NCBI RefSeq assembly: GCF_021533835.1 | Contig: NZ_JAKFYQ010000002.1 | Coordinates: forward strand, 496,001 to 560,000 | Source of the DNA: Synechococcus sp. Nb3U1 | GTDB lineage: Bacteria; Cyanobacteriota; Cyanobacteriia; Thermostichales; Thermostichaceae | Direction: 5' to 3' | DNA length: 64,000 nt | Shown: positions 1 through 64,000 of the stretch, piece by piece | How the letters are laid out: each line of letters starts with the position of its first letter | How positions within the stretch are numbered: the first letter of the stretch is position 1 | The notes under the pieces: generated by a model | Databases searched by the model: none | The model's input: the letters and a program-made list of their open reading frames with translations, nothing else | Told to the model about the DNA's origin: nothing | Made by a program: the position numbers and the translations under genes

Positions 1-2
1 CG

Positions 3-830
3 GTTGGTGAGTTTCAAGCTCTGCTAAATCAAGCTCCCCTTTGGCTGGATTGGCAAATTGAACAGGTGCTATCGGGTCGAGATCTGAGCCGAGCCAGCGA
101 CTTTCAGCAGGCCCATCAAGCCTTTGTCCAATTGCTCGCTGGGTTGGGGGGGCAGTGGCGCTCCTTGTATTTGCATAAAGTGGCGGAATTGCTCAGCCGG
201 GGCAATGGTCGCCTCAGTCGAGATTTGGAAGAAGAACTGCGCCGGGGGGTACGGCAATATCGTTGGGCCAAACCGGAGCAACTTTCTCCGGCTAAAGGAT
301 CCAAGTTATTGCAATCGGAATCCCACTTACTCCAAATTTTTCTCCATTTTTGCGAGTACCGCTGCGAAATTCGTGAGGCTTTGTTGGAGCGGGAATTGCA
401 GTTTAGCTTTCGTCCCCATCGGGATCTGTGGCAGCGGATTTTGGAGCTGGTGTATGGTCAGCCGCAGCTAGAAACCCAGGAAGAACCTTTGCTCACGGCC
501 CTGCGCACCATCTGTGCCCATGATGAACAGCTCAACGAGCGCCTCAGCCACCTGCTCTGGTTGGATGAGAATACCCGCGTGGCTCTGATGCGTCCCCGGA
601 TCGTGGTGCGGGCGGCCATCGCCAATATGGAGCTGGAAATTCGCCAGAAACGCTACCGCTACTGGACACAACTGTGGGATCAGGCCTTTTCCGAAGGCAA
701 CACGGCTCTAGCCGCCCAGTATCAAGCTAGCATTCAGCAGGAATACCAGGCGATTCAGTCTTTGCAACGGGATGTGCAACTGAGCATGGAAGATCTGTTG
801 GAAACCCCGCTGGCTGAAGATTTGATTTGA
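3..830 (+). CDS. dnaG: DNA primase DnaG, C-terminal part (5' end outside window)
   Basis: The reading frame is open from the window edge to the TGA at 828-830, so only the last 275 residues are seen; the GTG at 66 is internal. The visible part begins with a PLWLDWQIEQVL stretch typical of the region after the TOPRIM core in cyanobacterial primases, then a helical, Gln/Leu-rich C-terminal domain that in this family contacts the replicative helicase DnaB. The zinc-binding and catalytic TOPRIM domains lie upstream, outside the window. DnaG makes RNA primers for lagging-strand DNA synthesis. No clear terminator follows. The assignment rests on similarity recalled from cyanobacterial DnaG C-termini. 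Confidence 0.85.
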   Translation, partial: VGEFQALLNQAPLWLDWQIEQVLSGRDLSRASDFQQAHQAFVQLLAGLGGQWRSLYLHKVAELLSRGNGRLSRDLEEELRRGVRQYRWAKPEQLSPAKGSKLLQSESHLLQIFLHFCEYRCEIREALLERELQFSFRPHRDLWQRILELVYGQPQLETQEEPLLTALRTICAHDEQLNERLSHLLWLDENTRVALMRPRIVVRAAIANMELEIRQKRYRYWTQLWDQAFSEGNTALAAQYQASIQQEYQAIQSLQRDVQLSMEDLLETPLAEDLI

Positions 831-1088
831 ACACTACCGCGTCAGTCCACCACCTCTAGCAGGTGTGGGAAGTAGATCGAGTGGTGTTTGAGCTTCACCT
901 TTTGCGGGTGAGCGATAACACTACTCATCAGCTTGACTGCGAAAATTGAGCTATACCGCAAAGCAGACACGGTGATCCTGAAATGATGAGCTGACGATGG
1001 GCTGGTACAGGGGATCCCTCCTGTGTGATGCTACAGACAGAGCTCCACAGACTGACTCGTTCTAGCCACTCATGGGAGGAAACAGACA

Positions 1089-2057
1089 TTGCGGGTGGGG
1101 ATCATAGGCACGGGCTACGCGGCTCGCTCACGAGCTGAAGCGGTGCGAAAAGATGGGCAAGCGCAAATTGTGGCCATCGTCGGTCGCAATCCCGATCGAA
1201 CAAGCCCCTTTGCCACAGAATTTGGGGCAACTGCCTGTCCAGATTGGTCAACCCTGCTGCACGATCATCAGCCAGACTTGGTGTTTGTCAGCACTGTCAA
1301 CCGGGATCATGCTGCCATTGCCCGCGCTGCCCTGGGGTTAGGGATCCACACCGTTGTGGAGTATCCCCTTGCTCTTAATGTTGCCGAAGCCCGTTCCCTG
1401 GTGAAATTGGCAGCGGAGCGAAAGTTACTGTTGCACGTCGAGCATATCGAGCTGATCAGCGGCGTGCACCTGTTGCTGAAACGGGAACTGGAAGGATTGG
1501 GCAAGCTATTTGCTGTCCGCTACATTACCCTCACCGCCACCCACCCCGCCCCCGATCGCTGGACCTACCGGCCCGAGTTGTTTGGCTTTCCCCTCATGGG
1601 GGCTGTTTCCCGCATTCACCGCCTGGTGGATTTGCTGGGCAATGTAGAACAGGTGAGCTGTCAATTGCGCTACGATGGCCCGGATTTGCCCCACCGCTAC
1701 AACAGTTGCTACTGCACCGCTCAACTCAGTTTTGCCGATGGCTTGGTGGCGGTGCTGGCCTATGGCAAAGGGGACTCTCTGTGGTGTTCGCAGCGGCTGC
1801 TGGAACTGCACGGCCAACGAGGGGGCTTACTGATCAATGGGGAAGAGGCGATGTTGTTACGCCCCGGCAGTGCCCATCCGCTAGAGACGGGATCCCGGCA
1901 TGGGCTGTTTGAGCAGGATACCCATATGGTGCTCGAACATCTGCGCTACGGTAGCCCCCTCTATGTGAATACTGAGAAGATGCTGCACGCTCTGGCGGTT
2001 GCCGAGGCCGCTGAGCGGTCTGCCCAAACCCAACAGGTGATTCGTATCCACGAGTGA
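1089..2057 (+). CDS. bvdR: Biliverdin reductase, Gfo/Idh/MocA fold
   Basis: A 322-residue NAD(P)H oxidoreductase. The N-terminal Rossmann motif VGIIGTGYAARSRAE (residues 3-17) and the central HVEHIEL segment near residue 115 match cyanobacterial BvdR (Synechocystis Slr1784) better than other Gfo/Idh/MocA enzymes, as does the C-terminal GLFEQDT...YV block. BvdR reduces biliverdin IXalpha to bilirubin in the cytosol and in cyanobacteria influences phycobiliprotein levels. I chose the TTG at 1089 because GGGAGGA (1075-1081) lies 7 bases upstream and the Rossmann motif begins directly after it. It is a single gene, 258 bp after dnaG. Plain Gfo/Idh sugar dehydrogenase is the alternative. Confidence 0.85.
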   Translation: MRVGIIGTGYAARSRAEAVRKDGQAQIVAIVGRNPDRTSPFATEFGATACPDWSTLLHDHQPDLVFVSTVNRDHAAIARAALGLGIHTVVEYPLALNVAEARSLVKLAAERKLLLHVEHIELISGVHLLLKRELEGLGKLFAVRYITLTATHPAPDRWTYRPELFGFPLMGAVSRIHRLVDLLGNVEQVSCQLRYDGPDLPHRYNSCYCTAQLSFADGLVAVLAYGKGDSLWCSQRLLELHGQRGGLLINGEEAMLLRPGSAHPLETGSRHGLFEQDTHMVLEHLRYGSPLYVNTEKMLHALAVAEAAERSAQTQQVIRIHE

Positions 2058-2092
2058 TATGCCCGGACGAAGAACGACCTCCGCTCTAGGAG

Positions 2093-2326
2093 CTAACGAA
2101 GTCTGCTCACAGGTTTGGCCTTGAGGTTGTAAATAAAGCTGGTGCGGTATTGCGAAAGCAGATTGCGCAGGTAAAGGGGCAAATTGCGCCGGTAGAGCAA
2201 GTGAGTTTTGTGGTGGATAGGCTTGCTGCGTCGGTTAATCGCTTGGCTGCGCTGCTGCAACGAGGTTTGGAGTGCGCGTTGGGGTGCCAGGGATCCCAGC
2301 ATATGAACAGGTTTTGGCTGTGGCAT
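2093..2326 (-). CDS. Small basic hypothetical protein
   Basis: A 77-residue, strongly basic frame, rich in Arg/Gln/Leu, with YRRNLPLYLRNLLSQYRTSF near the C-terminus. I do not recognise the family. The ATG at 2324-2326 is preceded by AGAGGTG five bases upstream, which favours translation. It lies 62 bp after the Npun_F0494-type gene in the same direction and may share its transcript. A frame on the opposite strand (2150-2344) is an alternative reading, so this call is tentative. Confidence 0.4.
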   Translation of the reverse strand: MPQPKPVHMLGSLAPQRALQTSLQQRSQAINRRSKPIHHKTHLLYRRNLPLYLRNLLSQYRTSFIYNLKAKPVSRLR

Positions 2327-2388
2327 ACTACACCTCTAGAGTAATATCGAAAATTATTAGAAATTATTGGATCTACTCTAGGGGATCT

Positions 2389-2763
2389 TTAGAGAAACAA
2401 CTGCCAACGGGTCAAAAGGTTTTGCAAGTGATCTGCCCAGCTTGCCGGGATCCCGCCATGCGTTTCCCCCTTTTCTAAATCTTGCAACAATTGCCGACCC
2501 AGGGGTGCCAGACGATAGCTATCGGTAATACCCTGCCCATCTACTTCTCGGCGCAACAGCCCCACCTGAATCAACCACATCAGCTCTTGATCCGCCCGCA
2601 TCTCCGGCAGAGGACGCTGCGTATACCCCACCTGCACACCCGACAGCCCCGAGATTTTTCCCAGAGGGATCCCTTGTGCGCTCATCGCCCGTAACAGAGG
2701 CAGCCGAAAAGGACTGCAAGCCCAAGCGCGCCGCGCCCGTCGATACACCGAGTCGTTGAGCAT
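2389..2763 (-). CDS. Npun_F0494-family protein
   Basis: A 124-residue soluble protein with a conserved core: ACSPFRLPLL near residue 15, GVQVGYTQRPLPE near 42-54, then LMWLIQVGLLRREVDGQGITDSYRLAPLGRQL at about 61-92. This matches the cyanobacteria-only Npun_F0494 family as I recall it. The second half looks like a winged-helix fold (a helix, a two-strand wing around GQGITDSYRL, then LGRQLL), which suggests nucleic-acid binding, but no function is established. Its promoter would lie in the 140-bp gap shared with the divergent small membrane protein at 2905. Confidence 0.65.
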   Translation of the reverse strand: MLNDSVYRRARRAWACSPFRLPLLRAMSAQGIPLGKISGLSGVQVGYTQRPLPEMRADQELMWLIQVGLLRREVDGQGITDSYRLAPLGRQLLQDLEKGETHGGIPASWADHLQNLLTRWQLFL

Positions 2764-2904
2764 AAGCCATTAAGCGTAAGCAACAAGAAGATTCCGGTAA
2801 TTCTTTGGATAGATGATCCTGATGATTCTTTAGATTCAGATCCGCCTCTGGCCGTGGCAGTTGGACAATAGGCTTGTTACAATAATTTAAGATATGTTGA
2901 TGAC

Positions 2905-3159
2905 ATGTTATTTATCCTTACCATTGTCATTCTACTGGGTTTCTGGGCTCTGCGTCTGATGGAGCAGGCTTTCCAGAGTCAGGAGTTCTCGCGCATGTTG
3001 GCGGGAACGCTGGTGGCCGTGGCTGCGGGTGGCGTTTTAACCTGCTACTTTCTCATGAGCGACACCCTACAGATGTTGTTTCATCTGCAAGCCCAGGCAC
3101 CTCCTCCCGATGCGTACCATGTTCGGGATTTAATTTCTGACCTCAGTTGGATCGATTAG
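2905..3159 (+). CDS. Small two-span membrane protein, unknown
   Basis: 84 residues with two hydrophobic segments, residues 1-17 and about 32-52, followed by a short soluble tail. The family is not recognised. The stop codon lies inside the end of the convergent DUF1350 gene, giving a 30-bp tail-to-tail overlap. The gap upstream is AT-rich (about 2860-2900) and could hold the promoter. It is supported by an ATG start and clean membrane-protein composition, but nothing more. Confidence 0.5.
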   Translation: MLFILTIVILLGFWALRLMEQAFQSQEFSRMLAGTLVAVAAGGVLTCYFLMSDTLQMLFHLQAQAPPPDAYHVRDLISDLSWID

Positions 3160-4002
3160 GCTGGGCTTTTTGAGCTTGGCTAGCTCTGCCATAAGCCAAG
3201 CCTGAATATGGCGGATCATCCTCTGGTTAGGTGTCAGTAGGGTTTGATAAACTAACTGTCCCAAAGCATCGATAGGGCTAAACTCAGCTCCGGGTCGGAA
3301 GGGATAGCTGAAGCCCAGTGGGGTGAGATGATCCCCCTCTAGATGTTGCCATTCCGTATGACCAGGAAACCTGCGGCATAACTGTTGATAGAGCAGCGGA
3401 ATATCGTCAATATCATCCTGCCGGAACTCCAGCAGCAGGTTGTTTCTGACAGGATACTGCTCCTCAATCAGACGGTTGGTTTCCGTCGGGGAAGGCTCAA
3501 ACTCCACCCACAAATTCATCGGCGGCGAGGAGGATCCCATCCACATCCGCCACAAGTCCGTCATCTGTTGTTGGGGCCAGGTTTGAAACAGTAGCCGCAG
3601 TAAGGGTAGGGCTTGATCGAGTCCGGCATTGCTGTAGGCCAGAAGGATATTGCCCTGCCGCTGTGCTCCCACAGAGGGATCCGTCAAGCAAGAAAGAATT
3701 TGCAACTTACATCCTAGGCTATGGCTCAGGCCAAACACGGGCAGATGCTCGAGTGCCTTACGGTGGAGGCTGCTTCGCAACGATTGAACAGCCGTGAGGG
3801 CCAGTTGGGCATGGTCAATATCCGTACTGTAGGGAGTGGCAATGATCGCCATACCCATGCGGGCCAGTTCCTCCAAAAGGCGGTTGTAAAACAGCTGTGG
3901 TGCCACCCCCACAAAGGCTCCACCTAAAAAATGAACGACAGCACGAGGTTGAGAAGGCAGGAGAAACCAGGTTTGTCCGTCGGTTTGCCAAGTGGGTGAC
4001 AT
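3130..4002 (-). CDS. DUF1350 alpha/beta-hydrolase-like protein
   Basis: A 290-residue cytosolic protein of the DUF1350 family, shared by cyanobacteria and chloroplasts. RAVVHFLGGAFVGVAPQLFY near residues 20-39 corresponds to the oxyanion region of alpha/beta hydrolases, and GLSHSLGCK (about 94-102) is a nucleophile-elbow-like GxSxSxG motif. Substrate and role are unknown. The start at 4000-4002 (ATG) gives the usual family length. The gene is convergent with the small membrane protein at 2905-3159 and overlaps its 3' end. Confidence 0.8.
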   Translation of the reverse strand: MSPTWQTDGQTWFLLPSQPRAVVHFLGGAFVGVAPQLFYNRLLEELARMGMAIIATPYSTDIDHAQLALTAVQSLRSSLHRKALEHLPVFGLSHSLGCKLQILSCLTDPSVGAQRQGNILLAYSNAGLDQALPLLRLLFQTWPQQQMTDLWRMWMGSSSPPMNLWVEFEPSPTETNRLIEEQYPVRNNLLLEFRQDDIDDIPLLYQQLCRRFPGHTEWQHLEGDHLTPLGFSYPFRPGAEFSPIDALGQLVYQTLLTPNQRMIRHIQAWLMAELAKLKKPSLIDPTEVRN

Positions 4003-4283
4003 AGCCTTGCAACCTCGCCTGCGATTTCATCCGGGATCCACATACAACTTGTTACCCAGCAGATCCCACCCCATCCTAAGTCAGAGACAAACTGGGGATC
4101 CCTAAATCCAAGAGCTCAGGAGGTACAGTTTTTCCCGAATTTAGGAAATAGAGGATCTGAGGCAGCCTGGAATCTTGCCTAGATAAGGAACTAGCCCATA
4201 TGGACTGGAGAGGATAAAGGATCTAGAGAGGATCTAGAGCCCTTGCCCTGACCGGGTTTCCCTCATTTTATAGTTTCCCTAAG

Positions 4284-4357
4284 GGCGGACGATGGGAATC
4301 GAACCCACGAATGGAGGAACCACAATCCTCTGCCTTAACCGCTTGGCTACGCCCGCC
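4284..4357 (-). tRNA. trnH: tRNA-His (anticodon GTG)
   Basis: Read on the minus strand, the sequence folds as a tRNA with D stem GCC/GGC, anticodon loop ATTGTGGTT (anticodon GTG) and a T arm with GTTCGATTCC. An extra G at -1 (position 4357) faces C73 (4284), giving the eight-pair acceptor stem that marks tRNA-His. CCA is not encoded. The divergent PSII S4 gene must start after the tRNA; a longer frame from 4311 that would run through the tRNA is not used. Confidence 0.95.
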
Positions 4358-4406
4358 ATTATTTCGGTTATCTAGCTTAGCATGGGATAAACAGTACAGA
4401 CTCAAA

Positions 4407-5186
4407 ATGCTACCCAGAGCTGATTTATTGCAAGGTGCAGAGTACCGAGAAACCCTGGCGCGAATCTTGGATTTGGGAGAACAAGCCCTCAAAACCTGGC
4501 AAGTGGTCTGTAGCGATTTTCTCTCCCCACCGGAAATGGCTGAAGTGCAGGCCCGCCTGCAAAAGTTGACCGAGCTACAGATAGCAGCATCAGGAGGCTA
4601 TCCACAAGCAGAACGGCAACGCCTAGCCCTATCCCGCTCGGAAGTCAGTATTGAGCCAGCAGGGATCCCGCTGGCCGCCATTCAGATTCAAGGGAACTTT
4701 CTGTTCGACCCAGCCACCCACCGTGATTTTTTGGGGGCACTATTGGGATCCGGCATTACCCGCGATAAAGTGGGCGATGTCATTGTGTTGGAAGACTCAG
4801 GTGCTCAGGCGATCGTTGTGCCAGAAATGGAGGAGTACCTCAAGGCAAACCTCACTCAAGTCCGTACAGTGCCTGTTAAGGTGAGCGGAATCCCTTTTGA
4901 ACAGCTCAAAATTCAACCTCCCCGCACCAAATCCATCACCAGTGTGGAAGCTTCCCTACGGTTGGATGCTGTGGCATCAGCAGGATTTAGCATGTCCCGC
5001 AGCAAGATGGTAGAGGAAATTCAACGGGGGGAAGTGCGTGTGAATTGGAAGCCGATCACCCAAGCTAGCTATACTGTTGGCCCTCAAGATCTAATTGCCA
5101 TTCGCGGGCGTGGTCGCCTACACATTGAGGAGGTTGTCAAGACTCAAAAGGGCCGCTTCCGGGTGCAAATGACTCGCTATCTCTAG
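4407..5186 (+). CDS. Photosystem II S4 domain protein
   Basis: 259 residues from the ATG at 4407. The frame is open further upstream but would run through tRNA-His, so this start is preferred. The C-terminal third is an S4 RNA-binding domain: LRLDAVASAGFSMSRSKM, then a VRVNWKPI strand and an IRGRGRL motif. The N-terminal two thirds match the YlmH-like fold of the cyanobacterial/plastid PS_II_S4 family, including a GNFLFDPATHRDFLGALLG segment. Family members are linked to photosystem II by phylogenetic pattern; the RNA target is unknown. Confidence 0.85.
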   Translation: MLPRADLLQGAEYRETLARILDLGEQALKTWQVVCSDFLSPPEMAEVQARLQKLTELQIAASGGYPQAERQRLALSRSEVSIEPAGIPLAAIQIQGNFLFDPATHRDFLGALLGSGITRDKVGDVIVLEDSGAQAIVVPEMEEYLKANLTQVRTVPVKVSGIPFEQLKIQPPRTKSITSVEASLRLDAVASAGFSMSRSKMVEEIQRGEVRVNWKPITQASYTVGPQDLIAIRGRGRLHIEEVVKTQKGRFRVQMTRYL

Positions 5187-5235
5187 AGCCTGAAATACGC
5201 TCCCGATGGCCGATTAGAGGCGGGTTGAGCGTTAT

Positions 5236-6039
5236 TCACCGCAAGGGATCCCCAGGCTCATCTTGATCTCGGAGAGTACGCACAAAGTGATAGGGGGGTA
5301 AAGGGGTGCTCCAGTCTAGTTGCCAATTGGGGTGCTGGGCTAGCCAAGTTTGACTAATGGAGTCGGCCTGCTGCTTTTCGGCGGGTGTGAGTAAAAAATA
5401 AAGCCGTAGGGCTTCTTCAGACTGGGGATCCACCGCTTGGATCGGCCAAGTGGGGGGCCAAAGCTGTTGCAATTCTGCCAACTCTTGTTCTTGGCGTACT
5501 TGTACCTGTTGTTGCTGAAGGTAGGCTTGTTTGCGGGCCAAAAGATAGGCCGTTCCGCTCAGGGAAGACTGTGGATCGGGTTGCGGCTGAGGTTGAACCA
5601 TGCCCTTGAGGCAATACTCAGCGCGTCCCCCAATGGCAGTGAGGGTTTGTTCATACTCCACTTGCCGGGCCAACAGATGGGATCCGAGTTTTTCGGCCGA
5701 GAGGAAACAGGTGCCGAAACGCAGCGGCAGCACCGGGATCTGGGCAAAGAGCCGACAGATCACCTGATCATGGCGCAGGGCGGATCGCACCAATACTTCA
5801 TCGGAGGCTTGCAGGGACTCGGGATTCTGCATCGGCTCCACAGCCGCGGCAATGCGACTGCCCACAGGAGAAACCACCTGTATAGACTGCTGGATTCCTT
5901 CTGTTTGCTGAATGAACTGCAATAGCTTGGGATCCGGCTGCGGCAGAAAAGCATAGGTGTAGAGGGGGCTAGCTTCCTTTTGAGGGATCCGATCCGGCTG
6001 AGTGGGAACTGTCATTGCGGCAGATTCAAGGGGTTGCAT
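5236..6039 (-). CDS. GvpL/GvpF gas-vesicle family protein
   Basis: 267 residues from the ATG at 6037-6039, preceded by GGAGGGAGAG, so the longer frame to 6141 is not used. LYTYAFLP at the start, PLRFGTCF in the middle (the family's conserved PvRFGt motif), a Gln-rich helical insert and the closing WSTPLPPYHFV (GP/PPY-like) identify the GvpF/GvpL family. These proteins normally help assemble gas vesicles together with the shell protein GvpA. No gvpA or other clear assembly gene lies nearby. The only other gvp-like gene is the GvpV-type frame at 42807-43115. Its role here is therefore open. Confidence 0.8.
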   Translation of the reverse strand: MQPLESAAMTVPTQPDRIPQKEASPLYTYAFLPQPDPKLLQFIQQTEGIQQSIQVVSPVGSRIAAAVEPMQNPESLQASDEVLVRSALRHDQVICRLFAQIPVLPLRFGTCFLSAEKLGSHLLARQVEYEQTLTAIGGRAEYCLKGMVQPQPQPDPQSSLSGTAYLLARKQAYLQQQQVQVRQEQELAELQQLWPPTWPIQAVDPQSEEALRLYFLLTPAEKQQADSISQTWLAQHPNWQLDWSTPLPPYHFVRTLRDQDEPGDPLR

Positions 6040-6221
6040 ACTCTCCCTCCTCAGTCTACGAAACCTGGCTCGGCCCTTTCGAGGAGTTCCACAGGCAGCT
6101 TGGGGATAAGGTAAACTAACTTCGCACAGGTTTGGCCCCAAAATAACTAAAGGCTGGAAATCCTGTTTTCTGAGATCCCCCTCTGAATCTTCTATTCTGA
6201 ATCTCCCCAGCAGGTGAGGCT

Positions 6222-6821
6222 ATGACCAGCCGCTCAGACTTCAAGCCCTTTGAACAAGCAGAAACCGAACGGTTACGGGATCTACTGCCGGCTTCTCTCC
6301 GACCGCTGATTAGCATTGTTCCCAACTTTGCTGGGGATGCATTGCTACTCTCCCGCCGCAAAGCCCCTTGGCAGCCTCAGGGCACGATTGCTATTGATTT
6401 TCGCCGCTGGCAAGGGATCCCTCAACCACAACGAGATCTGCTGTTTTTGCGGGAGGTGGGCTGGTTTGACAATCGCAACTGGTTACAGCCAGGGTTTTAC
6501 CAATCTCTGGCTCTGATTGGCGGCATCACCACCTTGGCGGAACTCTCGTTGCAGCATCCCTTTTCTGCTCTTTTGGCAGGGGGGATTACCGCGCTTTCCG
6601 CTCGCCAGATTTGGCAGAATCTGAACCGCGAAAGTGCTCATTTTGATGCGGATGAATTTGCTTTGCGTCGTGCCCAATACCGTGGATACTCCCGCCAAGA
6701 GGCTGCTCAACATCTAGTGGATGGTCTAGAACACACCCTCAAGCTGGATCCCACTGATATCCTCACGGCACTGCGTTTGCAGCGACTGAAAGCAATTGCT
6801 CTGAATCTTCATCAATCCTGA
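6222..6821 (+). CDS. DUF3318 membrane protein
   Basis: A 199-residue cyanobacterial DUF3318 protein. LLPASLRPLISIVP opens it, RDLLFLREVGWF sits near residue 73, then two hydrophobic segments (about 95-108 and 114-126) and a soluble, helical tail. No function is established for the family. The ATG at 6222 follows CAGGTGAGG. The gene is divergent from the GvpL/F gene and its 3' end faces the accessory patch with the 109-bp repeat. Confidence 0.75.
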   Translation: MTSRSDFKPFEQAETERLRDLLPASLRPLISIVPNFAGDALLLSRRKAPWQPQGTIAIDFRRWQGIPQPQRDLLFLREVGWFDNRNWLQPGFYQSLALIGGITTLAELSLQHPFSALLAGGITALSARQIWQNLNRESAHFDADEFALRRAQYRGYSRQEAAQHLVDGLEHTLKLDPTDILTALRLQRLKAIALNLHQS

Positions 6822-6890
6822 GAAATTCCAGGCAGGGACTTTATCCTCATAACCCCACTTGATCTGAAACTATCTGGCAGGAGTTTTCCG

Positions 6891-7015
6891 GGATCCGCAC
6901 CTCTACAGGGATCCCGTCAGGAGAACCCAAATCATTGGGATCCAGCTTCTTACAGGGATCAGCCTGGATCCCTGGAAATTGGGAAGCTCTAGCAAAGTCG
7001 AGTCAATCAGGATCC
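6891..7015. repeat. Dense cluster of GGATCC/GGGATCCC palindromes
   Basis: Five copies of GGATCC occur at 6891, 6909, 6938, 6966 and 7010. The motif, often extended to GGGATCCC, recurs throughout the whole window in genes and gaps alike; this is simply the densest spacer cluster I saw. It behaves like a highly iterated palindrome in the sense of cyanobacterial HIP1, with a different sequence. Confidence 0.85.
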
Positions 7016-7023
7016 CTGTGAGG

Positions 7024-7132
7024 CTTCGTTCTTTTCCGACTTTGCGAAGGCCCTTGAGTTAAGCAAAAAACCTTATGAAGTAAGAGATTAACCTGAATCT
7101 ACTGTATCAGATAACGTTAGAAAAGGCTCTAC
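7024..7132 (+). mobile_element. 109-bp MITE-like repeat, copy A
   Basis: Aligns without gaps to copy C (58155-58263; 83 of 109 positions identical by hand count) and, more weakly, to the reverse complement of copy B (20078-20186). The right end AGAAAAGGCTCTAC and the interior TTCCGACTTT are recognisable; the left terminal repeat is worn (CTTCGTTCTTTTCC instead of TTACAGCCTTTTCC). It encodes nothing. It sits 9 bp beyond the stop codon of the EndoU toxin gene, between convergent genes. Confidence 0.75.
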
Positions 7133-7141
7133 TTAGATAAG

Positions 7142-8299
7142 CTATGGGTTTCGGATCACCCCAGAGCCGCTAATGGGAACTGCAGTAATAATTCCCTCAC
7201 CGTCCGACTCTATAACTACTCCAGTTGTCACTCCATCAACAACAGGTAGGGATCCGTCTGAGTTCATGACAAGATACCTTACTGGAGCTTCTGCATTAGT
7301 AAATCTTGGGCCGGAAGGTGATGTGTGAATAGTGCCTTGTCCTGGTTCATTCTGTTGTAACCAGCCTAATCCTGACCTTGTAGCAAGGTCTGCTGCTGTT
7401 TCTGGGATCTTTTGAGGTGTCCAACTGGGGGGAAACTCCGTCTTTCCAGGATTACCAACTCCAGATAGGTGTCTCCCACCACTAGCATCACTGTAGAGAA
7501 TATGTTTTTCTCTTTGGGGGCTAATAATCCCCTCGTAGAAAGGGGATCCCATGGTCACACTCAGATGAGGGTCGGACTGCCGGATTGTCCAAATCTCGGC
7601 AACCCGGGATGGCTCTGCTGGAAAGGATTCCGTTTCTGAGATGCCTACTTCCTCAGGATCAAGGATTGTCGTCTCCGGCAAGGTGGGAGGTGCTTCTGGC
7701 AGAGGGAAGCTAGGTAGAGGGAGGGCCACAGGGATCCTGTTTTGGAACGCATCGGTGAGTTCATATTCTGGTAAGGGCAAAAACAACGGCTCATCCGGCG
7801 GAACCGCCAAGCGGGTGGTGACCAGCCCAACATTCAACTCCACTCCCTGCCGAGCGGCCTGCACATTCAATTCCCGAATCGAATCCGTGTAGATGTACAC
7901 CACCGTCACCCCAGCTGTCGCCAGCGCTACCACCCCTACCCCTGGCAATAAGGACAGCAAGAGCGGCACAAACTTAGCTGAAATAGCAACAACTGCTCCA
8001 GAAGCCAGCAAAAGGTCAATTTCACTTGCCGGTAGAGCTGGAATGTCAACACCTGCAACCACCACCACAGAAGTTCGAACCTCTATAGGAGGCGGAGCCA
8101 TCTCATTCAAATTGGGCTCTGGGGGTTCTGGAACGGGAATAGAAGGGGGAGGGGTGAACCAAGCTGGGAGCCAAAGACTCAGAAGCGCTGCCACAGCTTG
8201 CCAAAACAACCCCCAAAGCGGGGACAAACAGCTTCCATTGCCGCCAGGGATGATTTTCACGTCGGCATCTTCATAGGATCTGGACAATATGAAATTCAA
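7142..8299 (-). CDS. Membrane-associated protein with C-terminal EndoU-type nuclease toxin domain
   Basis: Up to 385 residues from a TTG at 8297-8299; a GTG at codon 14 is an alternative start, and neither has a strong ribosome site. The N-terminal part has hydrophobic segments (about 28-48 and 98-137) and a long proline-rich linker. Residues 265-385 match the bacterial EndoU ribonuclease toxin domain: KHILYSDASGGRH (H266, H277), NPGKTEFPPSW (K286) and the terminal ITAVP (T372, usually TAYP). EndoU domains cleave tRNA or other RNA in contact-dependent and polymorphic toxins. The architecture of trafficking region, linker and C-terminal toxin fits such a toxin. No immunity gene is visible just downstream, where a 109-bp relic lies. 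Confidence 0.75.
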   Translation of the reverse strand: MNFILSRSYEDADVKIIPGGNGSCLSPLWGLFWQAVAALLSLWLPAWFTPPPSIPVPEPPEPNLNEMAPPPIEVRTSVVVVAGVDIPALPASEIDLLLASGAVVAISAKFVPLLLSLLPGVGVVALATAGVTVVYIYTDSIRELNVQAARQGVELNVGLVTTRLAVPPDEPLFLPLPEYELTDAFQNRIPVALPLPSFPLPEAPPTLPETTILDPEEVGISETESFPAEPSRVAEIWTIRQSDPHLSVTMGSPFYEGIISPQREKHILYSDASGGRHLSGVGNPGKTEFPPSWTPQKIPETAADLATRSGLGWLQQNEPGQGTIHTSPSGPRFTNAEAPVRYLVMNSDGSLPVVDGVTTGVVIESDGEGIITAVPISGSGVIRNP

Positions 8300-8496
8300 A
8301 TCAAGTTGGAAGAGAGCTTAATAGCTCGGGATGAAGATTGGGTTAAGGTCGACAAAATATTTCATTAAATTTTGAGAGCCTCCGTTGATATCCGGAAGCT
8401 GTCGGAAGGTGCGGAGCCAATTTTCAATGCAGGCTTTCAAAAAGGGAGGTAGGGTTATCTTGGGCGCTGTACTGGACGGGCTGCTAGGGTAGTGGG

Positions 8497-9165
8497 ATGA
8501 CTGCTCTGCCGCTGACTTATCGCTTTCAGTCTCCCCGCCAAGCTAGCCTGGGATCCACGCCGCTGCTGCTGATGTTGCATGGGATCGGTAGCCACGAAGG
8601 GGATCTGATCCAACTGGCTCCCTACTTGGATCCGCGCTTTGCTGTGCTCAGTTTGAGGGCACCGATTCCCCTCAGTATGGGAGGATTTGCCTGGTTTGAG
8701 ATGACCTGGACAGAAGAGGGGCCGGTGGGGAATATCCCTCAAGCTCGCACCAGCCTGCGGCTGCTAAGTTCCTTCCTAGATCAGGTTCTGCAGGAAGGGA
8801 TCCCGGATACAGCTCTCGATTCCGCTCGAATATATTTGATGGGGTTTAGCCAGGGGGCAATCATGAGCCTCTATTTAGCCCTTATCCAGCCAGAAAAACT
8901 AGCTGGGATCGTCGCCATGAGTGGGCGTTTGCCCGAAGAAGTTGTGGCCGAAGCGGTGGAGCCTGAGCGGATGAAAAACCTGGCCATCTTGGCGGTGCAT
9001 GGAACTGAAGATGCCGTTCTGCCCATACCCTTTGGCCGCGAGATCCGCGACTATTTTACCCGACTGCCTCTGGACTTTACCTACCGAGAGTACGACATGG
9101 GCCATGAGGTTTCCCCCCAGAGCCTTTTGGATATTCAGGACTGGCTACGGGGACGATTGAATTGA
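8497..9165 (+). CDS. Alpha/beta hydrolase, carboxylesterase/phospholipase family
   Basis: 222 residues. LLLMLHGIGSHEGDL near residue 23 supplies the oxyanion hole, GFSQGAIMS (about 116-124) holds the nucleophilic serine, AVHGTEDAVLP the acid and YDMGHEV the histidine. This is the full triad of the small esterase family that includes YpfH and plant/bacterial carboxylesterases. The likely reaction is hydrolysis of short acyl esters in the cytosol; the substrate is unknown. The gene is a single unit, convergent with the cytosine deaminase gene. Confidence 0.85.
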   Translation: MTALPLTYRFQSPRQASLGSTPLLLMLHGIGSHEGDLIQLAPYLDPRFAVLSLRAPIPLSMGGFAWFEMTWTEEGPVGNIPQARTSLRLLSSFLDQVLQEGIPDTALDSARIYLMGFSQGAIMSLYLALIQPEKLAGIVAMSGRLPEEVVAEAVEPERMKNLAILAVHGTEDAVLPIPFGREIRDYFTRLPLDFTYREYDMGHEVSPQSLLDIQDWLRGRLN

Positions 9166-9214
9166 GTGGAGGAGAAGGGTCCTAGGTCAGGGATCCCTGC
9201 CCTGCCCCCCCTTG

Positions 9215-10576
9215 CTAGACCGACACCGCGCCCACTTTGGCCATCAAGTCATCCAGCTCGCTATAGTCGGGCAAAGTGGTATCGATCGCCTTCCCCTGGC
9301 GCAGCACCACGCGGTCATGCTGAGGGCGAGAGAGCAACTCGTCAAAGCCTCGCCCCTTGAACAACACCAAATCGGCCATCAAACCCACCCCAATTTGTCC
9401 CCGATCCGACAGGCCCATGACACGGGCTGGGGTTGTGGTAATCGCCTGGGGCCAGTCTCCGTAGGGAGTATCCAGGTGCAGAATGCGAGTTGCCTCCCGG
9501 AACACCTCTAGGCCATCGTGATCCCCGAAGCCATAAAAGGGATCCCGGCAGTTGTCACTGGCCACCATCACCGGCACCCCTAGGGCCTTGAGTTCGTGCA
9601 GCAGGGTCACCCCCCGCCAATAGGGGGTATGACCAGGGTTGCGATCTTGCAAATACAAGTTGCACATGGGCAAGCTGACCACGGCAATTCCAGCTTCTCG
9701 CACCATATCCATGGTTTTGTGAGCCACTTCCGGCGGTTGCACCGCCAAACTACAACAATGGCCACAGACCACTGAGTTGGGAAAATTGCTGCGCAAGGCT
9801 GCTGCCGCCACATGTTGCAGGGTGATCGCCTCCGGATCATGGGTTTCGTCAGTGTGAAAGTCCAGATCCAAGCCTCGCTCCTTGGCCAAGGCAAACACCC
9901 GATCCAACTGCCGATCCAAGTCTGGACCCATCGCTGTGACGCCACCAAGGATCCCGCCTACGTCCGCCACTTTGTCCGCCAGCTTTTCCCCCTCTGGGGT
10001 GAGGAAATACTCCAGGGCCAAGATCGTGACTGCCTGGAGCTCTAGCTTGCCGGCCCATTCCTGACGTAACTGAGCAAATACATCCAGGTTAGCAATGGTT
10101 TGGGGACTGGTACAGGAGATGTGGGTGCGTACCGCCTGGGATCCATGAGCATAGCTGCAGCGCAGGCCAAAATTGAAACGGCAGTAGACATCCTCCCGGA
10201 ATTGCTCCGGATCACTGGCATAGACCTGTCCCATCTTTTCCCAATCGTCACGGGCGGCCTGGGCAGCACTGGCAAAGGTGCCATCGGGGTTGCGGGTGCG
10301 GGTCCACACATGCCCTTTATCGAGATGGGTGTGAATATCCAAAAAGCAAGGCCACACCTGTCCCCGTTTGAGATCCAGGCTCAGGATCCCTTCTGGAGCA
10401 GTGCTGTTGGCCGGTTGGATCTGAGTGATCACCCCCGCCTGAATCTCCAGATCCAGCAAGACCAGATTGTCTGGGTTGAGGGTGGCCCCAGGTACCAGAT
10501 CTCTGAGAACCGAGAGGGGCACTTGGGCATTGAGCAACCGGTAGTGGTCAACGCTGGGGATCTGCATGGTGGGCAT
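9215..10576 (-). CDS. codA: Cytosine deaminase-type amidohydrolase
   Basis: About 453 residues from the ATG at 10574-10576, chosen because GGGAG lies ten bases upstream. The amidohydrolase metal motifs are present: DIHTHLDKGH, DFHTDETHD, VCGHCCSLA and ASDNCRDPFYGFGDHD (the catalytic Asp). The closing MADLVLFKG is typical of the COG0402/cytosine deaminase branch. The expected reaction is cytosine to uracil plus ammonia. No pyrimidine transporter is adjacent. A URC1-like gene elsewhere in the window (55258-56517) could use uracil, but this link is only inferred. Related deaminases acting on other pyrimidines cannot be excluded. Confidence 0.75.
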   Translation of the reverse strand: MPTMQIPSVDHYRLLNAQVPLSVLRDLVPGATLNPDNLVLLDLEIQAGVITQIQPANSTAPEGILSLDLKRGQVWPCFLDIHTHLDKGHVWTRTRNPDGTFASAAQAARDDWEKMGQVYASDPEQFREDVYCRFNFGLRCSYAHGSQAVRTHISCTSPQTIANLDVFAQLRQEWAGKLELQAVTILALEYFLTPEGEKLADKVADVGGILGGVTAMGPDLDRQLDRVFALAKERGLDLDFHTDETHDPEAITLQHVAAAALRSNFPNSVVCGHCCSLAVQPPEVAHKTMDMVREAGIAVVSLPMCNLYLQDRNPGHTPYWRGVTLLHELKALGVPVMVASDNCRDPFYGFGDHDGLEVFREATRILHLDTPYGDWPQAITTTPARVMGLSDRGQIGVGLMADLVLFKGRGFDELLSRPQHDRVVLRQGKAIDTTLPDYSELDDLMAKVGAVSV

Positions 10577-10718
10577 CAAAAAAGTGACTCCCAATTTTAA
10601 GGGGATCCCAGCCCGTCAGGATGGAGCAAATGCTACGGCACAAACAGTTCCGAAGGCTCCCCCTTCAGAGGGATCCCTGTCTCTGATCAACCCAGAAGGA
10701 GCTCTCTACTAACTCGTT

Positions 10719-11048
10719 CTAGGCAAACTGGCCCACCACCTGCATGGCAAAACTGAGCAAAATAAATGCCAACCACGGGGAGAAATCGAGGCCGCCAATC
10801 GGGGGGATAATGCCGCGAAACAGGTTCAGATAGGGATCCGTCAGTTGGCTGAGCACCGACAGAATCGGGTTCGACCAGTTCAGTTGTGGGAACCAGCTCA
10901 GCAAAATGCGCACGATGAGCAGCACGTTGTAAATGACGATGAACTGGTAAATCGAGCGAAACAGCAACGACCCGGCGGTGGTGTAGACCAACCCAAAAGA
11001 GAGGCTATCCATCGAGATCAGAGGGGACAAAAGGTGGCTGAGCATCAT
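10719..11048 (-). CDS. YggT family membrane protein (Ycf19-like)
   Basis: 109 residues with two to three membrane segments. FRSIYQFIVIYNVLLIVRILLSWFP near residues 30-54 and DPYLNLFRGIIPPIGGLDFSPWLAF near 71-95 are the YggT/Ycf19 signature. Members act in the plasma or thylakoid membrane and have been linked to cytochrome b6 haem attachment (CCB3) or nucleoid/thylakoid organisation in plastids; the role in cyanobacteria is less clear. A second Met next to the start makes the exact N-terminus uncertain by one residue. Confidence 0.85.
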   Translation of the reverse strand: MMLSHLLSPLISMDSLSFGLVYTTAGSLLFRSIYQFIVIYNVLLIVRILLSWFPQLNWSNPILSVLSQLTDPYLNLFRGIIPPIGGLDFSPWLAFILLSFAMQVVGQFA

Positions 11049-11196
11049 GGTTGGGAAAAGCGGGAGGACAGTAAATACAATCGGTTGATAAAAGCAAGCA
11101 TCCGGTCAGGCTTGGAACCAGATGCACCAGACCGACACCGCTTCTAGTTTGGCATGGACGGAGAAAAAACTGGGCCATACAGGGATTCCTTCTGGC

Positions 11197-11583
11197 TTAT
11201 CCTCCCATCTTCTCCTGGGGAGCTGAGGCCACATCCTTGACGATTAACTGGGCGCGGGTGGCCTGAATAGCCTCATTTAACTCCGCGATCTTGGCTTCTA
11301 GAGTACGTCGGGCCTGGGTAATGCGCTCTGCTTCGGTCTCCCAGGCGTTCCAGTCGTTGGGGTTAACAATAGCCGAGGTTGAAGAAGCGCTGATGCGCGG
11401 CCGTCCCGTGGTCATGGGCATAGATTGGGTACCATTCAGCCGCTCCGGATCCCGGCGTTGGCCCTCAGGGGATCCCTTAGCGATCTTGGGGGCGAGCACA
11501 AACCCGATCACCCCACCCAGGATCCCTCCCAACACAGCTCCCGTTACCACACCCGCAATGAAATCACCCTGTTGATCTGCCAC
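11197..11583 (-). CDS. Glycine-zipper membrane protein, unknown
   Basis: 128 residues. The N-terminal GVVTGAVLGGILGGVIGFVLAPK (two overlapping glycine-zipper stretches, about 11-33) forms one membrane hairpin of the YtxH-like type. It is followed by a disordered linker and a predicted coiled coil (about 82-120, TEAERITQARRTLEAKIAELNEA). Short membrane-anchored coiled-coil proteins of this kind are common in cyanobacteria without known function. It lies just after the ABC1-kinase gene, 41 bp away on the opposite side, and is transcribed in the same direction. Confidence 0.65.
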   Translation of the reverse strand: MADQQGDFIAGVVTGAVLGGILGGVIGFVLAPKIAKGSPEGQRRDPERLNGTQSMPMTTGRPRISASSTSAIVNPNDWNAWETEAERITQARRTLEAKIAELNEAIQATRAQLIVKDVASAPQEKMGG

Positions 11584-11624
11584 GTTTTCGTCCAGGTAAG
11601 GAACTCAGTTTATCTTCTTCCGTT

Positions 11625-13397
11625 CTACCTTTCCTGACCCATTCCCGCCAGCAAGTCCGGCCAAGCTTGCGGCAGTCGCCAGCGGCTAAGCTGTTTCAGA
11701 TGAGCCTGCACCTGTTCCCCCAGTTCGGCAAAGGTGTCTTGCAAAACAAAGGGATTGGGCAGGGATCCCATTGTGGCTTGCCAGAGGTGGGTTGGGGAAA
11801 TTTCGGGGCTGAGCAAATGCCACAGGCGCTGCAACTCTTCAAAGTGAATGCGGTCATCTTCCGTAAGGGAAAGCACCAACTGGCGGCGCAGGGTACGAGC
11901 CTCCTCCGACATCAAGTAGCGCAGGCCCATCCGGGCGGTGGGCACCAGATCCAGCCCCCCATCGCTACGAGCAATTTGGATCAGGTTCTCCAGACGGTTC
12001 CAGCGGAATTTGCCCTCCTTAATCAGCACCTGCAGCAGGCGCTCCCGAATGCGCGGGGATTCATCCGTCAACAGGCGCTTGGCTACATAAGGGTAGGCCA
12101 CCCCGACAATGCGAAACTGCGGATAGAGGCTGAGAGCTACCCCTTCTTGGGTCACCAAAGAGCGGATCACCAAGGCAAAATGCGGCGGCACCTGAAAGGG
12201 ATAGCGATACATCAAATCCGAAAACTGATCGGTGGCGGTTTTGAAGTTAAAATTACCCACCTCCTGAGTCAGTACATCCGCCAACACCGTTTCCAAGGCT
12301 GGGATCAGCTCTTGACGGTTGACATTGGGCTGCAAAAAACCAAGATGAATAAAATCATCGATGAGGGTGTTGTAATCTCGATCCACCAAATGTACCAGCG
12401 CATCCACCAGGTATTCCTTCATCTCCTGGGTGAGCTGATCCATCATGCCGAAATCGATATAGGCCATGCGGCCATCGGCGAGGGCAAACAGGTTGCCAGG
12501 ATGGGGATCCGCGTGGAAAAACCCGTATTCCAGCAGTTGCTTGAGGGCCGAGACCACGCCAATGCGTACCAGTTGCTTCACCTCCAGATTGGCCGCTTGA
12601 ATGCGCTCGATATCCGTTAGCTTGATGCCGTCGATCCACTCCAGCGTCAGCACCCGGCGGGTGCTGTAGGCCCAGAAGATGCGGGGCACGTACACGTCCG
12701 GATCCCCGCGAAAGTAGCCAGCAAAGCGTTCGCAGTTGCGCCCTTCGTTCAGGTAATCGATCTCTTCGTAGAGCTTGCGGCCAAACTCATCTACCACCGC
12801 CGTCAGGGTATTGCCCAGGTTCAAGGGCAGCCAAGGGGCCAACCACGTCGAAGCCCAGCGAATCAGGTACAGATCCAAACTCAGCCGTTCTCGCAAATGG
12901 GGCCGCTGCACCTTCACCGCCACCCACTCGCCACTGTGCAATTGGGCTTTGTACACTTGGCCCAAACTGGCAGCAGCCACTGGCTCAGGAGAAATCTGAG
13001 CGTAGATCTCGGCAATCGGACGGCCCAACTCCGACTCAATCCGGGCGTAAGCTTGTAAGGACGGGAACCCGGGCAACTGATCCTGCAATTGGGTCAGTTC
13101 TTCTAGAAAATCTTTGCGAACCAGATCCGGTCGGGTGGAAAGGGCCTGTCCCACTTTGATAAAAGTTGGCCCCAAATGGGTGAGCAGCTTACGTAACTGC
13201 ACTGAGCGCTGACCGACATTGCGATCCGTATGGCCCCAGAGCTGATCCCAACGCAAGCAAAGCACAAACCAAAAGAGGGGCCAGAGGATTGCTAGAGAAC
13301 GCCCGATCACCTGAGGCAGTCGCCAACGGTAATAACGGGAGATGTATTGAGGATCGTAGGCTTCTAGCGAGGCGATGGACTGGGGCTGGGCAGGCAC
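11625..13397 (-). CDS. ABC1/UbiB-family atypical kinase
   Basis: 590 residues from a GTG. LGPTFIKVGQALSTRPDLV near residue 75 is the KxGQ signature, AAASLGQVYKA the Ala-rich loop, VAVKVQRP the lysine strand, and FFHADPHPGNLF near 293 with YIDFGMMD the catalytic and metal motifs of the ABC1 (ADCK/UbiB) family. Members bind ATP and support prenyl-quinone metabolism; in plants they sit on plastoglobules. Here plastoquinone or tocopherol metabolism is likely. The last hundred residues are less conserved. It reads into the glycine-zipper gene and may share its transcript. Confidence 0.9.
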   Translation of the reverse strand: MPAQPQSIASLEAYDPQYISRYYRWRLPQVIGRSLAILWPLFWFVLCLRWDQLWGHTDRNVGQRSVQLRKLLTHLGPTFIKVGQALSTRPDLVRKDFLEELTQLQDQLPGFPSLQAYARIESELGRPIAEIYAQISPEPVAAASLGQVYKAQLHSGEWVAVKVQRPHLRERLSLDLYLIRWASTWLAPWLPLNLGNTLTAVVDEFGRKLYEEIDYLNEGRNCERFAGYFRGDPDVYVPRIFWAYSTRRVLTLEWIDGIKLTDIERIQAANLEVKQLVRIGVVSALKQLLEYGFFHADPHPGNLFALADGRMAYIDFGMMDQLTQEMKEYLVDALVHLVDRDYNTLIDDFIHLGFLQPNVNRQELIPALETVLADVLTQEVGNFNFKTATDQFSDLMYRYPFQVPPHFALVIRSLVTQEGVALSLYPQFRIVGVAYPYVAKRLLTDESPRIRERLLQVLIKEGKFRWNRLENLIQIARSDGGLDLVPTARMGLRYLMSEEARTLRRQLVLSLTEDDRIHFEELQRLWHLLSPEISPTHLWQATMGSLPNPFVLQDTFAELGEQVQAHLKQLSRWRLPQAWPDLLAGMGQER

Positions 13398-13486
13398 GCT
13401 TGGATCAGCTCACAACACTAAAAGTCACTTTATCTATCGTAATCCCAGTCGAAACCAATGGGATCCGCCCAATACCGTTAAATCAC

Positions 13487-14773
13487 CTAAATAACCGTAT
13501 TGTCGGGGATAACCGAGTCTTTGATGATCGTGACAATGCCATTGCTGATCCAGATCCCTTCGTCTTCTCGTTCGGCTTCCGTGATGTGATCTTTGTTGAG
13601 AATGCGCACGTTACGCCCGATACGAGCGTTTTTATCCACAATCGCGTTGACGACATGGGAGTTGGCCCCAATGCCCACCGGTGGGATCCCTTCGTTTAGC
13701 TTGGCCTGCCGCTCCTCCGCTGACTCGTAATAATCTGCCCCCATCACCAGCGTATTTTCCACAATGGTGTTTGCCTCTAGGCGGCTGCGAATGCCGATGA
13801 TCGAGTTGCGAATTTGCGCGTTTTTGATGATGCAACCATCGGCAATAATGGAATCCGCAATGTGGGCGTCAAGGATCTTATTGGGGGGCAAGAAACGCGG
13901 GCGGGTGTAGATGGGCATCTCGCTGTTAAAGAAGCTGAAGGGAGGGTTGGGCTGCTTTACCAGTGAGAGATTGGCTCGGTAGAACGCTTCGATGGTACCG
14001 ATATCTTCCCAGTAGCCGTTGAAGAGATAGGCTTGTACATGGTACTTACCGATAGCGGCAGGCAACACCTCTTTGCCGAAATCGGTGTGTTCCTTCACCT
14101 TCAGCATCTCGATCAGGGCTTCCCGCTTGAACACGTAAATGCCCATGGAGGCGATGTAGGGCTTGGCTTGTGCTTCTTCGGGGCTGAGGCCGAGGGCTTG
14201 GGTATCCACTTGGCAGGTTTTTAGTAGCTCCCCTTTCGGTTTTTCTTTGAAATCAATAATGCGCCCGTTCTCGCCAATCTTAAGTAGGCCGAAGCTAGAG
14301 GCGACATTCTCTGCACAGGGCAACACCGCCAACGTTACATCTGCCCCCGTCTGCCGGTGATGTTCGATGAAGGGGCGATAGTCCATGCAGTAGAGGTGAT
14401 CGCCGGAGAGGATCAGATACTCCTTTGGTTTCCAAGACTCCATCAGCCAGAGATATTGCCGCACCGCATCGGCTGTGCCCTGGAACCACTCCGGGTTCTC
14501 TGGGGTTTGCTGGGCTGCCAACACATCCACAAAGCCACCGCTAAAGGGGGAAAAGCGGTAGGTATTGACGATGTGACGGTTCAAGGAGGCGGAGTTGAAC
14601 TGCGTCAGGACGTAGATCTTTTCAATGTGAGAATTGATACAGTTGCTGACCGGAATATCGATCAGGCGATATTTCCCTGCCAAGGGTACAGCGGGTTTGG
14701 CACGGCGTTTGGTGAGGGGGTAAAGACGGGTGCCACGCCCGCCTCCTAAGATGATCGCCAATACCTCGCGCAT
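13487..14773 (-). CDS. glgC: Glucose-1-phosphate adenylyltransferase
   Basis: 428 residues from the ATG at 14771-14773, with GGAGGA upstream; the longer frame to 14902 is not used. [16 protein letters not shown] is the nucleotide-binding loop, followed by [20 protein letters not shown] and the SGDHLY catalytic Asp region. The C-terminal part is a left-handed beta helix with repeated isoleucines ([19 protein letters not shown]) that binds allosteric effectors. It makes ADP-glucose for glycogen and is activated by 3-phosphoglycerate in cyanobacteria. It is divergent from the ParA-like gene with 140 bp between the starts. Confidence 0.97.
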
Positions 14774-14913
14774 GGTTTTCCTCCAGCTTACGGCCAGGCT
14801 ACAACCACTAGCATAGACCGCCGTGGGGCCACCTGAACCGCCTGCCTGGATGGATCCCAAAAGAGGGAATGGGGGAAGATCCTGAAGAGGCACAGCCAGC
14901 ACAGGGAGAGTTC

Positions 14914-15696
14914 ATGGCACGGATCTTGGCGTTTACCAACAATAAAGGGGGCACTGGCAAGTCCACCCTCTGCGTACATGCGGCACAATTGATGGCGCAA
15001 CGAGGGGAACGGGTGTTGCTCATCGATCTCACTTCCCAAGCCACCGCCAGCAGCCTTTACCTAGAAGAGGCTGGATCCCTGCTGGAGTCGGAAACGGTTT
15101 GGGCCAGTCTACACCCGCAGCAACAACGCCCCTTGCAGGAGGTTGTGTATAGCACTGACAAGGGGGTGGATGTGGTGCCCTCCCACAGCACCATGGCGGA
15201 GGTTGCCGCACAACTGGCGGCGGCTGGATCTTTGGGGCAGGATCTGTTGCAGCAGCAGCTTGGCCCCCTCGTAGGCGACTACGACTTTATCTTTCTGGAT
15301 ACGCCGGGGGAGCTGAATGCCCTCACGGCCAATGCCCTTTGGGTGGCTCAGCGGGTGGTGATTCCCACGCGGCTCAACCGAGCCGATTTTTCGTGTACGG
15401 AGGTGACGTTGCGCTACATCGGCGCTCTCAAAGGTGAGCTTACCCAGGCCCGCACTGTGTTAACCATGTTGGATGATCGCTATTTGCCAGGAGGCATTTG
15501 GTCGGGATCCCATACGGGCCAGTTGTATGTGCAAGCGCAACAGATTTTTGCGGATGTGCTTTCACCCGTTACTATTCCAGATAGCAGTGATTTGCGTACA
15601 GCCTTCGACTATGGCCTGACGGTGATGGAATATCGGCCTGGGGCAGTGGTGTGTCAGCGGTTGCTGCAGTTTGTTGAGCATGAGGTGCTCTTGTGA
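14914..15696 (+). CDS. ParA-like ATPase
   Basis: 260 residues from the ATG at 14914, preceded by GGGAGAG; the frame is open further upstream. The deviant Walker A NNKGGTGKST (residues 9-18) carries the signature lysine of the ParA/MinD class. LLIDLTSQATAS corresponds to switch I and FIFLDTPGEL to Walker B/switch II. ParA ATPases form gradients on DNA that move plasmids, chromosomes or protein cargos. The gene overlaps the next one by four bases (GTGA), so the two proteins are almost certainly made together. A carboxysome-positioning McdA-like function is possible, but no carboxysome gene is near. Confidence 0.85.
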   Translation: MARILAFTNNKGGTGKSTLCVHAAQLMAQRGERVLLIDLTSQATASSLYLEEAGSLLESETVWASLHPQQQRPLQEVVYSTDKGVDVVPSHSTMAEVAAQLAAAGSLGQDLLQQQLGPLVGDYDFIFLDTPGELNALTANALWVAQRVVIPTRLNRADFSCTEVTLRYIGALKGELTQARTVLTMLDDRYLPGGIWSGSHTGQLYVQAQQIFADVLSPVTIPDSSDLRTAFDYGLTVMEYRPGAVVCQRLLQFVEHEVLL

Positions 15697-16187
15697 CTGG
15701 ATCTGACCGTAGCCTATTTTCTTCTTCGGGGGGCTCTTCCCACCGCTCCAGCGGAGCTCGACGCAAGGCGAGCGCAAGCGCTAAGTTCGGGTCAGAACCC
15801 ACTTCTGAATCCAGCTCTTCTCAGGAGGAACCCTCAATGTCTTCAGCAGAAGTGGAAGCCCTCAAAAGCCAACTGGCGGAAAGTCAGCAGCACCTGCAGG
15901 ACTACCAAAACAAAGTCTCCAGTTTGCAAGCCCAGTTGCAGCAGGTGAGTGCCCATCGGGATGAGCTGCAGAAGGCACTGGCACAGTTGCAAATTGTTGC
16001 GGACGAGCGGGCCAAAACCATCCAAGAGTTGCAGAATCGCAAAGGACAAACCCCAGTTCAGCCAAAATCTCAGCCCCAAGCTTCTCCACTTCCTCCCCTG
16101 CACACGCAAAAGAAGATTATGAATCGGCCCATTTTCGACAATGTATCGGCTACAGACGAGAAGATGCCCCCTTATTTGTTGGATTGA
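15693..16187 (+). CDS. Coiled-coil partner of the ParA-like ATPase
   Basis: 164 residues from a GTG overlapping the ParA stop. Three parts are visible: a Ser/Arg/Lys-rich disordered N-terminus (1-48), a continuous Leu/Gln/Glu heptad coiled coil (about 50-113) and a Pro/Gln-rich tail ending in a compact, acidic PPYLLD. A basic N-terminus plus coiled coil is typical of ParA-activating adaptors, where the N-terminal basic region stimulates the ATPase; that role is inferred. No tryptophan is present, unlike type 1 McdB. I do not recognise a named family. Confidence 0.7.
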   Translation: MTGSDRSLFSSSGGSSHRSSGARRKASASAKFGSEPTSESSSSQEEPSMSSAEVEALKSQLAESQQHLQDYQNKVSSLQAQLQQVSAHRDELQKALAQLQIVADERAKTIQELQNRKGQTPVQPKSQPQASPLPPLHTQKKIMNRPIFDNVSATDEKMPPYLLD

Positions 16188-16368
16188 GGACAGGTCGGGT
16201 TTTCTGCACTGATCTAGGGGATTGCTCTACACCAGGGATCCCTGGGAGCGTTAATCTGGATCGGGTTCGGAATTGAACGGATTCTCAGTGCGTTGGGGTT
16301 CCGTTCCTATTTTGTGTCGGATCCCTGTCTGCTGATCAGCCTTGTCGTTATTCCCACTATCCTTACTC

Positions 16369-17559
16369 ATGAGCCAATCTCAGCCCACTCCCTCCCCTCG
16401 TGATGCCATTCCTCCCCACGGCGGCACCCTGATCAACCGCATTGCCCCCGCCGAGCAGGTGGAGGAGCTGCGCTCGAAAGCCGAACATTGTCCTACGATT
16501 GACCTCAGCGAACGGGCCCAATCGGATTTGGAGATGATTGCCATCGGGGGCTTCAGCCCGCTGATAGGGTTCATGGGTCGGGCAGATTACCAAGCGGTGG
16601 TGGAAACCATGCACTTGGCCAACGGCTTGGCTTGGTCTTTGCCGGTGACTTTGCCGGTTGCACCCGCAGTAGCGGCAGATCTGAAAGAGGGGCAACTGCT
16701 CGCTTTGGCTTCTGGGTCAGGAAGGGTGATCGGCCTCATGGAACTGGCGGAGAAATTCACCTACGACAAAACCCGCGAAGCCCAACAAGTTTACCGCACC
16801 ACTGACGACAAGCATCCGGGGGTGAAGGTGCTCTACGAGCAGGGATCCGTCTACTTGGCTGGCCCGGTCACCCTCTTGCAGCGGGATCCCCACCCCCTGT
16901 TTCCGGCTTATCAAATTGATCCTGCCCAATCTCGTCAGCTCTTCCGGGAAAAAGGCTGGAAAACCATTGTTGGCTTTCAAACCCGCAACCCAATCCACCG
17001 TGCCCATGAGTACATTCAAAAGTGTGCTTTGGAAATTGTGGATGGCTTGTTTTTGCATCCTTTGGTGGGGGCAACCAAAAGTGACGATATCCCTGCTGAT
17101 GTGCGGATGCGCTGCTACGAGGTATTGATCGAGAAATACTATCCTCAAGATCGGGTAATCCTAGCAATCAATCCTTCTGCTATGCGCTACGCTGGCCCGC
17201 GTGAGGCGATCTTCCATGCGCTGATCCGCAAGAACTACGGCTGCACCCACTTCATTGTTGGGCGTGACCATGCAGGAGTCGGGGATTACTACGGTACCTA
17301 CGATGCCCAGCACATTTTTGATGAGTTTCAGCCACAGGAACTGGGTATTGTCCCCCTGAAGTTTGAACACGCTTTCTACTGCACCGTCACAGGTACAATG
17401 GCCACGGCCAAGAGCAGCCCCAGCCAACCCCATGAGCGCATTCACCTTTCCGGTACCAAAGTGCGGGAGATGTTACGGCGGGGCGAAGTACCTCCACCGG
17501 AGTTTTCTCGACCAGAAGTGGCTCAACTGTTGGCACAGGCCATGCAAGAGCGCGGGTAA
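16369..17559 (+). CDS. sat: ATP sulfurylase (sulfate adenylyltransferase)
   Basis: 396 residues from the ATG at 16369; the earlier in-frame start at 16342 lacks family support. [12 protein letters not shown] (the QxRNPxHxxH ATP-binding motif), [13 protein letters not shown] and [15 protein letters not shown] are the diagnostic motifs of monofunctional prokaryotic Sat. It converts sulfate and ATP to adenylyl sulfate, the first step of sulfate assimilation, in the cytosol. There is no APS-kinase fusion. It ends at a stem-loop terminator at 17615-17636 shared with the convergent amine oxidase gene. Confidence 0.95.
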
Positions 17560-17614
17560 CCCCAGTCGGGATCCCCAATTAAACACAATTAAACAAATTA
17601 TAAAGAATAAAAAA

Positions 17615-17636
17615 GGGCCTGGAAACCTCCAGGCCC
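17615..17636. terminator. Bidirectional stem-loop terminator between sat and amine oxidase
   Basis: GGGCCTGGA (17615-17623) pairs perfectly with TCCAGGCCC (17628-17636) around a four-base loop. An A-rich stretch to the left supplies the U-tract for minus-strand transcripts; to the right the tract is weak (CTTATTTC). It best serves the minus-strand amine oxidase and, less well, sat. Confidence 0.85.
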
Positions 17637-17664
17637 CCTTATTTCAAGCTCTTGCTCTCCAACT

Positions 17665-19671
17665 TCAGGCAGGTTCTGCCAAGTTAATGGTCGGGTTACG
17701 GTCGAAGAAGCCCCAGGGCATAAGCTTAAAGCCCGTCCGATGCACCGGCATCACCGGCCAGTCTTCTGGGCGCGGCACATGGGAAACCCCCAAGGAGTAC
17801 CAGATTACGAGATCTTCCCCTTCTAGAGGTTGGTCATTGCTCACCCATTCGGGTAACCCTTCGCCCGGCTTGCTGTGGTTGGGGTAAAGACCGGCAGCAT
17901 ACAGTTCACCGGGTTGGTAGTGGGTGGCCCAGAAGTGGTGGGTGGCAAATCCAGCCCGATCCCGCACGTTGGATCCCTCTACCGGCAAGAACATAGCATT
18001 GTGGCCGGGCATGAGGACATAGCCCGTATGGGCACCGATGGCATTGGTTTTGCTGGTGGAGACGATGGCCCACTTGCGGTTGCTCATCATGTTCATATCC
18101 CGCATCGCCTCTTTTTCGCTCATCAAATGGACATCTTCCATGATGAAGGCGTTGCCCGCTGGGTTATCGGGGCCTTGGGGCAGGGGCTTGAGGTTCATCT
18201 CTACCACGCCATTGTCGGTGCCATCCACATCCATATCCAGCCGGAAGCTGAAGTAATGCTGGTGATTGGTACCGCCCACATGGGGAGCCATCAAGGGCGA
18301 GAAGGGATCCGCCTCGGCAGCAGTAACCGCATCGATTCCCTTGGCCAAGACGATCCCGGTCAAATCCGCCTGCACTTCAAAGGTGCCATCTTGGTGAAAC
18401 ACCCAGCTAATGCCGTAGTCGTAGTTGCCGATGGCAGCGGTCATGGTCATGACCAGTTCGCGGCTGCGGCGTACATCGTTGCGTTCGGTGTTGTAGTCGT
18501 AGTGCTTCCAGAGCATGCCGTTATCCCGCTCGTAGAGGCCGATGACCCCAGGCATCACATAGGGCTCGCCATCGTTATCAGCAAAAACGGCATCTAACAG
18601 CAGGCCATTTTCTGGCACTTCCTTGCCCAGCTCCATGGTGTTGGCCAGCAGGCCAAAGTTGTATTCCCCAACATCAAAGGCGTTGCGGAAATACCAGGTT
18701 TCGTCGGGATCCCCGTAGGGTACCACCATTTCCGAGAGGCTGACCCGGTAGAGCACCGGTCGTTCTTCATCGCCCTCTTGGTAGCGGATGGTGTAGAGCA
18801 CCAGTCCCTCGCGCGGGTGCATCAGGTAGCGGAATTTCCAGCCCTGCCAGGTAATCTCGTTGCCGTTGATCTCGTAGCTGGCTCCGTCAGGGTGGGTGAG
18901 TCTCAGGGGTTTGGGGGCGGGGCGAACCGTGCCCAGCGAGGCGAGGTCATAATCAAAGCTCTCCTTGGAGAAGGCCACGATGGTGTCGTCATCAATGAGT
19001 TTTGAGACTTTGCCAGTGTTGAGGTTGACGGTGGCCAGCACCCCTTCAATAGGCGCGCTGTAGTAGTTCCAGTTGTCGCCCTTGTAGTAGGAAATGCCGC
19101 GACAGAAGCGATCTCCAGAGGCTTCCTCCTCTGGGCTTAGGTTGCCCGGTGCCCAGCAATCCACGGCCACGCGGTCAAAATCGGTGATCCCCCGTTTGCG
19201 CATCGCCTCCTGCCAGCCGGGATCCGCCTTTACTACCTCGGCGGCCAGACCAAATTCGCTGCCCACCATCGCCGGCTGCACATCGGGCACTTCCGTCCAA
19301 GCGATCAGCTTGTTTTCCATCAAATCCACAATCGCTTCGTAGGTGCGGTTGGCCTTCGGTTCGTAGACGATGGTAAAGGCTTCGCGGCGGAAGGGATCCC
19401 CTGGCTGAAAGCTGAGCACCTCGGCTTTGTCCGGCTCCTGCAGGTCGATGATCACAAAGGTGGCATCTTCCGCCAAACTTTCGGCTGCGCGGATCACACT
19501 GGCGGTGGTTTCGATTTCCTCAGCTGTGAGGGGATCCAGAGGGTGAGATACCTTAGGGGATCCCAGCGAACTGGTGATCGTCAGCGCCACAATGCTGAGG
19601 CCAAAGGCAATTGTAATACCCAATGCTTGCAACCAACGCGGCCACTGCCGCCCCATGCGCAACATAGACAA
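17665..19671 (-). CDS. Copper amine oxidase (topaquinone)
   Basis: 668 residues, near the usual size for bacterial copper amine oxidases. An N-terminal hydrophobic segment (about 15-35) looks like a signal peptide or anchor, so the enzyme is probably exported. The GNYDYG motif places the topaquinone precursor at Tyr417, RNAFDVGEYNFG contains the catalytic Asp333, and NHQHYFS gives two copper ligands (H470, H472), with a third among HHFWATHY. The enzyme oxidises primary amines to aldehyde, ammonia and H2O2. It has its own terminator and no amine-pathway neighbours, although an Orn/Lys/Arg decarboxylase gene lies 1.2 kb away. Confidence 0.93.
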   Translation of the reverse strand: MSMLRMGRQWPRWLQALGITIAFGLSIVALTITSSLGSPKVSHPLDPLTAEEIETTASVIRAAESLAEDATFVIIDLQEPDKAEVLSFQPGDPFRREAFTIVYEPKANRTYEAIVDLMENKLIAWTEVPDVQPAMVGSEFGLAAEVVKADPGWQEAMRKRGITDFDRVAVDCWAPGNLSPEEEASGDRFCRGISYYKGDNWNYYSAPIEGVLATVNLNTGKVSKLIDDDTIVAFSKESFDYDLASLGTVRPAPKPLRLTHPDGASYEINGNEITWQGWKFRYLMHPREGLVLYTIRYQEGDEERPVLYRVSLSEMVVPYGDPDETWYFRNAFDVGEYNFGLLANTMELGKEVPENGLLLDAVFADNDGEPYVMPGVIGLYERDNGMLWKHYDYNTERNDVRRSRELVMTMTAAIGNYDYGISWVFHQDGTFEVQADLTGIVLAKGIDAVTAAEADPFSPLMAPHVGGTNHQHYFSFRLDMDVDGTDNGVVEMNLKPLPQGPDNPAGNAFIMEDVHLMSEKEAMRDMNMMSNRKWAIVSTSKTNAIGAHTGYVLMPGHNAMFLPVEGSNVRDRAGFATHHFWATHYQPGELYAAGLYPNHSKPGEGLPEWVSNDQPLEGEDLVIWYSLGVSHVPRPEDWPVMPVHRTGFKLMPWGFFDRNPTINLAEPA

Positions 19672-19920
19672 GCTCCCATTTGTAATGTATGAACGAGGCG
19701 AGGATCCCTGACCAAACCCTCCCGTCTGAAGTGGCCCTATTCAATCATGCCCGTGGCCGTACAAGTGCATCTGACGCTACGAGTTCAAGGTTTCTTTGGG
19801 GTCGATGGCAGGGATGATAGATAACCATGCCAAGGGCAGGGATCCATGCAAGCAATGAGTGGCGGGAGTATGTCGCTTGACCAACAGAGGGAATGGTTCG
19901 GTCAATAAAAAAATCAATAA

Positions 19921-19961
19921 AAAAATAATAAAAAAGGGATCCTACGCAAGTGTGGGATCCC
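19921..19961 (-). terminator. Intrinsic terminator with a GGGATCC stem
   Basis: On the minus strand, GGGATCC (19960-19954) and GGATCCC (19942-19936) form a seven-pair stem, extended partly inward, followed by TTTTTTATTATTTTTTT. This is a classical Rho-independent terminator for the DUF2854 transcript. Its stem is made from two copies of the genome's iterated GGGATCC motif. Confidence 0.8.
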
Positions 19962-20077
19962 CAAATATCCTTCCTCCAGTGTTTCGATCCTCAACACACC
20001 TGTGTGAGTTGAGCTGATTGTAGAAGCCCAGTTGTGAAAAAGCCGTGAAATCGGGGGGTTAGGGTGGGCATATCAGG

Positions 20078-20186
20078 TTACAGCCTTTTCCAGCGATACA
20101 TACTACAGCCGATGCAGGCCAACCTTTTGTCCGACAAAAATTTCTTCTTGACCTTGTGTCGTCTGTGAAGTCGGAAAAGGCTGTAA
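20078..20186 (-). mobile_element. 109-bp MITE-like repeat, copy B
   Basis: Perfect 14-base terminal inverted repeats, TTACAGCCTTTTCC (20078-20091) and GGAAAAGGCTGTAA (20173-20186). Possible TA duplications at both ends would fit an IS630/Tc1-type origin. In reverse orientation it aligns without gaps to copies A and C, with diverged middle but conserved ends. It is non-coding and lies 7 bp beyond the DUF2854 stop codon. Confidence 0.8.
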
Positions 20187-20193
20187 GCCTTTC

Positions 20194-20760
20194 TTAAGTC
20201 GTTGGGAAAGCCGGCTGAGCGATGAGCGCCAATTCCACTTGGTTCTCTTGGGGTTGCGCCAATTGCACCTCCACATCCCGGCCAAAGAAACCCTGCATTT
20301 TTTTCTGGTGGCTTTCCTGCCATTGCTCAAAAGGAACCGCAGGGGAGTCGAACAGAAGCACGAGCGCATAACGCCCATTCCGCAGTTCTTCCTGGTAGCC
20401 TTTCACCTTGGGCAGATCTGCTTCCAGGGGGCCGCGCAGGCCGAGAAATTCCAGGGCATCTTCTAGGTGCGCATTGGCTCCGTAGCTGTATTTGGTAATG
20501 TCGGCGCGGACTTGCTTTTGAATCTCTGTGGCTTGTTGGGCGCGAGCTTGCATGACCTCAGCAGAGGCAACAGCTAGGGCTGGCACCGGCTTGAGCTCCA
20601 CCACCTTCATGGTCACCCCTCCTAGCAACAAAGGGATCCCGGCGAAGATGCCGATCAAGTTCAGGGTGGGATCGTTGTAGTAGATAAAGCCCCAAACGGT
20701 GGTGGCGACTCCGGCAAACAAAACGAGGGTGCTGATCGGTAGGGGCAATTTTTCAAACAT
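20194..20760 (-). CDS. DUF2854 membrane protein
   Basis: 188 residues from the ATG at 20758-20760; a TTG three codons upstream is possible and neither has a clear ribosome site. Two hydrophobic segments (about 11-27 and 34-49) are followed by a soluble domain with YSYGANAHLEDALEFLGL and FDSPAVPFEQWQ, as in the cyanobacterial/plastid DUF2854 family. Function unknown. Its transcript would run through repeat copy B and stop at the terminator at 19921-19961. Confidence 0.75.
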   Translation of the reverse strand: MFEKLPLPISTLVLFAGVATTVWGFIYYNDPTLNLIGIFAGIPLLLGGVTMKVVELKPVPALAVASAEVMQARAQQATEIQKQVRADITKYSYGANAHLEDALEFLGLRGPLEADLPKVKGYQEELRNGRYALVLLFDSPAVPFEQWQESHQKKMQGFFGRDVEVQLAQPQENQVELALIAQPAFPTT

Positions 20761-20916
20761 AACAAGCAAGGCCGTAGAAAGGGATGAAAGGTAACCTGAA
20801 AACCCAGGCTAGCAGGAAAAACGCTCCTTTCTGCGACAGCGCCTCCAACGGTAGACTTCACCCCACTTGGGATGGATAATGGCTTCACATTGCCTTTTTG
20901 TGTGTAGGGGTGGCCT

Positions 20917-22446
20917 GTGGTTCTGTCAAAAGCATTTCGTCGCTTACGCTCGCTCGACCGTAAGACCCAAGAACGTGCGCCGCTCTTTGAGGCCATCCGT
21001 CACTATTGCAGCCTGGATAAAGCCCCTTTTCACACACCTGGTCATAAACAGGGGCGCGGGATCCCGTCGGATTTGCTGACGTTGCTAGGGGAAAACGTCT
21101 TCCGGGCCGATTTAACCGAATTGCCGGAGGTAGACAACCTGCACGACCCGGATGGGGTGATCCTGGAAGCCCAAATCTTGGCCGCGGAAGCCTATGGGGC
21201 AGACCGCAGTTGGTTTTTGGTGAATGGCTCCACCTGCGGTGTGGAAACGCTGGTGATGTCGGTGTGCGATCCGGGGGACAAAATCCTGTTGCCGCGCAAT
21301 TGCCACAAATCTGCCATCGCGGGGGTGATCCTTTCGGGCGCGGTGCCTGCTTATATCGAGCCCGATTTCGACCTAGAATTGGGCATTGCCCACGGCATTA
21401 CCCCCATCGGGCTAGAACAAGCACTCCAGGAACACCCCGATGCTAAGGGGGTTTTGGTGGTTAGCCCCACCTACTACGGGGTGTGCTGTGATCTAGAATC
21501 CTTGGTTGCGATTGCTCATGCCCATGGCTTGCCCCTGTTGGTGGATGAGGCCCATGGCCCCCATTTTGCCTTTCACCCGCAGTTGCCCCTTTCGGCCTTA
21601 GAAGCGGGGGCAGATTTGGTGGTGCAGTCTACCCACAAGGTGATCTCTGGCATGACCCAAGCCTCGCTGCTGCACCTCAAGGGATCCCGTATCGACCCCA
21701 ACCGGGTGCGCAACATTCTGCAACTGTTGCAATCCACAAGCCCCAACTATGTGTTGATGATGTCGTTGGATGTGGCACGGCGGCAGATGGCTCTAGAGGG
21801 AGAAACTCTGCTCAGCCAAACCCTGGCTTTGGCGGATCAAGCCCGCACTCGCCTGAATCAGATTCCCGGCATTCGCTGTTTTGGCCCAGAACGGATTGGC
21901 TCTACGCCGGGGTTCTGCGAGTTTGACCGTACCCGCCTCACGGTGACTGTGTCGGAGCTGGGGCAGTTTGGGTTTGATGCCCACGACTGGGTGAATGACC
22001 ACTTCCATGTGCAGCCGGAGATGTCGACTCTGCACAATGTTGTCTTTATCTTCAGCATTGGCAATACCCAACGGGATATCGACCGTCTGGTGGAGAGCTT
22101 CACGGCTCTGTCCGAGCATTCTCAGGGATCCCCTCAATCCCAAGTGATGGCGGACAAAATGCAGCGATTGGCTCTGTTGCAGCGCCCCCCCCTTGCTCCC
22201 CGACGACTTTCCCCCCGCGAAGCCTTTTTTGCGCCGATTCACCGCATTCCGTTCCAACAAGCGGTTGGGCACATTTGTGCGGAGATCATTTCCCCCTATC
22301 CGCCTGGGATCCCGATTTTGGTGCCAGGAGAGGAAGTTACCCAAGAGGCGGTGGACTATCTGTTGTTGGTCCACGAGGCGGGTGGCTTTATCAATGGCCC
22401 GGAGGATGTGCGCTTGCAAACCCTGAAGGTGGTGAAGGCTAGCTAA
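20917..22446 (+). CDS. Orn/Lys/Arg decarboxylase family PLP enzyme
   Basis: 509 residues from a GTG with AGGGG upstream. FHTPGHKQG near residue 38 and DLTELPEVDNLHDPDG are the family opening. VDEAHGPHFAF binds the cofactor ring and QSTHKVISGMTQAS carries the PLP lysine. The C-terminal domain ends with PPGIPILVPGE. Cyanobacterial members decarboxylate arginine, lysine or ornithine to polyamines in the cytosol; the exact substrate is not visible. It is convergent with the CNNM gene (16 bp between ends). Confidence 0.88.
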   Translation: MVLSKAFRRLRSLDRKTQERAPLFEAIRHYCSLDKAPFHTPGHKQGRGIPSDLLTLLGENVFRADLTELPEVDNLHDPDGVILEAQILAAEAYGADRSWFLVNGSTCGVETLVMSVCDPGDKILLPRNCHKSAIAGVILSGAVPAYIEPDFDLELGIAHGITPIGLEQALQEHPDAKGVLVVSPTYYGVCCDLESLVAIAHAHGLPLLVDEAHGPHFAFHPQLPLSALEAGADLVVQSTHKVISGMTQASLLHLKGSRIDPNRVRNILQLLQSTSPNYVLMMSLDVARRQMALEGETLLSQTLALADQARTRLNQIPGIRCFGPERIGSTPGFCEFDRTRLTVTVSELGQFGFDAHDWVNDHFHVQPEMSTLHNVVFIFSIGNTQRDIDRLVESFTALSEHSQGSPQSQVMADKMQRLALLQRPPLAPRRLSPREAFFAPIHRIPFQQAVGHICAEIISPYPPGIPILVPGEEVTQEAVDYLLLVHEAGGFINGPEDVRLQTLKVVKAS

Positions 22447-22462
22447 CTACTGACTTTTCATG

Positions 22463-23941
22463 TCATGAGCGGGCTCTCGCCGTTTGCGGTTGGGGTAGGG
22501 CAGGCAAGGAGCCTTCCATGGGGCTAGGGTGACGGACTACCTTCACCCGATCCACCCGTGGTCCTTCCATACGCACCACCTGAAACTCCAGGTCTTGGTA
22601 GGTGAACTTTTCGCCGGTACGCGGGATCTTCTGCAGGTGATAGATCAAAAACCCCCCAAGGGTCTGGTAATCCTCGTGGAGGGGCAGGTTGAGACCCCGG
22701 CGCTCGTTGATTTCTTCTACATCCAACTGGGCTTGAATCAAAAGGGTGAATTCGTCAATGTCTTGAATATCTGGTTCTTTCTCGTCTGGATCCGGGCCAT
22801 CCGAGAGTTTGCCGACGATCTCTTCCACCAAGTCCTGGATCGTGATCAGCCCAGCTGTCCCGCCAAATTCGTCCACTACCACCACCATCGCCCAGTGCTG
22901 CTGCTTCATCTGGGGCAACAACTCCGCGATCAGTTTGTTCTCGGGCTCAAAGTGGGCTTCGCGAACGAAGCTGGTGATCGGACTTTGTAGTTCCAGGGAT
23001 CCCTTGGCTAGGTGGCTCACCACTTCTTTGACGTGGATCAACCCCCGGATATCGTCTAAGGATTCGCCAAAGACAGGGTAACGGGAATGCCCTGATTCCG
23101 CCACCTCCGCCAATACCTCTTGAACGGTTGCGGTTTCAGGTACAGCATCGATGCTGGTACGGGGGATCATCACCTCACTGGCAACGGTCTCGCCGAACTC
23201 GAAGATGTTGCTCAGGAGTTCCCGTTCTTCGGCTTCAATGTTGCCCGACTCCACCGACGAGGCGATCAACAGTTGTAGCTCCTCCACCGTCATGGTGCTG
23301 TAGAAAGAGCTGTCCTCTGGGATCCGTGCCCCTAAGAATCGCAACACGCAACGGGAGGAAAACCGTGGCAGTTCCACAAAGGGTTGCAACAGACGACTCA
23401 CCAAGCGATTCAGCCAGGCCAAGCGCAGGGCGATCGGCTCAGAATAGAGAATGGCCAGAGTTTTGGGGATCAGCTCCCCCATCACGATCTGAAAATAGGT
23501 GAGCAGCGAAAACACCACCACCACCGACAGCCCCTGCATGACGACTGCATCCACACTCTGAAACCAAGCCAATTGGCTCAAAGCCAGGAACAGCGTCGGT
23601 GCAACCTTGGTGGCTCCAATCCAGCCCAGCAACACACTGGCCAGGGTAATGCCCAGCTGAGTAGTGGAGAGCGAATATTCCAGCTGCTCCTGCGCTTTTT
23701 GTACCAGAGCTGCCTGACGGTTCCCTTCACTGGCCAACTGCACCATGCGCGAGCGCCGCGCCGACACCAGTGAGAACTCGACCGCAACAAAAAAGGCATT
23801 GATGGCTAAAAGACCGATGACCCAGAGGAGGCTAAGGGACGCATCTCCCCACGAAAGTTCAGAGTTGGGGAAGGCAGCCGCAGCCGCCAAGGCTAAAGGA
23901 GGGTCGTCCATCAGGGGGGCAGCGAGACGGATAGAGAGCAT
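22463..23941 (-). CDS. CNNM/CorC hemolysin-family membrane protein
   Basis: 492 residues: an N-terminal DUF21/CNNM membrane domain with about three to four spans (residues 38-190, with FFVAVEFSLVSARRSR), a linker, a CBS pair (MIPRTSIDAVPETATVQEVL ... HWAMVVVVDEFGGTAGLITI, about 255-385) and a C-terminal CorC_HlyC domain. Homologues transport or regulate Mg2+ and other divalent ions in the plasma membrane. No partner gene is adjacent. The ATG start leaves a short, variable head. Confidence 0.9.
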   Translation of the reverse strand: MLSIRLAAPLMDDPPLALAAAAAFPNSELSWGDASLSLLWVIGLLAINAFFVAVEFSLVSARRSRMVQLASEGNRQAALVQKAQEQLEYSLSTTQLGITLASVLLGWIGATKVAPTLFLALSQLAWFQSVDAVVMQGLSVVVVFSLLTYFQIVMGELIPKTLAILYSEPIALRLAWLNRLVSRLLQPFVELPRFSSRCVLRFLGARIPEDSSFYSTMTVEELQLLIASSVESGNIEAEERELLSNIFEFGETVASEVMIPRTSIDAVPETATVQEVLAEVAESGHSRYPVFGESLDDIRGLIHVKEVVSHLAKGSLELQSPITSFVREAHFEPENKLIAELLPQMKQQHWAMVVVVDEFGGTAGLITIQDLVEEIVGKLSDGPDPDEKEPDIQDIDEFTLLIQAQLDVEEINERRGLNLPLHEDYQTLGGFLIYHLQKIPRTGEKFTYQDLEFQVVRMEGPRVDRVKVVRHPSPMEGSLPALPQPQTARARS

Positions 23942-24044
23942 TCTAGCTTAGGGTGACTGCGCTACTTGCTTCCAGCCGGGAACGTCTGCCCCATCCGAGT
24001 TTCAATTGGTCATCTCAACAATTGGTCATCTCAAGTAGTCATCA

Positions 24045-24332
24045 TTAGTCATCAATATCGAGGATCTCGCCAGTAGTGGCATCAATTTTGACCTCAATAT
24101 CGTTGGTAAATTCCACTTCCCAAACCAAGCGTCCCCCTTCGCGGTCTAACTCCACTTCTTTGATCACGGCGTTGGGGACAGCGGATCGGGCGATTTGAAC
24201 AGCTTCTTCGATGCGGATAGTGGGTGCTGAAGATTGGGCCAGGGCTGGTTCTTGAGCACCTCCCACCAGCAGCATTGGGCCGCTGACCCCTACAACACCG
24301 AGCAACAACAAAGAAGCGATAGAAAGTTTCAT
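24045..24332 (-). CDS. Exported PepSY-domain protein
   Basis: 95 residues: a signal peptide (MKLSIASLLLLGVVGVSG..., cleavage probably after AQEPALAQS) followed by one PepSY domain with IRIEEAVQIARSAVPNAVIKEVELD and the terminal YxV/D-type strand EVKIDATTGEILDIDD. PepSY domains are small periplasmic modules that may inhibit proteases or bind ligands. It stands alone, 105 bp from the divergent gene at 24437. Confidence 0.85.
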   Translation of the reverse strand: MKLSIASLLLLGVVGVSGPMLLVGGAQEPALAQSSAPTIRIEEAVQIARSAVPNAVIKEVELDREGGRLVWEVEFTNDIEVKIDATTGEILDIDD

Positions 24333-24436
24333 TCTTAAGTATCCGAATAGCTAAACAATGTTCATCTTAGGATCGGGGAAAGCTTGTCACAAGGGGCGTT
24401 GCCGTCTTACTACGGGGGTCAAAGGGAACTCAATCG

Positions 24437-24979
24437 GTGATCAAACTCCTCATTGGATTGCTGCTAATGAGCATGGTCGGGGTGTTCCTGTTCTGGCCCC
24501 AACGAGTGATCCTGCGGTACCGTAAGCCCTGGCAAGGCCACCTAGCTTGGATCTGGCAGTGGCATCTGCTGGGGGGGCTGGTTTTGCAGGGCACTCATCG
24601 TGGCTGGCAATGGCGCTGGGGATCCCTTTGTTGGCGCGGAGGTTGGCCCAAAGCTAGGAAATGGAGTCTCGCTTGGGCAGACTTGCCCCGTTTCGGCCCC
24701 GAGCTCCTCCGCCTCGGTAGACAGCTTCACCTGCAAGCTTGGCAAGGGGGCCTAGAAATTGGCTTCGCGGATCCCGCTCTCACCGGGCCAGGGATTGGCT
24801 TGATCGCAGCATTGCCTCCCCAGTTGGCACAGCACCTTCGCCTCACCTTTACGCAGGTGGGTTGGCAGGGCCAGGGATCCCTGTTGATACAGTTCCGGGG
24901 TTGGCGGGTGCTAGGGCCGAGCCTAAGGCTAGGGTGGCAACTTTTGCAAGCCAGCCATCCGCCCAGAAAGAGACTTTAG
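24437..24979 (+). CDS. Trp-rich membrane-anchored protein, DUF2953-like
   Basis: 180 residues from a GTG at 24437 (GTG ATC AAA). One N-terminal membrane segment (3-21) is followed by a basic, tryptophan-rich soluble part. The IGFADPALTGPGIGLIAAL stretch near residue 109 recalls the gDPa.TG motif of DUF2953 proteins; this is only a resemblance. Its end is 28 bp from the convergent thioredoxin-fold gene. Confidence 0.55.
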   Translation: MIKLLIGLLLMSMVGVFLFWPQRVILRYRKPWQGHLAWIWQWHLLGGLVLQGTHRGWQWRWGSLCWRGGWPKARKWSLAWADLPRFGPELLRLGRQLHLQAWQGGLEIGFADPALTGPGIGLIAALPPQLAQHLRLTFTQVGWQGQGSLLIQFRGWRVLGPSLRLGWQLLQASHPPRKRL

Positions 24980-25006
24980 CAATAGTTCAACATCTCAACA
25001 TCAAGG

Positions 25007-25591
25007 CTAACCAAAATAGGTGGGTTCGTTGCCAGGCTTCCACTTGATGTTGCAGCCCAGACTGGGCTTTTGCTCGGGATCGATGGGTTTGCCCGCCAAA
25101 AGATTATCTAAGGCGGCGCGTAGGTCTTTGCCAGTCACCGGAATATCCGTCAGGCTAGGGCGGCTGTCATCCAGTTGGCCCCGGTACACCAACTTGCGAT
25201 CGGAATTGAACAGGAAGAAATCTGGGGTACAGGCAGCGGTGTAAGCTTTGGCCACCTCTTGGGTTTCGTCGTAGCAAAACGGAAAGGTAAAGCCCAAAGT
25301 TTCAGCCATTTTCTTTAGGTTTTCTGGGCGATCATCCGGGTATTTCTCGGCGTCATTGGCGCTGATGGCAACAATACCCACGCCACGATTTCCATAGTCT
25401 TTGCCGAGACGGGCCAATTCTTCCTGGACATGCTTCACATAAGGACAATGCTCGCAGATGAACATCACCAAGAGAGCAGGTTTATCGTCAAAGCTAGCCA
25501 GAGAAATGGTTTTACCAGTTACGACATCCGGCAGGCTGAAGTCAGGAGCTTGGGTCTGCAAGGCCAGCATGGTAGAGGGAGTGCGAGCCAT
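25007..25591 (-). CDS. Thioredoxin-fold (AhpC/TSA-type) redox protein
   Basis: 194 residues from the ATG at 25589-25591, with GGAGA seven bases upstream; the longer frame to 25654 is not needed. APDFSLPDVVTGKTISL opens the AhpC/TSA fold and FICEHCPYVK gives a CxxC pair (C46, C49). TPDFFLF holds the cis-proline and YRGQLDDSRPS is typical of the cyanobacterial thioredoxin-family group near Slr0242-like proteins. A thiol-disulfide reductase or peroxidase role in the cytosol is likely; the partner is unknown. Confidence 0.8.
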   Translation of the reverse strand: MARTPSTMLALQTQAPDFSLPDVVTGKTISLASFDDKPALLVMFICEHCPYVKHVQEELARLGKDYGNRGVGIVAISANDAEKYPDDRPENLKKMAETLGFTFPFCYDETQEVAKAYTAACTPDFFLFNSDRKLVYRGQLDDSRPSLTDIPVTGKDLRAALDNLLAGKPIDPEQKPSLGCNIKWKPGNEPTYFG

Positions 25592-25765
25592 ACGGGGTCT
25601 CCAACTGTAAGATTTCTTTTCATCATGCTCCCAGATGAAGACAAAAATTGGCAAACCGGATCCCTGTGGCTGCTCTTACCCCAGCTTGAAGGGATCCAGG
25701 CTGGCTGGCTAAGGTAGGGATGGATTCACAATTCGTAATCCCCTTTTTGTTTTGTCAGCCTTGTC

Positions 25766-26623
25766 ATGCCCTTTGCCCGGAGCTGTGCTTTGAGCCCCAT
25801 CCTGTTCGATACGCCCTCTGCCGGACTGCCTGCTGGGTTGGTGGATACCCACGTTCACCTGAATTACCCCAATTTTGCCGAGGATCTACCCGAGGTTGCC
25901 CAACGCTGGCGAGAAGCCGGGATCCGGCAGTTGGTACACTCCTGTGTCACGCCGGATGAATTTCCGCAGTTACAGGCAATCGCCGACCAGTACCCGGAAG
26001 TGTCTTTATCGGTGGGTTTACACCCCCTAGAGGCACGCCAGTGGCAGCCGGAGATGGCGGCTCAGATTGCCCAGTTGGCGGCTAGCGATGAACGAGTGGT
26101 GGCGATCGGGGAGACAGGGCTGGACTTTTACAAGTCGGATCCGGCAGATATTGAGCTGCAAAAGCAAGCCTTTCAAGCCCAGATTGCCATTGCTCAAAGC
26201 CAAGATTTGGCCCTGATCATCCATTGCCGGGATGCCGCAGAGGCCACCCACCAGATTCTGTCCCAGGCGATCGCCGAAGGGGGGCCGGTGCGGACAGTGA
26301 TGCATTGCTGGAGTGGATCCCCAGCGGAAACCCGCGAATTTGTTGCCCTCGGCTGCTTTGTCAGCTTTAGCGGCATTATCACCTTTAAGAATGCAAAGGC
26401 GGTGCGGGATTCTGCTTTGGAAGTGCCCCTGACCCAACTGCTGGTGGAAACCGACTGCCCCTTTCTGGCCCCTACCCCTTTTCGCGGCAAACGCAACGAG
26501 CCTGCCTATGTGGAGCAGGTCGCCCATACCTTAGCGGATTTGTTACATATTTCCTCCGAGAAACTGGCGGAACAGACCAGCCACAATGCCGCTCACTTGT
26601 TTCGCTTGCCCATATTGGCCTAG
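25766..26623 (+). CDS. tatD: TatD-family metal-dependent DNase
   Basis: 285 residues. VDTHVHLN at about 26 gives the first metal His pair, AIGETGLDFY the bridging Glu/Asp region, LALIIHCRDA and VMHCWSGS further histidines, and LLVETDCPFLAP the last Asp. This is a complete TatD active site. The family has 3'-5' DNase activity and acts in DNA fragment turnover. The first 25 residues are not conserved, so the true start may be slightly later. It precedes the phytochrome gene by 156 bp. Confidence 0.88.
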   Translation: MPFARSCALSPILFDTPSAGLPAGLVDTHVHLNYPNFAEDLPEVAQRWREAGIRQLVHSCVTPDEFPQLQAIADQYPEVSLSVGLHPLEARQWQPEMAAQIAQLAASDERVVAIGETGLDFYKSDPADIELQKQAFQAQIAIAQSQDLALIIHCRDAAEATHQILSQAIAEGGPVRTVMHCWSGSPAETREFVALGCFVSFSGIITFKNAKAVRDSALEVPLTQLLVETDCPFLAPTPFRGKRNEPAYVEQVAHTLADLLHISSEKLAEQTSHNAAHLFRLPILA

Positions 26624-26779
26624 TTAATTTCCATCAATATCCGTATTCATACGTAAAGCATCTCTCCATTCGATATAATTTTTAACCCCGCTGGAGGGGT
26701 TGACATTCTATGCTAGAAAAAAGGGAAAAAATTTGGATCCCTCTCGACAGCCTTTCTCCCTTTACACAGGCTTGCGATT

Positions 26780-29353
26780 ATGAGCGTTGAAATCCTAGCT
26801 TCTGATGTCCGGCCCAATCGAGATGCCCTGATCAATCGCATTACCAATCAAATCCGGCAATCTCTAGAGCTCAGCCAAATTTTGACCGCCACGGTGGCAG
26901 AATTAAGTTCCTTTCTAGGCACCGATCGGGTCAAGTTATACCGCTTTGATCCCGAGGGCCACGGCCAGGTGATCGCAGAGTCCATTCGCGAGGGCCGCCT
27001 CCCTTCGCTGTTGGGCTTGACGTTTCCGGCCAGCGATATTCCCCCTGAGGCCCGCCAACTGTTTCGCCACTCTCAGGTGCAGGTGATTGTGGATGTTGAG
27101 GCCCAGAGTCGCTCCATCAGCCAGCCTGAATATTTGACTTTATCCGCCAAGGTTCAGCCCTTACCGGATCACGAGGTACCTCAGCGACCTGTGGATCCCT
27201 GTCATGTTCATTACTTGAAATGTATGGGGGTAGCCTCCTCTTTGGCGATTCCCCTGATGCATCATCAGAACCTCTGGGGGTTATTGGTCTCCCATCATGC
27301 CGAACCGCGAGCTTACTCGAATGAGGAACTGCAGATTGTGCAGTTGGTGGCGGATCAGGTTTCCATTGCCATTGCTCAGGCAGAATTGCTGAAGCAAGCC
27401 CAACAAAAGGCCCAACAGGAGAGTTTGATCAATCAGATCGCGGCTCTTTTGCATTCTCCGGTTCACCCCAGTTCTACCTTGACGACCGTGCTAGAGCAGC
27501 TGACCGCGGGGTTACACGGGATTGGGGCTCGGTTACACCTATTCACCCCAGAGGGATCCACCCATAGTCACGGCCTACAGCCCCCAACAGGCTATGACGA
27601 TTGGCTGCGAGAACAGCTTCAGAAACAGAGCTTTCTGCCTGTACAGCAGGATCAGTCAGGACTGGCCAAAGTTTGGACCTTGTCGAACCTGAAGTCATGG
27701 CCCCACTTTTTGGAGTCAATCAATCAAACACCTATTCGTGGCTTGATCGTACTGCAGCTCAGTTGGAATGGCCGACAGATGGGTTGTCTGAGCGTATTTC
27801 GTGGGGCCGTGTATGTGGAAACCCAGTGGGCTGGGTATCGGGGCTCGGAGAGCTTTCAGTCAGGGGATCCCCGACAACGATTGCCCTGCATTTCTTTTGA
27901 GGCTTGGCGGGAGTTGAAAATTAATGAGTCTCTCTCTTGGTCGCCAGCGGATGTGGAATTGCTGAGTCGGGTTGGGGTTCATTTGGCCATGTCCATTGCC
28001 CAAAACCACCTCTATCAACAGATTCAAACCCTGAACATTCACCTCGAACAACAGGTGCAAGAACGGACGGCAGCCCTACAGCGCTCTTTGGAAATGGAAG
28101 CTCTCATTAAGCGGGTGACCGACCAAGTGCGGGATAGCTTGGATGAAGCACAGATTTTGCGGGCAGTGGTTCGGGAACTGGCCTTGGGATTGCCGATTGA
28201 GGGTTGTGATCTTTGCCTGTATGACCCAGTTGTAAGAGAAGCCACAGTTCGCTACGAGTACACCGCCTCGTTGCCTGCCGCAGGGGGGCTGACAATCTCA
28301 ATGGCTGAGCATCCAGCCCTTTACCAGCAACTGCAAGCGGGACAGATGACCCAGTTTTGTGATCTGCCAGGACAAGGCTTGATCCCTTCTCGGCAGGGGC
28401 TGGCGCTGTTGTTGTGTCCGTTGCGGGATGATCAGGGGGTGTTGGGGGATCTGTGGTTGGTGAAGGGTGCGCAGGGATCCGAACACAGCTTCGATGAGTT
28501 AGAAATGCAGTTGGTGCAGCAGGTGGCCAACCATTGCGCAATCGCCATTCGTCAGGCCCGCCTCTACCAAACCTCTCTAGAACAGGTGGAGGAGCTGGAG
28601 CGTCTTAACCAGCTTAAGGATGATTTCTTGAGCACCGTCTCGCATGAGCTGCGCACCCCGATCACCAACATGAAGATGGCCATTCACCTGCTCAAAAACA
28701 CCAAAAATCCTCAGAAGCGCTCCAATTATTTAATCGTTTTGGAAACCGAATGTGAGCGGGAAGCCGCGCTGGTGAACGATTTGTTAGATTTGCAGCGGCT
28801 GGAGCTAGGATCCAAGGCCTTAACTTTGGAAGAGCTGTCTTTGGCGGGGTGGTTACCCTCTTTGCTCTATCCCTTTTTGGAGCGGGCAGAGGCGGATCAG
28901 CAAGACCTACAGTGGCAAATCGATCCGGAGGTGGGCAAGGTGATCACGGATCAGGCCAGTCTGGCACGGGTGGTGCAAGAGCTGGTGAACAATGCCTGCA
29001 AATATACCCCTCCCGGACATCGCATTCAGGTGAAGGCGAAGCGTCTTGCCTCCAACCAAGTGCAAATTCAGGTGATCAACGAGGGGATCGAGATTCCCCT
29101 CAAGGAACAGGAGCACATTTTCGATAAGTTTTACCGGGTACCGAATGGGGATCCCTGGAAACGGGGGGGCACCGGGCTGGGCCTAGCTTTGGTGAAACAG
29201 TTGATGGAACGACTTAAGGGCAGTGTATCGGTGGAAAGTGGTCGTGGCAAAACCTGCTTTACGTTGGTGCTGCCCCAGGGATCCCTACCTGGGCAGACCC
29301 CACTTCCACCCCTGACCCGCAGTTATGTCCTGCCTGTGCGAGCCCGCCCATGA
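26780..29353 (+). CDS. PAS-less phytochrome histidine kinase (GAF-PHY-GAF-HisKA-HATPase)
   Basis: 857 residues. There is no N-terminal PAS domain. The bilin GAF domain (about 20-205) has TFPASDIPPEAR (Asp86) and DPCHVHYLKCMGV with the chromophore Cys141. A PHY domain (about 215-412) follows, with tongue motifs WAGYRG and PCISFEAW; the tongue Arg of the usual PRxSF is Cys370. A second GAF (about 440-595) precedes SHELRTP with phosphoacceptor His622 and an HATPase with NNACKYTPPG and GGTGLGLALVK. It resembles hot-spring SyA-/SyB-Cph1 red/far-red sensors, with an extra GAF. DUF309 overlaps its stop codon. No response regulator is adjacent. Confidence 0.9.
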   Translation: MSVEILASDVRPNRDALINRITNQIRQSLELSQILTATVAELSSFLGTDRVKLYRFDPEGHGQVIAESIREGRLPSLLGLTFPASDIPPEARQLFRHSQVQVIVDVEAQSRSISQPEYLTLSAKVQPLPDHEVPQRPVDPCHVHYLKCMGVASSLAIPLMHHQNLWGLLVSHHAEPRAYSNEELQIVQLVADQVSIAIAQAELLKQAQQKAQQESLINQIAALLHSPVHPSSTLTTVLEQLTAGLHGIGARLHLFTPEGSTHSHGLQPPTGYDDWLREQLQKQSFLPVQQDQSGLAKVWTLSNLKSWPHFLESINQTPIRGLIVLQLSWNGRQMGCLSVFRGAVYVETQWAGYRGSESFQSGDPRQRLPCISFEAWRELKINESLSWSPADVELLSRVGVHLAMSIAQNHLYQQIQTLNIHLEQQVQERTAALQRSLEMEALIKRVTDQVRDSLDEAQILRAVVRELALGLPIEGCDLCLYDPVVREATVRYEYTASLPAAGGLTISMAEHPALYQQLQAGQMTQFCDLPGQGLIPSRQGLALLLCPLRDDQGVLGDLWLVKGAQGSEHSFDELEMQLVQQVANHCAIAIRQARLYQTSLEQVEELERLNQLKDDFLSTVSHELRTPITNMKMAIHLLKNTKNPQKRSNYLIVLETECEREAALVNDLLDLQRLELGSKALTLEELSLAGWLPSLLYPFLERAEADQQDLQWQIDPEVGKVITDQASLARVVQELVNNACKYTPPGHRIQVKAKRLASNQVQIQVINEGIEIPLKEQEHIFDKFYRVPNGDPWKRGGTGLGLALVKQLMERLKGSVSVESGRGKTCFTLVLPQGSLPGQTPLPPLTRSYVLPVRARP

Positions 29354-29757
29354 TGGAGCCCAGCCCAGATCAACAAGATCGAGAGGATGTAGCGTTGCGA
29401 TTGGCTGCCGAGCAGTTTAATCGGGGCGAATTTTACGCCTGCCACGACAGCCTAGAAGCCCTGTGGATGGAGGCTATTGAACCGGAGCGGCGCTTTTATC
29501 AAGGGCTATTGCAGACGGCTGTGGCTTACTATCACTTCAACAAGGGCAACCGGCGCGGCTGCATGATCCTGCTGGGAGAAGCCAATGGCAAACTGGCGGA
29601 TTATTTGCCCACCTACGCCGGATGGGATGTGCTCTCTCTCTGGCGAGCCAACCAAAATAGTCTACGGCACCTGTCGCAACTGCCTGAGGGGGCTCCCTTG
29701 CCTTGTCTGGCTATCCCTACTCTGGGTTTACTCGAAAACAAGACTGGGAACCCTTAA
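29350..29757 (+). CDS. DUF309 family protein
   Basis: 135 residues; ATG overlaps the phytochrome stop (ATGA), so translation is probably coupled. FNRGEFYACHDSLEALWMEA and YQGLLQTAVAYYHFNKGNRRGC are the conserved DUF309 motifs (His/Glu-rich four-helix bundle). Function unknown; members are short cytosolic proteins common in cyanobacteria. It ends tail-to-tail with the 53-residue gene at 29754-29915, overlapping by four bases. Confidence 0.85.
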   Translation: MMEPSPDQQDREDVALRLAAEQFNRGEFYACHDSLEALWMEAIEPERRFYQGLLQTAVAYYHFNKGNRRGCMILLGEANGKLADYLPTYAGWDVLSLWRANQNSLRHLSQLPEGAPLPCLAIPTLGLLENKTGNP

Positions 29758-29915
29758 CGCTTAGGACGCCGGGTTTTACGCTCCACCTCATTGCGCCGCC
29801 GCCGATCCCGCCAATCGATAAAAGTGATATAGCCAACACCCAAGGTCACCGCGGCCAACAGCAAAAAGACGCTGCCGTAGGCGATTTGGGTGACGAGGGG
29901 AAGCTCGGTTTCCAT
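29754..29915 (-). CDS. 53-residue single-span membrane protein, possibly NdhP-like
   Basis: Starts at the ATG 29913-29915 and ends with TAA at 29754-29756; the frame is too short for ordinary gene calls. One membrane span (about 14-34) is followed by a YITFIDWRDRRRR motif and a basic tail. This layout, a single helix plus a WRDRRR stop-transfer, is that of small photosynthetic-complex subunits, and I weakly recall NDH-1 subunit P having it. It lies 51 bp downstream of petN in the same direction, which supports a thylakoid role. Confidence 0.55.
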   Translation of the reverse strand: METELPLVTQIAYGSVFLLLAAVTLGVGYITFIDWRDRRRRNEVERKTRRPKR

Positions 29916-29948
29916 GTCACTCTCAAGGGGTATCCCTACTGATTACCA

Positions 29949-29972
29949 GATCGATTACATGATCGATTACAT
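29949..29972. repeat. 12-bp tandem duplication at the petN stop
   Basis: GATCGATTACAT is present twice in direct tandem (29949-29960 and 29961-29972). The right unit contains the stop codon and last Met of petN; the duplication thus repeats Met-stop in frame and leaves the protein length unchanged. Confidence 0.9.
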
Positions 29973-30056
29973 GCCGTTGCGGCCCCAGACTACGAGGGCA
30001 ATCGAGAGAACGAAGAAGGAGGGAATCGCAATCCAGCCGAGGGTGATGATGTCCAT
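29967..30056 (-). CDS. petN: Cytochrome b6f complex subunit PetN
   Basis: 29 codons from ATG 30054-30056: [14 protein letters not shown], then a [14 protein letters not shown] ending, almost the consensus PetN sequence. It forms one transmembrane helix in the cytochrome b6f complex of the thylakoid. It is too short for standard ORF listing and would easily be missed. The stop TAA (29967-29969) lies within a 12-base tandem repeat (29949-29972). The 53-residue gene follows on the same strand. Confidence 0.95.
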
Positions 30057-30238
30057 GGGTTAGCTGAGCACAAGTACAAAGTGGTCTTAAGGTGATCTCA
30101 TTGTACGGGATGGGATCCCTTGCCGATCACGTCAGAGGGATGGAGTCCTTTGTGCATCGACGAGCACCTTTCAGCGGCTCCGGCTGGCTAAAGTGGGGGT
30201 AGGCCAAAAACTCCAGAGCTGAACGAGGTGGGCTCCCG

Positions 30239-30493
30239 ATGGTACTGGAAATGTTGCCGCTGATCGCCGCTGTCATTATTGCTGCCTTTCTGCTGTTTTT
30301 TTGGGTCCGGGTGATTCGAGATGCCATCTGGACGACGGTAGGGATCGTGATCATCCTGGCGGTGCTGTTTGTGGTCTTCAATATCGGCCCACGGCAGGTG
30401 CTCCAGGAGTTACGGGATCCCTTTGCTTTTCTAGAACGGGTGTGGGATGTGATCATCGGCTGGTTTAAAGCCCTCTTCCGGACGGTATCATAA
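30239..30493 (+). CDS. Small membrane protein, unknown
   Basis: 84 residues with two hydrophobic segments (about 6-23 and 30-48) and an amphipathic tail ending VWDVIIGWFKALFRTVS. The family is not recognised. It is followed 23 bp later by the START-like gene on the same strand, so the two may form an operon. A long open frame on the other strand covers the same bases but has no family features. Confidence 0.55.
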   Translation: MVLEMLPLIAAVIIAAFLLFFWVRVIRDAIWTTVGIVIILAVLFVVFNIGPRQVLQELRDPFAFLERVWDVIIGWFKALFRTVS

Positions 30494-30516
30494 GGCCAGC
30501 TTTCACGACCTTGCCC

Positions 30517-31083
30517 ATGCCCTCTGACCCCGAATGGCTCGCCCCTAGTCCGCCAATGGATCCCGAAGGAGAAGACCCTGGGCCGGAAGAGGGGATCCCG
30601 ATTCCTGAAGATATTCAGATTCAGGTGGTGGATTTGGGGGAGCGTCGCCGCCAGCTTCAGGGCAGCGTCCACATTCCTGTCGAGCGAGAACGCATTTGGC
30701 AGGTTCTGACCGATTACAACCGTCTGGCAGAATTTATTCCCAATTTGGTGGAAAGTCGGGTCATTGGCAATGACAATGGCCGCAAGTTGGTACGCCAAGT
30801 GGGATCCCAAAAGGTCTTATTTGCGCAGTTTTCCGCCACAGTGGTACTGGCCATTGAGGAGGTTTTTCCCCACCAGGTACGCTTTCAAAAAACACAGGGA
30901 GACTTTCTCATTTTCGAGGGATTCTGGGATCTCGCCGATTTGATGACCCAACAAACGTTGCTTACCTATCACTTGCAGGTCAAACCTCCACGTAGGATGC
31001 CCATTGGCATGGTGGAACGGCGTATCCGTCAAGATTTGGCCGTTAACCTGCAAGCCATTCGAGAGCGATCCCTGAGTTTGTGA
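30517..31083 (+). CDS. SRPBCC/START-like (polyketide cyclase-type) protein
   Basis: 188 residues from the ATG at 30517; a TTG two codons earlier is possible. A Pro/Glu-rich, acidic N-terminal 35 residues is followed by the START-like fold: GSVHIPVERERIWQVLTDYNRLAEFIPNLVESRV, then a middle sheet and VERRIRQDLAVNLQAIRERS as the long C-terminal helix. In cyanobacteria and plastids this group binds lipophilic or tetrapyrrole ligands; the ligand here is unknown. It probably shares a transcript with the upstream membrane protein. Confidence 0.8.
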   Translation: MPSDPEWLAPSPPMDPEGEDPGPEEGIPIPEDIQIQVVDLGERRRQLQGSVHIPVERERIWQVLTDYNRLAEFIPNLVESRVIGNDNGRKLVRQVGSQKVLFAQFSATVVLAIEEVFPHQVRFQKTQGDFLIFEGFWDLADLMTQQTLLTYHLQVKPPRRMPIGMVERRIRQDLAVNLQAIRERSLSL

Positions 31084-31253
31084 ATCCCGTTGTGGCTGTA
31101 GCCCTTTTCCCACACAACTTCTGATAGAGGGTTTGGCGGGGCTACCCCAGAGGTGCCTAGCAATAGGGATCCCTTGGGCTCAAATCCACAAATCTTTCCA
31201 TTCCAAATTGGGGTGAAGTGCCAGAGTGGAGAAAGAGGCGGTTAGGGAGAGGG

Positions 31254-32636
31254 ATGATGGGGCAAGGTAGTCAGTCGGGACAACTGGTCAGCCTTAACCC
31301 CGCGACAGGGGAGGTCTTGGGCCGTTACCCAGTTTTGAACTCCCAGCAGATTCAAACCTGCATCGCGAAAGCTCATGAGCAGTTTCAGAGTTATCGCCGG
31401 ATCCCGTTTGCCCAGCGGGCTGCCTGGATGGGGCGAGTGGCGGAGATCTTGCTGGAGCGCAAAGCCGAGTTTGGCCGCCTGATCACCCTAGAAATGGGCA
31501 AAACCCTAGCCTCGGCCATCGCTGAAGTGGAGAAGTCTGCCTGGGTTTGCCGGTACTATGCCGAAACAGCAGAAGGATTTCTGGCGGAGCAACCGATCCC
31601 CAGTGATGCCAGCCGCAGCGGGATCCGCTACCAACCCTTGGGGGTGATCTTGGCGGTGATGCCCTGGAACTTCCCCTTTTGGCAGGTGTTTCGCTGTGCG
31701 GCTCCAGCACTGATGGCGGGTAATACGCTCTTGCTCAAACATGCTTCCAATGTGCCCCAATCGGCTTTGAGCCTGGAGGCGATCTTCCAGGAAGCAGGAT
31801 TTCCGCAAGGGGCCTTCCAAACTCTGTTGATTGGGGCGGCCCAGGTGGCGGAAGTGGTGGCGGATGAACGGGTGCGGGGGGCCGCCCTCACGGGTAGCGA
31901 AGCCGCCGGATCCAGTTTGGCCCGTTTGGCTGGTCAACACTTGAAAAAGACTGTGCTGGAATTGGGGGGGAGCGATCCCTTCATTGTTTTGCCCAGTGCC
32001 GATCTACAAGCGGCAGTCTCCACAGCCGTGGCCGCTCGTTTGATTAGCAATGGCCAATCCTGCATCGCCGCCAAACGATTTATTTTGCACAGCGCCATCG
32101 CGGAATCCTTTGCCTCCGCCATGACCGAGCGATTTCGCCAGCTTAAGGTGGGGGATCCCCTCGATCCTGCAACCGAAGTAGGGCCTTTGGCCACCCCGAG
32201 CATTGTGCAGGAAGTGGAGGAGCAGGTGCAGGCTTTGGTGCAGGCGGGGGCTCAAGTACGGGTTGGCGGATCCCCGCTGGGGGGCAATTTCTATCCACCG
32301 ACCGTCTTGAGCGAGATCCCTGTAGAGCATCCGGTGGCCCAGCAGGAGGTGTTTGGCCCGGTGGCGCTGCTGTTTGAAGTGCCGGATGTGGAGGCGGCGA
32401 TACGCTTAGCCAATAGCACCCCGTTTGGGCTGGGAGCTAGCGCTTGGACCACCGACCCAGCCGAGCAGGAGCGCTTGCTGGCGGAGATCGAGGCGGGATC
32501 CGTCTTTATTAACGGCCTGGTCAAGTCCGACCCGCGCTTGCCCTTTGGGGGCATCAAACGCTCCGGCTATGGACGGGAACTCAGCCGAGAAGGGATCCTG
32601 GAATTTGTTAATATCAAAACTTTTTGGATGCAGTAA
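31254..32636 (+). CDS. gabD: Succinate-semialdehyde dehydrogenase, NADP-type aldehyde dehydrogenase
   Basis: 460 residues from the ATG at 31254, eight bases after GGAGA; the frame is open further upstream. VMPWNFPFWQVFRCAAPALMAGN is the cofactor-binding hallmark, VLELGGSDPFIVLP holds the catalytic Glu and NGQSCIAAKRF the catalytic Cys. In cyanobacteria this ALDH branch acts with 2-oxoglutarate decarboxylase to bridge the TCA cycle, oxidising succinic semialdehyde to succinate. The decarboxylase gene is not in the window. The S4 gene starts at its stop codon (TAATG). Confidence 0.88.
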   Translation: MMGQGSQSGQLVSLNPATGEVLGRYPVLNSQQIQTCIAKAHEQFQSYRRIPFAQRAAWMGRVAEILLERKAEFGRLITLEMGKTLASAIAEVEKSAWVCRYYAETAEGFLAEQPIPSDASRSGIRYQPLGVILAVMPWNFPFWQVFRCAAPALMAGNTLLLKHASNVPQSALSLEAIFQEAGFPQGAFQTLLIGAAQVAEVVADERVRGAALTGSEAAGSSLARLAGQHLKKTVLELGGSDPFIVLPSADLQAAVSTAVAARLISNGQSCIAAKRFILHSAIAESFASAMTERFRQLKVGDPLDPATEVGPLATPSIVQEVEEQVQALVQAGAQVRVGGSPLGGNFYPPTVLSEIPVEHPVAQQEVFGPVALLFEVPDVEAAIRLANSTPFGLGASAWTTDPAEQERLLAEIEAGSVFINGLVKSDPRLPFGGIKRSGYGRELSREGILEFVNIKTFWMQ

Positions 32637-32899
32637 TGGCAGAGCGGACGGAACCTGCGGACTCCACCCCGGCGGGTCCCTCTGGTGCACCCTTTATCAA
32701 GCTGGATCAGTTCCTGAAGCTAGCGGGAGTCGTCTCCACAGGCGGGCAGGCGAAACAGTTGATCCTGGCGGGGCAGGTACGGGTGAACGGCCAAGTGGAA
32801 ACCCGAAGAGGGCGCAAGTTGCGCTTTGGGGACGAAGTGGTAGTGCTGGGGCAACTTTGGCAGGTGCGCCGGGATCAGGAGGGGGATCCGGTGAACTAG
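32636..32899 (+). CDS. S4-domain RNA-binding protein (YaaA/RluB-like)
   Basis: 87 residues from the ATG at 32636, one base inside the stop of the upstream gene (TAATG), which decides the start. IKLDQFLKLAGVVSTGGQAKQLILAGQVRVNGQVETRRGRKL is a single S4 RNA-binding domain, ending with DEVVVLG. YaaA-type S4 proteins are small RNA binders; the partner is unknown. Translational coupling with succinate-semialdehyde dehydrogenase is likely, but a shared function is not obvious. Confidence 0.85.
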   Translation: MAERTEPADSTPAGPSGAPFIKLDQFLKLAGVVSTGGQAKQLILAGQVRVNGQVETRRGRKLRFGDEVVVLGQLWQVRRDQEGDPVN

Positions 32900-32953
32900 A
32901 GGCATCAAGAAGGCAACCCACTCAATCTCAATGCAATCTCACTCAATGCAATC

Positions 32954-33481
32954 TCAATGGAACGGGATCAACAACAGCATGGCCAAGGCCCCGACTCCTC
33001 CCGCGGCCAAAAATTGCCACTCCAACCCCCACACCAGGCAAACGATACCGGCCAAAATCTGGATCCCAGCGGTGATCCAATAGGGGCGGCGGGGCGGATC
33101 CACTGTGCCATTGAGCCAATGGCCCAGGCCCATTTGAAACAGCCAAAACACCCCCAAATACTGGCCGAGGGACACCAGAGCAGTACGACCAACAAACGGC
33201 AACACCGAGAAAACCATGCCCAGGGCGATCACCAGCGTCCAGACCAAGCCGACAAAATAAAGATGGGCCAATCCGGCGGCCCGAAACTCCGGCAAACTCG
33301 TCTGCCGCACCATGTAGCCCAACCCCAGCAAGGAAATGACCAACCACAGCCAGTTGATGCTGGCCTCCTGGTGAAACTGGGTGGCCGCGAACCCAATCAA
33401 CAACAAAACTGCCCAAACCAGGTACACCCGCCGACAGATGTTCCAAAAGGGGGCAGGGGATGCCAGTGTTTCCGTTTGCAT
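32954..33481 (-). CDS. Polytopic membrane protein, unknown
   Basis: 175 residues from ATG 33479-33481, with GAGGT upstream. Five to six hydrophobic segments are visible (about 16-31, 43-60, 69-93, 101-119, 130-146 and 152-170). Family not recognised. It begins 10 bp after the cupredoxin gene, so the two form an operon and it may be a membrane partner in copper handling or electron transfer. Several overlapping frames on both strands here are shadows. Confidence 0.6.
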   Translation of the reverse strand: MQTETLASPAPFWNICRRVYLVWAVLLLIGFAATQFHQEASINWLWLVISLLGLGYMVRQTSLPEFRAAGLAHLYFVGLVWTLVIALGMVFSVLPFVGRTALVSLGQYLGVFWLFQMGLGHWLNGTVDPPRRPYWITAGIQILAGIVCLVWGLEWQFLAAGGVGALAMLLLIPFH

Positions 33482-33491
33482 GGCTAATACC

Positions 33492-33887
33492 TCATTCCAC
33501 AACGACAATACGACCCACCATGCTGGGGTGGATATCGCAGAAGTACTCCTGGATCCCAGCCACCTCGAACATCACCTCTTTACTCTCGTTCCGCCGCAAC
33601 CGCCCTGTCCCCTGAAATTGCGCCCCTTCTAAGGGGGTGGCGGTATGGGGGGTAGAGTCCTCATTGGTAAAGGTGACGGTGCCGCCTCGCTTCAGGGTGA
33701 CCTCCGGGGGCAGGTATTGAAACCCGCGAATGATCACCTCTGCCTCCGAGACTGCCGCTGTTGCTTCAACAGGATCCCCCCCTGCCAGCGAACTTATCTG
33801 TCGCCAGCGATCCACTGCCAAGATTGCCCCCACATTGAGCAGGGATCCCACTCCGGTCAGCAGCAGCAAACGCCGCGTCATGGGCAT
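33492..33887 (-). CDS. Exported cupredoxin-like copper protein
   Basis: 131 residues from ATG 33885-33887 after GGAGA. An N-terminal Arg-Arg hydrophobic segment (5-22) acts as signal or anchor. The mature domain has VTLKRGGTVTFTNEDSTPHTATP (copper His in PHTA) and EYFCDIHPSMVG (Cys, His and Met ligands), the complete type 1 site of a plastocyanin/azurin-like fold. It is therefore a periplasmic or lumenal copper electron carrier or copper-binding protein. It is first in an operon with the membrane protein downstream. Confidence 0.88.
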   Translation of the reverse strand: MPMTRRLLLLTGVGSLLNVGAILAVDRWRQISSLAGGDPVEATAAVSEAEVIIRGFQYLPPEVTLKRGGTVTFTNEDSTPHTATPLEGAQFQGTGRLRRNESKEVMFEVAGIQEYFCDIHPSMVGRIVVVE

Positions 33888-34051
33888 AGTGTCTTCTCCG
33901 CACAAGTAAAGAAGAGAACAATTGGGTCAATGGCCCAAGTCAACAACGACGGTGACCCTCCGGGTTGTCCGGTTCTCGCAGGGTGACCATAGGACAATCC
34001 CCAAGATCCAAAGCTCAACGGAAGACTTGGGGATCCTCGCCGATACCAACC

Positions 34052-34738
34052 TTAAACCTTCAAAATCCAGCGTTCCCGGGTGTCGGCACTGACGAAGGGA
34101 GAGGGCACCACCAAAATGCTGGAGTCGAGGCTGTTAAAGACGGCCCGGATTGCTGTAGCATGGGCAACTTCATTGGGGCCAATGGTGCTGGCGGCAGCCA
34201 CCAAGTCTTTGTTGGACAGTTGGCTGAAGGCATCGTTGTAGGCCAGAGCCGCATCAAATTCTAGAGCTAGGGCCAGCTTGGCGATATTGGCATCGGAATC
34301 GAGATTGCCTTCTTGGTCATCAATATAGGTGGAGAGGTCGTAGCTATCGCGGGCTGGGGCCGGGGTTCCGCCCAACTGCCGAACAGCGCCCACTAGGAGA
34401 TCGCGGTGTTGCTCGTGATCTTTGAGGCTCTTGGTGGCCACATCCAACACCACCTTACCGACATCGGTGCTGCTCAACTTGCCGGCGGCAGTTTTGTAGG
34501 CCCAGATGGCCTGTTGTTCCAGGTCAATGGCAGCGTTGAGAATAGCAATATCGGCATTGGATTGGGCAGCGCTGGGCAGGCTACGCAACCCAATTGCTCC
34601 CCCCACGCCTGCAAGCAATCCGGTTAGCAAGAGGTTGCGGCGGGAGGTGCTGGGATGATCCCAAAAGGATCCCATCCCGCTGACGCGATCGGCAACAAGG
34701 CGGGGCAAGGCCAATGAGGGTTTTGAAGGCTTCATCAT
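34052..34738 (-). CDS. Exported ferritin-like-domain protein
   Basis: 228 residues. A long N-region with STSRRNLLLTGLLAGVGGAIG (about 31-51) looks like a twin-arginine signal. The mature part is a four-helix ferritin-like domain with DLEQQAIWAYKTA and KDHEQHRDLLVGA in the first pair and LEFDAALAYNDAF and PNEVAHATAIRAVF in the second, supplying Glu/His metal ligands. It belongs to the desiccation-related/ferritin-like secreted group. A role in metal binding or oxidative stress is inferred. The cupredoxin gene follows 164 bp later on the same strand. Confidence 0.82.
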   Translation of the reverse strand: MMKPSKPSLALPRLVADRVSGMGSFWDHPSTSRRNLLLTGLLAGVGGAIGLRSLPSAAQSNADIAILNAAIDLEQQAIWAYKTAAGKLSSTDVGKVVLDVATKSLKDHEQHRDLLVGAVRQLGGTPAPARDSYDLSTYIDDQEGNLDSDANIAKLALALEFDAALAYNDAFSQLSNKDLVAAASTIGPNEVAHATAIRAVFNSLDSSILVVPSPFVSADTRERWILKV

Positions 34739-34941
34739 CGAAAGTCTCCTGTCTTGAAGAATGGCATTGGAACAACCGTGGGGGCCTGTGCAATCCCCCC
34801 TCTGAGCCCGGTCTGATGAGAATACGCCGTTCTTGCTACTTCGGATGCCTAGGGATCCCTTTGAATCTCAACTTGCCACGCTTGCTGCGCTATTTTGAGA
34901 GCGATGCTGGTTTGAGATCTATGCTCGGTAAGGGGTGAGGG

Positions 34942-35700
34942 GTGGTGCCGTTAGCAACCTATGAGATTTTGGGGGTGAACCTACACCTTGTCCTGCCAGA
35001 GGCCAACCTAGAGGGATACAGAACCTGGATTGAGGCGCGGCTGGCAGCGGGGCAGGGGGCGCAGGTGGTGACCTGCAATCCGGAAATGATCATGCTGGCT
35101 CATCAGAATCCAACCTTTGCCCAAGTGCTACAAATGGCGGAATTGGTGATCCCAGATGGAACCGGGGTGGTGTGGGCTTTGCGGCGGCAACGGATCCCGG
35201 TGCGACGGGTGCCTGGCATTGAGTTGGCGGAATCCTTGATTCAAACCTCGGCACAGCGGGGGTGGCGCTTGGCCTTGGTGGGGGGAAAGCCTGATGTCAA
35301 TCAAGCAGCACTTCAACGCTGGCAGGCGCAGTGCCCGCAGTTATCCCTCTGGGGTTACCACGGCTACTTCTCGCCACAACAAGAGGTAGAGCTTTTACAA
35401 GCCCTGCAGGAATTTCAGCCGCAGGTGGTGTTGGTGGGTTTGGGATCCCCGCGTCAGGAGCTTTGGATTCAGGCTCGGCGGGGCCTTTCGCCTGGGGCGA
35501 TCTGGATTGGCGTAGGGGGCAGCTTCGATATTTGGGCGGGCAAAAAAGAGCGTGCCCCCCGCTGGTGGCGTGACCATCACTTGGAATGGTTGTATCGTCT
35601 CTATCAGGAACCCTGGCGCTGGCGACGGATGTTAGCTTTGCCCAGGTTTGTCTGGCGGGTGCTGCGGGATCCCTCTTCCCGGAAGGGTTTGGGTTCTTAG
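34942..35700 (+). CDS. WecG/TagA/CpsF-family glycosyltransferase
   Basis: 252 residues from a GTG (GTG GTG CCG) with AAGGGG nearby. VTCNPEMIMLAHQNPTF, LVIPDGTGVVWALR, RVPGIELAESLI, LVGGKPDV and LVGLGSPRQELWI are the family motifs, followed by WIGVGGSFDIWAGKKERAP. Members transfer N-acetylmannosamine or other sugars from a nucleotide donor to a lipid carrier for cell-surface polymers. No polysaccharide cluster is nearby; ftsE follows 41 bp later on the same strand. Confidence 0.92.
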   Translation: MVPLATYEILGVNLHLVLPEANLEGYRTWIEARLAAGQGAQVVTCNPEMIMLAHQNPTFAQVLQMAELVIPDGTGVVWALRRQRIPVRRVPGIELAESLIQTSAQRGWRLALVGGKPDVNQAALQRWQAQCPQLSLWGYHGYFSPQQEVELLQALQEFQPQVVLVGLGSPRQELWIQARRGLSPGAIWIGVGGSFDIWAGKKERAPRWWRDHHLEWLYRLYQEPWRWRRMLALPRFVWRVLRDPSSRKGLGS

Positions 35701-35741
35701 TCTCGGCACCGAGTCTTCTCCTTCTCTAGGCTCTTTTCACC

Positions 35742-36578
35742 ATGATCGGTCAACACGTCGGCTATAACCCTCGTTCCCGCAGTTCCTGGGCCAGCACCGC
35801 CCCCACACCCACCTGTCCCACCCAAGCCGACCCAGAGGCCACCTTGGGGTTTTACGGCAGCCCTCAGCCCTCAGCCCTGCGAGCCATGAATAGCATGGTG
35901 TCGTTGCGGGGGGTGAGTAAAGTATTTCCCAACGGCAATCTGGTGTTGCGGGATGTGGATTTGGAAGTGCGCCCCGGCGAGTTTGTGTTTGTGACAGGGG
36001 TATCGGGTGCAGGCAAGTCTACTCTGTTACGGCTGCTCTACGGCGCCGACCAAGCCACTCAAGGTACGGTCATGGTGGATCAAGTATGTCTGTTTTCTTC
36101 CGAGGGCCATCGCCCCTATCGGATCCCCACCCGTCCTCTGGCAATGTTGCGGCGGCGGCTGGGGGTAGTGTTTCAAGACTATCGCCTCCTGGCCAACCGC
36201 ACGTTGGGAGAAAATGTTGCTTTTGTGCTGCGAGCGCAGGGGCTGTCTCCTGCCGAAATTCGCCGCCGCATCGGGCCGACCCTGAAGATGGTGGGACTGA
36301 CGGAAAAACGAGATCGCTTTCCCCACGAGCTTTCCGGGGGTGAGCAACAGCGCCTCAGCTTGGCCCGCGCTATTGTCAATATGCCTGTATTGTTGCTAGC
36401 GGATGAGCCGACGGGAAACCTGGATCCGGAAAACTCCCTGCTGGTTTTACAGATTTTGGAACGGCTCAATTCCTTTGGGGTGACGATCATGATGACCAGC
36501 CATGACCCTTATTTGGTGGAGCGGGCTGGGCATCGGGTGGTGCGAGTGGAGGGAGGACGTCTGTATGATATGCGCTGA
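35742..36578 (+). CDS. ftsE: Cell division ABC ATPase FtsE
   Basis: 278 residues. VTGVSGAGKSTLLRLL is the Walker A region, VVFQDYRLLANRTLGENVAF the Q loop, LSGGEQQRLSLARAI the signature and VLLLADEPTGNLDPE the Walker B. GVTIMMTSHD completes it. FtsE pairs with FtsX to control peptidoglycan hydrolases at the septum. The first 48 residues are low in conservation; an internal Met (35886) could be the true start. ftsX follows after 91 bp. Confidence 0.92.
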   Translation: MIGQHVGYNPRSRSSWASTAPTPTCPTQADPEATLGFYGSPQPSALRAMNSMVSLRGVSKVFPNGNLVLRDVDLEVRPGEFVFVTGVSGAGKSTLLRLLYGADQATQGTVMVDQVCLFSSEGHRPYRIPTRPLAMLRRRLGVVFQDYRLLANRTLGENVAFVLRAQGLSPAEIRRRIGPTLKMVGLTEKRDRFPHELSGGEQQRLSLARAIVNMPVLLLADEPTGNLDPENSLLVLQILERLNSFGVTIMMTSHDPYLVERAGHRVVRVEGGRLYDMR

Positions 36579-36669
36579 AGGGCCGCTGGGATCCGGCAGT
36601 CGGAATCGCCATTTTGCTCTACGGGATCCCTGGGGTTGGATGAGTGTTGGGCGCATAGTGGGGCGGTGA

Positions 36670-37587
36670 ATGATGATGCAATCTCTCTCCCGATTTCTGA
36701 ATAAGACCCGATATCTGCTGCAGGAGACCTTTTTGGGGTTACGGCGGGGTGGCTGGCTAAACTGGGCTGCTGTGAGTACCCTGTTGGTGCTGCTGTTCCT
36801 GGTGGGGATTAGCGTCGAGCTGTCGTGGGGGGTCGATGCGACGGTGCAGTCCCTGGGAGGACAGTTGGAGATCTCCGCCTATCTGGAGCCGGAACGGCGA
36901 GCGGTGGATTTGCAGCCCCAAGTCACCCAATTGCCTCATGTGGCGGAAGTGAACGTGATCACCAAAGATCAAGCATGGCGTACCCTGCTGCTGGAGATGG
37001 GCATTCAGGATGAGGCGGCTATCGAGACGCAATTGGGGGATAACCCCCTCGTGGATGCGATGCGGGTGAAGGCGGATTCTGCCGAGGCCCTTGGGGAGGT
37101 GGCCGCTCAGATTCGCCAACTGGAGGGGGTGGATGAAGTCTATTACGGCGACCGGGTGGTGGAGCAACTGGGACAGATCCAGGAAATGCTGCGCCTGGGA
37201 TCCCTGGGGATAACCGGGGTGTTGGCCCTGACGGCGGTGGCGGTGATCACCACGACGATTCGCCTGATCGTCATGGCCCGTCGGCGCGAGATCGAGGTGA
37301 TGCAACTGGTGGGGGCGACGGCGGCGTGGATTTATCTGCCCTTTATTTTACAGGGCTGCCTGTTTGGGGTGGTCAGTGCGGTGGGGGCCTGGGGATTGGT
37401 GTTGGGATCCCAGCAATTGCTGCAGGAGCTGTTGGAGAAGTTGATCGCCTTCCCATTCTTGAAAGTGGTGCAGGCGGATGCGAATCGGTTGGAGTTTTGG
37501 TTTTTGCCCCTGATGCTTTTGGGAATGGGGGTTTTTCTGGGCACCACCAGCAGTTTGATCGCGGTGCGCAAGTCCGCAGGCCGCTGA
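36670..37587 (+). CDS. ftsX: Cell division protein FtsX
   Basis: 305 residues with four membrane spans: about 30-49, then after a 120-residue external domain (LPHVAEVNVITKDQAWRTLL) spans at about 178-198, 218-243 and 275-297. This is the FtsX topology. LRLIVMARRREIEVMQLVGAT is the cytoplasmic coupling region typical of FtsX/MacB permeases. It works with FtsE in the plasma membrane. It is immediately downstream of ftsE. The head has three consecutive Met codons, so the exact start is uncertain. Confidence 0.93.
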   Translation: MMMQSLSRFLNKTRYLLQETFLGLRRGGWLNWAAVSTLLVLLFLVGISVELSWGVDATVQSLGGQLEISAYLEPERRAVDLQPQVTQLPHVAEVNVITKDQAWRTLLLEMGIQDEAAIETQLGDNPLVDAMRVKADSAEALGEVAAQIRQLEGVDEVYYGDRVVEQLGQIQEMLRLGSLGITGVLALTAVAVITTTIRLIVMARRREIEVMQLVGATAAWIYLPFILQGCLFGVVSAVGAWGLVLGSQQLLQELLEKLIAFPFLKVVQADANRLEFWFLPLMLLGMGVFLGTTSSLIAVRKSAGR

Positions 37588-37755
37588 TTTGGGTTACTCA
37601 GCCCCATGTCTGATATAACATTTTCTGCCGAAGCCCCAACCCTCTGTAGAACTGTAAAGCCATCAGAATAGGAAAGTGTGCTTGCGGTTGGCATCAAGAA
37701 GATGTCAGTCTAGGGAATCGAAGGGATCCCTTATAACCGTACTCTGCCAGGGCTC

Positions 37756-38139
37756 ATGAATTTTTTTGGTGTTGGACTGCCGGAAATGTTGGTCATCTTT
37801 ACGGTGGCTCTGCTGGTCTTTGGGCCACGAAAACTGCCCGAGATCGGTCGTACCTTGGCCAAAACCCTGCGCAGCTTGCAGGATGCCTCCAAGGAGTTTG
37901 AGACCCAACTGAACAAAGAGGCTCGGGAGCTGGAAAAAGCCACCCGCACTGCAACAACCGCTGCTGCTCCCCCTAAGGTTGCCACAACGGCAGCTAAGGC
38001 TCAGCCCAAAACCGAATCGGTAGCTACAGCAGATACGCCTGCAGGGCCTCTGGCCGAGATGGAACCCACCCCCGAACCCGAACCGGTGGCCGCCGCCACC
38101 CCTGAAGCCGACCACCCTCAAACAGCAGACGCTGCCTAA
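37756..38139 (+). CDS. tatA: TatA/B/E twin-arginine translocase subunit
   Basis: 127 residues: one N-terminal membrane helix, the FGPRKLPEIGRTLAKTLRSLQDASKEFE hinge and amphipathic helix, and a long Ala/Pro/Glu-rich tail. This is the TatA/TatE form found in cyanobacteria and thylakoids; cyanobacterial TatA and TatB roles cannot be separated by sequence alone. It forms the pore for folded, twin-arginine proteins such as the ferritin-like one in this window. A small gene follows 9 bp later. Confidence 0.93.
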   Translation: MNFFGVGLPEMLVIFTVALLVFGPRKLPEIGRTLAKTLRSLQDASKEFETQLNKEARELEKATRTATTAAAPPKVATTAAKAQPKTESVATADTPAGPLAEMEPTPEPEPVAAATPEADHPQTADAA

Positions 38140-38148
38140 TTTTCTCCC

Positions 38149-38409
38149 ATGGATCGCTTCAACCCGCTTTGCTTTGGCATGGAAATTACGCGCATGTTCG
38201 AGCAGGGGCAGTCCTACTTTGCTCCTGCGAAGGTGGAAACTTGGCTGCGGCAGCACAATCAAAACCCCTCCGACTACGAGATCTCCTTTCATCAGGAGTT
38301 GCCCCCGGTCGGCTCCTCGGCAGTGATGTGGATTCGTATTGACCTGAAGCGCCTGGATGGACAGCCAGTGGATCCCTGGTTGTTGGAGGAGATCAACCGC
38401 GTCGACTGA
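38149..38409 (+). CDS. Small conserved protein downstream of tatA
   Basis: 86 residues, soluble and moderately hydrophobic, with VETWLRQHNQNPSDYEISFHQELPP in the middle and a conserved-looking DPWLLEEINRVD end. I do not recognise the family. It is 9 bp after tatA, so very likely cotranscribed with it. No motif suggests a function. Confidence 0.6.
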   Translation: MDRFNPLCFGMEITRMFEQGQSYFAPAKVETWLRQHNQNPSDYEISFHQELPPVGSSAVMWIRIDLKRLDGQPVDPWLLEEINRVD

Positions 38410-38492
38410 GCGCCAGTGGATAGAGTTCCTCTAGTTTTTTCCTGCTATCTACAGCCCTATCCACAGCCCATTAACCTAGCAAGCCCCACTCC

Positions 38493-38810
38493 ATGCCCTA
38501 TGACAACCTCTGCAAAGCCCTAGTGGAGTTGAACCCTTTGCCCTTTGTCCATTGGTTGATTGGGCAAGACCCCCGTACTCATTCAGATTCTCAAAACCGA
38601 ATTGTCCGTCGGGCCGATTTGGTCAGTTTCTTACAAGTTGGAACACAAGTTCTGCATTTGGAATTTCAGACGGATCCCGACCCTGAGATGCCCTTGCGGA
38701 TGTTGGACTACTTTGTGCGCCTACGCCGGCAATATCGCTGTGAAGTGCTGCAGATAGTGTGCTGTTTTTACGTTAGAGCGGCTCCAGACTGGTGCAGATT
38801 GACCGCTTAG
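38493..38810 (+). pseudogene. Broken Rpn-family (PD-(D/E)XK nuclease/transposase) gene
   Basis: MPYDNLCKALVELNPLPFVHWL opens like Rpn/COG5464 proteins, but the ILKTELSV...P motif is read in another frame (about 38579-38602) and the frame returns for RADLVSFLQVGTQVLHLEFQTDPDPEMPLRMLDYFVRLRRQYRCEV. The usual C-terminal half is missing. A small deletion near 38600 followed by loss of the 3' part explains this. The 284-bp gap after it holds nothing else I can identify. Confidence 0.75.
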
Positions 38811-39094
38811 ACGGTTGTTCTTCAAAACAGGCCTCGATACCGCAGGTTGGCAGAGACAAATCTAAAGATTGGCAGATTAGCTCAGTGTGTTGCAGTGCAC
38901 TTGCAGTCAGAGTACTATTCCTGTGCCCTTTGCCGGGTGGATCCCTCGGATGGGTAGGGGTAAGTGGGCCTAGAGCCTAACCCACAAAGACCCGCATGCG
39001 GGATCCCGATTCGCCAGATTATATCCTAGGAATGCTTGCTCCAGACCAAATCCAGGCCGTAGGGTGAAAAGGTTGAGCGTTTTTGCCCCTGCCT

Positions 39095-39943
39095 ATGCCC
39101 AGTGCCACCCTGTTGGTGTCTTGCCCCGATCAAAAAGGGTTGGTAGCCAAGCTCTCCGCTTTCATCCACAGCTACGACGGCAACATCATCCACGCCGATC
39201 ACCATACGGATCCTGAAGCGGGGTTGTTCTTGAGCCGCATCGAGTGGGATCTACAGGGCTTCCAACTGGAACGGGCGGAAATGATTCCGGCTTTTTCGGG
39301 CATTGCCCGTGGCATCCAGGCCAACTGGGAACTGCACTTTTCCGATGCCTGCCCCCGCATTGCCCTCTGGGCTAGCAAACAAACCCACTGCCTGCTGGAT
39401 CTGATCTGGCGGCAACGGGCCGGGGAGTTACCCGCCGAGATCCCCCTGATCATCAGCAATCACCCGGATTTGGAGTCGGTGGCCCGTTCCTTTGGCATCG
39501 ACTACCACTACATCCCCGTCTCGGCTCCCCAGAAAGCAGAAGCCGAGGCACGACAACTGGCCCTCTTAAAGGAGTATCACATTGACTTGGTGGTGCTGGC
39601 CAAATACATGCAGGTTTTGAGCGGATCCCTGCTCCGCCACTCCCCGCCAGTGATCAACATTCACCACTCGACGCTACCCGCCTTTGCCGGGGCCAACCCT
39701 TACCACCGCGCCCATCAACGGGGGGTGAAAATCATCGGTGCGACGGCCCACTACGCCACGGAAGATCTGGATGAAGGGCCGATCATCGAGCAGGATGTGG
39801 TACGGGTGAGCCACCGCGACACTGTGGCCGATCTCATCCGCAAGGGTCGAGATATGGAGCGGGTGGTACTGGCACGGGCCGTGCGCTATCACCTGGAAAA
39901 TCGGGTGCTGGTCTACCAGAATAAAACGGTGGTCTTTGCTTGA
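39095..39943 (+). CDS. purU: Formyltetrahydrofolate deformylase
   Basis: 282 residues from ATG 39095; the TTG at 39083 is a possible earlier start. An ACT domain opens it (LLVSCPDQKGLVAKLSAFIHSYDGNI), followed by the formyltransferase-like catalytic domain with VLAKYMQVLSGSLLR, NIHHSTLPAFAGANPYHRAHQRGVKIIGATAHYATEDLDEGPII. The Asn-His-Asp triad is complete. The enzyme releases formate from 10-formyl-THF, balancing one-carbon units. It is convergent with the ABC ATPase gene, 18 bp apart. Confidence 0.95.
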   Translation: MPSATLLVSCPDQKGLVAKLSAFIHSYDGNIIHADHHTDPEAGLFLSRIEWDLQGFQLERAEMIPAFSGIARGIQANWELHFSDACPRIALWASKQTHCLLDLIWRQRAGELPAEIPLIISNHPDLESVARSFGIDYHYIPVSAPQKAEAEARQLALLKEYHIDLVVLAKYMQVLSGSLLRHSPPVINIHHSTLPAFAGANPYHRAHQRGVKIIGATAHYATEDLDEGPIIEQDVVRVSHRDTVADLIRKGRDMERVVLARAVRYHLENRVLVYQNKTVVFA

Positions 39944-39961
39944 GAAACAGACCAGACTTCT

Positions 39962-40744
39962 TCAGGACGTAGCGCTGCTCAAAGGGATCCCTTGCCGTTC
40001 TCTCAAGAGGGTCATGATCTCATCTTTCACGTCTTGGAAAGCTGGGGTGCGCTTGAGGCCGTAGTTCCGTTGGCTGGGCAAGTTCACCAACATCTCCCGC
40101 TTCACCCGACCGGGATGGGAGGTAAGCACGTAAATGCGCTGCGACAGAAACACCGCCTCTTCCACATCGTGGGTGATCATCAAAATTGAAGTGCGGGTTC
40201 GTTGCCAGAGATCCAGCAAAAACTCCTGCATCGTCTCTTTGGTTTGCACATCCAAAGCGCCAAAAGGCTCATCCAGAAGCAAAATCTTCGGTTGGGCCGC
40301 CAGCGCACGGGCAATCGCCACCCGCTGTTTCATGCCACCAGAGAGTTGCTTGGGCAGGGCTTTGGCAAAGCGCTCTAGGCCGACGATCTCGAGGAAATAG
40401 TCCACCTGTGCCACTCGTTCCTGCCGCTTCACCCCCTGAAGCTTCAGGCCAAAACCGACATTTTCCGCCACGTTCATCCATGGGTAGAGGGTATAGGACT
40501 GGAACACCACCCCCCGATCTGCCCCCGGCCCGATTACCGGCTCGCCATCAACGCTAATGGAGCCCTGGCTGGGCTGATCCAACCCAGCGATCAGGCGCAG
40601 CAGGGTAGTCTTACCAGAGCCAGAAGCCCCCACCACACAGACAAACTCCCCCGACTCCACATGCAAATTCACCCCATCCAAAGCCAAGATGGAGCCTTGT
40701 CGGGTAGGAAAGGATTTACTCAGGCCGACCACTTCCAGATGCAC
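39962..40744 (-). CDS. ABC importer ATPase, nitrate/sulfonate/taurine type
   Basis: 260 residues: GASGSGKTTLLRLIAGL Walker A, VVFQSYTLYPWMNVAENVGFGL Q loop, LSGGMKQRVAIARAL signature and ILLLDEPFGALDVQ Walker B. This is the SsuB/TauB/NrtD group. It is the last gene of a three-gene operon with the permease (12 bp upstream) and the binding protein. The imported solute is unknown. Confidence 0.9.
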   Translation of the reverse strand: MHLEVVGLSKSFPTRQGSILALDGVNLHVESGEFVCVVGASGSGKTTLLRLIAGLDQPSQGSISVDGEPVIGPGADRGVVFQSYTLYPWMNVAENVGFGLKLQGVKRQERVAQVDYFLEIVGLERFAKALPKQLSGGMKQRVAIARALAAQPKILLLDEPFGALDVQTKETMQEFLLDLWQRTRTSILMITHDVEEAVFLSQRIYVLTSHPGRVKREMLVNLPSQRNYGLKRTPAFQDVKDEIMTLLRERQGIPLSSATS

Positions 40745-40756
40745 AGCACCACCTCC

Positions 40757-41590
40757 TCACAAGAAGGCCCAACGGCAGGTCAAACGCACCAAACGCCGCA
40801 ACAGCAAATCCAGCAGAAAACCGATCAGACCCAAGACGATTAAGCAGGCAAAAATCTCGTCGGTTCTAAAAAAGCGTTGGGCCAACTGGATCCGCTTGCC
40901 TAGCCCCTCGTTGGCTGCCACCAATTCCGCCACAACTACCAAGTTCCAGGAGGCGGCCATATTGATGCGAAAGGCATCCAGGATGTTGGGGGTGATATAG
41001 GGCGTGATCACCTGCAACAACATCTGCCAACGCCGTCCCCCCAAGGTGTAGGTGGCCTCGATCAGCTCTTTGGGGATGAACTTCACGGCATCCATGATCA
41101 TCAGCATGTTAAAAAAAACGGTGCCGATGAAAATCAAGCCAATTTTGGGGGCTTCATCCAACCCCAGGTAGATGATCAACAGCGGGATAAAAGCCGGGGC
41201 CGGCATATAGCGAAAAATGCCGCTAATCGGCTCAATCAGGGCGCGGATGCTGGCAAAAGTGCCCATGGCAATCCCAAGCGGGGTCGCCACCACTGCTGCC
41301 AGCAGAAAACCACTGCTGACCCTCCCAAAGCTGGCCAGGATGTCAGTCCACAGCAATCCATCTCGCCACAGGCGCATTAGGGCTGCCCACACCAACGGCG
41401 GCGAAGGCAAAAAACGCGGTGGCACCCACCCTGACACCGATAGACCCCACCACAAAGCAAAGGGTACCAACACCGACAACACCGACAACACCAGAGCCAG
41501 TGGGCGTGGGATCCCTTCCGCGATGCGCCAAAACACCGTCGGGGGCAGACTAGGGCGGACGGGGGGAGATTCAACCGGGGCCGTTAGCAT
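40757..41590 (-). CDS. ABC importer permease, SsuC/TauC type
   Basis: 277 residues with six hydrophobic segments and a typical coupling stretch EATYTLGGRRWQMLLQVITPYITPNILDAFRINMAASW (EAA motif, about 177-214). This is the SsuC/TauC/NrtB family of plasma-membrane permeases. It lies between the binding protein and the ATPase genes, 52 bp and 12 bp away. Solute not known; it could be a sulfonate, nitrate/cyanate or a thiamine-precursor-like compound. Confidence 0.9.
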   Translation of the reverse strand: MLTAPVESPPVRPSLPPTVFWRIAEGIPRPLALVLSVLSVLVPFALWWGLSVSGWVPPRFLPSPPLVWAALMRLWRDGLLWTDILASFGRVSSGFLLAAVVATPLGIAMGTFASIRALIEPISGIFRYMPAPAFIPLLIIYLGLDEAPKIGLIFIGTVFFNMLMIMDAVKFIPKELIEATYTLGGRRWQMLLQVITPYITPNILDAFRINMAASWNLVVVAELVAANEGLGKRIQLAQRFFRTDEIFACLIVLGLIGFLLDLLLRRLVRLTCRWAFL

Positions 41591-41642
41591 CCTACCTTCT
41601 CACCTCCTGAAGGGATCCCTGCAGTCTCAACACTGACCGGAA

Positions 41643-42674
41643 TCACTGTCCAACTCCAACCGACTCGGCATAGGTGCGGATGAAGCGGTCATCGAACAAC
41701 GCATCCAGATCTTCAGGCCCTGCCGGAATAAAGCCTACCCCTACCATGAACTCCGTCATCTGCACCGCTGCGTAGCGCATATGTTGCATTCCCTCGCCAG
41801 GGCTAAAGGCTTCTAGATTGTCTTCAATCGTGAAGAAACGGGTACCATCCTTGAACAGTTGCAGTTGTTCGGGGGTGACCCCGGCCCGCCTGGCCATAAT
41901 TTCGTCCGCGCGTTCCGGGTTTTCCTCCATAAATTTCAAGATATCGAACCAACTGTTCACCAAAGCTTGCACCTGATCTGGCTGCTCGTCGATCAGCTTT
42001 TGGCTTACCACCAGCAAATCCGGAATCGCCCCAGGAAACTCCGCCGAAGAAAACAGCTCTTTGCTGCCGGGGCGCTCTAGGGCCGTCAACCAGAAAGGTG
42101 GGAAAGCGCCGACGGCATCCACTTGTCCAGCGGCAAAAGCGGCGGCAGCAGCCCCGGTTTCTAGCGGCACAATCGTCACGTCATCCCGAGAAAACCCCTC
42201 CCGTTCTAGGCCGAGCGTCAGGAGAAAGTCATCCACTACCCCCTCTTCTACGGCCACCCGCTTCCCGACGAGATCGGCAATGGTGTTGATCTCTTCACTG
42301 ACGATGATCTTGTCGTTGCCTGCCGAGTTGTCGTTCACCAGCACCACCACCTGGCCATTCACAGATTCCGGCGCAAAGGAGATGGTGTCGTTCAGGGTCT
42401 GAGTGTTGGCATCCAATTGCCCGGCGGCGAAGGCTTCCATCGACTCTATATAGCCATCAAACCAGCGCAACTGCACATTGGCCCCGTTTTTTTCGAAGAT
42501 ACCCTCTTCCTCGCCAATCGCCCACGGCCACCATCCGGCCCAGTTGCTATAGCCCATTTGAATCGGGGTTTGTGCAAAAGCTGGGATTGCCCCCCCGAAC
42601 AAGAGGGTTGGCAGCAGTCCCAGCATCCAAGATAGGAACTGACGGCGACGCGGGATCCGTGGCGAAGAAGTCAT
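41643..42674 (-). CDS. ABC importer substrate-binding protein (NMT1/SsuA-like)
   Basis: 343 residues. A twin-arginine-like head PRRRQFLSWMLGLLPTLLFGG and AFA cleavage site (near residue 34) precede the mature SBP: MGYSNWAGWWPWAIGEEEGIFEKNGANVQL, LNDTISFAPE and VAVEEGVVDDFLLTLGLE. It is in the NMT1/SsuA-like fold and the export signal suggests Tat secretion in folded form. It is first of the importer operon and has no regulator nearby. The ligand cannot be read from the sequence. Confidence 0.87.
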   Translation of the reverse strand: MTSSPRIPRRRQFLSWMLGLLPTLLFGGAIPAFAQTPIQMGYSNWAGWWPWAIGEEEGIFEKNGANVQLRWFDGYIESMEAFAAGQLDANTQTLNDTISFAPESVNGQVVVLVNDNSAGNDKIIVSEEINTIADLVGKRVAVEEGVVDDFLLTLGLEREGFSRDDVTIVPLETGAAAAAFAAGQVDAVGAFPPFWLTALERPGSKELFSSAEFPGAIPDLLVVSQKLIDEQPDQVQALVNSWFDILKFMEENPERADEIMARRAGVTPEQLQLFKDGTRFFTIEDNLEAFSPGEGMQHMRYAAVQMTEFMVGVGFIPAGPEDLDALFDDRFIRTYAESVGVGQ

Positions 42675-42806
42675 AAGCCCTAGAGGGTAAACAGCAATGT
42701 AACCAGCCTGAGAATAAACCGTTCACAGGGGTTGATTCCAGAGTCTGCTGAAGAAGATCATCAGATTGTTGAATTGGCTACGGATTTTCTCTCTGCTAAC
42801 GCTCGA

Positions 42807-43115
42807 TTAGTAGTCAAAAGTCATGGGGGAAAAGCGGGAGGATTGGGGTTTGCCCGGCCCAGAGGTAGGCTCCGCTTCGGGATCTGCGAAGGTTTCTGCG
42901 TCTTGCTTCAGTTTCTGCATGGCTTGGTCGATTTCCTGGAGCCGGGTGTGAATTTGCCCTTGTCGTTCCTGAATTGATTCCAATTCTTGGTTGAGCCGTT
43001 GCTTTTCCACCGTCAACTGTTGCATCTCGGCGTAGAGGGCGGATTCGGTTTTGCGGCGGGGGATCGAGCGTAGCTTCGGGCGAGGGCGGGAGCGGGGCAC
43101 ACGGGGCAAACTCAT
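42807..43115 (-). CDS. GvpV-like protein
   Basis: 102 residues from the ATG at 43113-43115. An Arg/Pro-rich head (RPRPKLRSIPRRKTESALY) leads into a coiled coil, QQLTVEKQRLNQELESIQER, and a QIHTRLQEID repeat, then a short tail ending MTFDY. This matches my recollection of GvpV of cyanobacterial gas-vesicle clusters (IPxRKT...YxxLxxLxxEKxRLxxEL..). No gvpA, gvpC or gvpN lies near. The nearest related gene is the GvpL/F type at 5236-6039, 37 kb away. Confidence 0.55.
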   Translation of the reverse strand: MSLPRVPRSRPRPKLRSIPRRKTESALYAEMQQLTVEKQRLNQELESIQERQGQIHTRLQEIDQAMQKLKQDAETFADPEAEPTSGPGKPQSSRFSPMTFDY

Positions 43116-43285
43116 GATCAAGATCCCAGTCAGAAGTTGTGGGCATATCCTAGCAGGGAGCCTTACCCAGATAGGGATCGTCCTCGGATGGGATCGATCC
43201 AGTTCCCTACAGTGATGAAGATCTCCTGCTTCCGAATGAAAGATTAAGATATGCGGATGCCCCAGCAGAAAGGATCCGTTTGTCC

Positions 43286-44974
43286 ATGGGTATGCTACTG
43301 GAGTTCGACTTTAGTCACTACTTCACCTACGCCGAAATCGTCGATTTTTTGCAGGCGGCAGTGGCCGCTTATCCCCACCTGATCACCCTAGAAACTCTCG
43401 GCACCAGCCGCCAAGGTCGCCAGATCTGGCTGGCCACCCTCACCCATCAAGCCAGCGGCCCTGCCCTGGACAAGCCCGCCTACTGGATCGATGCCAACAC
43501 CCACGCGGGGGAAGTGACCGGCTCGGCGGTAGCGCTCTACACCATTTACCACTTGCTCAGCCAGTATGGTGCGGATCCGCAGGCAACCCGACTGCTGGAT
43601 GGCTATACCCTCTACGTGTTGCCTCGCATCGCTGTGGATGGGGCGGAACAGTACCTCACCACCCCCGACGATCTGCGCTCTAGCCCCCATGCCTACCCGG
43701 ATCCCGACAAGCGAGATGGGCTACACCGGCAAGATATCAATGGCGATGGGCTAATTTTGCAGATGCGCCTCAAGGATGACTGCGGGGCCTGGAAAATTTC
43801 AGAGAAGGATCCCCGCTTAATGGTGCGCCGGGATCCCGATGAGTTCGGCGGCAGCTACTACACTCTGTTGCCGGAGGGGTTGATCCACAACTTCGATGGC
43901 TACGACGTGCGGGTGGCTCCTCCTTTGGCGGGTATGGACTTCAACCGCAACTATCCCTTCGAGTGGGCGCCGGAATCCGAACAGAAAGGGGCAGGAGCCT
44001 ATCCCTTTAGCGAGCCAGAAACCCGTGCCGAAGCGGAATTTTGGCGTACCCATCGCAACATCAATGGTTTTGTTACTTACCACACCTTCTCGGCGGTAAT
44101 CCTGCGACCCTATTCCACCCATCCCGATGAGCATTTCCCGGTAGAGGATCTGGAAACTTTTCAACTGATCGGGGAGAAGGGCACCCAACTGACTGGCTAC
44201 GAGTGTGTCTCGGTCTATCACAAGTTTCGCTACCACCCCAAACAAATTCTGCACGGCGGTATGGATGACTATGGCTACGACCATTGGGGCTGGTTTGGTT
44301 TTACCACTGAGCTTTGGGATCTGCCCACGGCTGCTGGGGTGCAGAAGGGAGACTACATCCAATGGTTCCGTCGCCATCCGGAAGACGATGATCTGAAAAT
44401 TTTGCGATGGAACGACGAACACCTCGGGGGTGAAGGATTTGTGGAGTGGCACCTCTTTGAGCATCCGCAACTGGGGCCGGTGGAAATCGGCGGCTGGAAA
44501 GAAAAAGTGACTTGGGAGAATGCACCGCCGCTGCTGCTGCCCGAGCTATGCCATCGCCACTGTCAGTTCACCCTGGCCCATGCCCTGATGAGCCCCAAGC
44601 TGGCCATTGCCAAAGCAGAGGTTCACCCGCAGGGATCCAGCCTTTACAAAGTCATCCTGCAACTGGAGAACCAAGGGTTCTTGCCCACCTACACCAGCCA
44701 AAAGGCTCTGGAACGGCAGATCGTGCGGCCAATTCAGATGTCTGTGGAATTGCCCGCAACCGCTTCGTTGGTCATGGGCCAAGCCAAGCAAATGCTGGGC
44801 CATCTGGAGGGACGTTCCAACAAAGCCTATGTCAAAGCCTTTACCGATGCGGGAGAGGTGGATTTTCGGCGCAAGCTGGAATGGGTGATCCGGGCTCCGG
44901 CGGGAACCCGCCTAGAGATCGTAGCCAGGGCAGAACGAGCCGGAACGGTACGAACGGAACTGCTGTTGCCCTAG
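43286..44974 (+). CDS. M14-family zinc carboxypeptidase
   Basis: 562 residues from ATG 43286 (an alternative ATG is two codons on). IWLATLTHQ and WIDANTHAGEVTGSAVA contain the first zinc HxxE pair, GMDFNRNYPFEW the substrate Arg/Asn region, and GFVTYHTFSAVILRP the third zinc His. TTELWDLP holds the catalytic Glu. The C-terminal 150 residues, which follow the catalytic domain, look like a beta-rich module. No signal peptide is present, so it is cytosolic. It precedes the tandem ABC ATPase by 96 bp. Confidence 0.9.
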   Translation: MGMLLEFDFSHYFTYAEIVDFLQAAVAAYPHLITLETLGTSRQGRQIWLATLTHQASGPALDKPAYWIDANTHAGEVTGSAVALYTIYHLLSQYGADPQATRLLDGYTLYVLPRIAVDGAEQYLTTPDDLRSSPHAYPDPDKRDGLHRQDINGDGLILQMRLKDDCGAWKISEKDPRLMVRRDPDEFGGSYYTLLPEGLIHNFDGYDVRVAPPLAGMDFNRNYPFEWAPESEQKGAGAYPFSEPETRAEAEFWRTHRNINGFVTYHTFSAVILRPYSTHPDEHFPVEDLETFQLIGEKGTQLTGYECVSVYHKFRYHPKQILHGGMDDYGYDHWGWFGFTTELWDLPTAAGVQKGDYIQWFRRHPEDDDLKILRWNDEHLGGEGFVEWHLFEHPQLGPVEIGGWKEKVTWENAPPLLLPELCHRHCQFTLAHALMSPKLAIAKAEVHPQGSSLYKVILQLENQGFLPTYTSQKALERQIVRPIQMSVELPATASLVMGQAKQMLGHLEGRSNKAYVKAFTDAGEVDFRRKLEWVIRAPAGTRLEIVARAERAGTVRTELLLP

Positions 44975-45070
44975 TTGAACGGGATCCCTAGGGGGTAGAC
45001 TCCGGGACTGAAGACACTGGGGGTCGTGGTCTATAATCCTGCCAATCCTCCTCCTGTTGCTCTGGTTACC

Positions 45071-46882
45071 ATGACTGATTCAGCCTCTGGTTCTGCCCAT
45101 TCTGATCTGCTCAGTGTGGAGGAGTTGCGGGTTCTTTTGCCCAGCCGCACTGTTGGGGTTGCCAGCGGCACGGAGTTCTTCGGATCCCGGCAGGCGGTGG
45201 TGGATGGGCTGTCCTTTCGGCTGCAGGCTGGCCAAACCTTGGGCATTGTCGGGGAATCGGGCTCCGGCAAAACCATGACCGCCCTAGCTCTGATCGGCCT
45301 TTTGCCCAGCCAGGCGGAGGTTACCGGCCAAATCCGCTTCCAAGGCCAGCAGGGAATGGTGGATTGGCTGGCCTTGGATCCCCGCCAACGGCGTCGCTAT
45401 CGCGGATCCCAGATCGCCATGATCTTCCAGGAGCCGAGCACCGCCCTTAATCCCCTCTATACCTGTGGCCAACAATTGCGGGAAACCCTGCAGGCCAATA
45501 CACCCCTGACCCTGGAGGCAATTTGTGCTCAAGCTGTTCGCCTTTTTGAGGAAGTTCAACTCTCCCCCCAACTGCTGGAGCGCTACCCCCATCAACTCTC
45601 GGGCGGCCAAATTCAGCGGGTGGCCATCGCCTGCGCTATCGCCTCTAACCCCAAATTGCTGATCGCGGACGAGCCGACCACTGCCCTGGATGTAACGGTG
45701 CAAGCGGAAATTTTGCGCCTGATCGGGAAGCTGCAACAGCAGCGACAAATGGCGATCCTGTTCATTACCCATGACCTCAGCTTGGTGGCGGAACTGGCGG
45801 ATCAGGTGGTGGTGATGCACCGGGGCAAAGCGGTGGAACAGGCAAGCGTAGAGCAGGTGTTTCGGGATCCCCAGCATCCCTATACCCGTGGTTTGTTGGC
45901 TTGTCGCCCGGTGTTGGAGCGGCGGTTGCGGCGGCTGCCGACTTTGCAGGATTTTCAGGAAGAGAGCCAGCAGGGATCCCTGTCCATTGAGCAACGGTGG
46001 CGGCAGGTGGAAATTACAGCGGCAGAAGAGGAAGAGCGACTGCAGAGATTACAACGTCAACCTCCCCTCCTGCAGGTACGCGAGCTGCGCACCCACTACG
46101 CTGTGCGTCAAGGGCTGTTGCGTCGCCAAGTGGGGGAACTGCGGGCGGTGGATGGGATCAGCTTTGAGCTCTATCCTGGCGAAACCCTGGGGCTGGTGGG
46201 GGAATCCGGCTGTGGCAAAACCACCCTTGGGCGTACCCTTTTGCGCTTGATCCGCGCCAGCTCTGGCCAGGTGCTCTACGACGGGGATGAGTTGCTCCGC
46301 TTGCCGCCCCAACACTTACGCCGGTTACGCCGGGAGATTCAACTGATTTTTCAAGACCCGGTGGCCTCCCTGGATCCGCGCATGACGGTGGGAGAAAGCG
46401 TCATGGAGCCGATGTGGCTACACCGAATTGGGGAGAACTCCTCAGCTCGGCGGGAACGGGCCAAACAGTTGTTCCAACGGGTCGGGTTGGATCCCGAGTC
46501 GCTGGATCGCATGCCCCATCAGTTCTCCGGTGGGCAACGGCAGCGCATCTGTATTGCGCGGGCCTTAGCTTCCGAGCCGCGCTTGATCGTCTGTGATGAA
46601 GCTGTTTCCTCTTTGGATGTTTCGGTGCAGGCGCAGGTATTGAATTTGCTCAAAGATCTACAGGAGGAACTGGGGCTCACCTACCTGTTCATTTCTCACG
46701 ATCTGAGCGTGGTCAAGTTCATGAGCGACCGCATCATGGTCATGAACCGGGGCCGGATCGAAGAAATTGGCCCAGCCAGCCAGATCTACCTGCATCCACA
46801 GCAAGACTATACTCGCCGCCTCATTGCCGCCATTCCCAAAGGGGATCCCCAAAAGCGTACCCACTTACCCCAAACCGGATGA
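45071..46882 (+). CDS. Tandem oligopeptide/dipeptide ABC ATPase (DppD-DppF fusion, YejF-like)
   Basis: 603 residues from ATG 45071. Two complete ATPase halves: GESGSGKTMTALALIGLLPSQ, then LSGGQIQRVAIACAIASNPKLLIADEPTTALDVT in half 1; GESGCGKTTLGRTLLRLI and FSGGQRQRICIARALASEPRLIVCDEAVSSLDVS in half 2. ABC ATPases of this fused type serve oligopeptide or nickel importers. No permease or binding protein is in the window. The next gene, the PLP enzyme, starts 10 bp later, so they are likely cotranscribed. Confidence 0.92.
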   Translation: MTDSASGSAHSDLLSVEELRVLLPSRTVGVASGTEFFGSRQAVVDGLSFRLQAGQTLGIVGESGSGKTMTALALIGLLPSQAEVTGQIRFQGQQGMVDWLALDPRQRRRYRGSQIAMIFQEPSTALNPLYTCGQQLRETLQANTPLTLEAICAQAVRLFEEVQLSPQLLERYPHQLSGGQIQRVAIACAIASNPKLLIADEPTTALDVTVQAEILRLIGKLQQQRQMAILFITHDLSLVAELADQVVVMHRGKAVEQASVEQVFRDPQHPYTRGLLACRPVLERRLRRLPTLQDFQEESQQGSLSIEQRWRQVEITAAEEEERLQRLQRQPPLLQVRELRTHYAVRQGLLRRQVGELRAVDGISFELYPGETLGLVGESGCGKTTLGRTLLRLIRASSGQVLYDGDELLRLPPQHLRRLRREIQLIFQDPVASLDPRMTVGESVMEPMWLHRIGENSSARRERAKQLFQRVGLDPESLDRMPHQFSGGQRQRICIARALASEPRLIVCDEAVSSLDVSVQAQVLNLLKDLQEELGLTYLFISHDLSVVKFMSDRIMVMNRGRIEEIGPASQIYLHPQQDYTRRLIAAIPKGDPQKRTHLPQTG

Positions 46883-46892
46883 AGACTTTCCC

Positions 46893-48062
46893 ATGCACTT
46901 TGAAACCCTGGCCATCCACGCCGGACGGCACCTTGACCTCGGCACCGGCGCGGTGATTCCGCCGATTCACCTCTCTACCACCTTCTGGCGGGATCCCTTG
47001 CAAACCCTGGCAGGCGCACCCTTGCCCGACTACACCTACACCCGAGAAGGCAACCCCACCCGCGGCGCTCTCGAACAGGCCCTGGCTCAGTTGGAAGGGG
47101 GATCCGCAGCGGCTTTATTTGCCTCCGGCTCGGCAGCCACATTGGCCATCCTGCAAACCTTGTCTACTGGCGATCACCTGTTGCTGCCACAGGATGTCTA
47201 CTACGGCACCTTCAAGATTGCCCAGGGGATCCTGGCCCGTTGGGGATTACAGGTGGAGCAGGTGGATATGACCGATCTAGAACAGGTGGCCGCCGCCCTA
47301 CGCCCCCAGACGCGCCTGGTGTGGATCGAAACCCCCTCCAACCCGATGCTGACCCTCACCGATATCGCCGCCATCGCTGAACTGGCTCATCGTCACGCAG
47401 CCCGCTGTGTGTGCGACAACACCTGGGCCACCCCTTTGTTGCAGCGCCCACTCGAGCTGGGGGCTGATTGGGTGGTTCACTCCACAACCAAGTATCTGAA
47501 TGGCCACAGCGATGTTCTGGGTGGGGCGGTAATCACCGCTGCCCCCGATCCAGAATCGGATCCCGACTGGCAAACTCTGCGGCACATTCAAGCGAATGGC
47601 GGAGGCGTGCCCTCCCCTTTTGAGTGCTGGTTAACCTTGCGCGGCCTGCAAACCCTGCCCTATCGAATGCGCGGCCATTGTCAAAACGCTCAGACATTGG
47701 CCCACTTTTTGCACTCTCACCCCGCGGTGGAAAGGGTTCACTATCCGGGCTTACTCAGCCATCCTGCCCATGCCTTGGCCCAACAGCAGATGCCAGAATT
47801 TGGCGGCATGTTGTCCTTTCAGGTGCGCGGCGGGCGACAGGAAGCTCTGCAGGTGGCGGCTCAGTTGCAGCTCTTTACCCATGCCACCAGCTTGGGAGGG
47901 CCAGAAAGCTTAATCGAGCACCGTGCCTCCATCGAAGGCCCTAACTCTACCACGCCAGAGAATTTACTGCGGGTTTCGGTGGGCTTAGAACACCCGCAGG
48001 ATCTGATGGCCGATTTGAAGCAGGCGCTCCAGCAAACTTACCAGCAAACTGACAAGAAATGA
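46893..48062 (+). CDS. metB: Cystathionine gamma-synthase/lyase-type PLP enzyme
   Basis: 389 residues from ATG 46893, ten bases after the ABC stop. PPIHLSTTF, YTYTREGNPTRGALEQALAQLEGG, LIWIETPSNPML-like VWIETPSNPMLTL, VHSTTKYLNGHSDVLGGAV (PLP lysine) and SLGGPESLIEHRA are the Cys/Met metabolism PLP signature. Substrate could be O-succinylhomoserine, O-acetylhomoserine or cystathionine. Family-level assignment is firm, exact enzyme uncertain. Confidence 0.85.
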   Translation: MHFETLAIHAGRHLDLGTGAVIPPIHLSTTFWRDPLQTLAGAPLPDYTYTREGNPTRGALEQALAQLEGGSAAALFASGSAATLAILQTLSTGDHLLLPQDVYYGTFKIAQGILARWGLQVEQVDMTDLEQVAAALRPQTRLVWIETPSNPMLTLTDIAAIAELAHRHAARCVCDNTWATPLLQRPLELGADWVVHSTTKYLNGHSDVLGGAVITAAPDPESDPDWQTLRHIQANGGGVPSPFECWLTLRGLQTLPYRMRGHCQNAQTLAHFLHSHPAVERVHYPGLLSHPAHALAQQQMPEFGGMLSFQVRGGRQEALQVAAQLQLFTHATSLGGPESLIEHRASIEGPNSTTPENLLRVSVGLEHPQDLMADLKQALQQTYQQTDKK

Positions 48063-48124
48063 CTCCCTACCGAGATTCGTCCCAGTGCTCCAACTAGAGC
48101 TAAGCCCCTTGGTCAGGAGTGCTA

Positions 48125-48427
48125 AGCACTATAGTTGTTGCTGCCCAGCCTCTCAGCATTACCTGGGAAAAGCTACTCTTGTCTCCCCAAGCTAACGGGC
48201 GTTATCCCATCCCACCTCTGTAACTGGAATTGGGGGTTTGGCAAGGTAGCAAAGAAGGCCGGGACGACTATTGGCTGCGGTGATGGAGCCCTGAAGGTGA
48301 ACTGCTGTTGTGGGGTGCAGAAAGGTTGGAACAAGAACGCCAAAAAGTGGAGCAAGAGCGTCAACGGGCAGAACGATTGGCTGAGTATCTGCGTCGACAG
48401 GGAGTTGATCCCGATACGGTGCTGTGA
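48125..48427 (+). pseudogene. Decayed Uma2-family endonuclease gene
   Basis: One frame reads AAQPLSITWEKLLLSPQANGRYPIPPL, stop, LELGVWQGSKEGRDDYWLR, stop, then WSPEGELLLWGAERLEQERQ...LAEYLRRQGVDPDTVL before the normal stop at 48425-48427. The ends match the Uma2 N-terminus and C-terminus but the middle with the catalytic residues is missing. Two in-frame stops (about 48216 and 48282) confirm decay. No start codon is left. Confidence 0.8.
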
Positions 48428-48490
48428 TTTGTGATGGGTTTTAGCTGGGATCCCTGAGTTGCATCGATTGATCTGATTGATCTCATGATC

Positions 48491-49417
48491 TCAGCGAATT
48501 TTGCCCTCGATGAACGGTACTTCCAAGACTTTTTCATGATGGATGGGACCATGACCAAAGTAGCCCCCTTCGCCAAAGAGTTCGCCGTGATCTGCCGTAA
48601 CCGTGATGTAGGTGTTTTCGGGAACCAAATCAAACAGTTGCTCGAAGATCCCATCCAGATAGCGCACCGCCTCGATTTGTTGTTGTCGTAGCGCTTCCAA
48701 TTGGGCCGGATCAAAAAAGGGGATCCCTTCGTCTCCAGATTCATCCAAACGCTTCAACACCCCATTCACCCCAGAAATGCGTGGCCAAAGGCTGGGATCC
48801 TGATCCGGCAGGGCGTAGGGATAGTGGGTTTCCCCCACATTCAGCAAGTAAAAACTGGGCCGCTCTGGATCAAAGTGCAACTGCTCCACCATGGCCGCCA
48901 TATCGTTGTGCTGAGGCATGAGGCGGTAAGAATCAAAGTCTCGATTGAGCAAGGTGTTAGGGTTCAGGACGGGCAAAGACACCATGGCGTGGGTGTTGTA
49001 GCCCAGTTGGTGTTTGAGCAGGGTCGGGAGATAGAGGTGGGGCAACAAATGCCTGAACTCGATGGGCTGCTGGGTACCGAGGCGTTCGTTGTAACGTAAA
49101 TAATCCTGTTTATAGTGCTCGGAAGCAAAAACCTGGGTAGGGCTGGTATGGGGCAGCAAACCCATGAGCAAGTTGTAATGGGAGGGAGCCGTCCACGAGG
49201 CATAGCTCCAGCGCCTTTCTAGGGATCCCAATTTGAGCAGGTGCTTGGGATGGGCTGCCAGCAGGCTATCAAAGCGGCAACTGTCCAGAATGATCAAAAG
49301 ATAGTTATTCTGGCCTTGGGGTTTGGGCAAAGGTGTCGGTTCAGGAAGAGGCTTAGGAAGCTCAGTAGGTTCGGTAGCTACTTCTGGAGGAGCTTTCAGC
49401 CAGTTCAAGAGTCCCAT
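48491..49417 (-). CDS. Sulfatase-fold (alkaline phosphatase superfamily) protein
   Basis: 308 residues. A proline-rich linker (11-34) precedes the domain: LLIILDSCRFDSLLAA (nucleophile-like DSCR), SYASWTAPSHYNLLMGLLPH and TVTADHGELFGEGGYFGHG (metal DH). There is no signal peptide at the visible start. It resembles cyanobacterial sulfatase-like hydrolases. The ATG at 49415-49417 overlaps the LapA-like gene by 13 bp, so the two are cotranscribed. Confidence 0.82.
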   Translation of the reverse strand: MGLLNWLKAPPEVATEPTELPKPLPEPTPLPKPQGQNNYLLIILDSCRFDSLLAAHPKHLLKLGSLERRWSYASWTAPSHYNLLMGLLPHTSPTQVFASEHYKQDYLRYNERLGTQQPIEFRHLLPHLYLPTLLKHQLGYNTHAMVSLPVLNPNTLLNRDFDSYRLMPQHNDMAAMVEQLHFDPERPSFYLLNVGETHYPYALPDQDPSLWPRISGVNGVLKRLDESGDEGIPFFDPAQLEALRQQQIEAVRYLDGIFEQLFDLVPENTYITVTADHGELFGEGGYFGHGPIHHEKVLEVPFIEGKIR

Positions 49418-49911
49418 TCTTCCTCCTCCTCAGGATAGGGACGATTGGCCACCCGCCAGTCAGGAACAGAAGGCCCGTTTTCCTCTTGCTCATAGCGAGT
49501 TTCATCCTCGGCAGGTTCGGGCCGAATCCGCTCTGGAGGACGATTGGCATAGGAATATCGACCTGCGTAGGGATCCGAGGTGTACTCCGGTTCAGGCAAA
49601 TCCTGGGGTAAATAGTAGCTAGGGGGAGCCGTTTGCGATTCCAGAAAGCTGATGCGATCTATCAACTGATTTAACTTGCGGATCGCCTGCCGTTGCAAGG
49701 CCCGATCGTGAAACCGCCAGGAACCCACGTACAAAAATCCCAACCCAATCCCCACCCCGTAGGAAACCAGCAAGACCCAAGACAAAGGGAGCGGGGATCC
49801 CGATTGCCCAGCCAGCACCACCGTCACCGGGGATCCCCAGTTTTGGATGAGCAGAATCAGTAAAATCAGCGCCCATAGGCCCAGTAGTGCCAGGCGGATG
49901 TTTTTGAGCAT
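49405..49911 (-). CDS. LapA-domain membrane protein
   Basis: 168 residues from ATG 49909-49911, with GGGAGGG upstream. Two membrane helices (about 5-24 and 43-66) with an external hairpin form the LapA/YciS fold, followed by a coiled region and an acidic, disordered tail. Members help assemble lipopolysaccharide in proteobacteria; cyanobacterial members are of unknown use. It is upstream of the sulfatase-fold gene, overlapping it by 13 bp. Confidence 0.8.
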   Translation of the reverse strand: MLKNIRLALLGLWALILLILLIQNWGSPVTVVLAGQSGSPLPLSWVLLVSYGVGIGLGFLYVGSWRFHDRALQRQAIRKLNQLIDRISFLESQTAPPSYYLPQDLPEPEYTSDPYAGRYSYANRPPERIRPEPAEDETRYEQEENGPSVPDWRVANRPYPEEEEEWDS

Positions 49912-50377
49912 AGCCTTACCCTCCCATCCCCTTAGGTTATCATCCAGCTCACCTACACGAGTGGACATAACGACCCTTACGAGATACGGATCCGTCGGGT
50001 GCCATGTGTTTGCTACTTCACCATAAAGGCAAGAAAAGAACCGTATTCTCTAAATCTACTGGCTCCGCTGCTTTGACTATGGTTTCTAACTCTCGGATGA
50101 ATTGTTAACGCATATTTTCACAACAGAAGCCTATCTGATATCTGGGTGCTCGCTGCCCTTTGGCCTGTCTTTGTCAGCAGTGGCTAGCCCCGCAGGAATT
50201 ACTGTTGCAGAAGCGTTAACACCGGAACTTCTTCAGTACCTTGCAGTTGAATTTGAGGAAGACTACATAAACCAATCTGATAACTCAATCTGAACGTTGA
50301 GATCTGTTATTCGCTCAGTTAAATGTTCCAAAAGTATTGTAGGCTATGCCTAATGATAAGCTGCTTGGTGTGACAAT
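49912..50377. other. Gene-poor region before Calx-beta gene
   Basis: 466 bp. The only frame of note is 50102-50293 (63 residues, TTG start, no family, ending EFEEDYINQSDNSI), which may be a small gene or a remnant. I would not assign it. The rest holds the divergent promoters for the LapA-like and Calx-beta genes. Confidence 0.5.
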
Positions 50378-50989
50378 ATGAGATCTTCGGTTGCCAAGGT
50401 TCATTTGCCCAGTCCCGTTAGACCTGGCTGGAGTCGCCCCGGCTCTACGGTATGTAAGGTTGCGGCACTAGTCACCCTAACCGGGTGTGGTGCGGCTGTC
50501 GGCTTGGCTCCGATTCTTTTCCCGGCTCCACTGGTGGGCTTGCGGTTTTTCGATGATGCGAATCAGCCTATTATTCAGCCAGAAGCACCAGGATCCCTTG
50601 GGTTTTCCAACATCGGGGATCCCGTGCGGTTGACGGTGCCGGAAACCCGGCCTTCCCAGCGGGTGGTGTTTACTCTCCTTAATGAAGATGAACTGCTCAA
50701 CCAAGGGCGCATTACGGAACAAACGGCAGAACGGAGTGTTCCCATCACCTTTCAAGTGGATCCTGCTTCCACCGCAGTCCCCGGTAGAGATTACGTCCCC
50801 TTTAATACGGAACTCACGGTTCCTGCAGGACAGAGTCGGGCCACTTTGGTCATTGAGCTGATCAACAACCTGAACCCGGTGGGGGATCGGACGCTGATTT
50901 TGAACTTGCTTGAGCCTCCGGGAGGGGATCCCTATGCGGGTGCTCCCTGCTGTACAACGGCTATTCTCACCATCCGGGATGCGAACTAG
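50378..50989 (+). CDS. Lipoprotein with Calx-beta-like domain
   Basis: 203 residues. A lipobox LTGC (about 34-37) and hydrophobic stretch (28-50) suggest export as a lipoprotein, though the head is unusually long and an internal start is possible. The mature part ends with DYVPFNTELTVPAGQSRATLVIELINNLNPVGDRTLILNL, which is a Calx-beta repeat. Such repeats bind Ca2+ in surface proteins. One repeat and a preceding beta-rich region are visible. No partner gene. Confidence 0.7.
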   Translation: MRSSVAKVHLPSPVRPGWSRPGSTVCKVAALVTLTGCGAAVGLAPILFPAPLVGLRFFDDANQPIIQPEAPGSLGFSNIGDPVRLTVPETRPSQRVVFTLLNEDELLNQGRITEQTAERSVPITFQVDPASTAVPGRDYVPFNTELTVPAGQSRATLVIELINNLNPVGDRTLILNLLEPPGGDPYAGAPCCTTAILTIRDAN

Positions 50990-51026
50990 GGGATCCCTCA
51001 GGTAATCTCCTAATCAGGATCCATTA

Positions 51027-53822
51027 TCAGTATCCATTGGTGAGTCTACCCACCCCGGCCAGCGCCTCAGGATAGCCAGGACGCAGCTCAACAGCCCGTT
51101 TGTAGGAGTTCACGGCCTCCTCTTTGCGGCCCAGTTGCTCGAGGATTAAGCCCCGGCCATACCAAGCATCCGCCAAACTCGGGCGCAATTCTACTGCTTT
51201 GTCAGCAGCACGGAGGGCCTCATCGAAGCGCCGCAAAGCAGACAAAGATAGGGCTTGATTGAACCAGGCCTGATAGAGGTTGCTGTTGAGTTGAGTGGCT
51301 CTCTGGCTGGCCTCGGCTGCCTTGGCGAAGTCTTGAGCCCAGATCAAGTAAGCCCCCTGATTCAACCACGAGTAGGCATTGTCGGCATCCAATTGCACGG
51401 CTCGGTTACACACAGGTCCTGCTTCCGATTGACGCCCCAATCCTACCAAAGCGGCACACCGTCCGGTAGAAGCCTCGGGGTGATCGGCGGCAATTTGCTG
51501 GGAACGCTCACAGGCAGAAAGTGCCTCTGGGAATTGTCCTAACAACACGGCTGCCATACATTTACCACTCCAAGCGGCGGCAGAATTTGGATTGGCTTCA
51601 GTGGCCCGCTCAAAGGTGACCAACGCATCCAACCCACGTCCTGTGCCAATTAAGCTGCGACCCTGATCCAAAAGGGCAACCACATCCACACCTTGTGGAG
51701 TGCTGGGAACTTGAAGCTCAGAAACTGAAGGCGGAGTCACTAGAGGCCGAACCCCTTGCAGCAGGGGGGTAAATTGTGGCACAGGTGTCGGCGAGGGTGT
51801 TGCAGATGTGGGCGTTGGAGCGGGGGTAAGTGTTGGTGTGGGAACAGGAGTGGGCGTTGGAGTAAGAGCTGGGGTTAGAGTCGGCGTTGGGGTAGGAACC
51901 GGAATCGGAGTTAGAGTGGGTTCAGGGGTCGGTGTGGGCGTTGGTGTTGCTGTTGGGGTCGGTTCAGGAGTGGGTGTTGGGGTGGGGGTAGCTTCTACCG
52001 TTGGGGTCACTTCTGGTGTAGGTGAGGGTGCTGCTGCTATCGGTTCCAAGGTCGGAGTCGGCTCGGGGGTAGCTTCTGGCGAGGGATCCGGTTCTGGTTC
52101 AGGAGTTGCGGCTACCACAAGCGGAGTGGGGGAGGGATCCGGTTCTGGGGTTTCAGGCCCAAAAACTGTCTGCATGGAGAAATACCACAGTCCTGCTCCA
52201 GCAGACCCCAAGAGCACCAAGAGCAGGCCAAACAACCAAGCTCCTTTTCCGGTGGCTGGTTTGGTTACGGCAGGAGTGGGAGAAGAGGGCGCCTTCTGAG
52301 CAGAGCTTGCTGGGGATCCTGTGGGGGATGTACGTTTTGCCTGTGTAGTGGGGATTCCGGTCTTCTGCTGTTGAGTGGGTTGGTTTGGCTTAGCTACCGG
52401 TGTTGGAGGAATGACCGATATAGAAGAATATTGAATGGTAGCAGGGATCCCTTCTGAGGGCGTAGGGCTGTCTTTTGGGTCAACACCTGGGTCAACATCG
52501 CTGCCCCCTTGAACCGGAGCTGGCTCGGAAGGTTCAGAGGAGAGGATCTCAGATGGCTGCTGCAAGGCATCTTCTAGCAGCGAAGGACTCTCTTCTCGAG
52601 CAGCAAACAAGGGAGTACCAGGGGTAACAGGCCGTGCAGGGTTAGAAGCCAGGGATCCGGAAATAGGCCCACCAGAACCATCGGAACGGGATCCCCCAGA
52701 CGCAGCCTGAGAACGGAGGGGTTGATTGGGTGTACTCACCTTGCCACTGGGGGCAGAGCCAGGCACTCCTTTTGGGGGAAGTTCAACCGTGGGGTCAGAG
52801 CGGGTGGCTGGCACAGAAGGTGGTGCTGTGTGTTTCAAAATGCGCGTGATCCAGGTGGTGATATCCGCAGCAGTTGCCCCTTCTGGCGGAGGTTGCAGTA
52901 CAGCCTCTAGGGCATTGCTTAGGGCTTGCATACTAACGGGACGTTCCTCCCGATCCTTTTCCAGACAGGCAAAGACGATCTGTTGCAAGGTCGATGGAAT
53001 GGAATGAGGCAATCGCTCTAGGGGAAGGGGCTTAGGGGGCTGATGGTTGTGGGCATCGATCCAGGCCCAAAAAGAGTCGGTTTCTGGCTCAAGCGGAGAT
53101 TGCCCCGCCAACATCTCGTAAAGCACTAACCCCAGCGAGTAAATATCGGAACGGGCATCCAATACCTTGCCGCGCAGTTGTTCGGGGGAAGCGTACTGGG
53201 CCGTGCCCAAAAATCCCAAAGCCTCCGTACCCAAGCTCAGGGTCATGTCGCTTAAGACTTTGGCAATACCAAAATCCAGCAGTTTAACGGTTTCTCCCCC
53301 CTGGCCGGAGGTGGGATCCCGGACAATGTAAATATTGCTGGGTTTGATGTCGCGGTGGATCACCCCTTTGATGGCAATGCCATCCAGCTCCCGCTCAAAA
53401 CAGTGGGCATGGTGTAATCCCGCACAAATCTGACGGGCCAAGCGCACCACCCGCTCGGGAGCCATCGGCCCCTCTTGCTTCAACATTTGGCTCAGGCTCT
53501 GTCCGACTAGGGGTGCTTCCCCTAAAAATTCCATCACCAAAAAGGGTTGATCCCCTTCTAGTCCGTAGTCCATGACCTTGATGATGTTGGGATGATTGCC
53601 CAAGAGAATACTGACCTTGGCTTCAGTGGCAAATCGTTGCAGCAATTGATCGTGAAGATGAGATTTAACCAGCAGCCTTTGGTGCAGCAATTTCACCGCC
53701 ACGGTTGCATCAAAACGTTGGGTGTCCACCGCCTGGTAGACCGCTCCCATCCCCCCTTCGCTGATTAAATGCTGCAGGCGGTAACGCTGATTGAGGATGT
53801 GGTTCTCCAGATTCAGTTGCAT
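51027..53822 (-). CDS. Membrane-spanning Ser/Thr protein kinase with external TPR domain
   Basis: 931 residues. The kinase domain (about 14-310) is complete: [11 protein letters not shown] glycine loop, Lys44, HRDIKPSN (Asp158), DFG (183-185), APE-like ASPEQ. A disordered linker is followed by one membrane helix (about 528-548), a Pro/Thr/Glu repeat stalk (about 556-685) and a C-terminal TPR domain with about six repeats (713-920). The kinase is cytoplasmic and the TPR part is outside, so TPRs may sense an external protein. The gene is divergent from remA with 328 bp between. Confidence 0.92.
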
Positions 53823-54150
53823 GGTCTTGACCTGATTGGATCCGATGAGGGCGGGTTGCCTTGTGAGCAGTTTCTCGCAGGCTCGCTTTCAAGAGGGGAT
53901 GGCGAGATCTTGTTTTCACTTACCCGCAAGCATAATGCTGTCTTATTAACTGGAACAGTGATCAAGGTCGCATTTCAAAACTTTGTATTTCCTACGTTTT
54001 TGTGCATGGAGGGATCCCTGCCAGCATCGTCCCACAGGATCCCCACAAGTTACCAATGATTCTCCTTCGTCCGTAAAGATGCTGATTAGTAGTTTTATTT
54101 GCTACTTTTATGGAGAGCCTGGATCCCAGTTCCTGCCTACCCACTAGCCT
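53823..54150. other. Divergent promoter region, kinase and remA
   Basis: 328 bp without a supported gene. It carries the promoters for the kinase (minus) and remA (plus). AT-rich stretches around 53940-54000 and 54080-54110 (AGTAGTTTTATTTGCTACTT) are the likely places. No repeat or hairpin stood out. Confidence 0.5.
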
Positions 54151-54420
54151 ATGGATACCCGCCTGATTAACATTGGCTTTGGCAACATTGTTGCTGCCGG
54201 ACGTGTGATTGCCATTGTCAGCCCCGAGTCTGCTCCCATCAAACGCATCATCAGCGATGCCCGCGAGCGAGGTCAGTTGGTGGATGCCACCTATGGTCGC
54301 CGTACCCGTGCTGTGATCATCACTGATTCCGGGCACATCATCCTGTCTGCGATCCAACCGGAAACCGTGGCCAACCGCTTCCTGACCGCCAAGCTCGGAT
54401 TGCCAGAGGAGCCCGATTAA
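54151..54420 (+). CDS. remA: RemA-family regulator (DUF370)
   Basis: 89 residues, nearly all conserved: [70 protein letters not shown]. This is the RemA/DUF370 family. In Bacillus RemA forms DNA-binding rings that activate biofilm-matrix genes; cyanobacterial function is unproven. Translation starts at ATG 54151. No matrix operon lies nearby. Confidence 0.92.
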
Positions 54421-54462
54421 ATGGCGTCAGTGCTGGCTTTTGAGGGATCCTTGGCAAACCAT

Positions 54463-55248
54463 TCAAGCCTGAAGAGCAACAATAACCGGCGTATGATCGC
54501 TGGGTTTTTCCGCCCGTCGTGGCTCAACATCTATCCAACAGGCGTTGGCTTTCTCGTACAAGTCCGCAGTGAGATAATGATGATCAATTCGCCAACCTCG
54601 ATTGCGCTGAAACCCGCCGGAACGATAGTCCCACCAGCTAAAGTAACCGGAATCCCCCGTAAACTTACGGAACGCATCTTGAAACCCCAAAGCCAGGATC
54701 TCTCGTAGGGCTTGTCGCTCTGGCTCTGAAGCCATGATTTCTCCGGCTTTCTTGGGATCATAGATATCTCGATCTTCGAGGGCAATGTTGAAATCTCCGC
54801 AGATCAGCATCGGCTCCCCTCGGTTAAGGGCAACGGTGAGGTAATTCTTGAGCCGTGCTAGCCACCGTAATTTGTAGGTATACTTATCGGATCCCACCTC
54901 GGAACCATTGGGCACATACAAGTTAAGAATGCGGATCCCGTGATGGATAGCGCCGATCACCCGCTTTTGCTCGTCTAAATGGTCAACAGAAGGGAGCAGC
55001 GAGACAAACCCCCGCTCCACCTTTTCCAAGGGATCCCGGCTGATCAAAGCCACGCCGTTGTAGGATTTTTGCCCATACACCTCCACATGAAAGCCCCGCT
55101 CCTCAAAGGCTGCTCGGGGAAAGTCTTCATCCACCACCTTGGTTTCCTGCAAGCAGAGCACATCCAGGGATCCCTGACGGTCCAACCAAGCCAAGACTTG
55201 TTCTAGCCGAGTGCGAATGGAGTTCACGTTCCAGGTGGCAATTTGCAT
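54463..55248 (-). CDS. xth: Exodeoxyribonuclease III
   Basis: 261 residues. IATWNVNSIRTRLEQVL, LCLQETKV (metal Glu), GDFNIAL (Asp/Asn), WRIDHHYLT and a terminal SDHTPVIV (Asp-His) form the endonuclease/exonuclease/phosphatase active site of Xth. It repairs abasic sites and oxidised 3' ends in DNA. It begins 9 bp after the stop of the GTP cyclohydrolase-like gene on the same strand, so the two are cotranscribed. Confidence 0.95.
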   Translation of the reverse strand: MQIATWNVNSIRTRLEQVLAWLDRQGSLDVLCLQETKVVDEDFPRAAFEERGFHVEVYGQKSYNGVALISRDPLEKVERGFVSLLPSVDHLDEQKRVIGAIHHGIRILNLYVPNGSEVGSDKYTYKLRWLARLKNYLTVALNRGEPMLICGDFNIALEDRDIYDPKKAGEIMASEPERQALREILALGFQDAFRKFTGDSGYFSWWDYRSGGFQRNRGWRIDHHYLTADLYEKANACWIDVEPRRAEKPSDHTPVIVALQA

Positions 55249-55257
55249 GGATCCTGC

Positions 55258-56517
55258 TCACTCCACCAAGGCTCGTCCTTTGGTTTGGGCCAGTCGCTCT
55301 GCATCCGGCACCTCGCCTTCGGTATAGTAACCAGCAGCTTTTTTGGCCTCGATCTCCACGCGAGCATCCGCCGGGATCAATTCTTCTGGGATGGGCACCC
55401 GCTTTACCACCTCAATGCCGGAGCTAGTGATAGCCCGATACTTCAGGTCGCTCATGGAAATCAGGCGGTCGATGCGGGTGATGCCCAGCCAATGGAGCAC
55501 ATCCGGCATCAACTCCTGAAAGCGCATATCCTGCACCCCTGCCACACATTCGGTACGGGTGAAGTAGGCATCGGCCCGATCCCCTCCCTCCTGACGTTTG
55601 CGAGCGTTGTAGACCAGAAACTTAGTCACTTCTCCTAGAGCACGGCCCTCTTTGCGCAGGTACACAATTACCCCAGCTCCACCTGCTTGTGCCGTTTTAA
55701 TGCATTCCTCGATGCCATGCACTAGATAGGGACGGCAGGTACAAATATCCGAACCAAACACATCCGATCCATTGCATTCATCGTGAACCCGCACGGTGAG
55801 GGGTAGAGCCGAATCAGTGATAGCGGCCACTTGCCCAACGATGTACACCGTCTGACCTCCGATGGGGGGCAAAAAGACCGACAGATCCGAGCGGGTCACC
55901 AATTCTGGGAACATCCCCCCGGTTTGTTCGAAGAGAGTACGTCGCAGCAGGCTTTCGCTCACCTGAAGCCGTTTGGCCATGCCTGGCAAATACCAGACCG
56001 GTTCAATCGCCGCTTTGGTCACCACTAGGTCGCCATTTTCTTTCAAGATCTGGCCATCCACCTGTAACCGCCCCTTGACCACCGCCTCCTGCAGCTCCGG
56101 CATGTTGATGTGGGCCTGGGTGATGGCAATGGTGGGGCGAATATCGTAGCCCTGGGCATAAAAGGGGGCAAAGGCTTCTCCCACAGTCGCTCCCCAGGGA
56201 TCCAAAGACACGATCCGATCCGGATCCCCCCAGCTGGCATAGGGGCCAATGGATACCACCGGGGCGGTATTGGTCAAATCGGCGCGGTGATCCGCCTGTA
56301 AGGCTCCACTGGCCACTGCCAAGGCCCGATAAAGCGCATAGGCCCCCGAATGGGTTCCAATCACATTGCGATGGGCAGGGTTAGTCAGGCTACCCACCAC
56401 TGGGCCACGCTGTAGCGGATCAAGGGATCCCCAGCGGATCGGCTGGGTTTGCGCCCCATAGGGGGAGGGATGGGAGGTGAGGACGATGTGACGGGGACGG
56501 GAGGAAGGTTCGACCAT
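55258..56517 (-). CDS. URC1-type GTP cyclohydrolase II
   Basis: 419 residues, about twice the length of RibA. The C-terminal part is RibA-like: VRVHDECNGSDVFGSDICTC supplies the zinc cysteines C248, C259 and C261, followed by VIYLRKEGRALGE-type loop. The N-terminal 200 residues and the SDLKYRAITSSGIEVVKRVPIPEELIP segment are typical of URC1, the uracil-catabolism branch, rather than riboflavin RibA. It lies upstream of xth. The link to cytosine deaminase in this window is suggestive but not proof of a pathway. Confidence 0.75.
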   Translation of the reverse strand: MVEPSSRPRHIVLTSHPSPYGAQTQPIRWGSLDPLQRGPVVGSLTNPAHRNVIGTHSGAYALYRALAVASGALQADHRADLTNTAPVVSIGPYASWGDPDRIVSLDPWGATVGEAFAPFYAQGYDIRPTIAITQAHINMPELQEAVVKGRLQVDGQILKENGDLVVTKAAIEPVWYLPGMAKRLQVSESLLRRTLFEQTGGMFPELVTRSDLSVFLPPIGGQTVYIVGQVAAITDSALPLTVRVHDECNGSDVFGSDICTCRPYLVHGIEECIKTAQAGGAGVIVYLRKEGRALGEVTKFLVYNARKRQEGGDRADAYFTRTECVAGVQDMRFQELMPDVLHWLGITRIDRLISMSDLKYRAITSSGIEVVKRVPIPEELIPADARVEIEAKKAAGYYTEGEVPDAERLAQTKGRALVE

Positions 56518-56595
56518 AGCCCAAATGTTGGGGAAAACAGCATTTTAGGCGATCCCCAGCCGTTTCGAGACAGCACCAGTCGCCGTTTCGGCAGC

Positions 56596-57315
56596 CTAAT
56601 CCACCATTTTGGCCAACCCCAGGGGGCGGATCCCTTCCGGTGAAATCTCGAAGCGGTAAGGCAACATTTCCACCCCCGCCTGTACTGCCTGCCGAAACAA
56701 CTGAGCGTAGCGGGGATCCCGGTCTTCGCCAGGGGAAAATTCTGTGCAGTCACCGCGGTTGATCAAGTAGAGCAACAGGGCCCGGTGCCCCTGTTGGCGC
56801 ACCTGCATTAACTCCTCCAGGTGTTTTTGGCCGCGGGTGGTCACCGTATCCGGGAATAGAGCCTGGGATCCCCTAGCCCAGGTGGTATTTTTAATCTCCA
56901 GATAGGCTGAGCCAGATTCTCCGGCCAGCAGAAAGTCAATTTTGCTCTTGCCATAGGCCACCTCCCGTTGCCAGCGAGAAAAGCCAGTTAATTGCGGGAA
57001 CCACCCCTGTTCCAATCCCCACGCCACCAGCCGGTTAGGTAAACTCGTATTGATCCCGACCCATACCCCATCGACGTGGATCATTTCCCAGGTGTAGGCC
57101 AGCTTCCGCTTCGGATCGCTGTGGTGGGAAAGGTACACCGGTGCACCCACCTGACACACCCCACTCATCGGCCCCGTGTTCGGACAATGGGCTGTGACCC
57201 GTTCACCGTTCGCCAGCTCCACATCAGCAAAAAATCGTTTGTAGCGGCTTAGCAACACCCCTGGATGCAACGGGGTCGGGAAGCGGTAGGGGGCTTGTGG
57301 ATTCCTGGACTGCAT
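56596..57315 (-). CDS. sfsA: SfsA family protein
   Basis: 239 residues: LLSRYKRFFADVELANGERVTAHCPNTG, VGINTSLPNRL, KIDFLLAGESGSAYLEIKNTTW and GHRALLLYLINRGDCTEFSP are the conserved SfsA motifs (a PD-(D/E)XK-like nuclease fold with DF..E.K). E. coli SfsA affects sugar fermentation genes; the molecular job remains uncertain. It is 78 bp upstream of the URC1-type gene on the same strand. Confidence 0.92.
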   Translation of the reverse strand: MQSRNPQAPYRFPTPLHPGVLLSRYKRFFADVELANGERVTAHCPNTGPMSGVCQVGAPVYLSHHSDPKRKLAYTWEMIHVDGVWVGINTSLPNRLVAWGLEQGWFPQLTGFSRWQREVAYGKSKIDFLLAGESGSAYLEIKNTTWARGSQALFPDTVTTRGQKHLEELMQVRQQGHRALLLYLINRGDCTEFSPGEDRDPRYAQLFRQAVQAGVEMLPYRFEISPEGIRPLGLAKMVD

Positions 57316-57528
57316 CGGTAAAGGTCATCCTCATAAAATAGGTTATCCAATAGGTATTTTTTCTATAGGATTTTGGAAATCTTCTCTCGGATCCCTCTTC
57401 CTGCGCTAGGGTGAAGGACGTGTCTCAGGGTCTGAGGCCCGCTGTATTTGCCCTCTATCCTCATTTAATAACCCTTAATAACCCTTTTTTTTCTGCCCCT
57501 TTGTTAAAACCTGGAGAAGAAACCCCGA

Positions 57529-58125
57529 ATGCTGCGTCTTGAGCCTGATCCCGGCTTTCAGTCTGCGGATCCCTTGCAGGACAACCGTGGACGTGTAGCC
57601 ATATTCATCGATGGATCCAACCTTTTCTATGCGGCCCTGCAACTTGGCATTGAGATCGACTACACCCGCCTACTCAAGACTTTGAGTGGCCGTTCTCCCC
57701 TCTTACGTTCATTTTTTTACACAGGCGTAGACCGCAACAATGAAAAGCAGCAGGGCTTTTTGCTCTGGATGCGCCGCAATGGCTATCGCGTGGTCACCAA
57801 AGACCTGACTCAACTGCCCGATGGCTCCAAAAAGGCCAATCTGGATGTAGAAATTGCCGTGGATATGCTGTCTTTGGTGCGTTGGTATGAGACCGCCGTG
57901 CTGGTGAGCGGCGATGGGGATTTGGCCTATGCGGTCAACGCCGTCAGCTACCAGGGGGTACGGGTGGAAGTGGTTAGCTTACGCTCTATGACCAGCGATC
58001 AACTGATCAACCTGGCGGATCGCTACATCGATCTAGAATCGCTCAAAGACCAAATCAAGAAAACCAATCGCCCTTCTTATCTATACCGACCAGGGTTCAC
58101 CACCGACGAGGAGGACGAAGGATGA
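57529..58125 (+). CDS. LabA-like NYN-domain protein
   Basis: 198 residues. VAIFIDGSNLFYAALQLGI is the NYN nuclease opening, KKANLDVEIAVDMLSLV and VLVSGDGDLAYAVNAV carry the further acidic residues. These fit the LabA/DUF88 family. LabA takes part in the circadian output of Synechococcus elongatus; other members are nucleases. The head (1-21) is variable. The 109-bp repeat copy C begins 29 bp after the stop. Confidence 0.88.
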   Translation: MLRLEPDPGFQSADPLQDNRGRVAIFIDGSNLFYAALQLGIEIDYTRLLKTLSGRSPLLRSFFYTGVDRNNEKQQGFLLWMRRNGYRVVTKDLTQLPDGSKKANLDVEIAVDMLSLVRWYETAVLVSGDGDLAYAVNAVSYQGVRVEVVSLRSMTSDQLINLADRYIDLESLKDQIKKTNRPSYLYRPGFTTDEEDEG

Positions 58126-58154
58126 ACTCCTACCTCTGGTTGTCAGCTTCTTCT

Positions 58155-58263
58155 TCACGGCCTTGTCCGATTTTACACAGGCCCTTGAGCTAGGCAAAAA
58201 ATCTTATGGGGCAAGGGATTGACCTGAATTTGCTGTATTAGATAACGCTGGAAAAGGCTGTCA
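58155..58263 (+). mobile_element. 109-bp MITE-like repeat, copy C
   Basis: Ungapped match to copy A (83 of 109 bases identical by hand) and to copy B. The ends are TCACGGCCTTGTCC and GGAAAAGGCTGTCA, slightly worn versions of the perfect 14-base terminal repeats of copy B. The right end runs into the coding part of the minus-strand methyltransferase gene and supplies its last codons and TAA stop. Confidence 0.78.
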
Positions 58264-58897
58264 ATTCTGGTTTCCTTTCTAGATCAGGGATCGCAATGCC
58301 TCGATAGAGGTAGCCGATAAACTTCGGCTGATTGGGCATGTAAAACTGCTCTAGCTCCTCAAACTGGAACCCTGCCCCTCGAATCAACTGGGCCATATCC
58401 CGATTCAGGTTGCAGCCATCTGCGATCACCTTCTGAATGGGGTTAAGGCGATGTTGCCATCTTTGAATCTGGGGATCCCTGCTGAGGCCGTGTTCGAGAA
58501 AAAACAACTTGCCCCCCACCCGCAGCACCCGCTGAATTTCCTGCAAAGCCCTGGCCAAATCGGGAATGCTACACAGCGTCCAGGTACTGACCACACTGTC
58601 AAAGCTTTGATTCGGAAAAGGTAGTTGTTGTGCATCCACCACTTGCCAATCGACTGCAATGGAGGAACAAGCCATACGTCGGCGAGCCAGGGATCCCATG
58701 CCGGGGTTGGGATCCACCACCGTGATGGTCTGGATGTGCTCTGGGTAATGGGAGAGGTTGAGACCGGTGCCAAACCCAATCTCTAGAACGATCCCCCGCA
58801 CATTAGCCAGAAGCTCCCGCCGATAGCGCCCTACCAGCTCTCCAGAGAGGGATAGATCCAATAGACGCGGAAAGATCACCCGACGGTAGATATTCAT
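58238..58897 (-). CDS. SAM-dependent methyltransferase, class I
   Basis: 219 residues from ATG 58895-58897. VLEIGFGTGLNLSHYP is motif I, VVDPNPGM motif II, DAQQLPFPNQSFDSVVSTWTLCSI the later motifs and LRVGGKLFFLEHG the end of the fold. This is the UbiE/Methyltransf_11 type. The start overlaps the stop of the ureohydrolase-like gene by four bases (ATGA), so translation is coupled. The last seven residues (TAFSSVI) and the stop come from repeat copy C. Substrate unknown. Confidence 0.87.
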   Translation of the reverse strand: MNIYRRVIFPRLLDLSLSGELVGRYRRELLANVRGIVLEIGFGTGLNLSHYPEHIQTITVVDPNPGMGSLARRRMACSSIAVDWQVVDAQQLPFPNQSFDSVVSTWTLCSIPDLARALQEIQRVLRVGGKLFFLEHGLSRDPQIQRWQHRLNPIQKVIADGCNLNRDMAQLIRGAGFQFEELEQFYMPNQPKFIGYLYRGIAIPDLERKPELTAFSSVI

Positions 58898-59754
58898 GCC
58901 GAAGCGGTTTGAGGTTGAGTTGTTGCCCCAAGGGAATGGCAGCCGTGGCAGGCCAGCAACCAATTGAGCAGGCGGGCCACAGCACGAGCGGTTTGTCGTG
59001 TTGAGGATCCCACCGCCACCCCTCCCAGCGAAAGGCCGACCACATTGCGGGCGGCAAAGACAGCCTCACAAGTTTGCAACAGTTGGAACCAACTCAAGCC
59101 TCCTGGCTCCGGGTGATGCACCGCCTCCACCAAGGAAGGATCCAACACATTGCAGTCCAGCACCCAAAAAACCGGCTGATCCGGCAGTGCCTCCACCACC
59201 TGTTGCGGCTCCCAGCTATCTTGTGCCCAGAATATCGGGCTGTGATGGTTTTTCAGCCATTCATAGGCGCGGGCACTGCCACTGCGTAGCCCCACATGCA
59301 CCACCGGCATTTTGTGCTGGTAGAGCAACTCCACCCAGGCCGCACTGCCATAGCCCATATCTTGATCCGGCTGGGTCATTTCCGGAGAGGGCATCAGGTT
59401 GGCATGGGCACTGCAATGCACCACACTCAAGTTGGGGTGATGCTTCCAGAGAGCCCGAATCGCTCCCCAACTGGCGGAGAGTACCGAAGGCAAAAGCACC
59501 GGCCATTGTTGTCGTCGCCAAGCCTGAGTGACCGCTGCCTCACACATGCTGTAGGGAGGTTCATCCACCAGCCCCGACAATTGCGCCACCGCCAAGCTAT
59601 CCACATCGATCCCCAGTCTGGGCTCAAAGGCACACAGGTCTGAACCGGCATTGAGAATCGCCATCGGTGCCTGAGTATCATTGCCGAAAGCAGTCGGAAT
59701 CAGAACGATTCTGGCATTGGATTGGGAGCTGGGATGGAGTGACCACCGGGCCAT
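58894..59754 (-). CDS. Ureohydrolase-fold protein with lost metal ligands
   Basis: 286 residues. The arginase/agmatinase scaffold is recognisable: VVHCSAHANLM stands where DAHxD normally lies (residues 115-119), WVLDCNVLDPSLVEAVHHPEPGGLS matches the DxDxxDP...PGGLS block, and FAARNVVGLSLGG the end. Yet SAHAN replaces DAHxD, DCN replaces DxD and the upstream GGxHS motif is absent, so the two-manganese site is broken. It is probably a non-catalytic or changed-function protein. It is cotranscribed with the methyltransferase through a four-base overlap. Confidence 0.7.
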   Translation of the reverse strand: MARWSLHPSSQSNARIVLIPTAFGNDTQAPMAILNAGSDLCAFEPRLGIDVDSLAVAQLSGLVDEPPYSMCEAAVTQAWRRQQWPVLLPSVLSASWGAIRALWKHHPNLSVVHCSAHANLMPSPEMTQPDQDMGYGSAAWVELLYQHKMPVVHVGLRSGSARAYEWLKNHHSPIFWAQDSWEPQQVVEALPDQPVFWVLDCNVLDPSLVEAVHHPEPGGLSWFQLLQTCEAVFAARNVVGLSLGGVAVGSSTRQTARAVARLLNWLLACHGCHSLGATTQPQTASA

Positions 59755-59987
59755 AGGCGTTGATCCTTTACCAGAACATCACTTGTTTCTGTCACCTGTT
59801 TCTATTTCTATAGTGACTCACTGGGCGGGCCGGGAGCCCTCTCGAAGCAGGATGGATCTGCTACGAAAGATTACAGTTCCCAAGTGGGTCTGGGGTCAAA
59901 AATCGGGTCGGTGGTAGATTCAAAGTGCTCCGCGCCGCAACCACAAACGCGGCCTGGACAACGCAAACAACAACGAGAAGGTAGGCT

Positions 59988-60422
59988 ATGGCTGTGATGG
60001 AAGGCGATCCCCGTCAGGGGGCTACGTTGCCCCTATTTGGGGGATCCACCGGAGGGCTGTTGAGCGCAGCCGAAACCGAAGAAAAATACGTGATCACTTG
60101 GACAGGCAAGCCAGGGCAAGTGTTTGAAATGCCCACAGGCGGCGCTGCCGAAATGGTGGAGGGCAAAAATTTCCTCACCTTGGCTCGCAAAGAACAATGC
60201 CTGGCTCTAGGGGCTCAGTTGATCTCTGACTACAAGATCAAGGACCACCAAATCTTCCGCATTCCCGCAGGTGGGGATCCGGTGCTGGTGCATCCCAAGG
60301 ATGGCGTTTTCCCTGAGAAGGCCAACGAAGGCCGAGACACTGTTGGCAAAGTCGATCACAACATCGGCAAAAACAAAGAGCCAATCAGCTACAAATTCAC
60401 CCCTCAGAAACCCTGGGACTAG
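59988..60422 (+). CDS. psaD: Photosystem I subunit II (PsaD)
   Basis: 144 residues: [59 protein letters not shown] and [28 protein letters not shown] are near-universal PsaD sequences. It sits on the stromal face of photosystem I and docks ferredoxin. The ATG at 59988 was used; the ATG at 60000 (MEGD) is also possible. A strong terminator follows at 60469-60495, and the 233-bp leader suggests a regulated monocistronic gene. Confidence 0.97.
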
Positions 60423-60468
60423 TCTCCACCCTAGCTGGATTAGGCTTTGGTTACTACGTTTGCTGTAG

Positions 60469-60495
60469 ATCCCCTGGCTCAGCCAGGGGATTTTT
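60469..60495 (+). terminator. psaD intrinsic terminator
   Basis: ATCCCCTGGCT (60469-60479) pairs perfectly with AGCCAGGGGAT (60481-60491) around a one-base loop (the tip will open in practice), followed by TTTTTCG. A classical Rho-independent terminator 47 bp after the psaD stop. Confidence 0.9.
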
Positions 60496-60624
60496 CGTGG
60501 CAGCAGGAGGTACAAACAAACAAAAAGCTCCAACCCAAACAGAGCTGGAGCTGAACCCAAAAGCGGTGGGGATCCGGCTGGGTGTGCAGGGATCCCTCAA
60601 TCCAAAATCAGGCAAAAATCAGAC

Positions 60625-61227
60625 TCAAACGGCAGCGAAGAACTCCTTAGATTTCACCGGGTCGGGATTCATGGTTTTTTGGCCGGGCTGCCAGTTGGCC
60701 GGGCAGACTTCATCCGGATGGGTTTGCACATACTGGATGGCTTGCAGGATGCGCAAGGTTTCATCTACGCTCCGACCAAAGGCGAGGTTGTTGATGGTGG
60801 AGTACTGGATAATGCCTTCTTTATCAATGATGAACAGGCCACGCAGGGCGACGCCCGCCTCCGGATCTAAGACATTGTACGCAGCGCTGATCTCTTTTTT
60901 CAGGTCAGACACTAAAGGATATTTCAGCTCACCCACACCCCCGGCTTTGCGGTCGGTTTGAGTCCAAGCCAAGTGAGAGTATTCGCTATCCACAGAAACA
61001 CCCAGGATTTCGGTATCCAGGTTGGCAAAGTCGGCGTAGCGATCGCTAAAGGCCGTGATCTCAGTGGGGCAGACAAAGGTGAAGTCCAAAGGATAGAAGA
61101 ACAGCACCACATACTTTTTGCCCTTGTAGTCCGAGAGCTTGACCGTCTTGAATTCCATGTCGTAGACGGCAGTGGCAGAAAAATCTGGGGCGGACTGGCC
61201 GACGCGCAGACATCCTTCCTGAGACAT
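60625..61227 (-). CDS. 2-Cys peroxiredoxin
   Basis: 200 residues. [13 protein letters not shown] holds the peroxidatic Cys53 and [13 protein letters not shown] the resolving Cys175; [10 protein letters not shown] and the YF-like tail are typical of the sensitive eukaryotic-type 2-Cys group. It reduces H2O2 and alkyl hydroperoxides with thioredoxin, protecting the photosynthetic machinery in the cytosol. A likely promoter lies at 61277-61305. Confidence 0.96.
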
Positions 61228-61276
61228 AAGTCAAGGCTCCTTATAGTAGAGTGACGTGGGAGTGTAAACCAAACTT

Positions 61277-61305
61277 AATATACCATACTCATAACGAGTT
61301 TGTCT
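61277..61305 (-). promoter_or_regulatory. Likely promoter of 2-Cys peroxiredoxin
   Basis: On the minus strand AGACAA (61305-61300) and TATATT (61282-61277) are 17 bp apart, and the TATATT lies 50 bp before the start codon. The -10 is a good match, the -35 a weaker one. Confidence 0.4.
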
Positions 61306-61426
61306 TACTGAGGATGAGGGAGGATCCCTGGGGGGATAAGCCCCAGGGGATGTCAATGATCCTCTATTGATACAGCAGCCCGACAGGTTCATCTTTTCCC
61401 GTTTGTAGCCCAGGGATCCCGTCGTC

Positions 61427-61654
61427 ATGAGGGTGGCTCTAGAGTTCCTCTATCACTTCTGTTGCGATCACTGTCAGCGTTGGTGGAGCCAGGCGGATGT
61501 GGAGCCGCAGCCAGGGGATCAACTGTATTGCCCCCACTGTGGCTTTCAAAACCGCATCGAACGCATCGACACCTTCCGCAATGCCCTGCGGGGAAGCTGC
61601 CTGATCCGTCCCCCTGATGGAGTCTCGGTAGAATCTGGTAAGCAAAGCACCTAG
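61427..61654 (+). CDS. Small zinc-ribbon-like protein
   Basis: 75 residues. CCDHCQRWW and YCPHCGFQN form two CxxC knuckles 24 residues apart, as in a zinc ribbon. The family is not recognised. The end (IRPPDGVSVESGKQST) is probably disordered. It stands alone on the plus strand. Confidence 0.6.
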   Translation: MRVALEFLYHFCCDHCQRWWSQADVEPQPGDQLYCPHCGFQNRIERIDTFRNALRGSCLIRPPDGVSVESGKQST

Positions 61655-61750
61655 ATATCGGTGAACAGCCCCTAGAGGACGGGGATCAAGCTCAGGACAA
61701 GCGATCCCCAGGTTTATCAGGATTTAGATCCAGGTTCTCAACCCAACCCT

Positions 61751-62032
61751 TCACCCATTCACCGCGTCCGCCAGGATCCCTAGCTCAGGGGGTAACCATT
61801 GGTAGCGAGTGGGTTCAACCTCAGGCATTGCCGAATCCAACAAGCAGCGGCAAGGCCGCCGTTCCTCCAACATGGTGGTGGAACATGAGCAGCTGTAGAT
61901 CTCCAGATAGTCGTCGGGATCCGCCTCAAAAATGGCATGCTGGCCAGGGAAGAGGGTGCGCTCCCAATGACCGGGGATCGTTCGGATCACCTGAACCTGA
62001 CCGGAACCATTGATGAAGGCGTATCTTTTCAT
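61751..62032 (-). CDS. DUF1830 protein
   Basis: 93 residues. RYAFINGSGQVQVIRTIPGHWERTLFPGQHAIFEADPDDYLEIYSCS is the DUF1830 core found in cyanobacteria. Function unknown. A Cys-rich stretch (YSCSCSTTM...CRCLL) follows. ATG at 62030-62032; the gap to the FBP/SBPase gene is 259 bp and divergent. Confidence 0.78.
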   Translation of the reverse strand: MKRYAFINGSGQVQVIRTIPGHWERTLFPGQHAIFEADPDDYLEIYSCSCSTTMLEERRPCRCLLDSAMPEVEPTRYQWLPPELGILADAVNG

Positions 62033-62291
62033 TGCGCTTTTTTTAATGGGGTTAAGAAAAACTTATTGCCTTTAAGCCAGGGTATCACCCCCTATCCCCG
62101 AGCGACAATAGCAAGCTGCCAAGACGGGGATCGCTCTTGCTGCTTGACTTTGGGCGATTTGTTCTTTCAGATTATTCCAGACAAGAAAATCGGATCCCGA
62201 GAAGAAGCCTGCCCTGGTAAACTAAGAAGAACAATCTGAAGACATCCTTAAGTTGGTCTTAATCATTCCGACATCACCAAGGGAGCACGCC

Positions 62292-63332
62292 GTGGACAAT
62301 AAGTTGGGACTGGAAATTATCGAAGTTGTGGAACAGGCCGCTATTGCCTCCGCCCGTTGGATGGGAAAAGGGGACAACAAGACTGCCGACCAGGTAGCCG
62401 TGGAAGCGATGCGGGAAAAGATGAACCAGATCCTGATGCGCGGACGGATCGTGATTGGTGAAGGCACCCGTGACGAAGCCCCCATGCTCTATATCGGCGA
62501 AGAGGTGGGCATTTGCACCCGCCCAGATGCGGATCAATTCTGCCGCCTCGAGGAGTTGGTGGAAATTGATATTGCGGTGGATCCCTGCGAGGGGACCAAC
62601 TTGGTGGCCAAGGGGCAGAACGGCTCTATGGCGGTGCTGGCCATTTCCGAAAAAGGCGGCCTCCTCAATGCCCCGGACATCTACATGCAAAAGCTGGCGG
62701 CTCCCCCCCAAGCCAAGGGCAAAGTCCACATCGACTATCCCCCCGAAAAGAACCTACAAATCATCGCCGAAAGCTTGGATCGGGAGATCTCCGACCTGAC
62801 GGTGATCGTTATGGATCGCAAGCGCCACGCTCAACTCATCCAACAAATCCGCAACACTGGGGCACGGGTGAAGCTGATCACCGATGGGGATATCTCGGCA
62901 GCCCTCTCGGCGGGCTTTAACGGCTCCGGTATCCATGCCCTGATGGGGATCGGGGCTGCTCCAGAGGGGGTCATTTCCGCGGCAGCCTTGCGCTGCTTAG
63001 GAGCCCATTTCCAAGGGCGGCTGATCTACGACCCTGAAGTGGTGCAGGCGGGTACCTATTTGCCCCCGATCGAAGAAACCCGGCGGGAACTCAAAGAGAA
63101 GGGCATTGAGGATCCAGACAAGGTTTGGGAATGTGAAGAGCTAGCTAGCGGTCAGGAAGTCCTCTTTGCAGCCACAGGAATCACCGATGGCGACCTAATG
63201 AAGGGGGTACGTTTCTTCGGCGGTGGGGCCCGTACTGAGTCTTTGATCATCTCCAGCCAATCCCGCACCGTCCGCTTCGTGGATACCATCCACATGAAAG
63301 ATGGCCAGCCACGCGGCTTACAACTGCGCTGA
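62292..63332 (+). CDS. glpX: Class II fructose-1,6-/sedoheptulose-1,7-bisphosphatase
   Basis: 346 residues from the GTG at 62292, seven bases after GGGAG; the open frame to 62253 is not used. [37 protein letters not shown]-like [25 protein letters not shown] and [13 protein letters not shown] are class II FBPase/SBPase motifs. In cyanobacteria the enzyme serves both Calvin-cycle steps and gluconeogenesis and depends on Mg2+ and thiol reduction. hemA follows 328 bp later on the same strand. Confidence 0.96.
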
Positions 63333-63660
63333 GGGATCCCGTTGCACAGACGGACTGCATGGGCGGCTTTCCGATGGCGAAGGTCGCCTCTGTTTTCTGT
63401 ATCTCATTGGGAAGATTACGAAATCTATCGAATTTGGCCCGCAAAAAACGTAATAACTCTTCAGCAAAATCCTGCAAAACCCGCTCGATACTGGTTCTAG
63501 GGTTTAGGTAGGCTGAGAAAAGTTGCCTAACCTTGCTGGACTCAGGCGAAGGGAGTTCCTCCGCATCGGTCACGGCTTTCCGGTTCTCTCTGAAACAAAA
63601 TTTGCTTTTGTTCAGGGTTGCTGTTTTTAATAACTTTCTGTGTAGAGACGACGGAGAGGC
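63333..63660. other. Leader region of hemA
   Basis: 328 bp between the FBP/SBPase stop and hemA. A minus-strand frame crosses it (63247-63780) but runs into both neighbours and I do not support it. The region has a near-perfect palindrome CTGAAACAAAA/TTTTGTTCAG (63590-63615) 45 bp before the hemA ATG, then an AT-rich stretch. Confidence 0.6.
63590..63615. promoter_or_regulatory. Palindrome upstream of hemA
   Basis: CTGAAACAAAA (63590-63600) and TTTTGTTCAG (63606-63615) are inverted copies with one extra A in the left arm and a five-base spacer. It could be an operator for hemA or the stem of a terminator for the upstream gene; it is followed by CTGTTTTTAATAA. Confidence 0.4.
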
Positions 63661-64000
63661 ATGTTTATCGCGGTTGTCGGTCTTAGCCATCGCACGGCTC
63701 CTGTGGAAATTCGGGAGCAACTCAGCATTCCTGAGATGGAGGTGGGGGATACGATCCAGCAGCTTTGCGCCTACCCTCACATCGAGGAAGCTGCGATCCT
63801 CAGCACCTGTAATCGGCTAGAAGTCTATATCGTCACCCCAGAAATGGAGAGTGGCGTACGGCAGACGATGCAGTTTTTGGCCGAATCCAAAGGGATCCCG
63901 TTGGCCCAACTGCGTCCCCATTTGTTCACCCTCATCTACCAAGACGCCGCTATGCACCTGATCCGGGTGGCCGCCGGTCTGGATAGCTTGGTGCTAGGGG
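63661..64000 (+). CDS. hemA: Glutamyl-tRNA reductase, N-terminal part (3' end outside window)
   Basis: 113 residues before the window ends. [25 protein letters not shown] and [18 protein letters not shown] (catalytic Cys50) are diagnostic; [12 protein letters not shown] begins the next conserved block. The enzyme makes glutamate-1-semialdehyde, the first committed step of haem, chlorophyll and bilin synthesis. The start ATG at 63661 is preceded by GGAGAGGC. Confidence 0.95.

What the first reader, a model, noticed from the sequence alone, without database searches (positions are those of the whole stretch)
7142..8299. EndoU-type polymorphic toxin with no visible immunity gene
The C-terminal 120 residues carry the EndoU pattern: KHIL with His266, GGRH with His277, GKTEFP with Lys286 and a final TAVP. 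An N-terminal membrane region and proline-rich linker precede it, as in contact-dependent toxins. In such systems the immunity gene follows the toxin on the same strand. Here the downstream 320 bp has no frame of useful length and instead holds a mobile-element relic 9 bp from the toxin stop. Either immunity is lost, tiny, or encoded elsewhere, or the domain has been tamed (Val replaces the usual Tyr of TAYP).
Basis: partly seen in the sequence, partly recalled or inferred. Interest (0 to 1): 0.7.

Follow-up and report, generated by a model that had tools for sequence, protein, structure and literature searches.

The report
Disarmed EndoU toxin gene without immunity
A cyanobacterium carries what looks like the leftover of an antibacterial RNA-cutting toxin whose protective partner gene is missing and whose export signal is out of frame, so it is probably a stranded relic rather than a loaded weapon.

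Summary
Window 7142-8299 (-) is one open frame of 385 codons; residues 258-385 are a bacterial EndoU ribonuclease domain. Pfam alone is sub-threshold (17 bits; cut-off 25.3), but a profile of 22 relatives built without the window picks only this frame out of 920 (E 6.6e-23). H266, H277, K286 and T372 are kept; V374 sits where 30 of 33 relatives are aromatic. In 28 of 33 relatives another gene, mostly MafI-like, follows the toxin; here none does, and two MafI profiles find none in the genome. The element near the stop is a 107-bp MITE-like repeat.

New: (i) the EndoU part has foreign-looking codon composition, fused to a carrier found only in this genus; (ii) a lipoprotein signal shared with a sister species lies upstream, out of frame, so the 'N-terminal membrane region' is largely a misread; (iii) the flanking genes are apart in 5 congeners.

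Best reading: an acquired polymorphic-toxin C-terminus on a lipoprotein-type carrier, now disarmed, immunity lost. Known kind; modest interest.

The parts
7142..8299 (-). toxin ORF, 385 codons plus stop, TTG start at 8299 (an in-frame ATG, M67, lies at 8099-8101)
7145..7528 (-). EndoU RNase domain, residues 258-385; GC3 0.32, foreign-looking
7502..7504 (-). H266 codon (first EndoU His; H in 31 of 33 relatives)
7469..7471 (-). H277 codon (second EndoU His; H in 33 of 33), preceded by R276 where 31 of 33 have Gly
7442..7444 (-). K286 codon (K in 33 of 33)
7178..7186 (-). T372-A373-V374: motif where 30 of 33 relatives have Y/F/W/H at 374
7640..8119 (-). carrier body, residues 61-220, shared with a sister species (G005) and in part with a second copy in the own genome
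7886..8038 (-). hydrophobic stretch, residues 88-138, possible membrane hairpin
   Evidence: Kyte-Doolittle, 19-residue windows
8154..8234 (-). lipoprotein-signal remnant (KLFVPALGVVLASCGSASESLAPSLVH), in a different frame from the toxin and without an ATG/GTG/TTG start ahead of it
7025..7131 (.). 107-bp MITE-like dispersed repeat, left end eroded
6822..7141 (.). region where an immunity gene would be expected: none found

Best explanation
It is a disarmed polymorphic toxin. A carrier so far seen only in this genus (lipoprotein signal, proline-rich linker, hydrophobic segment, second linker) received by recombination a foreign EndoU ribonuclease C-terminus. In the working ancestor the lipoprotein route would have exported the protein, the EndoU part would have cut RNA (tRNA or U-containing RNA) in a neighbour, and a small MafI-type protein encoded just downstream would have protected the producer. 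In this genome the lipoprotein signal is out of frame with the toxin and has no start codon, so the product, if made at all, starts elsewhere and is not exported; the immunity gene is gone, at a rearranged place next to a MITE-like insertion. Loss of export or expression, perhaps with a weakened active site (V374, R276), made loss of immunity tolerable. Shown by sequence: EndoU homology, retained residues, unusual composition, no MafI found, out-of-frame signal, changed gene neighbourhood. Inferred: RNase activity, former delivery, a fused ancestor, order of the losses, present silence.
For: EndoU homology. In 28 of 33 relatives an ORF starts 2-59 bases after the first base of the toxin stop, 25 of them MafI-like by profile at E <= 0.1; of 19 such proteins (of the 28) given to NCBIfam, 11 match MafI. 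Own genome: NF033691 best E 0.76 and a 19-row profile best E 0.066, both inside one 681-codon frame. Lipoprotein remnant: 27 aligned codons with G005, 21 base differences, 3/4/14 by codon position in the lipoprotein frame, binomial P 0.0018; a search with the G005 protein finds it at E 4.2e-7. Carrier body formerly under purifying selection: dN/dS 0.24 (NG86) or 0.34 (YN00) over 159 codons. EndoU GC3 0.32 against 0.65 (SD 0.07) in 296 windows of other long frames of the window, none that low. The flanking DUF3318 and hydrolase genes are far apart in G001 and G004 and on different contigs in the drafts G002, G003, G005.
Against: The frame is still open over 391 codons and H266, H277, K286, T372 are intact, so it is not obviously dead. 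The frameshift argument rests on two genomes, one a 120-contig draft, and in G005 the signal is out of frame in a different phase, so a fused ancestor is inferred, not seen. Part of the carrier (residues 61-120) is also low in GC3 (0.40; 5 of 775 windows elsewhere as low), so composition does not set EndoU apart from the whole carrier as cleanly as the domain mean suggests. 5 of 33 relatives also lack a recognisable immunity gene, though 3 of these are truncated, disrupted or run to the contig end. An immunity protein of another family anywhere in the genome would be missed. No expression data.
Confidence: 0.6

Rival explanations
1. A live toxin whose immunity comes from an unrelated, unrecognised protein encoded elsewhere.
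For: Open frame and intact catalytic residues; EndoU toxins are listed with several immunity types (Imm28, SUKH, SuFu) in the tables of PMC3482391 (passages).
Against: 28 of 33 relatives keep an ORF directly downstream; no such ORF here; export signal out of frame.
Confidence: 0.12
2. A tamed EndoU: the domain no longer cuts RNA efficiently and the protein is kept for something else, or is harmless enough to persist. (Overlaps with the best explanation.)
For: V374 where 30 of 33 relatives are aromatic, R276 where 31 of 33 are Gly; no immunity gene found.
Against: The catalytic histidines, lysine and threonine are kept. The only test of selection (dN/dS) covers the carrier, not EndoU; no close EndoU relative was found to test it.
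Confidence: 0.15
3. The frame break is a sequencing or assembly error; the gene is an intact lipoprotein toxin that merely lost its immunity gene.
For: A frame break needs only a small indel.
Against: The sister genome G005 independently has the signal out of frame; the window copy also lacks about 226 bp that G005 has between signal and body, and its signal frame has no start codon.
Confidence: 0.08
4. Two separate genes: a small lipoprotein gene and, just after its stop, a toxin gene starting at M67 (GTG at the same place in G005).
For: In the window the lipoprotein-frame stop lies just before ATG67, and G005 has GTG at the aligned place.
Against: The proline-rich linker is read in the toxin frame upstream of that start in both genomes; the lipoprotein frame has no start codon in the window.
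Confidence: 0.1

Closest known systems
MafB EndoU toxin with MafI (Neisseria; PMC4287609, passages seen)
   Same: secreted toxin with a C-terminal EndoU RNase domain; many EndoU relatives here are followed by MafI-family proteins
   Different: no MafI here; no Pfam family matches the carrier, and it was not compared with MafB directly; export signal out of frame
CdiA-CT EndoU of CDI systems, such as the C-terminus of the Rhizobium protein in L007 or STECO31 (PMC9086364, passages seen; Michalska 2018 not held, recalled)
   Same: EndoU domain with His-His-Lys residues; modular C-terminus
   Different: 385 aa, not a giant protein; no immunity gene; a CdiB partner was not searched for
SitA lipoprotein toxins of myxobacteria (PMC5562445, passages seen)
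   Same: architecture inferred for the ancestor: lipobox, middle part, C-terminal nuclease
   Different: no sequence relationship tested; here the lipobox is out of frame and no immunity gene follows
EndoU plus MafI gene pairs of filamentous cyanobacteria (L005, L006)
   Same: EndoU 39% identical, same phylum
   Different: frames of only 133 and 138 codons, so no carrier fused; MafI begins 22-23 bases after the toxin's stop codon

Membership tests
EndoU_bacteria (PF14436) | score over the curated cut-off of 25.3 bits | tested here: not met
   17.0 bits (whole protein), 20.7 bits (domain); the 22 relatives aligned to it all match the family at E <= 0.01
bacterial EndoU superfamily (homology) | significant similarity to EndoU domains by a profile not containing the query | tested here: met
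   E 6.6e-23, only hit among 920 frames
bacterial EndoU superfamily (homology) | His, His, Lys and Ser/Thr active-site residues | tested here: met
   H266, H277, K286, T372 aligned with H, H, K and S/T in 31, 33, 33 and 29 of 33 relatives
bacterial EndoU superfamily (homology) | BECR/EndoU fold | tested here: inconclusive
   model pLDDT 83.9; Foldseek no hit at E <= 0.001; VIA-align rows 1-5 are two CDI-system entries, XendoU (Z 4.2, rmsd 3.2, 95 aligned), 3ao9 and colicin E5 (2djh); best Z 5.4 (7m5f, rmsd 3.8, 88 aligned), a middling value by the tool's own note
bacterial EndoU superfamily (homology) | RNase activity | not testable with these tools
   none
polymorphic toxin system | shared N-terminal carrier with differing C-termini | tested here: met
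   three copies of the carrier (window, G000:C1, G005:C57) diverge after about residue 220; but only the window copy has a recognisable toxin domain, and the other two tails match no Pfam family, so they may be mere truncations
polymorphic toxin system | cognate immunity gene immediately downstream | tested here: not met
   MafI not found in the genome by two profiles
polymorphic toxin system | functional export signal | tested here: not met
   lipoprotein signal out of frame and without start codon; other export routes not tested
SitA lipoprotein toxin | SitA homology and TraA/B | not tested
   no search made

The most novel reading that the evidence does not exclude
Unicellular cyanobacteria of this genus have, or recently had, their own family of lipoprotein-anchored polymorphic toxins (SitA-like in plan, with no known sequence link) that swap C-terminal RNase domains, and this locus is a surviving armed cassette whose producer escapes self-harm without an immunity protein through frame-blocked export and a weakened EndoU site.
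Probability: 0.18. Interest if true: 0.55.

Novelty: new member of a known kind. Interest (0 to 1): 0.3.

Why it matters
If right, the locus is a snapshot of how a polymorphic toxin decays: foreign toxin domain, broken export, missing immunity, intact active-site residues. It bears on the question of which is lost first, toxin delivery or immunity, and points to a carrier family so far seen only in one cyanobacterial genus. If it were live it would be an exception to the toxin-immunity pairing rule. As a likely relic it is mainly of annotation and evolutionary interest.

Tried and rejected
Immunity gene replaced by the repeat: rejected, the repeat is a 107-bp MITE-like element and the sequence beyond it shows no MafI. 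MafI elsewhere in the genome: two profiles, nothing convincing. Family search of the own genome with PF14436 found nothing; its controls rang in 0 of 14 genomes, so that answer shows nothing by itself. First genome-contig scan with the whole protein found no relative. Profile search of solved structures by sequence (A1) found none. Foldseek against the PDB: no match at E <= 0.001. The CDI EndoU structure 5HKQ is not among the rows shown (50 of 151, 12); this says nothing about the fold. The 44-residue tail of the G005 copy, read as a possible second toxin start: no match in plasmids and no Pfam family on that protein. G077 is a chance hit beside genes that look like dnaK and dnaJ (names by eye); G001:C1:370862 lies on an ORF that looks like an unrelated lipoprotein. 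Rfam: nothing in 5000-10000 at E <= 0.1. Papers: in the rows listed (20 of 30; 10 of 29; 8 of 30; 15 of 16; 10 of 73; 8 of 144; 15 of 143) no title or abstract start is about polymorphic toxins or MITEs of this genus; one search named Thermostichus and JA-3-3Ab beside toxin terms, and neither name occurs in its 15 listed papers. That is absence from those listings only.

Full report
OBSERVATION. The frame at 7142-8299 (-) is open for 391 codons stop to stop and 385 from the TTG at 8299. Pfam gives only EndoU_bacteria, below the curated cut-off (17 bits, E 0.0079, cut-off 25.3; 20.7 bits, E 0.00056 for the domain alone). This is a matter of divergence, not of chance. The whole protein finds, by tblastn in plasmids, a Rhizobium protein annotated 'hemagglutinin repeat-containing protein' over residues 258-375 at 42.9% and E 9e-15. 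The last 142 residues find 2 further genomes, own genome excepted, of 386 of the phylum, at E 2.6e-10 and 2.7e-11. A profile built from 22 relatives without the window singles out this frame among all 920 stop-free frames (40 codons or more) of the window, E 6.6e-23. The 22 relatives all match PF14436 at E <= 0.01.

RESIDUES. In an alignment with 33 relatives (31 loci plus L007 and L008), H266 is H in 31, H277 in 33, K286 in 33, and T372 is T or S in 29. V374 is unusual: Y 16, F 9, W 4, H 1, R 1, S 1, V 1; the R and the S are L052 and L054, whose ends look disrupted or truncated, and the other V is L056. R276, just before the second histidine, is G in 31 of 33. The 33 are not independent: several filamentous-cyanobacterial loci and several Rhodobacteraceae loci are near-copies of each other. 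The review PMC9086364 (passages) gives a His-His-Lys triad for EndoU CdiA toxins; PMC3482391 (passages) lists H, H, [SNT], [SNT] for Tox-EndoU. That the aromatic residue after the Thr/Ser takes part in base binding is recalled.

STRUCTURE. AlphaFold2 on the 142-residue domain with 23 sequences gave mean pLDDT 83.9 and pTM 0.78. Foldseek found nothing at E <= 0.001. In the second look by VIA-align, the first five rows are two entries titled contact-dependent inhibition systems (7m5f, Z 5.4; 5i4r, Z 4.3), XendoU (2c1w, Z 4.2, rmsd 3.2, 95 aligned), 3ao9 (a sequence-specific ribonuclease, recalled as colicin E5) and 2djh (colicin E5); other rows follow at Z 2.4 and below. By the tool's note Z under 8 may mean only a common arrangement. 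This agrees with a BECR/EndoU fold but does not prove it.

IMMUNITY. In 25 of 33 relatives an ORF that starts 2 to 59 bases after the first base of the toxin stop matches a MafI profile at E <= 0.1 in a small set, 13 of them at E <= 1e-6. Three more (L050, L053, L056) have an ORF of 88, 193 and 91 aa at 4 to 25 bases without a profile match. Five have none: L029 and L031 (other-looking ORFs follow), L032 (frame runs to the contig end), L052 (disrupted) and L054 (truncated near the contig end). Of 19 of these 28 downstream proteins given to NCBIfam, 11 match NF033691 MafI at E <= 0.01. In the window nothing of the kind follows: no ORF of 40 aa with a start in 6822-7141, no stop-free frame over 64 codons, and no MafI match better than E 4 in six frames of 6000-9200. 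In the whole genome NF033691 reaches E 0.76 at best and the 19-row profile E 0.066, both in one 681-codon frame. Limits: NF033691 misses 8 of the 19 neighbours at 0.01, and another immunity family cannot be excluded.

THE REPEAT. Window 7031-7131 occurs many times in the own genome: 38 further matches are listed, which scored 40 of 110 candidates there. Fourteen of these copies aligned with the window copy give a 107-bp consensus with a perfect 13-bp terminal inverted repeat, TACAGCCTTTTCC; the window copy, 7025-7131, matches it at 90 of 107 positions and its left end is eroded. It is a MITE-like element. Target duplication and parent transposon were not determined. It explains nothing about immunity except local rearrangement.

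CARRIER AND FRAMES. Residues 45-220 are 81% identical to a stretch of G005:C57, and residues 99-221 are 90% identical to a second place in the own genome, G000:C1:1967897-1968265; no other of 39 relatives has a match. Of 386 genomes of the phylum none besides the own has a credible match (at most 6 candidates scored per genome; the one other hit, G077, is a chance match). The own second copy (window 7650-7989, 98% at DNA level) is joined directly to the 5' end of the hydrolase gene (window 8505-8588, 93%), so it is a shortened duplicate of this toxin-hydrolase block. The three copies diverge after about residue 220; only the window copy has a toxin domain. G005's copy ends early beside a gene that looks like pdxA (name by eye). 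The regions on the two sides of the G005 copy match two separate places in the own genome, C1:1993179-1995098 and C1:473428-475504, neither at a toxin copy, the first being 25 kb from the shortened one. Carrier codons show 20, 16 and 42 differences at positions 1, 2 and 3 and dN/dS of 0.24 to 0.34, so it was once a useful protein.

Upstream, G005 has a lipoprotein-like ORF with KLLIAALGAVLASCGKASESLGPSLVH; the window has KLFVPALGVVLASCGSASESLAPSLVH at the aligned place, 8154-8234, in a frame different from the toxin ORF and without an ATG, GTG or TTG start ahead of it. Of 21 differences 14 fall on third positions of that frame (P 0.0018), and a search with the G005 protein finds it at E 4.2e-7. 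Hence residues 1 to about 48 of the reported ORF are mostly an out-of-frame reading. In G005 the signal is also out of frame with the body, in another phase, with about 226 bp more between them. The proline-rich linker is in the toxin frame in both. I read this as two independently broken copies of a lipoprotein-carrier-toxin gene; a two-gene arrangement with a start at M67 is a rival.

ORIGIN OF THE DOMAIN. GC3 drops from about 0.57 in the linker to 0.32 over residues 258-385. Other long frames of the window average 0.65, and of 296 windows of 128 codons none is at or below 0.32, the lowest being 0.40 (some of the 36 frames may be shadows of genes). In 60-codon windows both ends of the domain (0.32, 0.33) are below all 775 windows elsewhere; but carrier residues 61-120 are low too (0.40; 5 of 775 as low), so the carrier is not uniformly host-like. 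EndoU domains are rare in the phylum sample: 4 of 386 genomes including this one, at most 11 candidates scored per genome (the profile contains the window). A step like this is expected where a toxin cassette has been swapped in.

SYNTENY. The DUF3318 gene (6222-6821) and the Abhydrolase_2 gene (8497-9165) on either side lie about 857 kb apart in G001 and 1.44 Mb apart in G004, and on different contigs in the drafts G002, G003 and G005. Whether this genome or its congeners hold the older order is not known. The toxin thus sits at a join, a natural place to lose an immunity gene.

MECHANISM AND VERDICT. Most likely a former polymorphic toxin, delivered as a lipoprotein (inferred), that cut RNA in recipients (by homology) and was neutralised by a MafI-type partner (by analogy with relatives; in PMC4287609, passages, the MafB EndoU toxin is an RNase blocked by MafI, and 3 of 4 mafI genes tried could not be deleted). 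Here export and immunity are gone while catalytic residues remain. SitA lipoprotein toxins (PMC5562445, passages) show that such a plan exists elsewhere.

Noticed in passing
L060:6444-6483 (G005:C57), and L089: The 3' end of the pdxA-like gene (name by eye) in the sister genome, right beside the truncated toxin copy, is about 90% identical (with small gaps) to the 36-bp repeat of a CRISPR-like array in G005:C2 (12 copies at 72-80 bp spacing in the 1 kb read; one search lists more to 23.5 kb)..
   Followed up: partly
window 7025-7131: A 107-bp MITE-like element with 13-bp inverted repeats: 38 further matches listed in this genome, none among the listed matches in the 5 congeners (which scored 40 candidates per genome), which suggests a lineage-specific expansion.
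   Followed up: partly
L058:7751-8416 (G000:C1): Second, shortened toxin-hydrolase copy between genes that look like speD and surE (names by eye); its ORF begins in the antisense of the hydrolase start and runs into the toxin body.
   Followed up: partly
L088:1183-1704 (G358): A 173-aa ORF about 4 kb before the EndoU-MafI pair of this cyanobacterium matches the EndoU profile weakly (E 7.8e-8), with KIL and GAH in place of HIL and GGH; perhaps a divergent or decayed toxin.
   Followed up: no
window 5236-6141: GvpL/GvpF gas vesicle protein gene (E 2.5e-36) on the minus strand near the toxin.
   Followed up: no

Follow-up and report, generated by a model that had tools for sequence, protein, structure and literature searches.

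Many phytochromes carry an arginine in the PRxSF motif of the PHY tongue, and a PAS-less phytochrome gene of Synechococcus sp. Nb3U1 encodes a cysteine at this place together with an additional GAF domain in front of the kinase. This raises the question of whether its product is a photoreceptor that differs from SyB-Cph1 in photoconversion or dark reversion, as a sequence-only reading of the locus had expected, or a regular member of the same family. We addressed this question computationally, starting from a window of 64,000 nt, by which we mean the whole stretch of DNA that was analysed; all coordinates below refer to it.

Domain layout and orthology of the window protein

The phytochrome ORF (26780–29353, + strand) starts with ATG, contains no internal stop and encodes a histidine kinase of 857 amino acids, in agreement with the sequence-only reading. 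Its product has the layout GAF-PHY-GAF-HisKA-HATPase. The bilin-binding GAF domain (PF01590, residues 30–198, 26867–27373) begins at residue 30 and no PAS match was returned by Pfam, so that the protein belongs to the PAS-less phytochromes. It is preceded by an N-terminal RIT helix region (residues 12–27, 26813–26860), in which the motif described in PMC11264168 reads NRIT (residues 19–22). Within the GAF domain we located the DIP motif (Asp86-Ile-Pro, 27035–27043), the predicted phycocyanobilin attachment site Cys141 (27200–27202, Cys138 in SyB-Cph1) and the adjoining His142; Tyr54, Phe82, Tyr145 and His172 as well as Ser372 of the tongue complete the set of retained pocket residues. The Pfam match of the PHY domain (PF00360, E 6.6e-8) extends over residues 319–408 (27734–28003) and includes the tongue hairpin, which spans 23 residues from Trp350 to Ser372 (27827–27895) and carries WAG at 350–352 (WxG) and PCISF at 369–373 (PxxSF, 27884–27898). 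The positions that had been read from the sequence for the DIP motif, Cys141 and PCISF were all confirmed by a sequence check. Downstream follow the third GAF domain (about residues 457–590, 28148–28549), the HisKA dimerisation and phosphoacceptor domain (residues 613–676, 28616–28807) with the predicted phosphoacceptor His622, and the HATPase_c kinase domain (residues 724–833, 28949–29278), all three recognized by Pfam. Apart from the window phytochrome, no protein of the genome is matched by the Pfam PHY model, and the genome also encodes a member of the ferredoxin-dependent bilin reductase family.

To which known phytochrome this protein corresponds is indicated by several comparisons. Its top match in the PDB is 8w26, the GAF-PHY chain of SyB-Cph1 (E 4.8e-182), which also ranks first when the predicted model is used in a fold search. 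A protein from another genome of the genus (L012 in genome G004, which we take to be Synechococcus sp. JA-2-3B'a(2-13)) is identical to the aligned 8w26 chain sequence over 420 residues. In a tree of PAS-less phytochromes the six genus proteins compared form a single clade with a support of 100 and a long stem, and the gene order TatD – phytochrome – DUF309 is common to all six genus genomes. In the window these neighbours are the TatD-family gene upstream (25766–26623, + strand) and the DUF309 gene (29350–29757, + strand), which has an overlap of 4 bases with the phytochrome stop. Because of the single, fully supported clade and the shared TatD/DUF309 neighbourhood, and not on the basis of residue 101 (see below), we assign the window protein as a one-to-one SyB-Cph1 orthologue from a different species within this hot-spring genus. 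In the full-length alignment it shares 86% identity with L010, its closest relative, and 87% across residues 1–419, and its identity to SyB-Cph1 amounts to 71% over about 840 residues. A related-locus search of the genome contig collection returned distant relatives only. The gene is under purifying selection: dN/dS against the nearest sister is about 0.1, with 0.09 for the first GAF domain, 0.07 for the histidine kinase and 0.24 for PHY.

The third GAF domain is present in the window protein as the sequence-only reading had it (Pfam E 1e-6, seen when the piece of about residues 457–590 was scanned alone); the accompanying view that it lies outside the SyB-Cph1 layout did not hold, as full-length SyB-Cph1 is composed of GAF-PHY-GAF2-HK (PMC11264168 Fig. 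1A) and L012 contains the domain as well. Nor is an extra GAF domain before the kinase new in a wider sense, because All2699 of Nostoc PCC 7120 has three GAF domains followed by a histidine kinase, the third of which binds bilin (PMC6696110). We compared the third-GAF region (28067–28600) with third-GAF relatives (the set L065–L069) and saw no usual bilin Cys-His context in the window protein, whose third GAF is probably without bilin. All six genus members retain one cysteine of this domain as part of C[DEH]LPGQ; in the alignment it coincides with the Cys-His of the relatives (found in L067, L068 and L069), and the stretch preceding it is about 10 residues shorter than in those proteins. As judged from the alignment, this cysteine may be either a vestigial bilin site or a coincidence.

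The tongue motif inside and outside the genus

In an alignment of the window protein with 130 related loci PCISF falls onto PRxSF, so that it was correctly taken as the tongue motif, and the usual arginine is replaced by Cys370 (codon TGC, 27887–27889). The nearby PRQR (residues 364–367), which had been named as the alternative candidate for the motif, was rejected, as it aligns with a separate and also conserved DxRQ element. The comparison with SyB-Cph1 as an arginine-bearing protein failed, however: the SyB-Cph1 motif is PLISF, both in the literature (PMC11264168) and in the alignment with 8w26, and since this motif lacks the arginine too, its absence cannot separate the window protein from SyB-Cph1. 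We noticed that the text of PMC11264168 gives the tongue change as arginine to isoleucine, while the L012 sequence and the motif PLISF place Leu359 at the arginine position and the isoleucine one residue later. That the window protein represents a distinct class, with photochemistry unlike that of SyB-Cph1 owing to its cysteine and its extra GAF domain, is consequently very unlikely, as SyB-Cph1 shares both the missing arginine and the extra domain; what speaks for such a class is that a cysteine differs from a leucine and local contacts may change.

The loss is a property of the genus. In all six genus genomes compared the tongue arginine is absent and is replaced by Cys in the window protein (PCISF), Gln in L010 (PQISF), Tyr in L011 (PYISF) and Leu in SyB-Cph1/L012, L013 and L014 (PLISF). 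Outside the genus we evaluated 113 PAS-less proteins, mostly from a survey of 291 genomes of the class, and the arginine is kept by 105 of them, with Q (three proteins), K (two), E, S and C in the other eight (genus versus outside, Fisher p 9e-7, a descriptive value that ignores relatedness). Neither the loss of the arginine nor Cys370 is therefore unique to the window protein, as might have been supposed: the former occurs in the six genus members and in the eight outside cases, and the latter recurs in a distant PAS-less phytochrome (L138, G137:C42:73400-75500) that reads PCASF and whose cysteine would represent a separate, independent gain. Of 86 positions with a conservation of at least 90% in the outside proteins, position 370 varies most within the genus, with four kinds of residue and none of them arginine, and the surrounding P, I, S and F do not vary among the genus members. 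The genus tongue is also longer, counting 20–39 residues from Trp to Ser compared to 17–18 in all 113 outside proteins. The simplest history would be a single loss of the arginine in the ancestor of the genus, followed by drift at that position.

The tree of PAS-less phytochromes requires at least seven changes between arginine and non-arginine, and five of the eight outside proteins without arginine sit in one eight-protein clade. This clade (family code f32) contains L093, L102, L103, L107 and L112 together with L088, L101 and L113; the five members that have lost the arginine show Q, K, E, Q and S in its place, and their tongue length is normal. The longest tongue observed is that of the genus member L011 (G002:C49), which counts 39 residues from Trp to Ser, 16 above the window protein, and has its arginine position occupied by Tyr. 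At positions 277 (27608–27610) and 282 (27623–27625) Glu and Trp are 97–98% conserved outside the genus, and R/Q and K/N/R are found genus-wide; these changes are possibly linked to the altered genus tongue. A hydrophobic residue directly follows the arginine position in 13 of 14 arginine-less proteins versus 17 of 105 arginine-bearing PAS-less proteins, which we regard as a lead only, as the association comprises 5 independent pairs with a sign-test p of 0.5–1.

Cys370, Gln101 and the expected photocycle

In canonical phytochromes the tongue arginine forms a salt bridge with the Asp of the DIP motif in the Pr state, and in Pfr the partner of this Asp is the serine of the motif, with the arginine pointing away from the pocket (PMC4689126; PMC6126659). 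The pairing had been placed in the far-red state by the sequence-only reading, which thus reversed the two states. For SyB-Cph1, which photoconverts between absorption at 623 and 708 nm (PMC11264168), Burgie et al. 2024 solved the GAF-PHY structure as Pr; in the crystal the hairpin is helical and Ser361 is bonded to Asp86, and the authors suggest that the lost Asp-Arg salt bridge in the variant motif PLISF loosens the beta hairpin, although they allow for a crystal effect (PMC11264168). The arginine has also been removed in other phytochromes: in Cph1 R472A both Pr and Pfr are still formed and photoconversion persists (PMC13411494), and SaBphP1 R472A restores a stable Pfr (PMC6126659). Since SyB-Cph1 with its leucine photoconverts and Cph1 R472A forms both states, the substitution by itself predicts no gross change in photochemistry. 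Our literature search found neither published spectroscopy of the window protein nor relatives with the same cysteine and measured photochemistry. In an AlphaFold2 model of the window GAF-PHY region the pLDDT falls below 50 at residues 357–369 (block means 53, 46 and 67 for residues 351–380), compared to means of 63 and 81 in an arginine-bearing control relative (its own residues 361–380) with a tongue tip that is also low; because this region is a loop in both proteins and their tongues are of different length, we did not count this contrast as evidence.

One could suppose that Cys370 has a function of its own, such as a state-dependent second thioether bond with the bilin, a disulfide or a sulfenate, which would give a dual-Cys or redox-tuned photocycle. 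The position adjoins Asp86 when the tongue is beta-stranded, in accordance with the role of the arginine (PMC4689126), and the same cysteine has arisen independently in PCASF of the distant L138. However, the sister L010 has Gln and the other members of the genus have Tyr or Leu at this site, and hence no cysteine chemistry is conserved in the genus; the arginine of the same site points away from the pocket in Pfr (PMC6126659); two cysteines in 119 PAS-less sequences are little beyond what drift would give; and the portions of the literature returned by our search gave no pointer to a bilin-bonding cysteine at the tongue arginine site. We consider a functional Cys370 highly improbable, and even more so its specific form, in which bonding of the thiol to the bilin, or its oxidation, is confined to the beta tongue, thereby making the phytochrome of this species light- and redox-gated with L138 as a convergent case. 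Cys370 is most likely one of several replacements, with no particular chemistry attached to it, and it is probably inert because L010, 87% identical over residues 1–419 as noted above, has Gln there.

A second change, which had escaped the sequence-only reading, concerns residue 101 in the bilin pocket. The window protein carries Gln (CAG, 27080–27082), a private replacement of a near-invariant arginine that is present in all five genus sisters (CGG) and in 112 of the 113 outside PAS-less relatives; a single transition, CGG to CAG, would suffice to explain it. Arg101 is a bilin-propionate anchor in SyB-Cph1, where R101A binds less bilin and readily photoconverts (PMC11264168). One of the three bilin-propionate arginines hence differs in the window protein, Arg111 and the lasso Arg136 (133 in SyB-Cph1) being kept. 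Because Gln101 replaces a near-invariant anchor, the bilin occupancy of the window protein could differ from that of SyB-Cph1. Two important positions are accordingly changed, Cys370 by the genus-wide loss of arginine and Gln101 privately, and both missing arginines could be explained by relaxed constraint on the bilin pocket in a protein that is losing its photosensory function. We judge such a decay to be quite improbable, given that the ORF is intact, that dN/dS in the first GAF domain is as low as 0.09, that every other pocket residue checked is retained and that the genome encodes a bilin reductase family member. Furthermore, among the positions with at least 95% conservation across the family the window protein deviates at residue 101 alone, and a family member has 0.98 such departures on average.

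In our opinion the locus is thus quite probably explained as a SyB-Cph1 orthologue, a phycocyanobilin-binding red/far-red sensor kinase whose lock on the Pr tongue was abandoned in the ancestor of the genus, with drift at the position afterwards. According to this explanation the bilin on Cys141 would isomerise under red light, Asp86, Tyr145 and the tongue residue Ser372 would couple the PHY domain to the bilin pocket, and a helical spine would carry the change via the third, probably non-bilin GAF domain to His622 of the kinase. In most phytochromes the Asp-Arg salt bridge keeps the Pr tongue as a beta hairpin. In the genus the arginine would have been lost before the species compared diverged, the tongue would have lengthened, and Cys, Gln, Tyr and Leu would have come to occupy the position by drift. 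In line with the proposal for SyB-Cph1, one would expect a looser Pr tongue with an easier passage to the helical, signalling-like form, and Pr/Pfr photochemistry as such should remain. For the window protein itself we infer red/far-red photochemistry, a loosened tongue lock and an inert Cys370.

Significance and comparison with known phytochromes

The window protein is not a new kind of photoreceptor, as the absence of the arginine from SyB-Cph1 had been described before, and our finding is mostly ordinary, yet it offers a natural test of the role of the arginine. The Asp-Arg lock is regarded as conserved in phytochrome switching and has been dispensed with genus-wide in the six genomes compared. 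Six close and probably heat-stable orthologues together with the scattered independent losses constitute a natural series of arginine-less tongues, and because this series exists, the published idea that loss of the arginine biases SyB-Cph1 to an active-like Pr tongue can be tested without engineered mutants. The value lies in this series rather than in the window protein by itself. In addition, Gln101, private to the window protein, allows a propionate anchor to be tested in a natural variant. The new details, at the level of sequence, are the variability of position 370, the longer genus tongue, the PCxSF motif of L138 and the private Gln101.

Compared with known systems, the closest match is SyB-Cph1 (Synechococcus sp. 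JA-2-3B'a(2-13); PDB 8w26, 2k2n, 2lb5), which shares with the window protein the GAF-PHY-GAF-HK layout, the gene neighbours, the lost tongue arginine with Ile-Ser-Phe kept, and the genus-type Arg111 and lasso Arg; it differs by Leu359 instead of Cys370, by Arg101 instead of Gln101 and by a tongue that is three residues shorter. SyA-Cph1 of Synechococcus sp. JA-3-3Ab, which we take to be L014 (genome G001), agrees in clade, layout and arginine loss and differs in having Leu at the tongue arginine position and 70% identity to the window protein. Cph2 of Synechocystis PCC 6803 (PDB 4bwi), the second-best fold match, is likewise a PAS-less sensor built of GAF plus a PHY-like domain, but its identity in the fold alignment is 29% and its output is GGDEF/EAL and not a direct kinase. 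All2699, called a knotless phytochrome by others, has three GAF-type domains and then a kinase like the window protein, whereas its third GAF binds bilin and that of the window protein lacks the usual bilin context. Finally, Cph1 R472A and SaBphP1 R472A resemble the window protein in that the tongue arginine is gone, and these mutants retain Pr/Pfr photochemistry or have a more stable Pfr, although both are PAS-containing proteins with laboratory changes to Ala.
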